A stretch of DNA of 40,915 bases, taken from Burkholderiales bacterium (GTDB lineage: Bacteria > Pseudomonadota > Gammaproteobacteria > Burkholderiales > Burkholderiaceae_C). Below are positions 1-40,915 of the stretch, piece by piece (within the stretch, counting starts at the first letter, position 1; each line of letters opens with the position of its first letter). A program made the translations under genes and the position numbers. The stretch covers positions 1-40,915 of the forward strand of contig CANNRR010000014.1 in NCBI GenBank assembly GCA_947508055.1, given 5' to 3'. The notes beneath the pieces are model-generated. The model did not search any database. It was not told the origin of the DNA and saw only the letters and a program-made list of their open reading frames with translations.

Positions 1-1016
1 ATATGCCTGGACGCCACCACATCCAATCGCTCGCTGGGGGAAATAACCAACAGCTCCAGTGGCCGAAGGGCACTGGCCTTGCGTGCCTCTTCGGGCACCA
101 GCTTGATGGTCTGGTTGATGCGCCGGGCGCGTTCCACGTCTACCGCCAGCGCGTCAAGAAAGATGTTGGACAGCGCGTGACCTGCAATTTGTGCAATGGA
201 CGGATAGCTGTTGACTTTTGGCATCAGATCAGAGTCCTTGGGCTCGTGCATGCGCCCTGCACCCACCACCAGAATGCGCTCGGCACCCAGGTGAATAGCC
301 GGTGAGCAAGGGGCCGACTGACGCATCGAACCGTCACCAAAGTACTCGTCGCGACCGTTGATGCGCAGTTGGGTCGCCGGAAACACAAAGGGAATGGCGC
401 TGGAGGCCAACAGGTGGGCGTGGGTGATCTTGTCGCGCACGGAGATGCGCTGGCTGCGTATCCAGGGCTGCAGGCGCGGGTCGCCTTCAAAAAAAGTGAC
501 GTGCTCACCTGAGCTGTAGCTTGATGCGGTCACGGCCAGGGCCTGCATATGTCCGGCGCGGATGAGTTCGGGCAGGCGCTCCAGTGGTACCAGTCGGGCC
601 AGGAGATCGTGCACAGGGGAGTTGTCCAGCAGGGAGCGGGGTTTGACCCGGCGCCACTTGGCCAGAATCCATCCCATCGACAGCAAGGTCAGCCAGGTGG
701 CACCCGAGCGCAGCATATCGAGATGGCCGGCCCGGTAAACCTGATCCGCATGAAAGCCGCGCCAAGTCGCCGCAATCATGCGCACGGTAGCGTCAAAGTT
801 GTCCGCGCCGCAGGCCAGTGCCGAGGCGTTGATGGCACCAGCCGACGTGCCGGTAATGATGGGAAACGGGTTGGGCTGGTGGCCAGCACCACAGGCCAGC
901 CGGATGTCGGCAATGGCTTCCAGTACGCCCATCTGGTAGGCTGCGCGGGCACCACCGCCCGTCAATAAAAGTCCTGCCGGGCGGGGGTGGGAAATGGCAA
1001 CTGTCATGGCAAGCAT
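1..1016 (-). CDS. patatin-like phospholipase, C-terminus cut by window edge
   Basis: Reading the minus strand gives a protein of over 330 residues with no stop before the window edge. It shows the patatin signature set: an oxyanion-hole GGGAR near the N-terminus (TGGGARAAYQMGVLEA), a nucleophile elbow GTSAG (Ser of GxSxG) about 30 residues later, and a DGS (Asp of the Ser-Asp dyad) in the context YFGDGSMRQSAP. Patatin family members are Ser-Asp lipid acyl hydrolases; a cytoplasmic or membrane-associated role is usual. Two in-frame ATGs lie at 1016 and 1007; neither has a clear Shine-Dalgarno, and a stop lies a short way upstream. The gene is divergent from apbC. The substrate cannot be told from sequence. 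Confidence 0.88.
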   Translation of the reverse strand, partial: MLAMTVAISHPRPAGLLLTGGGARAAYQMGVLEAIADIRLACGAGHQPNPFPIITGTSAGAINASALACGADNFDATVRMIAATWRGFHADQVYRAGHLDMLRSGATWLTLLSMGWILAKWRRVKPRSLLDNSPVHDLLARLVPLERLPELIRAGHMQALAVTASSYSSGEHVTFFEGDPRLQPWIRSQRISVRDKITHAHLLASSAIPFVFPATQLRINGRDEYFGDGSMRQSAPCSPAIHLGAERILVVGAGRMHEPKDSDLMPKVNSYPSIAQIAGHALSNIFLDALAVDVERARRINQTIKLVPEEARKASALRPLELLVISPSERLDVVASRH

Positions 1017-1167
1017 TATGGAAGGGGGTATGCGCTTTCAAGTCGACTGTCGGCATGAATGAGACGGGGGTTAACCCGTAGCAGCGAGGTTGAGTTCACG
1101 ATATCACTGCGGTACCCGCGTGCCAAGAAGGGTTGGATAGACTATGCACATCTTCAGGAGAAATTGA

Positions 1168-2259
1168 ATGACTGTGACAGTGCAAGCTATTAATGATGCG
1201 ATCAAGTCCGTGATCGATCCCAATACCGGCAAAGACTTCGTGTCGACCAAGGCCGTGAAAAATCTGACGGTGTCCGACGGCGACGTGACTTTTGATGTGG
1301 AGCTTGGCTACCCCGCCAAGAGCCAGATTGCCGGTCTGCGCAAGGCGTTGATCGCGGCGACCAAGGGGGTTGCAGGGGTTGGCAATGTATCGGTCAACGT
1401 GACGGTGAATATCGTGGCCCATTCGGTGCAGCGTGGCGTGCAACTGCTGCCGCGCGTCAAAAATATTGTGGCCGTCGCATCTGGCAAGGGCGGCGTGGGC
1501 AAAAGCACCACTGCGGTCAACCTGGCGCTGGCGCTGGCTGCCGAGGGCGCTTGCGTGGGTCTGCTGGACGCTGACATCTACGGCCCCAGTCTGCCCATGA
1601 TGATGGGCATTGAAGGCCGACCCGAGTCCGAGGACGGGCAAACCATGGACCCGCTGGAGAACTACGGCGTGCAGGTCATGTCCATCGGCTTCCTGGTGGC
1701 GCAGGACGAAGCCATGATCTGGCGTGGCCCCATGGCCACCCAGGCGCTGGAGCAACTGCTGCGCCAGACCAACTGGAAAGACCTGGACTACCTGGTGGTC
1801 GATATGCCACCCGGCACTGGCGACATTCAGCTGACGTTGAGCCAGCGCGTGCCCATGACCGGTGCAGTCATTGTCACCACGCCGCAGGACATTGCTCTGC
1901 TCGATGCCAAGAAGGGCATCAAGATGTTCGAGAAGGTCGGCGTTCCGATCTTGGGCATTGTCGAAAACATGGCCGTGCACGTGTGCAGCAACTGTGGCCA
2001 TGTGGAGCACATCTTTGGCTCGGACGGCGGCAAGAAGATGGCCGCCGAGTACAGCATGGACTACCTGGGTGCACTGCCCTTGAATATGCAGATTCGGTTA
2101 CAGGCAGACAGCGGCAAGCCTACCGTGGTGGCTGACCCCGATGGCGAAGTGGCCGGTATTTACAAGGCCGTGGCGCGTCAGGTGGCGGTGTCGATTGCTG
2201 CGCGGAACAAGGATTTTTCCAGCAAATTCCCCACCATTACGATCAGCAAGGGCACCTGA
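1168..2259 (+). CDS. apbC: Mrp/ApbC family iron-sulfur cluster carrier ATPase
   Basis: 363 residues, normal for the family. An N-terminal MIP18/DUF59-like domain (about residues 1-85) is followed by a MinD-like P-loop domain with the deviant Walker A GKGGVGKST at residues 106-114, Walker B-type DMPPGTGD, and the CxxC pair C273/C276 (CSNC) that in ApbC/Nbp35 proteins bridges a [4Fe-4S] cluster between two monomers. Function known for the family: delivery of Fe-S clusters to client enzymes in the cytoplasm. AGGAG sits about 8 nt before the ATG. The next gene starts 14 bp after the stop, so it probably heads the run of FDH maturation genes, all of whose clients are rich in Fe-S clusters. Confidence 0.95.
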   Translation: MTVTVQAINDAIKSVIDPNTGKDFVSTKAVKNLTVSDGDVTFDVELGYPAKSQIAGLRKALIAATKGVAGVGNVSVNVTVNIVAHSVQRGVQLLPRVKNIVAVASGKGGVGKSTTAVNLALALAAEGACVGLLDADIYGPSLPMMMGIEGRPESEDGQTMDPLENYGVQVMSIGFLVAQDEAMIWRGPMATQALEQLLRQTNWKDLDYLVVDMPPGTGDIQLTLSQRVPMTGAVIVTTPQDIALLDAKKGIKMFEKVGVPILGIVENMAVHVCSNCGHVEHIFGSDGGKKMAAEYSMDYLGALPLNMQIRLQADSGKPTVVADPDGEVAGIYKAVARQVAVSIAARNKDFSSKFPTITISKGT

Positions 2260-2273
2260 GCTTTCGCTCGTTC

Positions 2274-2852
2274 ATGACCGCCCAACGCCCCGCCATCGAA
2301 GTTGCCGTCATCCTGCGCAAGGAGCGCATTGAGGGCGCCATGAGTCGTTGGCAAACCTGGCGTTGGGTGTTGGACGACGTAGTGCAGCAGGAACCTGGTT
2401 TTGGCGCCGAACCCCGTCTTCTCTATAAAAATGATAGCGGGGAGCGCTGGATCCACGGGGGCTTTCGGGTCGAATTGTTTGAAGACGACACCGAAGGCTA
2501 TCAGCTCAACGTCACCACGCCGACGCCCGGCTGGTTTGTGTTGTGGCGCATGGAAGAAGAGGCCGCCGTTGCGGATGAAGCCATTGCGCGCCCTGTGGTT
2601 GTCAGCCTGAGCTACCACGATGCCAGCCGCTGGCTGGACGCGCAGGAGACGGTGGAGCAGTTGCCCGCACCGCCCGCTGTGGTGGATTGGCTGAAGGGCT
2701 TCATTGCAGAGTTTTACCAACCCGAAGTCAAGCGCCCCAAGCGGCCTGAGAGTTTCAAGTCGCTGACCGACCGTTTTGGCAATCCGGCGTCGATCACCAC
2801 CCTCAAGAAGCATGGCCCGGGCGATGGCAGTGGTAAGCGGCGTCATGGCTGA
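2274..2852 (+). CDS. DUF3305 family protein, FDH-cluster accessory
   Basis: 192 residues, soluble, no signal peptide or membrane segment. The N-terminal block (VAVILRKERIEGAMSRWQTW) is the conserved start of DUF3305 proteins as I recall them: a 'vi(m/l)r(r)...s.Wq.w.W' pattern followed by acidic, Trp-rich text. DUF3305 genes typically sit beside DUF3306 and FDH genes in alpha- and betaproteobacteria; their molecular role is not known to me. It follows apbC by 14 bp and overlaps the next gene by 8 bp, suggesting translational coupling. Residues around nt 2419-2438 are encoded by sequence resembling a dispersed repeat core. Identification rests on family memory and context. Confidence 0.8.
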   Translation: MTAQRPAIEVAVILRKERIEGAMSRWQTWRWVLDDVVQQEPGFGAEPRLLYKNDSGERWIHGGFRVELFEDDTEGYQLNVTTPTPGWFVLWRMEEEAAVADEAIARPVVVSLSYHDASRWLDAQETVEQLPAPPAVVDWLKGFIAEFYQPEVKRPKRPESFKSLTDRFGNPASITTLKKHGPGDGSGKRRHG

Positions 2853-3456
2853 TGGTTTTTTAGGCCGCTGGGCGCAGCGTAAAGCCGATGCACGTCAAGG
2901 CAAGCCCTTGGGCGAGCCCGAATTGCCGACAAAGTCAGCGCCGAAACCGACACAGCAGACATCGAAGGCTGACCGCTTTTCCGTCACCCCAGTTGCTGCA
3001 TCAGTAGGCGCTGAAACCCATGTAGCTAGTGACGCTGCAGCTGAGGCACCACCCCTGACCCTTCAAGACGCCCAGGCACTGGGCCAGGACTCTGATTTCA
3101 AGCCCTTCATTGCCCGGGGCGTTGACCCTGCCGTGCGCAATGCGGCCATGAAGAAGCTGTTTGCTGACCCGCGCTACAACGTGATGGACCGGCTCGACAC
3201 CTACATCGACGACTACTCGCAAAGCGACCCCTTGCCGCTTTCCATGCTGCGACAGATGGCCAGCGCACAGTTTTTGAAGCTGGTAGATGAAGAGCCAGAG
3301 AACGCCAAGCCTGTTGCAGCCGCAGGCCAACCGATAGCGACAATAGACGCGACAACAGACACGACAACGAGACAAGAAGACCATGCCCACACTGATTTGC
3401 GACTGCAACCAGACCATGCCCCTGGCACCTCAGACTCTGGGCGCGGCGCTGAATGA
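2845..3456 (+). CDS. DUF3306 family protein, FDH-cluster accessory
   Basis: About 203 residues starting MADGFLGRWAQRK, the usual 'F(l/f).RWs.rK' opening of DUF3306 proteins. I therefore prefer the ATG at 2845 over the longer in-frame start at 2776. A low-complexity Ala/Pro/Thr-rich stretch (about residues 25-75) precedes the conserved region with LTLQDAQAL, FKPFIARGV, VRNAAMKKLF and NVMDRLDTYIDDYS; this last part (moving from 'd.r.f....vdp..r..AlrkLw..p.fn..DgLddYdddy') is the recognisable DUF3306 core. No catalytic motif is visible. It overlaps DUF3305 by 8 bp and the following polyferredoxin by 74 bp, so the three are very likely co-translated. The function is unknown. Confidence 0.8.
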   Translation: MADGFLGRWAQRKADARQGKPLGEPELPTKSAPKPTQQTSKADRFSVTPVAASVGAETHVASDAAAEAPPLTLQDAQALGQDSDFKPFIARGVDPAVRNAAMKKLFADPRYNVMDRLDTYIDDYSQSDPLPLSMLRQMASAQFLKLVDEEPENAKPVAAAGQPIATIDATTDTTTRQEDHAHTDLRLQPDHAPGTSDSGRGAE

Positions 3457-5491
3457 AACGCTGACGCTGCACTCCACCCTGTGCCGCCGTGAGGCGGGTG
3501 CGTTTCAAAAGGCGCTGGCGTCGGGTGACGACGTGGTGCTGGCCTGCACGCAGGAGAGTCGCCTGTTTCAGGAAATTGCCGCGCAGACCGAAGGTGCTGC
3601 GAGCGTCCCTATACGCTTCGTCAATATCCGCGAAACCGGTGGTTGGAGCAAAGATGCCGACCAGGCCAGTCCCAAGATTGCGGCCCTGCTGGCTGTCGCC
3701 CACTTGCCCGCGCCAGAACCGGTGGCCACGGTCAGCTACCAGAGCGCCGGGCGCGTGCTGGTTATAGGCAAACTGGACGCGGCCGAGCAAGCCGCAGTCC
3801 TGCTGGCCGACACGCTGGATGTCACCCTGTTCAGCCTGGGTATCGGTGAAAGCGGTGGCGCACAGGAGCGCCGCTACCCCGTATTGACCGGCAAACTGGA
3901 TCGCATCACCGGTTGGCTGGGCGCGTTTGAGTTGAACTGGACCCAGAACAACGCCATTGACCTGGACCTGTGCACCCGCTGCAATGCCTGCCTGAGCGCT
4001 TGCCCGGAAGGCGCCATTGGTTTCGATTACCAGATTGACAAGGCGCTGTGTAAGTCGCACCGGTCCTGCGTGAGCGCCTGTGGGGCCGCGGGCGCCATCG
4101 ATTTTGGCCGGGTACCCCAGGCACACACCGAAGCCTTTGATCTGGTGCTGGACCTGCGTGCCACTCCTGCTTTCACCCAGCACGCCTTGCCACAAGGCTA
4201 TTTTTCAGTTGGCAGCACCGCGCCCGGACGCACCGACCTGATGACCGCAATCGTTCGCCTGCGCGGGCTGGTGGGTGAGTTTGAGAAGCCACGCTTCTTT
4301 TCCTACAAACAAAAGCTGTGCGCACACACCCGCAACACCCAGGTTGGCTGCACCGCCTGCATTGACGTGTGTTCGGCGTCCGCCATCGGCTCTGACGTCA
4401 AGGGCCAGCAGATTGTGGTCAACCCCAGCCTGTGTGTGGGCTGCGGCACTTGCACCACGGTGTGCCCCAGCGGAGCGCTGACCTATGCCTACCCGCGTGC
4501 CAATGAGCGGGGCGTCGCACTCAAGACAATGCTGTCCACCTATACGCGCTCCGGCGGCAAAAGTGCCGCCGTGCTGCTGCACAGCCACGAAGGTGGAGCG
4601 CGGATGATTGGCGACCTGGGCCGCGCCGCGCGGTTGGACCCTGCCACCCGGGGCGTACCAGCACGCGTATTGCCACTGGCGTTGCACCACAGTGCATCGT
4701 TGGGTATGGATGTGTGGTTGAGTGCCATGGCCTATGGCGCGTCGCAGGTGTGGGTGCTGTTAACCGACGAGGATGCTCCCCAGTACCGCGAGGCTCTGCA
4801 AATCCAGATGGACGTGGCGCAGGCGATTCTGACCGGCTTGGGTTACAGCGGCACGCATCTGCGCCTGCTGCACGCACGCGATGCGCGTGACCTGGCCGGG
4901 CTGGACGCTGATTTGCAGGCCGTGCCCGCACAAGGCGCGGGGCATCCCGGCGGTTTTGCCGTCCAGGCCGACAAACGCTCGACGCTGGAACTGGCGCTGG
5001 ACCACCTCATTGCACAGGCTCCACTGAAGCCTGCCACGATTGCCTTGCCCGCCAAGGGTTCACCACTGGGCGCGCTGTCCATTAACAAGGAAGCCTGCAC
5101 GCTTTGTCTGAGTTGCGTCAACGCCTGCCCCGCAGCAGCACTGCAAGACAACCCGCTGGAGCCACAGCTCAAGTTCATCGAGAAGAACTGCGTGCAGTGC
5201 GGCCTGTGCGCCACAACCTGCCCCGAGAATGCACTCGCGCTGTTGCCCCAACTCAACCTGGGCGCACAGCGCAAAGAGGCAGTGGTCCTCAATGCCATGC
5301 AGCCCTATGTGTGCATTCGCTGCAGCAACCCGTTTGGTACGCTCAAAGGCATTGAGGCCATGCTGGGCAAGCTGGCGGGGCACGCCATGTTTCAGGGTGC
5401 TGCTGCCGACCGGTTGAAAATGTGCGGTGACTGCCGGGTGATCGACATCCACTCTGCCGAGAATGAAGTCAAAATCACCGACATCCGCTAA
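3383..5491 (+). CDS. large 4Fe-4S polyferredoxin of the FDH accessory set
   Basis: 702 residues, no signal peptide, so probably cytoplasmic. Cys-rich ferredoxin motifs occur in three zones. The first begins at C197 (CTRCNACLSACP, then CKSHRSCVSACG), the second about residues 310-365 (CTACIDVCS, CVGCGTCTTVCP), and the third about residues 573-615 (CTLCLSCVNACP, CVQCGLCATTCP). A C-terminal set, C644/C647 (CIRC) and C681/C684 (CGDC), may bind a further metal or cluster. Proteins of this build accompany DUF3305/DUF3306/TorD in FDH loci; electron transfer during enzyme assembly is a guess from context. The first 190 residues have no Cys motif and look like a separate sensor or docking domain. The start at 3383 overlaps DUF3306; an ATG at 3416 is the alternative. 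Confidence 0.88.
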   Translation: MPTLICDCNQTMPLAPQTLGAALNETLTLHSTLCRREAGAFQKALASGDDVVLACTQESRLFQEIAAQTEGAASVPIRFVNIRETGGWSKDADQASPKIAALLAVAHLPAPEPVATVSYQSAGRVLVIGKLDAAEQAAVLLADTLDVTLFSLGIGESGGAQERRYPVLTGKLDRITGWLGAFELNWTQNNAIDLDLCTRCNACLSACPEGAIGFDYQIDKALCKSHRSCVSACGAAGAIDFGRVPQAHTEAFDLVLDLRATPAFTQHALPQGYFSVGSTAPGRTDLMTAIVRLRGLVGEFEKPRFFSYKQKLCAHTRNTQVGCTACIDVCSASAIGSDVKGQQIVVNPSLCVGCGTCTTVCPSGALTYAYPRANERGVALKTMLSTYTRSGGKSAAVLLHSHEGGARMIGDLGRAARLDPATRGVPARVLPLALHHSASLGMDVWLSAMAYGASQVWVLLTDEDAPQYREALQIQMDVAQAILTGLGYSGTHLRLLHARDARDLAGLDADLQAVPAQGAGHPGGFAVQADKRSTLELALDHLIAQAPLKPATIALPAKGSPLGALSINKEACTLCLSCVNACPAAALQDNPLEPQLKFIEKNCVQCGLCATTCPENALALLPQLNLGAQRKEAVVLNAMQPYVCIRCSNPFGTLKGIEAMLGKLAGHAMFQGAAADRLKMCGDCRVIDIHSAENEVKITDIR

Positions 5492-5525
5492 TGGAAATGA
5501 ACCATTCAGGAGCACAGACACCGCC

Positions 5526-6143
5526 ATGACACAAGCCCCCATTTCCAGCGCCGGCCTTGACGAAGAAACTGCCAGAGCAGAGCTGTATGGGCTGCTAGCC
5601 CTCGTGTACTATGCGCAACCTGCTCCTGAGTTGATAGCGCAGTTGCGTGTGGCGGTCACCGAGGCGCCCGTAGCAGGCGGCTTTCTGGAAGAACCCTGGC
5701 GCGCCTTGGTGGGCGTGGCCCGTGCGATGGATGACGCCAGCATCACTGCCGAATACACCGCCCTGTTTGGCGGCGTCGGCAAGCCCGAGGTCTACCTGTT
5801 TGGTTCCTTCTACCTGAGCGGTTTTCTCAACGAGAAGCCGTTGGCGGCCTTGCGCACCGATATTGCAGAATTGGGCCTCGCCCGCGACGACGCCATGTCC
5901 GAGACCGAAGACCACATCGCCTACCTGTGCGAGGTGATGCGATACCTGATCGCTGGCGATGATGCAGCCGTGGCCAACCTCACCCGTCAGCGGGCATTCT
6001 TCTCGACCCACCTGCAACCCTGGGCGCTGCGCATGTGCGATGCTCTGCAAGCGCACCCCAAGGCCCACTTCTACGCGGCGGTGGCAGCCCTGACTCGCGC
6101 CTTCGTGGCGGTGGAGGCGCAGGGTTTTGACATGCTGGATTGA
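5526..6143 (+). CDS. TorD/DmsD-type molybdoenzyme chaperone
   Basis: 205 residues, no membrane segment. It has the TorD family pattern: an N-terminal RAELYGLLALVYY helix, then an EYTALFGG...PEVYLFGSFYLSGFLNEKPLA block and a DHIAYLCEVMRYL helix. Such chaperones bind the Tat signal or the apoform of Mo/W enzymes and hold them until cofactor insertion; the obvious client is the Tat-exported FDH alpha subunit encoded at 11710. AGGAG at 5508-5512 supports the ATG at 5526 rather than the longer frame. It lies 34 bp after the polyferredoxin. Residues encoded by about nt 5592-5639 (LLALVYYAQPAPELIA region) match the 36-nt repeat-like element also found in aorC and tupA. Confidence 0.88.
   Translation: MTQAPISSAGLDEETARAELYGLLALVYYAQPAPELIAQLRVAVTEAPVAGGFLEEPWRALVGVARAMDDASITAEYTALFGGVGKPEVYLFGSFYLSGFLNEKPLAALRTDIAELGLARDDAMSETEDHIAYLCEVMRYLIAGDDAAVANLTRQRAFFSTHLQPWALRMCDALQAHPKAHFYAAVAALTRAFVAVEAQGFDMLD
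5602..5637 (+). repeat. 36-nt repeat-like segment within the TorD-like gene
   Basis: CGTGTACTATGCGCAA to TTGATAGC is 36 nt in frame, aligned without gaps with the tupA and aorC copies (shared CGT, ATGCG, TAGC positions). The preceding CTGCTAGCCCT matches the other arms. The protein reading frame continues through it. Confidence 0.45.
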
Positions 6144-6172
6144 GTTGGCAGACGTCACTGTTTCCTGACAGC

Positions 6173-6778
6173 ATGAGTGTTGACCTGTTTGCCGGATTCT
6201 TGTCGGGTGCCGCACTGATCATTGCCATTGGCGCTCAAAACTCGTTTGTCTTGCGCCAGGGCATTCGGTGTGAACATGTGCTGCCTATCGTTCTGGTCTG
6301 TGCCGGGGCGGATGCGTTGCTGATCGTGTTGGGCGTCATCGGTCTGGGCGCGCTGATTGAGTCTGCTCCCGGCGTTTTGGCCGTGGCCCGCTATGGCGGC
6401 GCCGCGTTTTTGTTGGCTTATGGATCGGTGGCCGCGCGACGGGCATTGCAGTCGAAGCAACTGACGGTGGACGTTGGCATCGGCACGTCGCTGGGTGCCG
6501 CCATGGCGACGTGTCTTGCCTTTACGTTTCTTAATCCGCACGTGTACCTGGACACAGTGATTTTGCTGGGTTCCCTTGCCAACCAGCGGGCAGGCAGCGC
6601 CCGCTGGGCTTTTTGTGTCGGCGCTGTGACTGCCAGCTTTGTTTGGTTTTTTGCCCTGGGTTATGGCGCGCGCCTGTTGGGGCCACTGTTTGGCAAACCG
6701 GTTGCCTGGCGCATTCTTGATTCCTTGATCGCGCTGACCCTGACAGGATTAGGGTTGAGCCTGTTGCTGGAGGGTTGA
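6173..6778 (+). CDS. LysE/ArgO family amino acid exporter
   Basis: 201 residues, almost wholly hydrophobic with about six membrane segments. The family signatures are present: GAQNSFVLRQG in the first helix and FLNPHVYLDTVILLGSLA in the middle. Known members export basic amino acids (Lys, Arg) across the inner membrane; the exact substrate here is not determined. I chose the ATG at 6173 (MSVDLFAGFL) because family members begin directly with the first helix. A TTG at 6140 overlapping the torD stop is the alternative. There is no functional link to the FDH genes that I can see; it may simply ride on the same transcript. Confidence 0.9.
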   Translation: MSVDLFAGFLSGAALIIAIGAQNSFVLRQGIRCEHVLPIVLVCAGADALLIVLGVIGLGALIESAPGVLAVARYGGAAFLLAYGSVAARRALQSKQLTVDVGIGTSLGAAMATCLAFTFLNPHVYLDTVILLGSLANQRAGSARWAFCVGAVTASFVWFFALGYGARLLGPLFGKPVAWRILDSLIALTLTGLGLSLLLEG

Positions 6779-6877
6779 CAACTGCCCTTGAAAGCCATGC
6801 CTAGCCGGCGTTACAGGGAATCGCTTGCGAAATCATTGGATCGCCGGTTTAATCCGGGCCAAGGGGGAAAACACGTC

Positions 6878-7576
6878 ATGCAGAACGCCAATGGATATCC
6901 GCGGGTGAGTAAACCCAAATTGCCGATCGGAGTAGCCAGGATGCGATGGCTGGTGATGGGCATTGCAATGGGTGCTTTCTGTCCAGCGCTGGTGATGGCG
7001 CAAGCCGGCAAGCTCGGGGCCTACTCGGGGACCATCAATGTTTCGGGAACAGAGATCAGTCCGCAGGTGGTCTACCGCGCGACGGTTAAAGTAACCCTGC
7101 CGGTTACTGAACGCGATAGCAGTTCGATCACCTCAGATTTCATAACCGAGGACGCGCCCAATGCCAGCGTGTTGGTCTCGCAATGGGACTCGTCGTTCAC
7201 GGAAAAGTCTGCCGATTCGGATGGCAAGTTCAGCAGTTGGAGCTGCACGTTGGCAGCGCCGGTGGAGGTTTCCATGAAGCCGACTGGCATCCTCGACGTG
7301 GACCTGAGTAAAAAGAACCACGCGCTGTCGCTCACCCTGCTGTCGACCCAGGATGTTGCCTTTAACTGCGTGCACTCACGTTCGGGCGCGTACAAGAAGA
7401 AGCAGGGGATCACGTTGTACATCGGCACTGGCGGGCCGGGTGCGCAGGGTAAGTCGCCGTTGCCGTTTTCCGATGCAGGACGTCTGAGCGCAAAATACAC
7501 CTTGATGCCCACCGCCCAGACCAAGGGGAAGTACGGACCTATTGTTCAAGAATGGGATTTGCGACTCACGCGTTGA
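6878..7576 (+). CDS. secreted protein of unknown function
   Basis: 232 residues. A signal peptide with an extended n-region is visible (hydrophobic MRWLVMGIAMGAFCPALVMAQA, predicted cleavage after AQA). The mature part is beta-rich in appearance, starting KLGAYSGTINVSGTEISPQ, with two cysteines (in WSCTLAAP and FNCVHSR) that could form a disulfide. AGGGGG about 9 nt before the ATG at 6878 supports this start; an ATG at 6941 directly at the signal peptide is possible. I do not recognise the family. Its 3' end overlaps the convergent sensor kinase by 11 bp. Confidence 0.72.
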   Translation: MQNANGYPRVSKPKLPIGVARMRWLVMGIAMGAFCPALVMAQAGKLGAYSGTINVSGTEISPQVVYRATVKVTLPVTERDSSSITSDFITEDAPNASVLVSQWDSSFTEKSADSDGKFSSWSCTLAAPVEVSMKPTGILDVDLSKKNHALSLTLLSTQDVAFNCVHSRSGAYKKKQGITLYIGTGGPGAQGKSPLPFSDAGRLSAKYTLMPTAQTKGKYGPIVQEWDLRLTR

Positions 7577-9635
7577 TCGTGCCACCCTCGGGCGACACAT
7601 CGCAATGCAACCAGACTCCAAACGCTGCACCTGATGAAACTTCGCCAGAGTCGCCGATGTTGGTGGCACGGATGGCTCCACCGTAACGCTCCACCAGCCC
7701 CAAGCTGATCCACAGCCCCAGTCCGGTGCCATCGTTTTTGGTGGTGAAGAATGGGCTGAACAGTCGCTCCCGAATGGCATCGCTCAGTCCGCCTCCGGTG
7801 TCGCAAACCTCTGACAGCACACCCGGGTGGCCTTGCGCATCAGATTGGTCGCGCGTACGCAAAGTCAGAGTGCCCCCATCGGGCATGGCTTGTATGGCGT
7901 TGGTCATCAGGTTGATAAACACCTGCTGCAGTTCCTGCCGATTGATGGATGCATGCAAGGTGGCGGCTAACTGTCGCTCCACCCTGATTTTTGTGCGCCC
8001 CAGCAAGTGTTCGACCAGCACGAGTGAACTGCTGAGCGCGGCGTTCACATCTACCGCTTCCACGTAGCCGGCGTAGTCGTTGGGCCGGGCGTATTGCAGC
8101 AACTGGGTCACGATCAGGCGCATGCGGTCCACCTGTTGGTCCATCAGCTTGAGTTCGGTCTGCACGGGTTCGACATGCTCGCCCAAAATCTCGCGCATCA
8201 GGTCCAAGTTGCCCTGCATTACCGCAATCGGGTTGTTGATTTCGTGTGCCACGCTGGCCGTGAGCTGGCCGATGGTCGCTAGCCTTTCCGACTTGACCAG
8301 CTGCGCCTGCGCCTGTTGCAACGACTGGTTGCTGAGCGACAACTCCTGCGTGCGCTCGGCCACGATGGCGTCGAGCTCAAAACCCCAGCGTTGCAGGACC
8401 TGCGTGTTGTCGTCAATCAGGTCCAGCAGTTGGTCGAGATGGTTGGCCAGCGCGCCGAGTTCGTCGTGGGCGACGGCCTCGCCTACGCGCGCATTGAACT
8501 CACCCTCCTCAACACGCTGCATGGTGCGGTTCATGCGCTCGACCGGTTGAAAAATGCTGCGGGCTCGATGGACGGAAAACCATGCTGCCAGTACCATGGC
8601 CACCCCAAATATGCCCACAATGAGCAACAGAATGCCGTACTTGGTCATACGGTAAGGCGTCTCCAGGTAGCCGACATACAGCATGCCCACGCGCTGACCC
8701 GCGCCATCGACCAGAGGTTCGTAGCCCGACACATACCAGTCGTTGACGACAAATGCGCGGTCCAGCCAGGTCTCACCGCGCTCCAAGACGGCGTCGTGAA
8801 CGGCTTTGGATACGCGGGTGCCAATGGCCCGTTTGTCCTGGAACAGGCGCACGTTGGTGGTGATGCGAACATCGTCCAGAAACAGGGTGGCCGTGCCCAC
8901 GCTGCCCAGCGGCAACGAGCCTTGCGGGTACACAATTTTGTTGATGTGGTCGATGAGCGGAAGGTTCTGGTTCAGCAATACACCGGCGCGCAACCAGGCC
9001 ACCACCTCCCCCGTAGCACTGCGCACGGGTACGGTGGACAGCATGACCAGCGCCTGCTCCTCGTGTGTGTGCTCGCTGGGGACGGCGCCCGCGGTGGGGA
9101 TGAGGGGTATATGCAGACGGTCGACCAGATGCGGCGCCAGCGCCGATAATTCGGTCTGGTTGAGGCGCTGAATTTGTGCGGATGCGCCGTCCTGGGGTTG
9201 GTCGGCAGGTAGGGCGACGGCGGTGTCGGTGTCTGCACCGCTATCAGCGTCCCAACTGGCGGTCAACAGCTGTCCCTTGGGGCCATAAAGGTTGAGGAAG
9301 TCAAAACCCAGACGCTGCTGGGCTTGTGTAAGTTGCGCCTTGAGTGCCGGTTTACTCTTCCCGTCGAGCGCCAGCGCCAGCGCGTGTGATCCGGCGATGG
9401 CCTGTGTGCCCGATCCCACTTCGTTTTGCACCTGGCCAAAATAGCCGTGCGCCACGGCCAAGTCACTTCGTACCTTGGTGATCAGCAAGCGATCAAAAGC
9501 CGAGTTACCCCAGATGACCAGGGCACCTAGCAAAAGAGGTAACACCACCACCAGGGGCAGCAGCGACAACACTATCAACTTGTGGCGCACCGAAAGGCGT
9601 TGCCACGGTCTGTTTGTCTTCGACCAGGCGGTCAT
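7566..9635 (-). CDS. membrane sensor histidine kinase (NtrB-like output), FDH-linked
   Basis: 689 residues. An N-terminal membrane helix (LIVLSLLPLVVVLPLLLGAL) is followed by a periplasmic sensor of about 280 residues with a cache-like look (VNDWYVSGYEPLVDGAGQRVGMLYVG). A second helix (GILLLIVGIFGVAMVLAA), a HAMP domain, a short coiled coil and the kinase core follow. The H-box is ASVAHEINNP with phospho-acceptor H464; N-box NLMTNAIQAM, G1 CDTGGG, F-box FFTTK and G2 GTGLGL are all intact. Together with the adjacent sigma-54-type regulator it should form a two-component system; the ligand is unknown, and formate or another periplasmic signal is only a guess. ATG at 9635 overlaps the regulator's stop as ATGA; an ATG at 9647 is also in frame. 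Confidence 0.93.
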   Translation of the reverse strand: MTAWSKTNRPWQRLSVRHKLIVLSLLPLVVVLPLLLGALVIWGNSAFDRLLITKVRSDLAVAHGYFGQVQNEVGSGTQAIAGSHALALALDGKSKPALKAQLTQAQQRLGFDFLNLYGPKGQLLTASWDADSGADTDTAVALPADQPQDGASAQIQRLNQTELSALAPHLVDRLHIPLIPTAGAVPSEHTHEEQALVMLSTVPVRSATGEVVAWLRAGVLLNQNLPLIDHINKIVYPQGSLPLGSVGTATLFLDDVRITTNVRLFQDKRAIGTRVSKAVHDAVLERGETWLDRAFVVNDWYVSGYEPLVDGAGQRVGMLYVGYLETPYRMTKYGILLLIVGIFGVAMVLAAWFSVHRARSIFQPVERMNRTMQRVEEGEFNARVGEAVAHDELGALANHLDQLLDLIDDNTQVLQRWGFELDAIVAERTQELSLSNQSLQQAQAQLVKSERLATIGQLTASVAHEINNPIAVMQGNLDLMREILGEHVEPVQTELKLMDQQVDRMRLIVTQLLQYARPNDYAGYVEAVDVNAALSSSLVLVEHLLGRTKIRVERQLAATLHASINRQELQQVFINLMTNAIQAMPDGGTLTLRTRDQSDAQGHPGVLSEVCDTGGGLSDAIRERLFSPFFTTKNDGTGLGLWISLGLVERYGGAIRATNIGDSGEVSSGAAFGVWLHCDVSPEGGTINA

Positions 9636-11026
9636 GGGCTGGACCATTCGGCACAGCGTCGCTCCAGCGTGCGCCGGGAAATTCCCAACAGCGCAGAGGC
9701 GCGCGTTTTGTCGCCCTGCACCGAGTCCAGTACCGACTGGATGTGCTGCTTTTCCAAAGACTGCAAGTTGGTGGCCGAAGTACCTGCAAGGCTCGCTGGG
9801 GCGGGTGCCGCGCCGTACAGCGCGGAGACATTGAGTTCGCCCAATATCAGCGAACGCTCTACCAGGTTACGCAACTCGCGCGCATTGCCTGGCCATGCGT
9901 ACTGCATCAGGTAGTCCATCTGCGCGCCTGTGATCTGCAGCGGTGATATGCCGTTGCCAGACACCAGGTGGGCCATGAAGTGCTGCACCAGTTCAGCGAT
10001 GTCTTCCTTGTGCTCGCGCAAGGGCTTGAGCGCGATGTCCACCACCTGCAGACGGTAGTACAGGTCTTTGCGAAAGCGTCCTGCTTCCACCTCGTGTGGC
10101 AGGCATCGATTGGTGGCCGCCATGATGCGCACGTTGACGGGCACCAGTTGGGTGCTGCCTACCGGTCGCACGCGCAGGTCTTCCACCGCGCGCAGCAGGG
10201 CGGCTTGCAGCGGCAGCGGCAGGTCGGCCACTTCGTCCAAAAACAGGGTACCGCCTTGGGCGTAATAAAACAGGCCATCGCGCGCGCTGGATGCGCCCGC
10301 GAACGCTCCCTTGGCGTGACCAAACAGTGTGCTCTCCATATGCTCTGGCGAAATGGATGCGCAGTTGACCGGCACAAACTGTCCGCTGGCGCGCGGACTT
10401 AAGGCGTGCAGGGCGCGAGCGACCAGTTCTTTGCCGGTGCCGGATTCACCTTGTAACAGCACCGTGCTGTCCACCGCAGCCACACGGGTCAGCGTTTCAC
10501 GCAAGGCACGCATGTAGGCCGAGCTACCAATCAAACCAGTGGTACTGCCGGTCTGGCGTGAGAGGGTGTGGCGCAGCACGAAGTTTTCGCGTTGCAGGCG
10601 CGACGATTCGAAACAGTGTTTGATGGCGTTGAGCATCTGAGGAACCCGAAACGGCTTGAGGATGAAGTCTGACGCGCCCGCGCGCAGCGCCTCAATGGCG
10701 GTTTCCAGGTCCGCAAATGCGGTAATCAAAATCACGTGACCACGGTAACCCCCATCGCGCAGAGTCTTGAGCCAGCCCACACCGCTTTGGCCGGGTAGTG
10801 CAATGTCCAAAATGATCAGATCAACGTGCTGTGCCTGAAGGAATTGGGCACCCTCTTCGGCGCTGCCCGCACTGTGCACGGTGCGACAGCGTGGCACAAG
10901 CGTTTTGGCCAGAAAATTGCGCATGCCGGGTTCGTCGTCCACGACCAGGATCGACCAGTCGGGCCAGCCTTCGACCGGTCGTGAAGGCGTAGCTTCTGGC
11001 AAGGTTGGTGTCATCGGGTGGGTCAT
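9632..11026 (-). CDS. NtrC-family response regulator with GAFAGA variant
   Basis: 464 residues in the standard order. The receiver domain has acidic pocket D30/D31, phospho-acceptor D74 (LIILDIALP) and K124. The AAA+ sigma-54 activator domain has Walker A GESGTGKE at 193-200 and Walker B TLFLDE at 260-265, plus the R-finger region KDLYYRLQV. A Fis-type helix-turn-helix (TRASALLGISRRTLERR) ends the protein. The sigma-54 contact loop reads GAFAGA (240-245) instead of the canonical GAFTGA; I checked this in the DNA at about 10296-10313. It is divergent from the FDH operon, and the gap between them contains paired palindromes and a -24/-12-like promoter, so the FDH operon is the likely target. 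Confidence 0.93.
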   Translation of the reverse strand: MTHPMTPTLPEATPSRPVEGWPDWSILVVDDEPGMRNFLAKTLVPRCRTVHSAGSAEEGAQFLQAQHVDLIILDIALPGQSGVGWLKTLRDGGYRGHVILITAFADLETAIEALRAGASDFILKPFRVPQMLNAIKHCFESSRLQRENFVLRHTLSRQTGSTTGLIGSSAYMRALRETLTRVAAVDSTVLLQGESGTGKELVARALHALSPRASGQFVPVNCASISPEHMESTLFGHAKGAFAGASSARDGLFYYAQGGTLFLDEVADLPLPLQAALLRAVEDLRVRPVGSTQLVPVNVRIMAATNRCLPHEVEAGRFRKDLYYRLQVVDIALKPLREHKEDIAELVQHFMAHLVSGNGISPLQITGAQMDYLMQYAWPGNARELRNLVERSLILGELNVSALYGAAPAPASLAGTSATNLQSLEKQHIQSVLDSVQGDKTRASALLGISRRTLERRCAEWSSP

Positions 11027-11130
11027 AGGGCGTTTGAATTCTATTGGCAGACCTGAGTAATTTAGTCGGGTAAAAATATATCTGGAACCAATTTTCGGTC
11101 TAACTTGTTGTGAGCTTACAGGCCAGTGCG

Positions 11131-11166
11131 CGACTGTGTGTCGATGTTTTGCGACAACTTGTCGCA
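11131..11166. promoter_or_regulatory. tandem enhancer-like palindromes CGAC-N5-GTCG
   Basis: Two copies of CGAC-N5-GTCG lie at 11131-11143 and 11152-11164. Their centres are 21 bp apart, two helical turns, as expected for cooperative NtrC-type dimers. The second copy extends to a perfect 17-bp palindrome, TGCGACAACTTGTCGCA (11150-11166). They lie about 115-135 bp upstream of the -24/-12-like site and between the regulator gene and the FDH operon. Binding by the 9632-11026 regulator is inference. Confidence 0.6.
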
Positions 11167-11271
11167 GGCGATTGCGCAGTCTGGCATTTTTGGTGGTTGA
11201 GTGCCCGATTTTTTGAAATCATTTTCTGAGATCCCGAGTTGACCGAGTTTTCTTGATGAGTCCATGTTGTC

Positions 11272-11287
11272 TGGCATGAAAGATGCG
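11272..11287 (+). promoter_or_regulatory. sigma-54 promoter candidate of the FDH operon
   Basis: TGGCATGAAAGATGCG matches the consensus TGGCACG-N4-TTGCA at the essential GG and GC with the required 12-bp register between them. It is about 185 bp upstream of the first FDH-operon gene and downstream of the paired palindromes. The remaining bases of the 445-bp gap 11027-11471 show no coding sequence. Confidence 0.55.
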
Positions 11288-11471
11288 TTGGAGCAACATG
11301 CATGCGACGCACGTGTGCAATGGTCGCGAAGGGCACTGGTCTGCGTGGCGCCGCCTGACTTGCCCTGAGAGGGTTTGCCCACTTGTTGATGCGTGCGCTT
11401 GTTGCTAAATTCCGCCGCAAACCCGCTATGCATTTCCGTGCATACGAGCGAATCACAAGAGGAGCCTGTTC

Positions 11472-11675
11472 ATGTCTTCATCCCCTTCCAAACTGTCGCG
11501 TCGCACGCTGTTTGCCGGCGCCGGCACCGTGGGTGCATTGGCCGCCGCAGTGGGCGTTCTGCCTGCCGCGCCAACTGTTGTGCAGGCGTCTGTACCCAAG
11601 CCCAAGCCAGAACGCGGCGGCGGGTACGAGTTGAGTGCGCACGTCAAGCAGTATTACAAGACGACTCTGGTCTGA
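11472..11675 (+). CDS. formate dehydrogenase region Tat-signal peptide protein
   Basis: 67 residues that consist mostly of a Tat signal: SRRTLFAGAGTVGALAAA followed by an Ala-rich cleavage zone. A short mature tail (KPKPERGGGYELSAHVKQYYKTTLV) ends the protein. This matches the small 'formate dehydrogenase region TAT target' family that precedes FDH alpha in many proteobacteria. It is expected to be exported folded and may be an FDH subunit or assembly factor; the tail's YxLSxHVxxYYxTT pattern is the conserved part as I remember it. A strong AGAGGAG precedes the ATG. It opens the FDH operon, 34 bp before fdhA. Confidence 0.88.
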   Translation: MSSSPSKLSRRTLFAGAGTVGALAAAVGVLPAAPTVVQASVPKPKPERGGGYELSAHVKQYYKTTLV

Positions 11676-11709
11676 TTTCGCATTTTTTTCCCGGCTTTCG
11701 GAGACATTC

Positions 11710-14673
11710 ATGTTGCTAACCAAAAAATCTGAATCGGTGGGTGCAAACCAGCGCTCGACCTTTGTGCACAGCCTGCGCCGGGGCTTGGCGCACGCCTTGC
11801 CTACGATGGACAGGCGCGCATTTTTGCGTCGCTCGGGCCTCGGCGTTGGTGTTGGCTTTGCGGCTTCGCAGCTCACATTGGTGAAGAAGGCGCAAGCCGC
11901 GATCGGAGAGGCCGCGGTTGGTAAGGGCAAAGTTGAAGTCAAGCGCACAGTGTGCACACACTGCTCGGTTGGCTGCGCGGTGGACGCGGTGGTAGAGAAC
12001 GGCGTGTGGGTGCGCCAGGAGCCGGTGTTTGACTCGCCGATCAACTTGGGGGCGCATTGCGCCAAGGGCGCTGCACTGCGTGAGCATGGCCATGGTGAGT
12101 ACCGCCTGCGCTACCCCATGAAACTGGTCAATGGCAAATACGAGCGCATCAGCTGGGACACAGCATTGACCGAGATCAGCGCCAAACTGCTGGACCTCAA
12201 GAAGGCCAGCGGACCCGACTCGATCTACTGGATCGGCTCGAGCAAGCACAACAACGAGCAGGCGTATCTGATGCGCAAGTTCGTCAGCTTTTGGGGCAGC
12301 AACAACTGCGACCATCAGGCGCGCATCTGCCACTCCACCACGGTGGCTGGCGTTGCCAACACCTGGGGCTACGGTGCGATGACCAATTCGTACAACGACA
12401 TGCAGAACAGCAAATGCGCCATGTATATCGGCTCCAACGCCGCTGAGGCGCACCCGGTCAGCATGCTGCATATGTTGCACGCCAAGGAAACCGGCACCAA
12501 GATGATTGTGGTGGACCCGCGCTTCACTCGCACCGCCGCAAAGGCTGACGAATTTGTACGCATTCGTTCGGGCTCTGACATCCCGTTCCTGTTTGGCGTG
12601 CTGTACCACGTCTTCAAGAATGGCTGGGAAGACAAGCAATACATCAACGACCGCGTCTTTGGCATGGACAGGGTCAAGGAAGACGTAATGGCCAAGTGGA
12701 CGCCAGACAAGGTGGAAGAGGCCTGCGGCGTGAAGGAAGAGCAGGTCTTCAAAGTCGCCAAGATGATGAGTGACAACCGGCCCAGCACGCTGGTCTGGTG
12801 CATGGGCCAGACCCAGCACACCATTGGCAACGCCATGGTGCGTGCGTCGTGCATTTTGCAACTGGCCCTGGGCAATGTGGGCAAGTCGGGCGGCGGCACC
12901 AATATCTTCCGCGGTCATGACAACGTGCAGGGCGCGACTGACGTGGGCCCCAACCCCGATTCGCTGCCAGGTTACTACGGCATTGTGGACGGCTCCTGGA
13001 AACATTTTGCCAAAGTGTGGGGCGTGGACTACGAGTGGATCAAGAAGCAGTTCGCATCCCCCGCCATGATGACCAAGCCTGGTATCACCGTGTCGCGCTG
13101 GATTGATGGTGTGCTGGAAAAGAACGAGCTGATCGACCAGGACTCCAATCTGCGCGGCGTGTTCTATTGGGGCCATTCGCCCAACTCGCAGACGCGTGGT
13201 CTGGAGATGAAGCGCGCCATGGACAGGCTCGACCTGCTGGTGGTGGTGGACCCCTACCCGTCGGCAACTGCTGCCATGGCGGCCATGCCTGGCAAGGCTG
13301 AAGACCTGAACCCCAACCGTGCCGTGTACCTGCTGCCCGCCGCCACGCAGTTTGAGACTTCGGGCTCAGTCACTGCATCGAATCGCTCGCTGCAGTGGCG
13401 CGAAAAAGTGATCGAACCGTTGTGGGAAAGTCGCAGCGACCACATGATCATGCAGCAGTTTGCCGACCGTCTTGGTTTTGGCAAAGAGCTGTCCAAGAAC
13501 TTCAAGATGCAGCAGGTCAAAGGTCTGGACGAACCGGTGCCAGAAGACATCCTGCGCGAGATCAACAAGGGTGTCTGGACCATCGGCTACACCGGCCAGA
13601 GCCCTGAGCGCCTCAAGGCCCACATGCGCAACATGAACGCGTTTGACGTGAAGACGCTCAAGTGCAAAGGCAAGGTCATCGACAAAGAGACCGGCTACGA
13701 CATGAGTGGTGACTACTTTGGGCTGCCATGGCCTTGCTATGGCACTGCCGAACTCAAGCATCCCGGTTCGCCCAACCTGTACGACACCTCCAAGCACGTC
13801 ATGGACGGTGGCGGTAATTTTCGCGCCAACTTTGGTGTCGAGCGCGAGGGTAAGAGCCTGTTGTCCGAAGATGGCTCACATTCGCTGGGCGCCGACATCA
13901 CAACGGGCTATCCCGAGTTTGACCATGTGCTGCTCAAAAAGCTGGGTTGGTGGGACGATTTGACCGATGCCGAAAAGACTGCGGCCGAGGGCAAGAACTG
14001 GAAGACCGATTTGTCGGGAGGCATTCAGCGTGTGGTCATGAAGGTGCACGGGTGCCACCCGTTTGGCAACGCCAAGGCGCGTGCTGTGGTGTGGAATTTC
14101 CCTGACCCCATTCCACAACATCGCGAGCCGCTGTATGGAATTCGCCCCGACCTGGTGGCCAAGTACCCGACACACGACGACAAGAAGGCCTTCTGGCGCC
14201 TGCCCACGCTGTACAAGACGGTGCAGCAGAAGAATATTGCCGACAAGGTGCATGAGAAGTTCCCGCTCATCATGACGTCGGGTCGCTTGACCGAGTACGA
14301 AGGCGGCGGCGAAGAGACCCGCTCCAACCCCTGGCTGGCTGAGTTGCAACAGGAAGCATTCGTGGAGATCAACCCGCAGACAGCAACCGAGCGCGGTATC
14401 ACGAACGGCGGGCGCGTCTGGTTGTCCACTCCTACCGGTGCGCGCTTGAATGTGCAGGCCATGGTGACCGAGCGTGTCGGCACCAATACGGTGTGGATGC
14501 CGTTCCACTTCTCGGGGCGTTGGCAAGGTGCGGACATGTTGGCCTATTACCCGGATGGTGCACACCCGGTGGTGCGGGGTGAGGCGGTTAATACTGCAAC
14601 CACCTACGGCTACGACAGCGTCACCATGATGCAGGAAACCAAGACAACCATCTGCAATGTAGAGAAAGCTTGA
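11710..14673 (+). CDS. fdhA: periplasmic formate dehydrogenase, Mo/W-bis-MGD catalytic alpha subunit
   Basis: 987 residues from the ATG at 11710, which has GGAGA upstream; a longer in-frame start at 11635 would overlap the Tat-peptide gene. A Tat motif RRAFLRR (twin Arg at residues 35-36) follows an unusual N-terminal extension of about 32 residues. [4Fe-4S] ligands are C82, C85, C89 and C117. The metal ligand is a cysteine, C207, followed by the catalytic-type His208 (ARICHS), so this is the Cys and not the selenocysteine form. The C-terminal molydopterin-binding domain is present (LIMTSGRLTEYEGGGEETRSNPWLAEL, with NGGRVWLSTP and MPFHFSGRW). The reaction is formate oxidation to CO2 with electrons passed to beta and gamma subunits. 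The metal, Mo or W, cannot be read from sequence, but a tungstate importer lies in this window. Confidence 0.95.
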   Translation: MLLTKKSESVGANQRSTFVHSLRRGLAHALPTMDRRAFLRRSGLGVGVGFAASQLTLVKKAQAAIGEAAVGKGKVEVKRTVCTHCSVGCAVDAVVENGVWVRQEPVFDSPINLGAHCAKGAALREHGHGEYRLRYPMKLVNGKYERISWDTALTEISAKLLDLKKASGPDSIYWIGSSKHNNEQAYLMRKFVSFWGSNNCDHQARICHSTTVAGVANTWGYGAMTNSYNDMQNSKCAMYIGSNAAEAHPVSMLHMLHAKETGTKMIVVDPRFTRTAAKADEFVRIRSGSDIPFLFGVLYHVFKNGWEDKQYINDRVFGMDRVKEDVMAKWTPDKVEEACGVKEEQVFKVAKMMSDNRPSTLVWCMGQTQHTIGNAMVRASCILQLALGNVGKSGGGTNIFRGHDNVQGATDVGPNPDSLPGYYGIVDGSWKHFAKVWGVDYEWIKKQFASPAMMTKPGITVSRWIDGVLEKNELIDQDSNLRGVFYWGHSPNSQTRGLEMKRAMDRLDLLVVVDPYPSATAAMAAMPGKAEDLNPNRAVYLLPAATQFETSGSVTASNRSLQWREKVIEPLWESRSDHMIMQQFADRLGFGKELSKNFKMQQVKGLDEPVPEDILREINKGVWTIGYTGQSPERLKAHMRNMNAFDVKTLKCKGKVIDKETGYDMSGDYFGLPWPCYGTAELKHPGSPNLYDTSKHVMDGGGNFRANFGVEREGKSLLSEDGSHSLGADITTGYPEFDHVLLKKLGWWDDLTDAEKTAAEGKNWKTDLSGGIQRVVMKVHGCHPFGNAKARAVVWNFPDPIPQHREPLYGIRPDLVAKYPTHDDKKAFWRLPTLYKTVQQKNIADKVHEKFPLIMTSGRLTEYEGGGEETRSNPWLAELQQEAFVEINPQTATERGITNGGRVWLSTPTGARLNVQAMVTERVGTNTVWMPFHFSGRWQGADMLAYYPDGAHPVVRGEAVNTATTYGYDSVTMMQETKTTICNVEKA

Positions 14674-14722
14674 AACTTGCGGGACAGACCGAAGCGCAGC
14701 GTAGCTCTGTCGCCAACTGATT
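14671..14722 (+). repeat. junction hairpin element, copy 1 (fdhA-fdhB)
   Basis: It begins with the fdhA stop codon (TGAAAC-TTGCGGGACAGACC) and runs to CAACTGATTA just before the fdhB ribosome site. The stem GACAGA (14683-14688) pairs with TCTGTC (14706-14711). It is closely similar to the elements at 25390-25444 and 28747-28796. Confidence 0.75.
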
Positions 14723-14733
14723 AGGAGACTTTG

Positions 14734-15357
14734 ATGGCAAGAATGAAATTTATTTGCGACGCCGAGCGTTGCATTGAGTGCAACGGTTGTGTTACCGCCT
14801 GCAAGAACGAGCACGAGGTGCCCTGGGGCGTGAACCGCCGCCGTGTGGTCACCCTCAATGACGGTGTGCCAGGCGAAAAATCTATTTCGGTGGCCTGCAT
14901 GCACTGCAGCGATGCACCCTGTATGGCGGTCTGCCCAGTCAATTGTTTCTACAAGACCGACGAAGGCGTGGTGCTGCACGATAAGGATGTCTGCATCGGC
15001 TGCGGTTACTGCTCTTACGCCTGTCCGTTTGGAGCACCCCAGTTCCCGTCGCAAGGTGCGTTTGGTGTGCGCGGCAAGATGGATAAGTGCACCTTCTGCG
15101 CGGGGGGACCCGAAGAAAACGGCAGCCAGGCCGAGTTTGAAAAATATGGACGCAACCGACTGGCCGAGGGCAAGCTGCCGGCCTGTGCCGAAATGTGCTC
15201 GACCAAGGCTTTATTGGCCGGCGACGGCGATGTGGTGGCCGACATTTTGCGTAACCGTGTCGTGCAACGCGGCAAGGGTGCCGAGGTGTGGGGCTGGGGT
15301 ACCGCTTACGGGTCGAAGAAAGCCGGTCAGCCACCCGAGACAGGAGCCAAATCATGA
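14734..15357 (+). CDS. fdh3B: formate dehydrogenase beta subunit, four [4Fe-4S] clusters
   Basis: 207 residues. Cys motifs for four clusters are visible in order: CIECNGCVTACK, CMHCSDAPCMAVCP, CIGCGYCSYACP, and CTFC...CAEMCSTKAL. This is the DMSO-reductase-type electron-transfer subunit that carries electrons from the alpha subunit to cytochrome b. It has no signal peptide of its own, as usual for a subunit co-exported with the Tat-bearing alpha subunit. AGGAG at 14723-14727 supports the ATG at 14734 over a TTG at 14731. The stop overlaps the next ATG (ATGA). Confidence 0.95.
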   Translation: MARMKFICDAERCIECNGCVTACKNEHEVPWGVNRRRVVTLNDGVPGEKSISVACMHCSDAPCMAVCPVNCFYKTDEGVVLHDKDVCIGCGYCSYACPFGAPQFPSQGAFGVRGKMDKCTFCAGGPEENGSQAEFEKYGRNRLAEGKLPACAEMCSTKALLAGDGDVVADILRNRVVQRGKGAEVWGWGTAYGSKKAGQPPETGAKS

Positions 15358-15575
15358 TGCGTCTTTTGATTGTTATGGCGGCTTTGGCCACTCTTGCAGC
15401 CTGTGGCGAGAAGCCGCAGGCGCTGGGATTGCCCAAGTCAGATGCACCGTCCTACACTGGCACCGGCGGCACCTTCACCGCACCTGGCTGGAAAGCAGGC
15501 GACAAGACGGGCTGGGAACAGCACCTGAAGGCGCGCCAGCAGAATAGTCAGAACGACTATTCGAGAATGAACTAA
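15354..15575 (+). CDS. small lipoprotein of the FDH operon
   Basis: 73 residues. A short signal peptide ends in a lipobox LAAC (lipidated Cys17), so it should be membrane-anchored and exposed to the periplasm. The mature part contains LPKSDAP and GWEQHLKARQQ, which echo LPKSEAP and AWRQVRNN in the periplasmic N-terminal extension of the neighbouring cytochrome b subunit. ATGA overlap with the beta subunit and 11 bp to the gamma subunit place it firmly in the operon. It may help dock or seal the alpha/beta-gamma contact; that is inference. Confidence 0.85.
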   Translation: MMRLLIVMAALATLAACGEKPQALGLPKSDAPSYTGTGGTFTAPGWKAGDKTGWEQHLKARQQNSQNDYSRMN

Positions 15576-15586
15576 GAGGCACCCAC

Positions 15587-16723
15587 ATGATGCGCCCATT
15601 GATTGCCACCCTGTGTGTTGCGTTTGGAATGCTGGGTCCGGTTTGTGCACAGACGCAGACTGCGCCGGTTCAGAGTGCCAACATCATGGATGTACAGCCA
15701 GATGCCAGCACCGACCCCAACTACGCCAAGCAAACCAATGGCGAGCGCAGCAAGGTGCAGCCGGGCAATAACGCACCCATGTGGCGACAGGTTGGTGGTG
15801 GTGTGACGGGTACCAGCAGCCTGCCCAAAAGCGAGGCGCCAGAAGCCGGCAACCTGATACAGCCGTTTGTTCAGTATCCCGGCTCGCGTTTGACTAACGC
15901 GGGTGAGGCCTGGCGCCAGGTGCGCAACAACTGGCTCATTCCCTACGGCGGCTCTTTGCTCCTGATTGTGCTGGTGGCCATTGCGTTGTTCTACTGGCGC
16001 GTCGGCGCCTTCAAGCTACACGGTAAGCCGACTGGCCGTCTGATTGAACGGTTCACACCTTTTGAGCGTTCGGCCCATATGGTCAATGCGGCGGCCTTCA
16101 GCGTTCTGGCGATTTCGGGTGTGGTGATGGCGTTCGGGAAATTCTTTCTGCTACCCATCGTCGGTACCACCATGTTTGGCTGGCTGGCATTTGCGCTGAA
16201 GAACGCCCACAATTTTGCAGGCCCGCTGTTTGCCGTGTCCTTGGTGATCGTGATCGTCACTTTTGTCAAAGACAACCTGCCCGCCAGTGGTGACCTGAAC
16301 TGGTTGCTCAAGGGCGGCGGCATGTTCTCTGAGCACGAGGTCAAGTCGGGTCGTTTTAACGCCGGTGAAAAAGTGGTTTTCTGGGCCGGAGTATTCGCTT
16401 TGGGTTTGGTGGTGGTGGGGTCTGGCCTGGTGATGGACAAACTGCTGCCGGGCCTGGTCTATGAACGCAGCACCATGCAGATGGCGCATATGGTGCACTC
16501 GGTATCGAACATTTTGATGGTGGTGCTGTTCATGGGCCACATCTACCTGGGCACGTTGGGTACCGAGGGTGCGTTGCAAGGCATGCAGACCGGCTACGTG
16601 GATGAAGCCTGGGCCAAGGAGCACCATGAGCTCTGGTACGACGAGGTCAAGGCGGGCCGAGTGCCAGCGCAACGTAGTACAGTCGCTGGTACAAGCGCAG
16701 CGCCATCTACCGTTCAAACATAA
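15587..16723 (+). CDS. formate dehydrogenase gamma subunit, cytochrome b
   Basis: 378 residues. A cleavable signal peptide (ending VCAQT) precedes a periplasmic stretch of about 100 residues with MWRQVGGGVTG and LPKSEAP. Four membrane segments follow, starting at YGGSLLLIVLVAIALFYW. Candidate haem-ligand histidines are in RSAHMVNAAAF, NAHNFAGPLFA and MAHMVHSVSN; MGHIYLGTLGTEGALQGM near the end is typical of this family. It takes electrons from the beta subunit and reduces the quinone pool. The long N-terminal periplasmic part is usual for this FDH type but absent from E. coli FdnI. Confidence 0.93.
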   Translation: MMRPLIATLCVAFGMLGPVCAQTQTAPVQSANIMDVQPDASTDPNYAKQTNGERSKVQPGNNAPMWRQVGGGVTGTSSLPKSEAPEAGNLIQPFVQYPGSRLTNAGEAWRQVRNNWLIPYGGSLLLIVLVAIALFYWRVGAFKLHGKPTGRLIERFTPFERSAHMVNAAAFSVLAISGVVMAFGKFFLLPIVGTTMFGWLAFALKNAHNFAGPLFAVSLVIVIVTFVKDNLPASGDLNWLLKGGGMFSEHEVKSGRFNAGEKVVFWAGVFALGLVVVGSGLVMDKLLPGLVYERSTMQMAHMVHSVSNILMVVLFMGHIYLGTLGTEGALQGMQTGYVDEAWAKEHHELWYDEVKAGRVPAQRSTVAGTSAAPSTVQT

Positions 16724-16740
16724 AACAAGCAAAGGCCAGT

Positions 16741-17088
16741 ATGAAATTGTTTTTTATATGCGTTGCAGCGTTTGCACTGGCGGGGTCTGCTTTGGCAAAA
16801 TTGCCGGCACCCGCAGATGAGGCCAAAGCCAAGGCCGCTGAGGCCGCGGCCAAAGCAGCGCACGCCGGCAAGGTAGACGCCTACCAACTGTGCAAGGCGC
16901 AAGACAAGGTTGCGGCTCGGACCAATAAGGCCGCCAAACCGGTGGGCAAAGACGCCAAGAGCGCTGCAGCCCCGGCCTCAACCTGTGTAGATCCAGGTGC
17001 CTTTGTCTACATGCCTGCGGCACCTGTCACCGCTGCGGCGTCCGCACCAGTGGCTGGCGCTGCTGCTTCTGAAAAGCACAAGAAGTAG
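16741..17088 (+). CDS. small Ala/Lys-rich secreted protein of the FDH operon
   Basis: 115 residues: a signal peptide (MKLFFICVAAFALAGSALA) followed by an Ala/Lys-rich, probably helical and weakly structured mature part with two cysteines (YQLCKAQ and ASTCVDP). No family recognised. Its place, 17 bp after the gamma subunit and 21 bp before fdhD, suggests that it serves the FDH complex in the periplasm, but no function can be assigned. Confidence 0.75.
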   Translation: MKLFFICVAAFALAGSALAKLPAPADEAKAKAAEAAAKAAHAGKVDAYQLCKAQDKVAARTNKAAKPVGKDAKSAAAPASTCVDPGAFVYMPAAPVTAAASAPVAGAAASEKHKK

Positions 17089-17109
17089 TGGACGTTTGTC
17101 CGTCTGCCT

Positions 17110-17976
17110 ATGACCCGTACTGAACTCCCTCGATTTACCCAAGCCCGGGCACCGTTGACCCGCGATGCCATGGCCGTTAACGAGTGGGGCGAGGCAGTGA
17201 GCAGCACCATTCCGTGTGAGCGTGCGCTTACGGTCTACGTGGACAAGCGTGAACTGGTCACTCTCATGACTCTGGGTGGCCACCCTGAGTTGCTGGTATT
17301 AGGATTTTTGCGCAATCAGCGCTTGGTCCGGTCAGTGCATGACATTGAGTCGATCACCGTTGATTGGGAGGTTGGGGCCGTTGCGGTCAAGACCCGCCAC
17401 GGCATTGAAAATATTGAGCAGCGAACAGCCAAGCGTGTGGTCACCACCGGATGCGGGCAGGGCAGTGTGTTTGGTGGTCTGATGGACGATGTGGACAGCA
17501 TTGTGTTGCCCCCTGCCACTTTGCGTCAGTCGCAGCTGTACGGCATTGTCAACTCCATCCGGGTACGGGAAAGCATTTATAAAGCCGCTGGTTCAGTACA
17601 TGGCTGTGCGCTGTTTCAGGGCGATGACATGCTGGTTTTCATCGAAGATGTGGGCCGCCACAACGCCATTGACACCATTGCAGGGTGGATGTGGATGAAC
17701 CGATCGGTCGGCGGCGAATCCCTGACGGGCTCTGACAAGGTGTTTTACACCACCGGTCGCCTGACCAGTGAAATGGTGATCAAGGCTGCACAAATGGGCG
17801 TGCCCATTGTGGTCTCGCGCAGCGGCATCACCGAGATGGGGCTCGAGGTTGCCCAGCGCGTGGGTCTGTGTGCCATTGGCCGGGCAACCAATAAGCGCTT
17901 TCTGTGCTACACCGCGCTTGAACGGCTTCAACTGGAGCCTGAGCTGGCCGGCGCCAAGTTGCGTGCCGTGGCCTGA
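17110..17976 (+). CDS. fdhD: FdhD, sulfur carrier for formate dehydrogenase
   Basis: 288 residues. FdhD proteins transfer sulfur from IscS to the Mo-bis-MGD cofactor, a step needed for FDH activity. Family features seen: VPCERALTVYVDKRELVTLMTLGGHPELLVLGFLRNQ near the N-terminus, the redox site CGQGS with C115 (the second cysteine of the CxxC seen in E. coli is not conserved here), EDVGRHNAIDTIAG and TTGRLTSEMVIKAAQMGVPIVVSRSG. All are conserved. No strong Shine-Dalgarno precedes the ATG at 17110. It is the last gene of the FDH operon, cytoplasmic. Confidence 0.95.
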   Translation: MTRTELPRFTQARAPLTRDAMAVNEWGEAVSSTIPCERALTVYVDKRELVTLMTLGGHPELLVLGFLRNQRLVRSVHDIESITVDWEVGAVAVKTRHGIENIEQRTAKRVVTTGCGQGSVFGGLMDDVDSIVLPPATLRQSQLYGIVNSIRVRESIYKAAGSVHGCALFQGDDMLVFIEDVGRHNAIDTIAGWMWMNRSVGGESLTGSDKVFYTTGRLTSEMVIKAAQMGVPIVVSRSGITEMGLEVAQRVGLCAIGRATNKRFLCYTALERLQLEPELAGAKLRAVA

Positions 17977-18587
17977 TTTTCGCTACCGACCAGCCTTTTG
18001 TGGGCCGCGATTCGCCATGGAAGTCAGGGCACGTCCGGCACTCCAGAAAGCGCTGCTGACGACACCAGGGCTGAGCTGTGGCTTCGCTTTTCCCCCACTT
18101 CAGTAGGCCGATAAGTGTATTCGAGAGGACCGAGCGTTGTGACCGGAGCGCGGATGCCCTGAGACGCGCAGGAGTCGCACACGACAGGCAGCCTCCGGGT
18201 TGCACAATTGCCCGTCAAACGCCGTTCCTGCCGCACTTCTTCGTGCTCCATTGCGGCTGCTCCCGCTTGCGTCAAGCTGACAGTGGCAAACTCTGTTGGC
18301 ATTTTCCAATCGCAAGACTCTTGTCGGGCGGCGGGAGCTGACGGTCACGAATACCGGCTACGTGGACGCACAAATTCCATTCGGGGGGAGTGGCTGAATG
18401 TTGCTTCGATTGTGATAAGGTTATGCCGTAAAGTCAGGTGTTTAGGTAGCCGGTGTCGATGTATCAGTGTCGATGCATCAGCATGGGCACTTGAGCTCAG
18501 GGTGTGCGACCAAGCGCCAACAGGGCGAAGCCAAAGTGGTCAGCCCTTGTCGTGATTGTCGTACCACCAACGTTGACTTGGAAGCCT
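17977..18587. other. 611-bp gap without recognisable gene
   Basis: No frame here reads like a conserved protein on either strand; the open frames on both strands lack ribosome sites and motifs. The only structure I found is the 14-bp tandem duplication at 18453-18480. It separates the FDH operon from the SulP transporter and could hold the promoter of the latter or the worn remains of a lost gene. Confidence 0.5.
18453..18480. repeat. 14-bp tandem duplication
   Basis: GTGTCGATGTATCA at 18453-18466 is followed without a gap by GTGTCGATGCATCA at 18467-18480, 13 of 14 bases identical. It lies about 108 bp upstream of the SulP start and may be a regulatory duplication or a replication-slippage scar. 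Confidence 0.7.
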
Positions 18588-20786
18588 ATGAACAAAGACA
18601 TTGCAGGTGACGTGTGGGGCGGCCTGGCGGCGATGTTGGTGGCCTTGCCCTCAGCGATTGCATTTGGCGTCACCGTCTACTCTGCACTGGGCGGAACGCA
18701 AGCGGCGCAGGGCGCAATGGCCGGGATCCTCGGCGCCATGGCGCTCGGCCTCGTCGCTGCGAGCCTGGGTGGTGCACCACGGCTGATCAGTGCCCCGTGC
18801 GCACCCGCTGTGGCGATTCTTTCCGCATTTGCCATAGAGCGGGTTGCTCATGGTTCCGATGCGGCAAGCATTGTCTTAATGCTTACTTTGGTGGGCTTGA
18901 TGGCGGGAGGCATTCAGGTGATGTTTGGCGTTCTGCGCCTTGGGCATCTCATCAGGTATATGCCCTACCCGGTGGTCAGCGGATATCTGAGCGGGGTTGG
19001 GCTGATCATCATAGGCAGCCAGATTCCAAAGCTGCTGGGCACCACGGGAGAACTCAAAGTTTGGGCAGCACTAGCAACACCCGAACAGTGGAATGCCAGC
19101 AGTATGGTAATTGGCGCAGTCACTGCTGGTGTCATGATCGTGGCACCACATCTCATCAAGGTCGTGCCTGCGGCAATCCTGGGTCTGTCGGCCGGGGTGC
19201 TTACCTACCTGGGACTTGGCCTGGCCGACATGGTGCCGTTGGTTACGCGCGAAAACGCGATGCTGGTCGGCCCGCTTATCAGTGGGGAAGGGGACGGCTT
19301 CATCACCGCCATGAGCGCGCGCTGGCAGGCGGCTAGTCTGATGCGCCCTGACGCGCTGGCGCCGTTGCTGTTTCCGGCACTCACACTGGCAGGACTACTG
19401 TCCATCGACACGCTCAAGACCTGTGTCGTACTCGACGCAATGACCCGCAGTCGACATGACTCCAACCGGGAACTGATCGCCCAGGGTTGCGGCAATCTGT
19501 GTGCCTGCGCATTGGGTGGCATGCCGGGTGCCGGAACCATGGGGGCGACACTGGTCAACCTGTCCAGCGGTGCTGTCAGCCGAAGATCCGGCATGATCGA
19601 AGGTATCGCCGCATTGGCAGCATTCGCGTTGCTGGGCGCCCTAATCGCCTGGGTACCGGTTGCGGCGCTGGCGGCGATTCTGATCGTGATTGGCGTGCGC
19701 ATGATCGACCGAGATAGCCTGCATTTCCTGCGCTCACGCGCTACGCTGCTGGACTTCCTGGTGATCGCCGCAGTAGTGACTGCTGCACTGACCGTGAGCC
19801 TCATTGCCGCATCCGCCATTGGAGTGCTCCTTGCAATCTTGTTATTTATCCGCGAGCAGGTGAGTAACCGTGTGGTTCGCAGGCGTCTGCTGGGCAGCGA
19901 AACGTTCTCCAAGCGAGTGCGCACGAACGACGAAATGGCGAGCCTGGTCGCGCATGGCGACCAAGTTGTGGTTTGCGAACTGCAGGGCAGTCTCTTCTTC
20001 GGGACCACGCAGCAGTTGTACAGTGCACTGGAGTCCGATCTAAAGACACGCCGGTTCATTATCCTGAATATGCGCCGCGTACAAACCGTCGACGTGACGG
20101 CGGCGCACATGCTGGAGCAAGTCCGGGAAATGCTCGCCGAGCGGGATGGGCGACTGATATTGGCGGACATTCCGGCAAAATCGCCATCTGGCCTCGATAT
20201 ATATGCCTACCTCGTCGAGGCCGGTCTGCTGGTACCACAGGCGAAAGGCCACCGCGTCAAGGTGTTCGGCGAAGTCGACACCGCCCTGGAATGGACCGAG
20301 GATCTGATCATCAACGAAGCCGCGCTCACGCCGTTCGTCGAGTGCCCGTTGGATCTGCATGAAATAGAGTTGTTCAGCAGCCGCAAGCAAGAGACACTGG
20401 CCGCACTGGAAGCAAGCATGGAGAAGCGTACGGTCAATGTGGGTGGAAAAATTTTTTCACGCGGCGATGGGGGCGACGAACTCTTCTTGATCCGCCGTGG
20501 TGCGGTGCGCATCTTGCTGCCTGTCAGCGAAACGCAAAGCCACCACTTGGGCACTTTTGGACGCGGATCATTCTTTGGAGAAATGAGTTTTCTTGACGGT
20601 GCAGCACGTTCAGCTGATGCGGTCGCTTTCTCTGAAACCGAACTCTTCGTTCTCTCGCGCAAAGTCTACGACCGGTTCGCCCAGGAACATGGAAAAACGG
20701 CGCTGGCCTTGATGGAGGGCATCGCCAGCACCCTTGCGAGCCGTTTGCGTTACACCACTGCGGAGTTGCGCGCACTGGAGTCCTGA
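18588..20786 (+). CDS. SulP anion transporter with STAS and cyclic-nucleotide-binding domains
   Basis: 732 residues. About the first 430 are membrane segments of the SulP/SLC26 type (WGGLAAMLVALPSAIAFGVT, YPVVSGYLSGVGLIII, LFPALTLAGLLSIDTL, GNLCACALGGMPGAGTMGATLVNLSSGA). A STAS domain follows from about residue 455 (VVVCELQGSLFFGTTQQLY). A cNMP-binding domain follows from about residue 618 (FSRGDGGDELFLIRRGAVRILLP, GEMSFLDGAARSADAVA). SulP proteins carry sulfate, bicarbonate or other anions; the fused cNMP domain suggests control by cAMP or a related ligand. The start at 18588 fits the family; the ribosome site is weak. The substrate is not determined, and molybdate or tungstate uptake cannot be excluded but is not suggested by sequence. 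Confidence 0.9.
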   Translation: MNKDIAGDVWGGLAAMLVALPSAIAFGVTVYSALGGTQAAQGAMAGILGAMALGLVAASLGGAPRLISAPCAPAVAILSAFAIERVAHGSDAASIVLMLTLVGLMAGGIQVMFGVLRLGHLIRYMPYPVVSGYLSGVGLIIIGSQIPKLLGTTGELKVWAALATPEQWNASSMVIGAVTAGVMIVAPHLIKVVPAAILGLSAGVLTYLGLGLADMVPLVTRENAMLVGPLISGEGDGFITAMSARWQAASLMRPDALAPLLFPALTLAGLLSIDTLKTCVVLDAMTRSRHDSNRELIAQGCGNLCACALGGMPGAGTMGATLVNLSSGAVSRRSGMIEGIAALAAFALLGALIAWVPVAALAAILIVIGVRMIDRDSLHFLRSRATLLDFLVIAAVVTAALTVSLIAASAIGVLLAILLFIREQVSNRVVRRRLLGSETFSKRVRTNDEMASLVAHGDQVVVCELQGSLFFGTTQQLYSALESDLKTRRFIILNMRRVQTVDVTAAHMLEQVREMLAERDGRLILADIPAKSPSGLDIYAYLVEAGLLVPQAKGHRVKVFGEVDTALEWTEDLIINEAALTPFVECPLDLHEIELFSSRKQETLAALEASMEKRTVNVGGKIFSRGDGGDELFLIRRGAVRILLPVSETQSHHLGTFGRGSFFGEMSFLDGAARSADAVAFSETELFVLSRKVYDRFAQEHGKTALALMEGIASTLASRLRYTTAELRALES

Positions 20787-20928
20787 GTATTTCGGTTCGC
20801 TCCCCTCCCCTTTGCCGCTGGCGGATGCAGCGATACCCGAAATGGACGCCCGATCCACATCGCTTTGAGTCACACCCGGGAAGTCCCCAATCAGCATGTG
20901 ATTCCCCGATATGCGCTAAGGTAGCGCC

Positions 20929-23457
20929 ATGACTATTTCTTTCTGGACCCTGGGCTGGCGCACGTTGTGGCGGGATTTGCGCTCGGGTGATTTGCGGCTG
21001 CTGATTGTGGCCGTGACCCTAGCCGTGGCTGCGCTCACAGCGGTTGGTTTCTTTGCTGACCGGCTAAAAGGCGGTTTGCAGCGCGATGCGCGTCAATTGC
21101 TGGGCGGCGATGCGGTGGTGTCCAGCGACAACCCTACGCCCGAAGCCTTTGCTGCCAAAGCCCGTGAACTGGGTTTGTCTGCTGTGTCAACCATGGTGTT
21201 TCCCACCATGGCGCGCGCCACCGATGAGCAGGGCGGAACGGCCAAGCTGGTGGGCCTCAAAGTAGTGGAGCCAGGTTATCCCCTGCGGGGCTCACTGCGC
21301 GTGGCCAGTGCACCCGATGCTCCCGATGCAGTCACCCGCGACATCCCGGCTCCAGGAAAGGCCTGGGTGGATGCCGCGTTGCTGGAGTCGCTGGGCCTCA
21401 AGATGGGTGATGCCGTGTTGCTGGGTGATTCGCGCCTGACCATTGACTCCATCATCGCGGTTGAGCCCGACCGCGGTGCGGGCTTTATGAATTTTGCCCC
21501 CCGGGTGATGATCCACACGCAAGACATAGCCGGCACCAGGCTGATCCAGCCGGCCAGCCGCCTGACTTATCGGCTGGCCGTAGCGGGTGAAGACAAGCCA
21601 GTGCAGAATTTTGTGACCTGGGCAGATGGGCAAGTCAAGCAAGCCGGTGTGAATGGTCTGCGCGGTGTGCGGGTTGAATCGCTACAGGGTGGACGCCCCG
21701 AGATGAGCCAGACGCTGGACCGCGCCGATAAATTCTTGAGCTTAGTCGCCTTGCTGGCTGCGCTGCTGAGCGCCGTGGCGGTAGCCCTGTCGGCGCGCGC
21801 CTTTGCTGCCAGCCATCTGGACGATTGCGCCATGCTGCGCGTGCTGGGCCTGAGCCAGCGCACCATTGCGGCCAGCTATGCCTTTGAATTTGCACTGGTG
21901 GGTGCGTTTGCCAGCGTGCTGGGCGTGCTGCTGGGCTACGGCGTGCATTACCTGTTCGTGCTGCTGCTCGCGGGGCTGGTGGACGCCGCATTGCCTGCGG
22001 CTACGGTGTGGCCGGTGCTGCTGGGCATGGGCATGGGCTTGACGCTGTTGTTTGCCTTTGGTCTGCCGCCCGTTCTGCAACTGGCTCAGGTGCCACCGTT
22101 GCGCGTCATTCGCCGCGATGTGGGCAACCTCAAGCCCACGTCCCTTGGCGTGCTGGCGATCGGCGTGCTCGGGTTTGCGGCCCTGCTGCTGGCGGCCAGC
22201 AGCGACCTGAAACTGGGTCTGATTGCTGTGGGTGGCTTTGGTGCTGCTGCTGCCGTGTTTGCGTCACTGAGCTGGGTGGCGGTGAAGCTGCTGCGCCTGA
22301 GTGTCAACGAGAACACGGCGCCGCGCTGGCTGGTGCTGGCGACGAGGCAAATGTCGGCCCGCCCGGCCTTCACGGTGGTACAGGTCAGCGCTCTGGCCGT
22401 GGGCTTACTGGCGCTGGTGCTGCTGGTCTTGTTGCGAACCGATTTGATCAGCAGTTGGCGCAAGGCCACCCCGCCCGATGCGCCGAACCGTTTTGTCATC
22501 AACGTGATGCCAGAGCAGTCGGACGCCTTCCAGCAGATGCTTAAAGGCGCTGGTGTTAGACGGTTCGATTGGTACCCCATGATCCGCGGCCGGCTGGTGG
22601 CCGTGAATGGCCGTGCCACTGCGCCCGATGACTACACCGACGATCGCGCCAAGCGCCTGCTGGACCGCGAATTCAACGTGTCGTTCAACGCCCATATACC
22701 GCAGAAGAACGAAATTGTGGCTGGCAAGTGGACCGATAACGAATCAGGTGCCATCAGCGTGGAGGAGGGCATTGCCACCACCCTGAACCTCAAGTTGGGC
22801 GACACGCTGCGCTTTGACATTGGTGGCGTGCAGACCGAATCGAAAGTTACATCACTGCGCAAGGTCGACTGGGGCTCCATGCGGGCCAACTTCTTCGTCA
22901 TGTATCCGGTGAGCCGGTTGGACAACGTGCCCACCACCTATATGGGGGCCTTCAAAGCGCCGATTACCAAAGGGTTTGACAACGCCTTGGTGCGCCAGTT
23001 TCCGAATGTGACCAATGTGGACATGACGACCACTATTGCCCAGGTGCAGCGGGTGCTCGACCAGGTGATCCGGGCGGTCGAGTTTTTGTTCAGCTTCACG
23101 CTGGCAGCCGGTCTGGTGGTGCTATTTGCCGCTGTGACTGCCACGCGCGAGGAGCGCGCCCGAGAGTACGCCATCATGCGGGCGGTGGGCGCACGGGGCA
23201 GTTTGCTGCGCCAGGTGCAGCGTGCCGAGTTAGCCGGTGTGGGCTTGCTGGCCGGCTTTTTGGCATCTGTTGTGGCCGCCGTCGTTGGCTGGGCGCTCGC
23301 GCGCTACGTGTTCGAGTTTGAGTGGACTGTGTCGCTATGGGTGCCGCTGTTGGGTGCGCTGGCTGGTGCGGTGCTGGCGCTGGCGGCAGGCTGGTGGGGG
23401 TTGCGCGAAGTCTTGAACCGCCCTGTGGTGGAGACGCTGCGACGGGCAACAACCTGA
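20929..23457 (+). CDS. FtsX-like ABC transporter permease (YbbP type)
   Basis: 842 residues. An N-terminal helix is followed by a large periplasmic domain and then three membrane segments (about 265-390). A second periplasmic domain and a C-terminal FtsX-like domain follow (AAGLVVLFAAVTATREERAREYAIMRAVGARGSLLRQVQRAEL). This is the double-FtsX layout of YbbP/MacB-type permeases involved in lipoprotein or lipid handling. The usual ATPase partner is not next to it here; it may lie elsewhere. AAGGTAG precedes the ATG. No functional link to the FDH or AOR genes is visible. Confidence 0.9.
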   Translation: MTISFWTLGWRTLWRDLRSGDLRLLIVAVTLAVAALTAVGFFADRLKGGLQRDARQLLGGDAVVSSDNPTPEAFAAKARELGLSAVSTMVFPTMARATDEQGGTAKLVGLKVVEPGYPLRGSLRVASAPDAPDAVTRDIPAPGKAWVDAALLESLGLKMGDAVLLGDSRLTIDSIIAVEPDRGAGFMNFAPRVMIHTQDIAGTRLIQPASRLTYRLAVAGEDKPVQNFVTWADGQVKQAGVNGLRGVRVESLQGGRPEMSQTLDRADKFLSLVALLAALLSAVAVALSARAFAASHLDDCAMLRVLGLSQRTIAASYAFEFALVGAFASVLGVLLGYGVHYLFVLLLAGLVDAALPAATVWPVLLGMGMGLTLLFAFGLPPVLQLAQVPPLRVIRRDVGNLKPTSLGVLAIGVLGFAALLLAASSDLKLGLIAVGGFGAAAAVFASLSWVAVKLLRLSVNENTAPRWLVLATRQMSARPAFTVVQVSALAVGLLALVLLVLLRTDLISSWRKATPPDAPNRFVINVMPEQSDAFQQMLKGAGVRRFDWYPMIRGRLVAVNGRATAPDDYTDDRAKRLLDREFNVSFNAHIPQKNEIVAGKWTDNESGAISVEEGIATTLNLKLGDTLRFDIGGVQTESKVTSLRKVDWGSMRANFFVMYPVSRLDNVPTTYMGAFKAPITKGFDNALVRQFPNVTNVDMTTTIAQVQRVLDQVIRAVEFLFSFTLAAGLVVLFAAVTATREERAREYAIMRAVGARGSLLRQVQRAELAGVGLLAGFLASVVAAVVGWALARYVFEFEWTVSLWVPLLGALAGAVLALAAGWWGLREVLNRPVVETLRRATT

Positions 23458-23468
23458 ATAGGCCTTTT

Positions 23469-23500
23469 TGCTATGAATTTAGTAGCTTGTCACGCTTATT
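23469..23500. repeat. dispersed Comamonadaceae-type short repeat, intergenic
   Basis: TGCTATGAATTTAGTAGC with adjoining TTGTCACGCTTA resembles, in reverse, the family repeat with a (A)GCTAnnAATTTnnTAGCA core that I recall from Comamonadaceae genomes. It is located between two convergent genes, where such elements often sit. Confidence 0.5.
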
Positions 23501-23525
23501 CCACGGGGCCTGGATGCCCATTCTA

Positions 23526-24701
23526 TTAATGGTTGTCAGGCCTGCCCTGCTTCTGCCCCAGCTTGCGGTACACCGTCGCCCGGCTAATGCCCAAGGCTTG
23601 TGCGGCTTGCGCGATGTTGCCGCGGGCCTGGTCGATGGCTTTGCGGATCAAGGCGGTCTCCATGTCTTTCAACGCAACCGTGTCCCGCCCACCGTTCAAC
23701 GGGGTGGCCTGCATGGCCTGTGCTTCCTGAGCGCGCAGCAGGGGTAGCGCCTGCAGGCGAAGGCCGGTCCACAGGGGAATCTCCAGCACCGGGTCGCTGC
23801 GGTGCGCCGCGTCAAACAGCAACTCAAAACCGATGCCGAATACCTCGCTCACATGCACGGCCACCGGGCGCTGGGTGTGTGCGTGTGCCTGCCGCGGCGT
23901 TGCCAACTGGGGCACCATCTGCCGTGCAGTGGGGTTGGCAGCCGAGATCCAGCCATCGGTGTCCAGGCAGACAATGCCGTCGGCGTCGGTGCCCAGTGTG
24001 TTGCCCGGCCAGTTCAGCCGCACCACCAGGGTGTGTGGTTGCGCCAGTACCAGCGCATTCTCAATGTGGCTGGCGGTCTGGGTGACCAGGTGTTTGAGTT
24101 CGGGGCGCTCCACGGCGTCAATACCGGTCAGGTCCAGCATGCCCACGCAGACACCGTCAGGCCCCCACAGCGGCGCACCGGCGCAACTGTAAACCGCGGT
24201 GTTGGAGAAGAAGTGTTCGCCCCGGTGCAGCCACACGGGTTGCAATTCGTTCAGGGCAACTCCAATGGCGGTGGTACCGACGCTGCGCTCTGACAAGTCG
24301 GTGCCAATGCGGGTGATCAGGTCAGCGCGCGGGTCCGAGCGATCAATGGCGCCGCTGGTGTCCACCACTACGCCGTCCCGGTTGGTCAAGATGGCGAAGT
24401 AGCGCGTGTTGACGATGGCACGCCCCAGCTTCTCCAGAATCGGTTTGGCGGTTTGAACCAGTTGCTGGTTGCCTTCCTGGGTGCGCTGCATCTGCTGGTG
24501 CGTTACCGTGTCAAAAGCAACCGGCTGTTGCGGCGCCAGCCCCAGGTGCAGGCAGCGTTGCCATGAGCGCTCCACCCAAGGTGCAATCCACCCAGCGGGC
24601 AGTTCGCTGCGGTCTTGCATGGCGACCTGTCTTGCCCGCGCAATGGCGTCAAGGCGGCTGGTCGCTTCAGCCAGCAGGGAAGGGTGCGTAGCGGTGCTCA
24701 T
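23526..24701 (-). CDS. GAF-Fis transcriptional regulator without an AAA+ domain, divergent from aor
   Basis: 391 residues from the ATG at 24701; a GTG at 24746 gives 406. The N-terminal part is AcoR-like (WERCL-type helix, ILEKLGRAIVNTRYFAILTNRDGVVVDTSG, GTDLSERSVGTTAIGVAL, HFFSNTAVYSCAGAPLWGPDG), a GAF-type sensor module. A PAS-like segment follows (GIVCLDTDGWISAANPTARQM). The protein ends in a Fis-type helix-turn-helix (GNIAQAAQALGISRATVYRKLGQ). No Walker A, GAFTGA or Walker B motif exists between them, so unlike true AcoR it should not drive sigma-54. It is divergent from the AOR operon, with about 214 bp between starts, and is the best candidate for its regulator. The effector may be an aldehyde, by analogy only. 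Confidence 0.88.
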   Translation of the reverse strand: MSTATHPSLLAEATSRLDAIARARQVAMQDRSELPAGWIAPWVERSWQRCLHLGLAPQQPVAFDTVTHQQMQRTQEGNQQLVQTAKPILEKLGRAIVNTRYFAILTNRDGVVVDTSGAIDRSDPRADLITRIGTDLSERSVGTTAIGVALNELQPVWLHRGEHFFSNTAVYSCAGAPLWGPDGVCVGMLDLTGIDAVERPELKHLVTQTASHIENALVLAQPHTLVVRLNWPGNTLGTDADGIVCLDTDGWISAANPTARQMVPQLATPRQAHAHTQRPVAVHVSEVFGIGFELLFDAAHRSDPVLEIPLWTGLRLQALPLLRAQEAQAMQATPLNGGRDTVALKDMETALIRKAIDQARGNIAQAAQALGISRATVYRKLGQKQGRPDNH

Positions 24702-24801
24702 GAGTGGTGGTTTGGCAGAGCCATGGTGTGATGCATTCTCCCGCACTAGGAGGTCGGCTGCAGTGTTTCATTTTGAGAATATCGTCACAAAGCGAATGTC
24801 C

Positions 24802-24823
24802 TACTAGGGTTAGTACTAGGGTT
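24802..24823. promoter_or_regulatory. TACTAGGGTT direct repeat upstream of aorA
   Basis: TACTAGGGTT occurs at 24802-24811 and again at 24814-24823, a 12-bp period; a further ACTAGG lies at 24745-24750. The 8-bp palindrome TAGTACTA (24811-24818) bridges the two copies. The gap between the regulator and aorA contains no sigma-54 consensus in the right register. These repeats are candidate sites for the divergent GAF-Fis regulator. Confidence 0.4.
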
Positions 24824-24915
24824 TTAATCGGGCCGAGTGCGAACAATCGCTATGTACTTTATTTCATAAGCAAGGCATTGCATAGGTTGCATGCCGTTAC
24901 CCTGAGGAGAGACGC

Positions 24916-25392
24916 ATGCAAAAGATGTTGCACATCAACGCGGACAAATGCACGGGCTGTATGCAGTGCGAAATGGCCTGCGCTTTTGAGAACTATGGCA
25001 CCTTCGCCACAGCCAAGTCGCGCATCAAGGTGTTCGACTTTCACCACACGGGCAAAAAGGTTCCCTACACCTGCACCCAGTGCGACGAGGCATGGTGCCT
25101 GCATGCCTGCCCGGTGGAGGCCATTACGGTAGACAAGGCCACCGGCGCCAAGGTGGTTAACGAATCTACCTGCGTGGGTTGCAAGGTTTGCACCATCGCC
25201 TGCCCGTTTGGCACCATCAATTACGTTCAGGAAACCGGAAAAGTCCAGAAATGTGATCTGTGCGAAGGCTCACCGGCTTGCGCCGAGGCTTGCCCCACCG
25301 GCGCCATCACCTTTATCGATGCCAACTGGACGGGACTGGGCAAGATGGCCCAGTGGGCCGACAAGCTTGGCAACCAACCGTCTGCAACCTGA
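24916..25392 (+). CDS. aorA: AOR electron-transfer subunit, four-cluster ferredoxin
   Basis: 158 residues with 16 cysteines in four ferredoxin-type sets. These are C12/C15/C18/C22 (CTGCMQCEMAC), C53/C56/C61/C65 (CTQCDEAWCLHAC), CVGCKVCTIAC, and CDLCEGSPACAEAC; four [4Fe-4S] clusters are expected. It precedes a catalytic AOR gene in the order known for Aromatoleum aromaticum aorAB, where AorA forms a cluster-wired filament that carries AorB units. Whether this protein polymerises cannot be read here. TGAGGAGAG directly upstream is a strong ribosome site. It heads the AOR operon. Confidence 0.9.
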   Translation: MQKMLHINADKCTGCMQCEMACAFENYGTFATAKSRIKVFDFHHTGKKVPYTCTQCDEAWCLHACPVEAITVDKATGAKVVNESTCVGCKVCTIACPFGTINYVQETGKVQKCDLCEGSPACAEACPTGAITFIDANWTGLGKMAQWADKLGNQPSAT

Positions 25393-25444
25393 AACCTTGT
25401 GGGACAGACCAATGCGCAGCATTGCACTGTCCTCAACTGATTAA
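25390..25444 (+). repeat. junction hairpin element, copy 2 (aorA-aorB)
   Basis: It includes the aorA stop (TGAAACCTTGTGGGACAGACC) and ends with CAACTGATTAAA just before the aorB ribosome site. The outer stem GGACAG (25402-25407) pairs with CTGTCC (25427-25432). The inner stem CAATGC (25410-25415) pairs with GCATTG (25419-25424) around loop GCA. It is the best-paired of the three copies. Confidence 0.8.
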
Positions 25445-25458
25445 ATTGGAGTAACGAT

Positions 25459-27312
25459 ATGTCTTGGGCTGGAAAAATTCTCCGCGTTAACTTGACCGCG
25501 GGCACCGTCAAGTCTGAACCTCTCAACATGGACTGGGCACGCGACTATATTGGTTCGCGTGGCTTGGGCACAAAGTATCTGGTCGAAGAGGTGGCGGCAA
25601 CTGTCGACCCGCTCTCGGCCGACAACAAAATCATATGGGCTACCGGCCCGTTGACCGGTACCATGGCATCCACGGGAGGGCGCTACACCGTCATCACCAA
25701 GGGCCCTCTGACCGGCGCCATTGCCTGCTCCAACTCGGGCGGTTACTGGGGTGCTGAGTTCAAGATGGCCGGCTGGGACATGGTTATCTTTGAAGGTAAA
25801 TCTGCCAAGCCGGTGTACCTGTATGTGAATGACGATGTGGCCGAGCTGCGCGACGCCGCCCATCTGTGGGGCAAGAGTGTCTGGGAGACCGAGGCGACGC
25901 TGAAGTCCAGCTTGCAAGATCCGTTGACCCGCGTGTCCAGCATTGGCAAGGCCGGTGAAAACGGCGTTCTGTTTGCAGCCGTGGTGAATGACCTGCACCG
26001 CGCCGCCGGACGCTCAGGCGTTGGGGCCGTGATGGGCAGTAAGAACCTCAAGGCGATTGCCGTGCGTGGCACCAAGGGCGTGGGCAACATCCGAGACCCC
26101 AAGGCTTTCATGGCGGCCGTGAAGACTGCCAAAAAGGTGCTGGCAGACAACGGGGTCACCGGTACCGGCTTGCCCGCCATGGGTACCCAGGTGCTGATGA
26201 GTGTGATTAACGAAGTGGGCGCCTTGCCCACCCGCAATCACCGCGACAACCAGTTTGAAGGCGCCAAGGACATTGGCGCCGAAGCCATGGCCGCGCCACG
26301 CAAGACCGATGGCAAGAAGCATCTGGTCACCAACCAGGCTTGTTTTGGTTGCACCATTGCCTGTGGTCGCATCAGCAAGATGGACGAGACCCACTTCACC
26401 ATCGAGAACAAGCCGCAGTACCGTGGTGCCAATGGCGGCCTCGAATACGAAGCGGCCTGGGCGCTGGGTGCAGCCAATGGCGTGAACGACTTGGAGGCGC
26501 TGCAATACGCCAATCTGTTGTGCAACGAAGAGGGCATTGATCCCATCAGCTTTGGTGCCACCGTGGGTGCGGTGATGGAGTTGTACGAGATGGGTGTGCT
26601 GACCAAAGAGCAGATTGGCATCGACGCCAAGTTTGGCTCGGCGAAGACGCTCGCCTTTTTGGCCGAAGAAACCATCTATGGTCGCGGTTTTGGCAAGGAA
26701 ATCGGCCAGGGCTCCAAGCGCCTGACCGCCAAGTATGGCCACCCGGAACTCTCCATGTCGTCCAAGGGCCAGGAGTTCCCGGCCTATGACGGCCGCGCCA
26801 TCCAGGGCATCGGTCTGGCCTACGCCACATCCAACCGTGGTGGCTGTCACCTGCGCGGCTACACCATCGCCTCCGAGGTGCTGGGCATTCCGGTCAAGAC
26901 AGATCCGCTGGAGCATGAAGGCAAGCCCGATCTGGTCAAGGCTTTCCAGGACGCCACTGCCGCGTTTGACTCGTCGGGCTTGTGCATCTTCACCACCTTT
27001 GCGTGGGGTCTTCAAGACCTGTCTCCGCAAATGCAGGGTGCATGTAATGAGGACTACACGATTGAAGAACTGGCCAAGATTGGTGAACGCATCTGGAACA
27101 TGGAGCGCGAGTTCAACAACCGTGCTGGTTTCACCCACAAGGACGACAGTCTGCCCGCGCGCCTAACCAGCATTGAAGGTGCCTGCAAAACCGGCCCTGC
27201 CAAGGGCAAGTTCAACATGCTCGCCGACATGCTGCCAAAGTACTACGCCGCCCGCGGCTGGGATGCCGAAGGCCGCCCAACAGCGGCGACGAAAGAGCGC
27301 TTGGGCCTTTAG
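25459..27312 (+). CDS. aorB: tungsten-type aldehyde:ferredoxin oxidoreductase, catalytic subunit
   Basis: 617 residues, the size of AOR family members. Domain 1 carries the pyranopterin-binding text (GKILRVNLT, GSRGLGTKYLVEEV, WATGPLTGTMASTGGRYTVITKGPLTG, NSGGYWGAEFKMAGWDMVIFEGKS). The cofactor-proximal [4Fe-4S] ligands are C295, C298, C302 (CFGCTIAC) and C509 (SSGLCIFT). GVGAVMGSKNLKAIAVRGTK and DLVKAFQDATAAFDSSGLC are also family-typical. AOR enzymes oxidise aldehydes to acids at a W-bis-pyranopterin; most are archaeal or anaerobic, fewer are bacterial. The divergent tupBCA-linked supply genes in this window support tungsten. TTGGAG precedes the ATG. Confidence 0.95.
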   Translation: MSWAGKILRVNLTAGTVKSEPLNMDWARDYIGSRGLGTKYLVEEVAATVDPLSADNKIIWATGPLTGTMASTGGRYTVITKGPLTGAIACSNSGGYWGAEFKMAGWDMVIFEGKSAKPVYLYVNDDVAELRDAAHLWGKSVWETEATLKSSLQDPLTRVSSIGKAGENGVLFAAVVNDLHRAAGRSGVGAVMGSKNLKAIAVRGTKGVGNIRDPKAFMAAVKTAKKVLADNGVTGTGLPAMGTQVLMSVINEVGALPTRNHRDNQFEGAKDIGAEAMAAPRKTDGKKHLVTNQACFGCTIACGRISKMDETHFTIENKPQYRGANGGLEYEAAWALGAANGVNDLEALQYANLLCNEEGIDPISFGATVGAVMELYEMGVLTKEQIGIDAKFGSAKTLAFLAEETIYGRGFGKEIGQGSKRLTAKYGHPELSMSSKGQEFPAYDGRAIQGIGLAYATSNRGGCHLRGYTIASEVLGIPVKTDPLEHEGKPDLVKAFQDATAAFDSSGLCIFTTFAWGLQDLSPQMQGACNEDYTIEELAKIGERIWNMEREFNNRAGFTHKDDSLPARLTSIEGACKTGPAKGKFNMLADMLPKYYAARGWDAEGRPTAATKERLGL

Positions 27313-27332
27313 AGAGCCACAGCAAAGGTTTT

Positions 27333-27386
27333 TTGGGGTCGGATCACCGAAGTGAGCGAAGCGAACGCAGTGTGCTCTGACCCCAA
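27333..27386 (+). repeat. GGGGTC-type hairpin repeat between aorB and aorC
   Basis: TTGGGGTC (27333-27340) pairs with GACCCCAA (27379-27386), with partial pairing continuing inwards. About 38 nt lie between the arms. It is a different sequence from the three GGGACAGACC elements but has the same position in the operon. Hairpins of this kind, with GGGGTCAGA/TCTGACCCC arms, are dispersed in Comamonadaceae genomes as I recall. Confidence 0.7.
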
Positions 27387-27411
27387 TAAACCGGACCGGA
27401 AACAACGAAAC

Positions 27412-27436
27412 AGCGGTCGTCAATGACCGCTTTTTT
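27412..27436 (+). terminator. intrinsic terminator between aorB and aorC
   Basis: AGCGGTC (27412-27418) pairs perfectly with GACCGCT (27425-27431) around a 6-nt loop, followed by six T (27431-27436). The arms are GC-rich and the T-run starts immediately, a textbook Rho-independent terminator. It ends 12 bp before the aorC start, with the T-run just ahead of the TGGAG ribosome site, so it should partly stop transcription into aorC or act as an attenuator. Confidence 0.75.
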
Positions 27437-27448
27437 CTGGAGATCCCC

Positions 27449-28744
27449 ATGACCCACCACCTCATCCTCGGCGCTGGCCCGGCCGGCGTTATCGCGGCAG
27501 AAACCATCCGCAAGCTTGCACCCGATGACACCATCACCATCGTCGGCGATGAGCCCGAGCCGTCCTACTCGCGCATGGCCATTCCGTACTTGTTGATGGG
27601 CAACATTGACGAGCGCGGCACCTACCTGCGAAAAAGTGCCACCCACTTTGACGACATCAAGGTAAAAGTGGTGCGAGCCCTCGTCAAATCAGTGCAGGCT
27701 GCTACGAAAACGGTAGCGCTGGACAATGGTCAGTCCCTCAGCTTCGACACGCTGCTGGTCGCAACCGGCTCGCACCCGGTGCGCCCGCCGATCCCCGGCA
27801 TCGAATCAGAAGGCGTGCATGCTTGCTGGACGCTGGCAGATGCCCGCGCCATTGCGTCGCTGGCTACCAAGGGTGCGCGGGTGCTGCAACTCGGTGCCGG
27901 TTTCATCGGCTGCATCATCATGGAAGCGCTGGCCGCGCGCGGCGTTGAGTTGAGTGTGGTCGAGATGGGTGACCGCATGGTGCCGCGCATGATGGGCCCC
28001 ACCGCAGGCGGGATGATTCGGGACTGGGTCGAGGCCAAAGGCGTGCAGGTCTTTACCGGCACCAAGGTTGAAAGCATCACGCCAGGCAAGCCCTTGCAGG
28101 TCAAGCTCTCCAACGGCAAAACAGTGGCGGCTGATCTTGTTATCAGCGCGGCCGGTGTACGCCCTGCCATTGGCTACTTGAAAGACTCTGGCATTACCTG
28201 TTTGCTGGGAGTGCTGACCGACGAACATCTGCAGACGAATGTGCCTGGGGTGTACGCCGCAGGTGACTGCGCCGAGGCGCTTGACAAGGTGTCCGGCAAG
28301 ATGATCGTCAGTGCTATTCAACCCAACGCTGCCGAGCAAGCGCGTGTGGCCGGGGCAAACATGGTGGCGTTTTCGCGCGGAAACGCGGCCACGTCGAACC
28401 TCAAGGGCGTCACGCAAATCAATGTGCTCGACACGCTGGGTTTGATATCCACCAGCTTTGGCGACTGGCAAGGACGCCCCGGTGGCGAGCATGTGGAACT
28501 GACCGACATCAAAGCCGGCCGTCACCTGAGTCTGCAATTTCAGGGCGATGTCCTGGTGGGTTGCAACAGCGTGGGCTGGACCGAGCATGTGGGCGTGATG
28601 CGCGGTCTGGTTGAGGGGCAGGTCAAATTGGGTGAATGGAAAGAGCGGCTCAAGCAGGATCCCACCAAACTGATGGAAGCCTATTTAGCCAACGCGCAGG
28701 CGCAAGGCCAGTGGGCCGGTGCACAGGACGAGCGACGTAGGTAA
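27449..28744 (+). CDS. aorC: FAD/NAD(P)-dependent oxidoreductase subunit of the AOR complex
   Basis: 431 residues. The FAD-binding Rossmann motif GAGPAGVIAAE is at the N-terminus, and a second NAD(P)-type motif LGAGFIGCIIMEALAARG follows near residue 150. A C-terminal FAD motif YAAGDCAEA and pyridine-nucleotide-disulfide-oxidoreductase text (LLVATGSHPVRPPIPG) complete the class. It lies downstream of aorB in the position of AorC in Aromatoleum, where it passes electrons from the AorA clusters to NAD+. It has a spaced ribosome site TGGAG after the terminator. Residues encoded by about 27676-27718 match the 36-nt repeat-like element of torD and tupA. Confidence 0.9.
   Translation: MTHHLILGAGPAGVIAAETIRKLAPDDTITIVGDEPEPSYSRMAIPYLLMGNIDERGTYLRKSATHFDDIKVKVVRALVKSVQAATKTVALDNGQSLSFDTLLVATGSHPVRPPIPGIESEGVHACWTLADARAIASLATKGARVLQLGAGFIGCIIMEALAARGVELSVVEMGDRMVPRMMGPTAGGMIRDWVEAKGVQVFTGTKVESITPGKPLQVKLSNGKTVAADLVISAAGVRPAIGYLKDSGITCLLGVLTDEHLQTNVPGVYAAGDCAEALDKVSGKMIVSAIQPNAAEQARVAGANMVAFSRGNAATSNLKGVTQINVLDTLGLISTSFGDWQGRPGGEHVELTDIKAGRHLSLQFQGDVLVGCNSVGWTEHVGVMRGLVEGQVKLGEWKERLKQDPTKLMEAYLANAQAQGQWAGAQDERRR
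27683..27718 (+). repeat. 36-nt repeat-like segment within aorC
   Basis: CGTCAAAT to GGTAGC, 36 nt, in frame inside aorC. Its first eight bases equal those of the tupA copy, and GCTGCTA...GGTAGC matches the arms. No insertion has disrupted the reading frame. Confidence 0.5.
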
Positions 28745-28746
28745 GC

Positions 28747-28796
28747 TGAAACCCTGCGGGACAGACCGAAGTAAAGCGGAGTTGTGTCCTCAACAT
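28747..28796 (+). repeat. junction hairpin element, copy 3 (aorC-aorD)
   Basis: It begins TGAAACCCTGCGGGACAGACC two bases after the aorC stop and ends TGTCCTCAAC just before the aorD start. The stem GGACA (28759-28763) pairs with TGTCC (28785-28789). The inner loop differs from copies 1 and 2. Confidence 0.7.
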
Positions 28797-29051
28797 ATGA
28801 AAATCACGCTCAAACTATTTGCGTCACTCACAGACTACCTGCCGATTACCTCCAAGTACACCAATATCGTGGAGATAGAGGTGCTCGATGGCGCCACCAT
28901 CGCGCAGATCACCGAGCCCTATCGATTGCCAACCGCCCTGGTGCATCTGGTGTTGGTCAACGGTCGCTACATTGCGCCCGAACAGCGCGCCATTCAGGTG
29001 CTGGTGGAAGGCGATGTGCTCGCCATCTGGCCGCCGATAGCCGGTGGTTAG
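28797..29051 (+). CDS. aorD: MoaD/ThiS-like sulfur carrier of the AOR operon
   Basis: 84 residues with a ubiquitin-like look (MKITLKLFASLTDYLP, IEVLDGATIAQI, VHLVLVNGRYI, LVEGDVLAIWPPIAGG). It ends in the Gly-Gly pair that MoaD and ThiS proteins use for thiocarboxylation. A MoaD-like protein in an AOR operon probably gives sulfur for the pyranopterin or for a dedicated W-cofactor pathway. The start at 28797 directly follows the hairpin; no clear Shine-Dalgarno is left, which suggests that the hairpin affects its translation. A longer frame from 28719 would overlap aorC. Confidence 0.85.
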   Translation: MKITLKLFASLTDYLPITSKYTNIVEIEVLDGATIAQITEPYRLPTALVHLVLVNGRYIAPEQRAIQVLVEGDVLAIWPPIAGG

Positions 29052-29063
29052 CTAACCGCCAAC

Positions 29064-29363
29064 ATGCAATCTTTTTACGCCGAGCGCTTCGAGCGCGAAA
29101 TGGGTTGTACCGAGGCCGACTGGCTGCGCTGGCTGCCCGGCGCGGTGGGCGACAACCACTGGAAATTGCAAGAGCATTGCGCTGGTGTGCGCATCGGTGA
29201 AGGTGCGCTCGGTCTGAAGTGGCAGGCGGGCGAGCCGCGCGTCATCGCGTTGGTGCGGATGCCGCGCCTGCTGGTGAGTTTTCGCTTTGCCGGGCTGGAC
29301 GATGGCCAGCGCTATGCCTTCATGCAGCGTTTTGATTTGTATATGCAGCGGGGTGGCGGGTGA
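29064..29363 (+). CDS. conserved-looking small protein closing the AOR operon
   Basis: 99 residues, soluble, rich in Trp and Arg (WLRWLPGAVGDNHWKL, GEPRVIALVRMPRLLVSFRF), one cysteine in MGCTEADW and one in EHCAGV. It ends YMQRGGG, a Gly-rich tail next to a MoaD-like protein with a Gly-Gly tail. It starts 12 bp after aorD. Its position corresponds to the last gene of aorABCDE-type operons, but I do not recognise the family and assign no function. A role in cofactor insertion is a guess. Confidence 0.72.
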   Translation: MQSFYAERFEREMGCTEADWLRWLPGAVGDNHWKLQEHCAGVRIGEGALGLKWQAGEPRVIALVRMPRLLVSFRFAGLDDGQRYAFMQRFDLYMQRGGG

Positions 29364-29367
29364 ATCC

Positions 29368-29748
29368 CTAATCGTTAATGATCCGTGGATCCAGGCTGAC
29401 GCGTTGTCCGCTTGCATTGACCAAATTGACGTCGTACTTGAACTGTTTCTTGTCGACGTGTTTCAGCTTCTTGCAAACAAACACGGTCGATGAAGAGCCT
29501 TGTTTTCTGCAATCCCCGTAATCTGTTCCATCTCCTGCAATGACGATGCCGTTATTGGCAAACGAATAACCGGCGGTCGCAAGTGACCAAACGATTTTTT
29601 GATGATTTTTTGACATGTTTGCCGGATCGGGGCTTACAGATATCACGCCGTTATTGACCGACACGTTTACGGCTCTATCGGAGTTCCCTTGGGCCAGAAC
29701 GCCTTGTGCAATGGCCAAGCCGGCGAGCAATGTCAATTGAAGTCGCAT
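29368..29748 (-). CDS. small secreted protein of unknown function
   Basis: 126 residues. A signal peptide (MRLQLTLLAGLAIAQGVLAQG) is cleaved probably after AQG. The mature part has two cysteines (YGDCRKQ and VFVCKKL) that could form a disulfide, and a beta-rich look (AVNVSVNNGVISVSPDPANM). Good ribosome site GGAG upstream. It is convergent with the AOR operon, 4 bp after its last stop, and divergent from the cyclase gene. No family recognised. Confidence 0.75.
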   Translation of the reverse strand: MRLQLTLLAGLAIAQGVLAQGNSDRAVNVSVNNGVISVSPDPANMSKNHQKIVWSLATAGYSFANNGIVIAGDGTDYGDCRKQGSSSTVFVCKKLKHVDKKQFKYDVNLVNASGQRVSLDPRIIND

Positions 29749-29823
29749 TGAAAGTCTCCAGGTTATTCGTCAACCAAAACGGTGTCGATGATTTCATTCT
29801 ACGCACAGTTGCCATAATGCAGA

Positions 29824-32800
29824 ATGACCATAGAAAGACATCAGCTGGAAGTCACTATTGCCACTTTGGAAGCACAGCGTCCAGTGCTTGGCGATGCAGT
29901 GGTGGATCTGTCCGTGGCGCCCTTGCGCGCCAGGCTCGATGCGCTTTTGGCCCCATCCGAGTCGACGCCTGAGCATCGCGGTCAGACACTTAAACAGGTC
30001 ACTATTCTCTTTCTGGATGTCGTTGGCTCGACTGCCCTAAGCCTTCAACTCGATCCTGAAGCGTTTCACGCCATTATTGACGGGGTGTTGCGGCGCGGTA
30101 CCAAAATCTTGATAGACCATGGCGGCAAGGTCATCAGCTATGCAGGTGACAACATCATTGCCGTTTTTGGAGGTGTTGAAGCCAGTGAGGATGCCGCCGA
30201 GCGTGCGGTCCATGCCGGACTGGGGCTGCTGGAAGTTGGCAGTGACCTACAAGCAGATGTGTTGCAGCGCTTTGGTCTGGCGGGCTGCAATGTGCGAGTC
30301 GGCATCCATACTGGACCGGTTCTACTGGGCGGTGGGGTGCAGGCAGACAACACAATTAGCGGTCATAGCGTCAACGTCGCAGCGCGCATGGAGCAAACCG
30401 CCCCGCCGGGTGCCATGCGGGTCAGTCACACCACCTATGGCATGGTGCGTGGTGTGTTCGATGTCGAGCCGCAGGCGCCGGTCATAGTAAAGGGTATCGA
30501 TGAGCCCATGTTGACCTACTTGGTGCTTCGCGCAAAACCACGTGCTTTCAGAGGCACCTCTCGCGGGATTGAGGGCATCGCAACGCGGATGATTGGACGC
30601 GAGGCCGAGATGGAAATGATGCAAGACGCCTTTTTTCGACTTTGCCAGAAACGTCGGCTAGAGGTGCTTCTCATTGTTGCTGAGGCAGGTCTTGGCAAGA
30701 GTCGCCTTCTTTATGAGTTCAACAACTGGGCCGACATTCGACCCGAAGTTTTTACAATATTTCAGGGCAGTGCCAACCCGCAATCCCAGACACAACCCTA
30801 TGGGCTTTTGCGCGATATCCTCGCACGGCGCTACCAGTTGCTCGACAGCGACAGCATGCAGGAGACCAAGAGTAAGTTTGAAGCGGGACTGTCAGAGCTT
30901 TTTGCAGATGAAGGTCCCGACTATTCTTCCGCTCACGCGCATCTTCTTGGACAACTTGTCGGCCTTGACTTTAGCGACAGTCGCCACGTCAGGGGCATCA
31001 TCGATGATGCAAAGCAAGTTCGCAATCGTGCGTTTCACGCTGCGGCACAAATCTTTCGACGAATTGCGCTGCGAACTGGGAATCCCATCGTACTTGAACT
31101 GGATGACCTGCATTGGGCCGATGACGCCTCGCTTGATTTTCTCAATTACCTTACCCAAGTAAACCGCGATGTTGCGCTGATGATTATCGGGTTGACCCGT
31201 GCAACACTCTTTGAACGTCGCACGGATTGGCGCAGCACTGAAGGATTTCTCAGGCGAATTGATCTTGAGCCTCTGGATAAGACTGGCAGCAGACTGCTTG
31301 CCAACGAGTTGCTAAAGAGGTTAGTTGAAATACCAGCGTCGTTGCGGGAACTGGTCACGGTAGGAGCCGAAGGCAATCCGTTCTACATGGAAGAACTGGT
31401 AAAGATGCTCATTGACCAGGGTGCCATTGAAACCACAGATGAAAAGTGGCGCGTTGATCCTGAAAAATTGATCAACACACAGGTTCCGCCGACCCTCACC
31501 GGGATCTTGCAGGCCCGTTTGGATGGACTGCCTTTGGCTGAGCGTCATGCGTTGCAGAAGGCCAGTGTGATCGGGTTGACGTTTTGGGATACAGCGCTTG
31601 GCGCTCTCGATCTGCATGCTACCGAGGCTCTGCCCGCGCTAGTGCGAAGAGGGTTGACGTTACAGCGTGAAGCCGGTACTTTGGACGATGCTCATGAATT
31701 CGCCTTTAAGCACCATATCCTCCATCAAGTGACTTATGAGACCCTGCTAAAAAGCTATAAGCGCGAACTTCATGCAAAAACAGCGCATTGGCTTGCTAAC
31801 TTGACTGGAGCGCGCGCTGGCGATTTTCTCGGCGCGACAGCCGATCACTATGAGCAGGCCGGCGACTACCCCAATGCCATCGAGTTCTTCACCCGTGCTG
31901 CTGAACATGCCAAGGCCGGTTATGTTCACTTGTCCGCCTTGAATCACGTGGAACATGCGTTGAACTTGCTGGAATCGACGAGGACTGGCAACGGTGCAGA
32001 TGTCTTTCGCGCGCAGTTGCAATGGAGGCTGTTGGACGTACGCGAGTCAACGCTGAAGTTGCAAGGAAAGCGCGACGCACAGCGTGCTGACCAGATAGCT
32101 ATGGAAACTGTAGCGAATGCGCTTAACGACAGCAAGCGCAAGGCGGAAATTGCAAGTCGGCGTGCGCATTTGGCCATGCGGATCTCGGACTTCCAGACAC
32201 AAGAGGCTACTGCTCGCATTGCCATCCAACTTGCCAGCGACGCTTCGGAAATTGAATGGCAACTCAAGTCGCAAAGGGTACTGTGTGCTGCGTTGGCCGG
32301 TCAGGGAAAGGCGGCCGCGGCCATGGATCTTGCGCGCAGCGGGTTGTCCGAAGCGCGACAAAGGGGCTTTCGGCAATTGGAAGGATTGATCCTCTCTGAT
32401 CTTTCCCATATGTTGTTCAACCAGGGGAAAATAGTCGTTTCAATGGAAATGACTTCTCAGGTATTGGAGATCAATCGGGAAGTCGGAGATCGCGTTAACG
32501 AGGCCAATAATGTGGGCAATCGGGGAGTCGGCTGGCTCCAGTTTGGCGCACTGAACGAAGCTCGTGCGGATATCGAAGCGGCCTTGCAAATGAGCCGCAT
32601 GGTTGGCGACCGTACCAGTGAGGGAGCACATTTGGCAAACCTCTCCCGGTTGACGCTTATGCAAGGTAATGAGGCCCTGGCATTGGTCCATGCACGCGCG
32701 GGGTTGGACATTGCCGTGGCAACCGAAGCGGCCTCTTGGGAGTTGGTTAGTTTGGTTTACATGGGCAACGCCGAGATGGCACTTGGCCGGCTGGCGGATG

Positions 32801-33183
32801 CGAGGCGAGCCTTTGTCCGCGCAGAGTCGATTGGACAACGAATTGGCAGTGCTTGGCGTTTTGACGCAGTTGCTGGTCTGGCACGCGCTGCGCTCGAAGC
32901 CGCAGACCTAGACGAGGCAACGAGACAAGTGGAGATATTGCTGGGCCAAATCGAAACTGCATCTGCCTTGGATGAGGTCGATCTTCCGCGCTTGATCGAA
33001 TTGACCTGCTACAGGGTCCTTGCTGCGGCGGGAGATTCCCGTGCGCATGCAGTGCTAATGCGTGCCCATAATCTTTTGCTGACTCAAGCAGATGACATTC
33101 CCGATGCAACCCTACAGCAAAGCTTTCTTGACAACATTCCAGAGCACCGGGAGATTGTGAGAGCTTGGGCGGCGCGCAAGTAG
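29824..33183 (+). CDS. class III nucleotide cyclase-like domain fused to AAA/NACHT-type ATPase and TPR-like repeats
   Basis: 1119 residues. The cyclase-like domain (about 55-230) has ILFLDVVGSTAL with the first metal Asp, YAGDNIIAVFGG with the second metal Asp, and SVNVAARME with the transition-state Asn and Arg. The two base-recognition positions are not the usual Lys and Asp (Ser in GGKVISYAGD, Thr in NTISGHSVN). A P-loop ATPase follows (AEAGLGKS, residues 286-293; VLELDDLHWADDASLDFL). The remaining half, about 640-1110, is helical and TPR-like. This is the layout of large bacterial regulatory cyclases. No Shine-Dalgarno precedes the ATG, and CATAAT lies only 5 bp upstream, so a leaderless transcript is possible. 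Confidence 0.9.
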   Translation: MTIERHQLEVTIATLEAQRPVLGDAVVDLSVAPLRARLDALLAPSESTPEHRGQTLKQVTILFLDVVGSTALSLQLDPEAFHAIIDGVLRRGTKILIDHGGKVISYAGDNIIAVFGGVEASEDAAERAVHAGLGLLEVGSDLQADVLQRFGLAGCNVRVGIHTGPVLLGGGVQADNTISGHSVNVAARMEQTAPPGAMRVSHTTYGMVRGVFDVEPQAPVIVKGIDEPMLTYLVLRAKPRAFRGTSRGIEGIATRMIGREAEMEMMQDAFFRLCQKRRLEVLLIVAEAGLGKSRLLYEFNNWADIRPEVFTIFQGSANPQSQTQPYGLLRDILARRYQLLDSDSMQETKSKFEAGLSELFADEGPDYSSAHAHLLGQLVGLDFSDSRHVRGIIDDAKQVRNRAFHAAAQIFRRIALRTGNPIVLELDDLHWADDASLDFLNYLTQVNRDVALMIIGLTRATLFERRTDWRSTEGFLRRIDLEPLDKTGSRLLANELLKRLVEIPASLRELVTVGAEGNPFYMEELVKMLIDQGAIETTDEKWRVDPEKLINTQVPPTLTGILQARLDGLPLAERHALQKASVIGLTFWDTALGALDLHATEALPALVRRGLTLQREAGTLDDAHEFAFKHHILHQVTYETLLKSYKRELHAKTAHWLANLTGARAGDFLGATADHYEQAGDYPNAIEFFTRAAEHAKAGYVHLSALNHVEHALNLLESTRTGNGADVFRAQLQWRLLDVRESTLKLQGKRDAQRADQIAMETVANALNDSKRKAEIASRRAHLAMRISDFQTQEATARIAIQLASDASEIEWQLKSQRVLCAALAGQGKAAAAMDLARSGLSEARQRGFRQLEGLILSDLSHMLFNQGKIVVSMEMTSQVLEINREVGDRVNEANNVGNRGVGWLQFGALNEARADIEAALQMSRMVGDRTSEGAHLANLSRLTLMQGNEALALVHARAGLDIAVATEAASWELVSLVYMGNAEMALGRLADARRAFVRAESIGQRIGSAWRFDAVAGLARAALEAADLDEATRQVEILLGQIETASALDEVDLPRLIELTCYRVLAAAGDSRAHAVLMRAHNLLLTQADDIPDATLQQSFLDNIPEHREIVRAWAARK

Positions 33184-33236
33184 AGGTACGTGAGACTTCG
33201 TCAGTAGGGGTATTTGATTTGCAGCAAACCATTTAA

Positions 33237-33252
33237 ATACCCCATGGGGTAT
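33237..33252. promoter_or_regulatory. CsoR/CstR-like operator palindrome upstream of ahpD
   Basis: ATACCCCATGGGGTAT is a perfect 16-bp palindrome of the type bound by CsoR/RcnR/CstR-family repressors (TACCCC...GGGGTA). It overlaps TATATT (33250-33255), a possible -10 box. A second half-site GGGGTATTT (33207-33215) can pair with AAATACCCC (33235-33243). No such repressor gene lies in this window. Confidence 0.55.
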
Positions 33253-33287
33253 ATTAGGCGGGTTAACAAACTTTCAGGAGCCTTCCC

Positions 33288-33635
33288 ATGAGTACCTTTG
33301 ACCATGTCGGATTGATCAAAGACATCAACACCAACCTTTCGCCCTTGCGTAAGGCACAACCCGAAGCCATGCAGGCGTTTGGCCAATTGGCCGGTGCCGC
33401 GATGAAGGAGGGCACCATCAGCGCAAAACACAAGGAACTGATTGCCTTGGCCATTGGCGTGACCCAACACTGCTCCGGCTGCATTGGCTTTCACGTCAAG
33501 GCGTTGCATAAATTGCAGTGCACCCGCGCCGAACTGGAAGAAATGCTCACTGTTTGCGTCTACATGGGCGGTGGCCCGGCGCTGATGTACACCGCAGAGG
33601 TCATCAAGGCCTGGGAAGACATGGCTCCAAAATGA
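33288..33635 (+). CDS. AhpD/carboxymuconolactone decarboxylase family protein
   Basis: 115 residues, all in the family core. The AhpD motif is C62-x-x-C65 with H69 (HCSGCIGFH), the redox pair and proton relay known from AhpD. The C-terminal MGGGPALMYTAEVIKAWED is typical of the small AhpD-like proteins. Probable role: peroxide or peroxidase-linked thiol chemistry in the cytoplasm. TTCAGGAG precedes the ATG. It is translationally coupled to the rhodanese gene by ATGA overlap, and a CsoR/CstR-like palindrome lies upstream, so sulfane-sulfur or metal stress is a likely signal. Confidence 0.9.
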   Translation: MSTFDHVGLIKDINTNLSPLRKAQPEAMQAFGQLAGAAMKEGTISAKHKELIALAIGVTQHCSGCIGFHVKALHKLQCTRAELEEMLTVCVYMGGGPALMYTAEVIKAWEDMAPK

Positions 33636-34039
33636 AACATCTTCTATTGCCCCGTCGTTTGCTCGTTGCGATGCTTGGCCTGGGGGCGCTGGGTTTGACC
33701 CATGCCCAGGCACGGCTTGATTCGGAGTCCGTCACGCTGGACGTAGCCCGTAAAGAGCTGGAGAGTGGCACGTCACGTGTCATTGACATCCGCGAGCCGC
33801 AGGAGCACGCTGCCGGTGTGGCAGCCGGCGTGCAACTGTTGCCCATGCGTCAACTGGCGGCCCGCATCAGCGAAATTCCCAATGACCCCAAGCAGCCGGT
33901 CCTTTTGATCTGCAACACCCAGAACCGATCCAGCGCAACCTGGAAGTACCTGCGTGACAAGGGCTACACCAACGTACGGTTTGTGCAGGGCGGCATGAGT
34001 GAATGGACCCGCCGCGCCTGGCCGCTGGTCAAGCCTTAG
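33632..34039 (+). CDS. secreted single-domain rhodanese-like sulfurtransferase
   Basis: 135 residues. A signal peptide (MKHLLLPRRLLVAMLGLGALGLTHAQA) places it in the periplasm. One rhodanese domain follows: LDVARKELESGTSRVIDIREPQEHAAG, then the active loop with C94 and R99 (ICNTQNR), and VRFVQGGMSEW. Cys94 should carry persulfide sulfur. It overlaps ahpD by 4 bp. Its 3' end overlaps the convergent ModE-like gene by 11 bp. Confidence 0.9.
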   Translation: MKHLLLPRRLLVAMLGLGALGLTHAQARLDSESVTLDVARKELESGTSRVIDIREPQEHAAGVAAGVQLLPMRQLAARISEIPNDPKQPVLLICNTQNRSSATWKYLRDKGYTNVRFVQGGMSEWTRRAWPLVKP

Positions 34040-35156
34040 TGCGGTTGCCTTTAACGGCGGGCCGCGGTTTGCGACGTGGAAAGCTCCACCATGGCAGTAC
34101 CGCACGCAAGGACAAAACGTGGCCGCTTTCATCTGGTGTGTAGCCGGGCAGAGTTTTTAGCCGCTGCTGCCAGTCGGCACTTTGCAGAATCGAGCGCAAC
34201 GCAACGATGGCCGGGTCGTCCAATGCAGATTTATGGCACACCAAGTGATAGTTCTCCTGCACCATCGGTACAAAGTCCAGCCCCTGCGTGCGTGCCGCCA
34301 CTTCAATGCCCAGGGCAACATCGGCAGCGCCCGATGCAATGGCATGCGCCGCTGCGGTATGTGATGGCTCGGTGCGCTCAAACCCATGGATATCGTATGC
34401 TGAAAGACCTTGCTGTTGCAACAGTTCATCGAACACCACACGGGTGCCAGTGCCCAGTGCGCGGTTGATAAAACGAGCCTTGCTCAGTTGCACATCCTGC
34501 AGCGTTTGAAGCTTGAGCGGGTTCCCCGTTGCCACCATCAGGCCCTGGGTGCGCTGTGCAAAACCAATGATCTTGTGCAGCCCTGGCTGCAGCAGCGGCT
34601 TGTACACACGCTCGGCCAGTGACCCTGGTGCCGGGTGCTGCAGGGTGTGGAAACCCGCCATCACGCAGCGCCCCTCGTTCAGGCCGCGAATCGCATCCAC
34701 GCTGCCGCAATAGCGAATGTCCAGATGCAGTTGCGCAGGCTCCAGCGCGTGCTCACGCAGGGTCGCCAGGGCGTCGTCGTGACTGGCGTAGAGCGTCACC
34801 ACATGCGCGCCGGGGTCAAAAGCCACGGCAAATGCGCGCTCCAGGTCGCCGCGCAGTGCTTCAATTTGTGACGCCAATCGGGCCTGGGCCTGGCTCTCGG
34901 CCCACATCAGCTTGGTGCCGAATTCGGTCAGTCGCGCAGACTGGCCTTTTTCCCACACCACCAATTCATTGCCCAGTTCGTTCTCCCAGCGCTTGAGTTC
35001 ACCCCACACATGGCGGTAACTCAAACCCAGCGCCCTTGCACCCGCCGAGATGGACCCCTGAGATGAAACGGCTTGTAGCAAGTCCATGAGCGGGTTGCGT
35101 ACGAGGGCAGGGCTGCTGTCGCGGGAAAGGGTGTAGTGGAACTGGAGCCTATGCAT
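34029..35156 (-). CDS. ModE-like regulator with substrate-binding domain, next to tupBCA
   Basis: 375 residues. The N-terminal winged helix is ModE/LysR-type (LLQAVSSQGSISAGARALGLSYRHVWGELKRWENELG, ELVVWEKGQSARLTEFG). It is joined to a periplasmic-binding-protein-like domain (VTLYASHDDAL, LDIRYCGSVDAIRGLNEGRCVMAGFHT, ARFINRALGTGTRVVFDELL, SHTAAAHAIASGAADVALGIE). Such proteins are found as regulators of molybdate or tungstate systems (COG1910-type). It is divergent from tupB with only 50 bp between starts, so it probably represses or activates the importer in response to tungstate. No ModE-type molbindin domain is present; the sensing part is the substrate-binding-like fold. Confidence 0.85.
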   Translation of the reverse strand: MHRLQFHYTLSRDSSPALVRNPLMDLLQAVSSQGSISAGARALGLSYRHVWGELKRWENELGNELVVWEKGQSARLTEFGTKLMWAESQAQARLASQIEALRGDLERAFAVAFDPGAHVVTLYASHDDALATLREHALEPAQLHLDIRYCGSVDAIRGLNEGRCVMAGFHTLQHPAPGSLAERVYKPLLQPGLHKIIGFAQRTQGLMVATGNPLKLQTLQDVQLSKARFINRALGTGTRVVFDELLQQQGLSAYDIHGFERTEPSHTAAAHAIASGAADVALGIEVAARTQGLDFVPMVQENYHLVCHKSALDDPAIVALRSILQSADWQQRLKTLPGYTPDESGHVLSLRAVLPWWSFPRRKPRPAVKGNRTKA

Positions 35157-35165
35157 GGCATTTCA

Positions 35166-35197
35166 TATCGCTGGAGATTGTGTCAGTGGCTACGATA
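35166..35197. promoter_or_regulatory. possible operator between the ModE-like regulator and tupB
   Basis: TATCG (35166-35170) and CGATA (35193-35197) form an inverted pair with 22 nt between them, inside the 50-bp divergent gap. This is a weak signal; half-sites are only 5 bp. It is the only symmetric sequence I see there and would lie right over the start of either gene. Confidence 0.3.
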
Positions 35198-35206
35198 CAG
35201 CAACCC

Positions 35207-35947
35207 ATGACCACACTCAACGATAGTGCATCGACCGCGCTCCAACTCATCGTTTCCCTGGACCCCGGCCTGCTGGCTATCGTGGGACGCTCCCTGTCCA
35301 TCAGTGCCACTGCCTGCGCAATCACCTGCGCCGTAGGATTGCCGCTCGGCGCCTGGCTGGGCGTGGCGCGCTTTGGGGGCCGCACCGCGGTGCTGGCCTT
35401 GCTCAATACCGCGCTGGCCGTGCCATCGGTGGTGGTGGGGTTGGTGGTGTACTTGCTGTTATCGCGGTCCGGACCGCTGGGTTATTTGGGTTGGCTGTTT
35501 TCCTTCAAGGCCATGGTGCTGGCGCAAGCGCTGCTGGTCTTGCCCGTGGTTACTGCACTGACCCGACAAGCGGTTGAGGATGCAGAAAACGCCCACGGCG
35601 AGCAATTGCATTCGTTGGGCGCACGCGCGTTGTTGCGTAGCCTGCTGCTGGCCTGGGATGAACGTTATGCGTTGCTGACCGTCGTCATCGCTTCCTTTGG
35701 CCGTGCCATTTCTGAGGTGGGCGCGGTGATGATTGTGGGCGGCAATATCGACGGCTTTACCCGTGTGATGACCACAGCCATTGCACTGGAAACCAGCAAG
35801 GGTGACTTGCCACTGGCCTTGGGGCTGGGGCTGGTGCTGTTGGGTGTGGTGTTGTTGCTCAACGCGTTGATCACGGGTGTGCGCCATTGGCGTGAGCAGG
35901 CAGAGGGCAGCAGCCTGACGGCGGCAACGGTGGGTGGTACCACGTGA
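35207..35947 (+). CDS. tupB: tungstate ABC transporter permease
   Basis: 246 residues from the ATG at 35207. GTG starts at 35180 and 35186 (with GGAG nearby) are alternatives but would consume the divergent gap. It reads as a five- or six-helix permease: AIVGRSLSISATACAITCAVGLPLGAWLG near the start, and the cytoplasmic EAA-like loop LHSLGARALLRSLLLAWDERYALLTVVIASFGRAISEVGAVMIVGGNIDG. The phrase GRAISEVGAVMIVGGNI is characteristic of TupB. It overlaps tupC (GTGA). Confidence 0.92.
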   Translation: MTTLNDSASTALQLIVSLDPGLLAIVGRSLSISATACAITCAVGLPLGAWLGVARFGGRTAVLALLNTALAVPSVVVGLVVYLLLSRSGPLGYLGWLFSFKAMVLAQALLVLPVVTALTRQAVEDAENAHGEQLHSLGARALLRSLLLAWDERYALLTVVIASFGRAISEVGAVMIVGGNIDGFTRVMTTAIALETSKGDLPLALGLGLVLLGVVLLLNALITGVRHWREQAEGSSLTAATVGGTT

Positions 35948-36663
35948 AGCCCGTGTTTGACCTGGTATCTGTTGGCATCCACTACGGCCGGGCGTCGGCT
36001 GGCGTGTCGGCGTTGCAGGGTGTGAGCCTGTCCGTGCAGCCCGGTGAACGCATTGCTCTGGTGGGCGCCAACGGCAGTGGCAAGAGCACGCTGCTGCGCC
36101 TGCTGCATGGGTTGGCAACGCACACATCAGGCCAAGTGGTGCGCGACACCGACATGGCGCACGCCATGTTGTTTCAGAGGCCCCATCTCATGCGTATGTC
36201 CGTGCTGGGCAACATTGCCCTGGGGCTGTGGCTTCGGGGCACGAATTGGCGCAATGCAAAGAACCATGCCCAAGCGGCCCTTGCGCGCGTGGGCCTGACC
36301 GACCTGGCGCACCGCAATGCCCGCACACTCTCGGGCGGCCAGCAGCAGCGGGTGGCGCTGGCACGGGCATGGGCGCTTTCGCCCCAAGTGCTGCTATTGG
36401 ATGAGCCCACCGCCAGCCTTGACCCGCACGCCAAGCGCGAGGTGGAGGCGCTGATCCACGAGTTTGCACACCGCAGCGAATCCATGACTCTTGTGTTTGC
36501 CAGCCACAACCTGGGACAGGTCAAGCGCCTTGCCAGCCGGGTGATCTACCTGGAGCAGGGCCGCGTGCATGCCGATCTGCCGGTGAATGATTTTTTTAGC
36601 GGGCCGTTGCTGCAGCAGCAGTATCCGGCGGCCCATTTGTTTGTCAAAGGAGAGTCTGTATGA
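35944..36663 (+). CDS. tupC: tungstate ABC transporter ATPase
   Basis: 239 residues. Walker A GANGSGKST is at 41-49, Q-loop at MLFQRP, ABC signature LSGGQQQR, Walker B LLLDEPTAS and the switch His in FASHNLG. GTG start overlaps the tupB stop; its own stop overlaps the tupA ATG. This gives an unusual but clear order tupB-tupC-tupA with two 4-bp overlaps, so the three are made from one transcript. It energises import of tungstate by TupB. Confidence 0.93.
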   Translation: MKPVFDLVSVGIHYGRASAGVSALQGVSLSVQPGERIALVGANGSGKSTLLRLLHGLATHTSGQVVRDTDMAHAMLFQRPHLMRMSVLGNIALGLWLRGTNWRNAKNHAQAALARVGLTDLAHRNARTLSGGQQQRVALARAWALSPQVLLLDEPTASLDPHAKREVEALIHEFAHRSESMTLVFASHNLGQVKRLASRVIYLEQGRVHADLPVNDFFSGPLLQQQYPAAHLFVKGESV

Positions 36664-37496
36664 AGTTGTTTAAGTCTTTTTTGCCTCTAGCGCCCGTCAA
36701 ATATGCGTATACAGCTATCATTTTTGTAGCATCTGTGGCGGCCCAGGCGCAAAGCATTGTGGTGGCGTCCACCACGTCAACCGAGCAATCGGGTTTGTTT
36801 GCACACCTGCTGCCTGAATTCAAGAAAGCCAGTGGCATCGACGTGAGGGTGGTGGCACTGGGCACCGGCCAGGCGCTGGACATGGGCCGCCGGGGTGACG
36901 CCGACGTGCTGTTTGTGCACGACCAGGTGGCAGAAGAAAAGATTGTTGCTGACGGTTTTGCGGTCAAACGCTTCCCGGTGATGTACAACGACTTTGTGCT
37001 GGTGGGCCCAGCGACCGATCCGGCCCAAACGCGGGGCAAGGACGTGGTTGAGGCGCTGAGAAAACTGGCGGCGGCCAACGCCAGTTTCATTTCGCGTGGT
37101 GACAAGAGTGGCACCCACGCGGCCGAGTTGCGTTTCTGGAAGCTGGCCGGTCTTGCGGATGCCAAAGGCAGCGGTTACAAGGAATGCGGCTGCGGTATGG
37201 GCCCGGCACTCAATATGGCGTCTGGCACCGCCGCGTACGCGCTGGCTGACCGTGGCACCTGGCTCAGCTTCAAGAACCGGGGCGATCTGACAGTATTGGT
37301 GGAGGGCGACACCAAGTTGTTCAACCAATATGGCGTGATGCTGGTCAACCCGGCAAAGCACCCGCATGTCAAGGTGGCCGAGGGCCAGAAGTTTGTCGAC
37401 TGGGTGGTGTCTGCCCCCGGGCAGGCGGTCATTTCGAGTTACAAAATTGGTGGTGAGCAGTTGTTCTTTCCCAATGCCGGGGTTGCGGGAAAATAG
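36660..37496 (+). CDS. tupA: tungstate-binding periplasmic protein
   Basis: 278 residues. The signal peptide ends VAAQAQS. The mature protein begins VVASTTSTEQSGLFAHLLPEF, holding the TTTS-like oxyanion site of TupA (here TTSTE), and shows GTGQALDMGRRGDADVLFVHD, SRGDKSGTHAAELRFWK and NQYGVMLVNPAKHPHV. These are the marks of TupA, the high-affinity tungstate receptor, rather than ModA. The region encoded by about 36682-36730 (PLAPVKYAYTAIIFVAS, inside the signal peptide) matches the dispersed 36-nt repeat-like element: the hydrophobic core of the signal peptide is thus made by repeat sequence. Confidence 0.92.
   Translation: MKLFKSFLPLAPVKYAYTAIIFVASVAAQAQSIVVASTTSTEQSGLFAHLLPEFKKASGIDVRVVALGTGQALDMGRRGDADVLFVHDQVAEEKIVADGFAVKRFPVMYNDFVLVGPATDPAQTRGKDVVEALRKLAAANASFISRGDKSGTHAAELRFWKLAGLADAKGSGYKECGCGMGPALNMASGTAAYALADRGTWLSFKNRGDLTVLVEGDTKLFNQYGVMLVNPAKHPHVKVAEGQKFVDWVVSAPGQAVISSYKIGGEQLFFPNAGVAGK
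36682..36730 (+). repeat. 36-nt repeat-like segment within tupA
   Basis: From CGTCAAAT (36695) to TAGC (36730) is 36 nt and aligns without gaps with segments in torD (5592-5639 area) and aorC (27676-27718 area). The preceding GCCTCTAGCGC and the inverted GCTATCATTTTTGTAGC are the arms that I recall from the Comamonadaceae dispersed repeat. Confidence 0.6.
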
Positions 37497-37515
37497 GGCA
37501 TTTAAGGAAATCATC

Positions 37516-38370
37516 ATGGCAACCATCGCATTTCTCGGTGCCGGCCTGCTCGGCGCCGCATTCGCAGAGGCTGCAGCCAAGCGCGGCGATACGGTCTCGG
37601 CCTGGAACCGATCGCCTGACAAAGCGCTGGCGCTGGTGCCGTTTGGTGTCAACGCTGCAGCAACACCGGCAGACGCCGTGCAGGGCGCCACGCGGGTGCA
37701 TCTGGTGCTCAAAGACGATGCGGTGGTGGACGATGTCATCACCGCTGCGTTACCCAAGCTGGCGCCCAATGCCATCCTGATCGACCACACCACTACATTG
37801 CCGGTGCTGACTGCCGAGCGGGCAACCCGTCTTGCGGCGCAAGGTATTGCCTACCTGCATTGCCCTGTTTTCATGGGACCACCGGCCGCGCGCAGCGCCC
37901 AGGGTTCGATGATGGTGGCCGGTCCGCGGGCGCTTTTTGATCGTGTGCGGTCCGAACTGGCCGCCATGACCACGCGGCTGGAATACATGGGCGAGCGTAC
38001 CGACCTTGCGGCTGTGAGCAAGCTGTTTGGCAATGCCATGATCATTGGTGTGTCGGCCATGATGGCCGACGTCCTTACACTGGCGCAGGCCAGCGATGTG
38101 GATCCACAAAATGCTGTCAAGTTGCTGGGCATGCTGGACCTCAACGCCATGGTGGCCGGGCGCGGCGGGAACATGGCCAGAGGAAACTTTGCCGCCAGTT
38201 TTGAGCTGACCATGGCGCGCAAGGATGTGCGCCTGATGCTCGAGACTGCCGGGGACCGCCCGCTGGCCGCGCTGCCGGCAATCGCATCGCGCATGGACCA
38301 GCTCATCGCGCAAGGGCATGGCGCTCTGGACGCCAGTGCGCTGGGCATTGACGCGGTGCGCGCCGGCTAA
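37516..38370 (+). CDS. NAD(P)-dependent beta-hydroxyacid dehydrogenase-like protein
   Basis: 284 residues. The Rossmann start is MATIAFLGAGLLGAAFAEAAAKRGD; conserved text is HLVLKDDAVVDDVI, HCPVFMGPPAARSAQGSMMVAG and the catalytic region AAVSKLFGNAMIIG with K169 and N173. This is the 3-hydroxyisobutyrate/6-phosphogluconate dehydrogenase-like family, including succinic semialdehyde reductases. AAGGAAA precedes the ATG at 37516; the longer upstream frame has no signal. It is 19 bp after tupA and may be co-transcribed with it. The substrate is unknown. Confidence 0.85.
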   Translation: MATIAFLGAGLLGAAFAEAAAKRGDTVSAWNRSPDKALALVPFGVNAAATPADAVQGATRVHLVLKDDAVVDDVITAALPKLAPNAILIDHTTTLPVLTAERATRLAAQGIAYLHCPVFMGPPAARSAQGSMMVAGPRALFDRVRSELAAMTTRLEYMGERTDLAAVSKLFGNAMIIGVSAMMADVLTLAQASDVDPQNAVKLLGMLDLNAMVAGRGGNMARGNFAASFELTMARKDVRLMLETAGDRPLAALPAIASRMDQLIAQGHGALDASALGIDAVRAG

Positions 38371-38379
38371 TTCCAGTCC

Positions 38380-40344
38380 CTAGCCGCGCCGACGCCGGTA
38401 CAGCGTGTTGCGGCTGATACCCAGCGCCCGCGCTGCCTCGGACAGGTTGCCTTCGCATTCGGCCACCGTGCGCTCAATAGTCTGGCGCGACAGGGTGCGC
38501 AAATCCGAGGTTGCATCGGCGGCGGTTCCGATACAGTCCGCACGGGCCGCAGGTGCATGTGGTTTCAGCGCCAGCAGCAAATCATCAGGCAGGTGTTCCC
38601 AGTTGATGGCGTCTTCGTCGGGCTCTACCAGAGCGCAGGCGGTTCGCAAGGCGTTGAATAACTGGCGCACGTTGCCAGGCCAGCGGTAGGCCTGCATGGC
38701 TTTCATCACTTCGGGTGACACCGACATGGCGCGCTCCGGCATGAGGCTGTGCAGTTCGCGCTGCAACAGCTGGTCGAGGTCGGTGCGCTCGCGCAGCGGA
38801 GGCAGGCGCAGCGTCAGGCCGTTGAGGCGGTAGTACAAGTCTTCACGAAAACGCCCGGCCTGCATTTCGGTGGGCAGGTCGCGGTGCGTGGCGCAGACCA
38901 GGCAGAAGTCCACGCTGACCGGCTTGCCGCCACCCAGCGGCACCACCACGCGCTCCTGCAACACGCGCAGCAGCCGCGCCTGCAGGGGCAGTGGCATGTC
39001 GCCAATCTCATCCAGAAATAGCGTGCCTCCGTGCGCCTCGCGAATGCGTCCGGGCGCACCCTCGCGCCGCGCACCCGTGAAGGCACCGCCCTGGTAGCCA
39101 AACAATTCGGCCTCGATCAGGTTCTCGGGCAAGGCTGCACAATTCACCGCCACAAAGGGCTGCTCGCCCCGCGGACCACTTCGGTGGGCGGCGCGGGCAA
39201 AGACTTCCTTGCCCACCCCCGATTCACCTTGTAAAAGAATGGCAATGGGCTTGCCCATGAGCTTGCGTGCGCGGGCTATTGCTGTCTGAAAAACCGCGTC
39301 TCCGGTGTCCAGCACGGCCAGCGCATCGGCGTTTTTATCCGTTGCGACAGCTTCCCGAACGTCGGTGATCGGTCCGTGGCGTGTCCCATGCGGCAGGCGT
39401 CCGGCTTCCACCCGCACCCATACCGCGCGAGCCCCGCGCGTATGCACTACATGCGGCGTGGCTGACGAGCGCTGCCCCCAGTCCATTAGCTGGGCCAATG
39501 TCTCGGCCAGCACTGCATCCACTCGCGTGTGGGTCAGGCGCTCCCAGTCCAGATCAAGCAATTCCAGCGCGGCTGCGTTGGCCCCCGCCAGTTGGCCATC
39601 TTCGGTGACCGCCAATAGCCCCTCGGCCACCGTACCTATGCCCTCTGGCTGAATGTGAAAGCGCAGGCGCAGGCCGCTCCATTGCCGCGGGTCGTGGCGG
39701 GTGTCAAACAGGCGGTGCTCGATCATGCGGGCGGCCGAGCGCACCAGGCCCAGGGTGTGGCGGTGGTAGCCCCGGTGGTCCCCAGATACATCCAGCGCGC
39801 CCAGAATGCGGCCCTTGGGGTCGTGGATGGGTACGGCCGCGCAGGTTAGGAATCCGTTGCGTTCCAGGTAATGCTCTTCAGCGTGTACCACCACGGCTCG
39901 CGCGTCGGCCAGCGCGGTGCCAATGGCGTTGGTGCCCCGGAACTGCTCTTGCCAGATGGCGCCCAGGCGCAGCGCAACGCGCTCGGCGCGGCCAATGAAC
40001 TGCGGGTCGCCCAGGGTGTGCAGCAGCATGCCATCGGCCCCGGCCAGAATGCTCATGCTGTCGGAGTCGCGGGTTTGTTCGTGCAAGAATTCCATCACCG
40101 GGCGGGCATGTGCGACCAACTCGCGCTGGCGCTCCAGCTCACGCGCCAGTTGCGCGCCCGAGGCGTTGGGCGCACCGGGCATGCGGCCCATGGGTTGCAG
40201 GCCGGCCTGCCAGCTGCGCTCCCACGAGCGCGCCAGGTCACTCTGGATCAGGTCCGCCGGCAAGCGCCCGTTGCTGACCAGTTGGCGGCGTGCCTCTCGC
40301 AGGCGCGCGGGCGCCGAGCGGTCCTGTAGTGCGGGTGTGGTCAT
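38380..40344 (-). CDS. AcoR-type sigma-54-dependent activator
   Basis: 654 residues. The N-terminal SWERSW... and GAF-type sensor (IWQEQFRGTNAIGTALADARAVVVHAEEHYLERNGFLTCAAVPI) is followed by a PAS-like part. The AAA+ domain has Walker A GESGVGKE, the intact sigma-54 contact loop GAFTGA, and Walker B GTLFLDEIGD. A C-terminal Fis helix (GNLSEAARALGISRNTLYRR) completes it. Such proteins sense a small molecule in the GAF domain without a partner kinase. AGGAG lies 9-13 bp before the ATG. It is divergent from an aldehyde dehydrogenase gene, which has a good -24/-12 promoter and paired inverted sites. Aldehyde or alcohol induction is likely by analogy to AcoR and AcxR. Confidence 0.93.
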   Translation of the reverse strand: MTTPALQDRSAPARLREARRQLVSNGRLPADLIQSDLARSWERSWQAGLQPMGRMPGAPNASGAQLARELERQRELVAHARPVMEFLHEQTRDSDSMSILAGADGMLLHTLGDPQFIGRAERVALRLGAIWQEQFRGTNAIGTALADARAVVVHAEEHYLERNGFLTCAAVPIHDPKGRILGALDVSGDHRGYHRHTLGLVRSAARMIEHRLFDTRHDPRQWSGLRLRFHIQPEGIGTVAEGLLAVTEDGQLAGANAAALELLDLDWERLTHTRVDAVLAETLAQLMDWGQRSSATPHVVHTRGARAVWVRVEAGRLPHGTRHGPITDVREAVATDKNADALAVLDTGDAVFQTAIARARKLMGKPIAILLQGESGVGKEVFARAAHRSGPRGEQPFVAVNCAALPENLIEAELFGYQGGAFTGARREGAPGRIREAHGGTLFLDEIGDMPLPLQARLLRVLQERVVVPLGGGKPVSVDFCLVCATHRDLPTEMQAGRFREDLYYRLNGLTLRLPPLRERTDLDQLLQRELHSLMPERAMSVSPEVMKAMQAYRWPGNVRQLFNALRTACALVEPDEDAINWEHLPDDLLLALKPHAPAARADCIGTAADATSDLRTLSRQTIERTVAECEGNLSEAARALGISRNTLYRRRRG

Positions 40345-40687
40345 GGCCGTTGTCTCCTGTGGGGTAGCGGGACGGGTGTGCCGTCTCCTGCTGTGCGGCT
40401 ACGGCGATAGCGGCACACGGTGAATTGTGCGCCAGTGCTGGCCGCCATTTCAACCGGATTGTGCCGTGACCTGTTCCGTTTTGACACAGGATGTGCCAGC
40501 GGCCTGCGCAGTTGGCACAGTCCAGCGGGGGTCGCACGCTGATCAAAGCCCCTATCGGGCCGATTTAGTCCGATTTTTGGTTCAAGTGGCGCCTTGGCAC
40601 AACCCGTGCAAACAGCGGCCTGCGAAACCGCCGCACCCCGTGTGCGGGCGGGATCGACACAACCATTCAACCAGCAGGAGACACAAC
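40345..40687. promoter_or_regulatory. divergent control region, AcoR-type regulator / aldehyde dehydrogenase
   Basis: This 343-bp region holds no gene. Two inverted pairs of TGTGCC/GGCACA type are visible. The first is TGTGCCG (40460-40466) with TGACACA (40482-40488), and the second TGTGCCA (40492-40498) with TGGCACA (40513-40519). The pairs are about 31 bp apart, close to three helical turns, as expected for enhancer sites of a sigma-54 activator. Their binding by the 38380-40344 protein is inferred. Confidence 0.5.
40595..40610 (+). promoter_or_regulatory. sigma-54 promoter of the aldehyde dehydrogenase gene
   Basis: TGGCACAACCCGTGCA matches TGGCACG-N4-TTGCA at 10 of 12 fixed positions, with GG and GC in the right 12-bp register. 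It is about 80 bp before the ATG, downstream of the two inverted pairs and next to an activator gene. Confidence 0.75.
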
Positions 40688-40915
40688 ATGATTTATGCAG
40701 CCCCCGGCGCCGCAGGCGCCAAGATTGCCTACAAGGCCCAATACAACAACTTCATCGGCGGCAAGTTCGTCGCACCCGTCAAGGGCCAGTACTTTGACGT
40801 CATCACCCCCATTAGCGGCAAGGTCTACACCCAGGCCGCCCGCTCTACCGCAGAAGATGTGGAGTTGGCGCTGGACGCCGCCCATGCCGCCGCAGACGCC
40901 TGGGGCAAAACCGAT
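40688..40915 (+). CDS. aldehyde dehydrogenase, N-terminal part only
   Basis: 76 residues to the window edge: MIYAAPGAAGAKIAYK, then YNNFIGGKFVAPVKGQYFDVITPISGKVYTQAARSTAEDVELALDAAHAAADAWGKT. This is the normal start of NAD-dependent aldehyde dehydrogenases of the AcoD/ExaC type. AGGAG (40676-40680) precedes the ATG by 7 bp. The catalytic Cys and the rest lie beyond the window. It oxidises a small aldehyde, with NAD+ expected. Its sigma-54 promoter and AcoR-type neighbour suggest induction by the aldehyde or its precursor. Confidence 0.9.
   Translation, partial: MIYAAPGAAGAKIAYKAQYNNFIGGKFVAPVKGQYFDVITPISGKVYTQAARSTAEDVELALDAAHAAADAWGKTD

Follow-up and report, generated by a model that had tools for sequence, protein, structure and literature searches.

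A position-conserved predicted intrinsic terminator inside the aorABCD operon

Why should an operon whose genes all point the same way hold a hairpin and a T-run between its second and third genes? The question is raised by a 40,915-nt stretch of contig CANNRR010000014.1 from a Burkholderiales bacterium (assembly GCA_947508055.1), hereafter the window, in which aorA, aorB, aorC and aorD all lie on the + strand. The first-pass annotation proposed that a partial terminator just before aorC gives an excess of AorAB over AorC matching the filamentous AOR enzyme of Aromatoleum. The features concerned are the following.

24916–25392, + strand: aorA, four-cluster ferredoxin-like wire subunit (Pfam Fer4 models)
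25459–27312, + strand: aorB, tungsten catalytic subunit (PF01314 and PF02730)
27412–27431, + strand: predicted terminator stem-loop AGCGGTC-GTCAAT-GACCGCT (sequence, scan and folding; position conserved with covariation)
27431–27436, + strand: U-tract of the predicted terminator (sequence; 3' T enrichment at blindly chosen hairpins of relatives)
27438–27442, + strand: aorC Shine-Dalgarno TGGAG (sequence; immediately 3' of the U-tract)
27449–28744, + strand: aorC, FAD/NAD cap subunit (PF07992; best PDB match 8c0z_E)
28797–29051, + strand: aorD, MoaD/ThiS-like maturation factor (PF02597)

The PDB entry that best matches AorC bears the name potential subunit of aldehyde oxidoreductase. AorA ends in the C-terminal tail ...DANWTGLGKMAQWADKLGNQPSAT, the counterpart of the tail from which EbN1 AorA builds its filament helix (PMC10413684). 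The aorA–aorB gap is 66 nt, versus a median of 22 nt in the window's group (defined below). A 99-residue ORF with neither a Pfam nor an NCBIfam match lies directly 3' of aorD (29064–29363), possibly at the position of aorE. Adjoining the region upstream of aorA is the gene of a divergent regulator (23526–24746, − strand) whose Pfam matches include GAF and a Fis-type HTH_8 but no AAA+ domain. The protein encoded at 29824–33183 has 1119 residues and matches to adenylate/guanylate cyclase, AAA ATPase and TPR. The same genome carries a second gene of the aldehyde ferredoxin oxidoreductase family (G000:C5:16250-17584, L002).

The candidate has the form of an intrinsic terminator, with a G+C-rich, short-loop stem and a U-tract immediately 3' of it. 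The stem (27412–27431) has 7 bp, 5 of them G-C, and a folding energy of −11.4 kcal/mol; its loop is 6 nt, or 4 nt if a possible extra G-T closing pair forms. The first T of the U-tract also closes the stem, and the tract reads TTTTTTC (27431–27437). From the last T of the run to the aorC ATG (27449) there are 12 nt (27437–27448) containing CTGGAG, and the stem ends 17 nt from the ATG. The hairpin, T-run and 12-nt spacing given in the first-pass annotation are exact when checked against the sequence. On a d'Aubenton Carafa-type score the candidate reaches +11.3, and it ranks first and has the most pairs among 11 terminator-like sites in a scan of 22000–32000. The number of such sites is at chance level (11, versus a shuffle mean of 9.7, s.d. 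3.2), so the 10-kb scan by itself proves nothing for the terminator. The segment 27320–27449 folds with a z of −4.56, none of 200 shuffles being equally good, and in the predicted fold an upstream CCGGAAA pairs with the U-tract and the ribosome site. What places the predicted terminator above chance is its recurrence in relatives together with compensatory changes in its stem.

The relatives' loci comprise 30 from genomes of the family (31 of 100 have an AorB match), 80 on named contigs (the best 80 of 592 confirmed), 23 of the 27 matching genomes (of 300) of the order, 40 of the 81 matching genomes (of 199) in the family of G210, hand-picked and mostly one per genus, and 40 of the 48 matching genomes (of 369) of the class. 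Four of these 213 loci have no aorC in reach (L023, L069, L142 and L187), which leaves 209, and removal of near-copies (>97% over the last 600 nt of aorB) leaves 199. The window's family group consists of the 30 loci of the same family code, its own genome included, L129 and the 80 named records (L049–L128), which were assigned by similarity and title and not by family code. The strict rule for a terminator hairpin demands a perfect stem of at least 6 bp with at least 4 G-C and at most 1 G-T pairs, a loop of 3–10 nt, and at least 4 T in 7 nt beginning 0–2 nt 3' of the stem.

By this rule, which overlooks imperfect stems (e.g. L067) so that counts are low, the aorB–aorC gap holds a terminator hairpin in 93 of the 199 dereplicated operons: 66/100 in the window's family group, 10/17 in other Burkholderiales, 10/43 in the EbN1 family and 7/39 in other orders. 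A relaxed, bulge-tolerant finder was dropped as over-permissive, since 36.3 of 84 shuffled gaps were positive. Within Burkholderiales, 77 of 121 dereplicated operons have a strict hit, which is 77 of the 99 gaps of at least 30 nt; 20 rounds of dinucleotide shuffling of those 99 gaps give a mean of 4.2 and a maximum of 9. The opposite strand also passes the rule in 29/99. Strict hits are absent in every group from the aorA–aorB gaps (195 gaps, 36 of at least 30 nt examined) and from the aorC–aorD gaps (162 gaps, 43 of at least 30 nt examined), control gaps that are mostly short, so that few are able to hold a hairpin. The hairpin is found directly behind aorAB, the genes predicted to be required in excess (93/199), and not in the other gaps (0/36 and 0/43). 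Median lengths of the aorB–aorC gap in the four groups are 83.5, 86, 80 and 60 nt, versus 22, 16.5, 13 and 14.5 nt for aorA–aorB.

The position recurs while the sequence does not. Stems vary widely (AGCGGTC, ACGGCTC, AGGGGGCAG, AGGGGCG, AGGGGGAAAAT). In an alignment of 47 stems, 94.4% of cells are paired, versus 86.9% with partners shuffled, a percentage biased upwards because all 47 were pre-selected for a hairpin. The informative part is the double changes and the slid-alignment controls: both sides change in 5 of 8 pairs, with 38 such cells versus 6.9 when shuffled, and slid alignments pair in 26–67% of cells. These 47 are what remained of 59 listed hairpins after 12 were removed by hand, namely the GGGGGCAG-type stems of L095, L097, L108, L109, L111, L114, L121, L122, L125 and L129, plus those of L077 and L112. 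A terminator conserved despite sequence change, for which the first-pass annotation had proposed a comparison of related genomes, is what the shuffle control, the group counts and the covariation together describe.

The T-run was also assessed separately from the stem. When the strongest hairpin of each gap is picked blind to its flanks, at least 4 T of 8 occur on the 3' side in 56/76 and on the 5' side in 2/76 of the window's group. The corresponding counts are 8/10 and 0/10 in other Burkholderiales families, 7/25 and 1/25 in the EbN1 family, and 7/17 and 2/17 in other orders. Compared with shuffles, the aorB–aorC gaps of each of the four groups also have the better folds (median z −2.75, −2.91, −2.43 and −2.93).

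Good folding would also be expected of a post-transcriptional arrangement, in which the operon transcript is cleaved in the aorB–aorC gap, the stem shields aorAB from 3' exonucleases (SRPS) and there is little termination. SRPS is documented (PMC4423207, PMC8219983, PMC10667835), and several of the operons have strong post-aorB stems with no T-run. One of them comes from genome G493 (L244), whose AorC is identical to 8c0z_E over 204 residues. We take 8c0z to be the EbN1 enzyme, and G493 is putatively the A. aromaticum EbN1 genome. Its aorB–aorC gap of 114 nt has a strong hairpin and no T-run, and stems in four near relatives likewise have none. Because the putative EbN1 hairpin lacks the T-run, the proposed mechanism may not extend to the enzyme whose stoichiometry was published. 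Stems of this kind also occur in the Azospirillum plasmid operons L242, L243, L264, L265 and L266, where a stem follows aorB with no aorC adjacent; 4 of these 5 stems have no T-run, and that of L242 narrowly passes the strict T rule. Their gaps fold with z of −2.1 to −3.0, except that of L266, which is no better than shuffles (z −0.62). However, SRPS needs no T-run, yet the T-run is strongly enriched 3' of the hairpins of the window's group. The long aorC–aorD gaps of two groups fold well too (median z −2.56, n=5; −2.84, n=8), so in those groups a stable fold does not by itself mark out aorB–aorC. We therefore regard protection with little termination as unlikely for the window, while keeping it in view.

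A different concern is whether aorC is reached by transcription from upstream at all. Of the 66 stems in the window's group, 59 end at most 30 nt from the aorC ATG (median 21 nt). In a comparison of 70 loci, with genes called by a simple in-house rule, the aorB–aorC gap has a terminator in 51/70, 45 of the 51 lying within 30 nt of the start; among the 93 remaining co-directional gaps, 14 have a strict terminator, only 2 of the 14 being that close to the next start. A scan limited to sigma-70-like sites finds none between 25551 and 30731; over the 10 kb scanned, promoter-like sites, like the terminator-like ones, are at chance number. With the U-tract running straight into the aorC ribosome site, a promoter 3' of it does not fit, and one placed 5' of the terminator would be subject to that terminator too. 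A working terminator would leave aorC reliant on read-through, and would then be partial. On this sequence-based argument, aorC probably depends on read-through of a partial terminator. The canonical stem and T-run, and the distance of more than 30 nt from the next start in 12 of the 14 other terminators, would suit a full terminator for aorAB with aorC as a separate transcription unit under its own promoter. This arrangement is highly improbable given the 17-nt spacing here, the short spacing in the group and the result of the promoter scan, which covers that one promoter type.

Terminator strength was considered as a sign of leakiness and rejected. Scores above 0 are reached by 52/92 strict hits (35/66 in the window's group), and aorB–aorC terminators do not differ in score from the other terminators of the same loci. 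The sequence itself thus carries no 'leaky' sign, and that the terminator leaks is a deduction from aorC being needed. Of the partial terminator with read-through suggested in the first-pass annotation, read-through is favoured over a separate promoter by the abutting ribosome site, while the leakiness stands as that deduction. The same closeness, with the terminator immediately 5' of the aorC ribosome site, is what one would look for in a regulated attenuator, at which conditions or a factor would alter the read-through into aorC. Such regulation is about as improbable as a separate aorC unit: the loops and the upstream sequence are free to vary among relatives, and no Rfam family reaches threshold in 22000–32000, the one sub-threshold match lying elsewhere.

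We favour the reading in which 27412–27436 would act as a partial terminator and would also supply the 3' end of aorAB messages, with a probability of roughly 0.6. RNA polymerase that enters the operon ahead of aorA would transcribe aorAB; some of it would halt at the U-tract, and the remainder would continue into aorC and aorD. The stem would remain at the 3' end of the aorAB message and protect it, and aorAB RNA would exceed aorC RNA. The purpose would be to have AorAB protomers outnumber the AorC cap. The published accounts describe (αβ)2γ as the most abundant AOR species, in addition to free AorAB and assemblies with as many as four protomers to one AorC (PMC10413684, PMC9295118), and the structure paper leaves the filament length in the cell open (PMC10413684). 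That the terminator matches the filament stoichiometry is plausible, though the odds lean against it.

Translation may contribute to the same difference. We measured the Shine-Dalgarno as the longest match to TAAGGAGGTG, for which random places average 2.49. Mean matches in the four groups are 4.8–5.3 for aorA, 5.3–6.1 for aorB, 3.8–4.2 for aorC and 2.0–2.8 for aorD. The aorB match is longer than that of aorC in 166 of 198 operons, equal in 23 and shorter in 9; in the window the two are equal, GGAG both. This ladder supports lower predicted AorC synthesis in general. In Burkholderiales gaps below 30 nt the mean aorC match is 3.3 (20 rows), versus 4.0 (76 rows), a comparison confounded by the position of the aorC ribosome site, which in short gaps falls inside aorB. 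Among independent pairs compared for a weaker aorC site in the absence of the terminator, 4.9 agree, 0.1 disagree and 4.0 have no difference (median p 0.06). A weaker aorC ribosome site in operons lacking the terminator is suggestive only.

Many operons do without the terminator. The 116 Burkholderiales AorB rows include 20 whose gap is below 30 nt and another 20 whose gap is longer yet has no strict hit. On an AorB tree built from Burkholderiales rows not in the EbN1 family (116 of 117), terminator presence changes 24 times, at least 16 of them on well-supported branches; such frequent gain and loss indicates that the terminator is dispensable. Loss of the filament tail in terminator-less operons was considered and ruled out, as the AorA tail is kept: in the 20 short-gap rows AorA has 157–164 residues, with the same tail in the 15 that were printed, and lengths of 15, 57 and 58 in other rows look like wrong start calls. 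Aromatoleum as the matching case, on which the first-pass annotation had drawn, is not supported, given the putative EbN1 gap with its hairpin and no T-run and the many lineages that lack the terminator and keep the tail.

Between the aorB stop and the terminator the window has a second hairpin, and related palindromes occupy the neighbouring gaps.

27333–27386, + strand: upstream hairpin, REP-like dispersed repeat GGGGTCGGATCACCG...TGTGCTCTGACCCC (genome copies; −25.8 kcal/mol)
25401–25437, + strand: second-family REP-like palindrome GGGACAGACC...GTCCTCAAC in the aorA–aorB gap (genome pattern copies)
28758–28794, + strand: second-family REP-like palindrome GGGACAGACC...GTCCTCAAC in the aorC–aorD gap (genome pattern copies)

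The upstream stem is longer and stronger than the 27412 stem (−25.8 versus −11.4 kcal/mol) and has no T-run 3' of it. The pattern GGGGTCRGATCAC-(0-30)-GTGYKCTGACCCC has 7 exact copies in the window's genome and none when reversed. Like REP elements, the hairpin is a genome-dispersed palindrome; its copy number is lower, with 9 BLAST matches including itself (E ≤ 0.001; 40 of 49 initial candidates scored, genome 92% complete) versus the more than 100 per genome described as usual (PMC2817692). The second family has 10 exact-pattern copies in the same genome and none in the reversed control, and its short core recurs in the window as GGACAGACC at 14682. A RAYT origin of the 27333–27386 hairpin is unsupported. 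The RAYT transposase domain PF01797 has no match in the 92%-complete genome; it has matches in 7/7 relatives bearing the repeat, and RAYT flanks at 10 loci of relatives have GGGGTCAGATTC-like ends in 6, none in 4 and the full element in 0.

In relatives, the stretch from the aorB stop to the terminator holds the 27333-type repeat, other palindromic inserts or little. Palindromes of the GTCATTGC type are found in the aorB–aorC gap of L049, L051, L054, L056, L058 and L085, the GGGAGAG type in L084, L092, L098 and L105, and the CTTGTCGCT type in L094 and L115; of the repeat types in these gaps, genome copies were counted for the GGGGTC family. The 27333–27386 hairpin is, by its sequence, a separate and incidental repeat and not the conserved part, and it may give extra 3' protection. 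A reading of the two hairpins as a single device is not supported, since one is a REP-like repeat and another family fills the remaining two gaps; with REP-like repeats in all three gaps from aorA to aorD, the repeats do not single out aorC. The gathering of such repeats in the aorB–aorC gap and the frequent absence of the terminator would fit an effectless, repeat-derived palindrome kept by chance or as a relic. This is the least probable account of all, as positional recurrence far exceeds that of shuffles and control gaps and the stems covary.

In the Azospirillum operons, aorA–aorB-like genes precede those for MoaD, NADH-quinone oxidoreductase subunit L and a proton-conducting transporter subunit, with nuoB next where the stretch reaches. 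AOR is perhaps coupled to a membrane module there. Judged from the gene orders, the common factor of the predicted stems is the end of aorAB and not aorC. A broader but doubtful proposal is that the post-aorB hairpin splits AOR operons generally across Pseudomonadota; it would yield AorAB in bulk and limit what follows, the AorC cap or, in Azospirillum, MoaD and the NADH-dehydrogenase-like module. Lineages would achieve this by a terminator, a T-less stem or a weaker aorC ribosome site, and read-through together with the ribosome-site ladder would serve as a ruler of nanowire length.

That internal terminators and stem-loops set subunit ratios is already known. A literature search, with subscription journals mostly outside it, found no paper that brings a terminator together with aorB and aorC and, judged by title and opening of the abstract, none on the AOR aorB–aorC gap. 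If AorAB is set in excess over a nucleating AorC by a swappable terminator, filament length would become testable and tunable, which would be useful for an acid-reducing enzyme. The operons also form a natural series: at a single gap, a terminator has been acquired, altered and lost many times over.

In E. coli, the malE–malF gap holds a REP sequence, a dispersed palindrome, downstream of the gene made in excess. The upstream hairpin (27333–27386) resembles it, whereas the REP-like repeats of the AOR operon occupy all three gaps from aorA to aorD. The cip-cel operon of Clostridium cellulolyticum, an SRPS case, likewise has intergenic stem-loops in an operon for a multisubunit complex, but works via cleavage and stability, for which a T-run is unnecessary (PMC4423207). 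The aorABCDE operon of A. aromaticum EbN1 has the same genes in the same order (PMC6365974, PMC9295118, PMC10413684), with the strong hairpin of its 114-nt gap in the putative EbN1 genome; unlike the window, it has no T-run after the hairpin. The ABC importer operons of cellulolytic Clostridia differ in enzyme and phylum, and the efficiency of their internal terminators, 20.7–96.1%, was measured, whereas the AOR terminator is predicted from sequence. Like the AOR operon, they are described as carrying a stem-loop and U-rich tail between the excess and the lesser genes of a polycistronic operon, with read-through setting the subunit ratio (PMC9045158).
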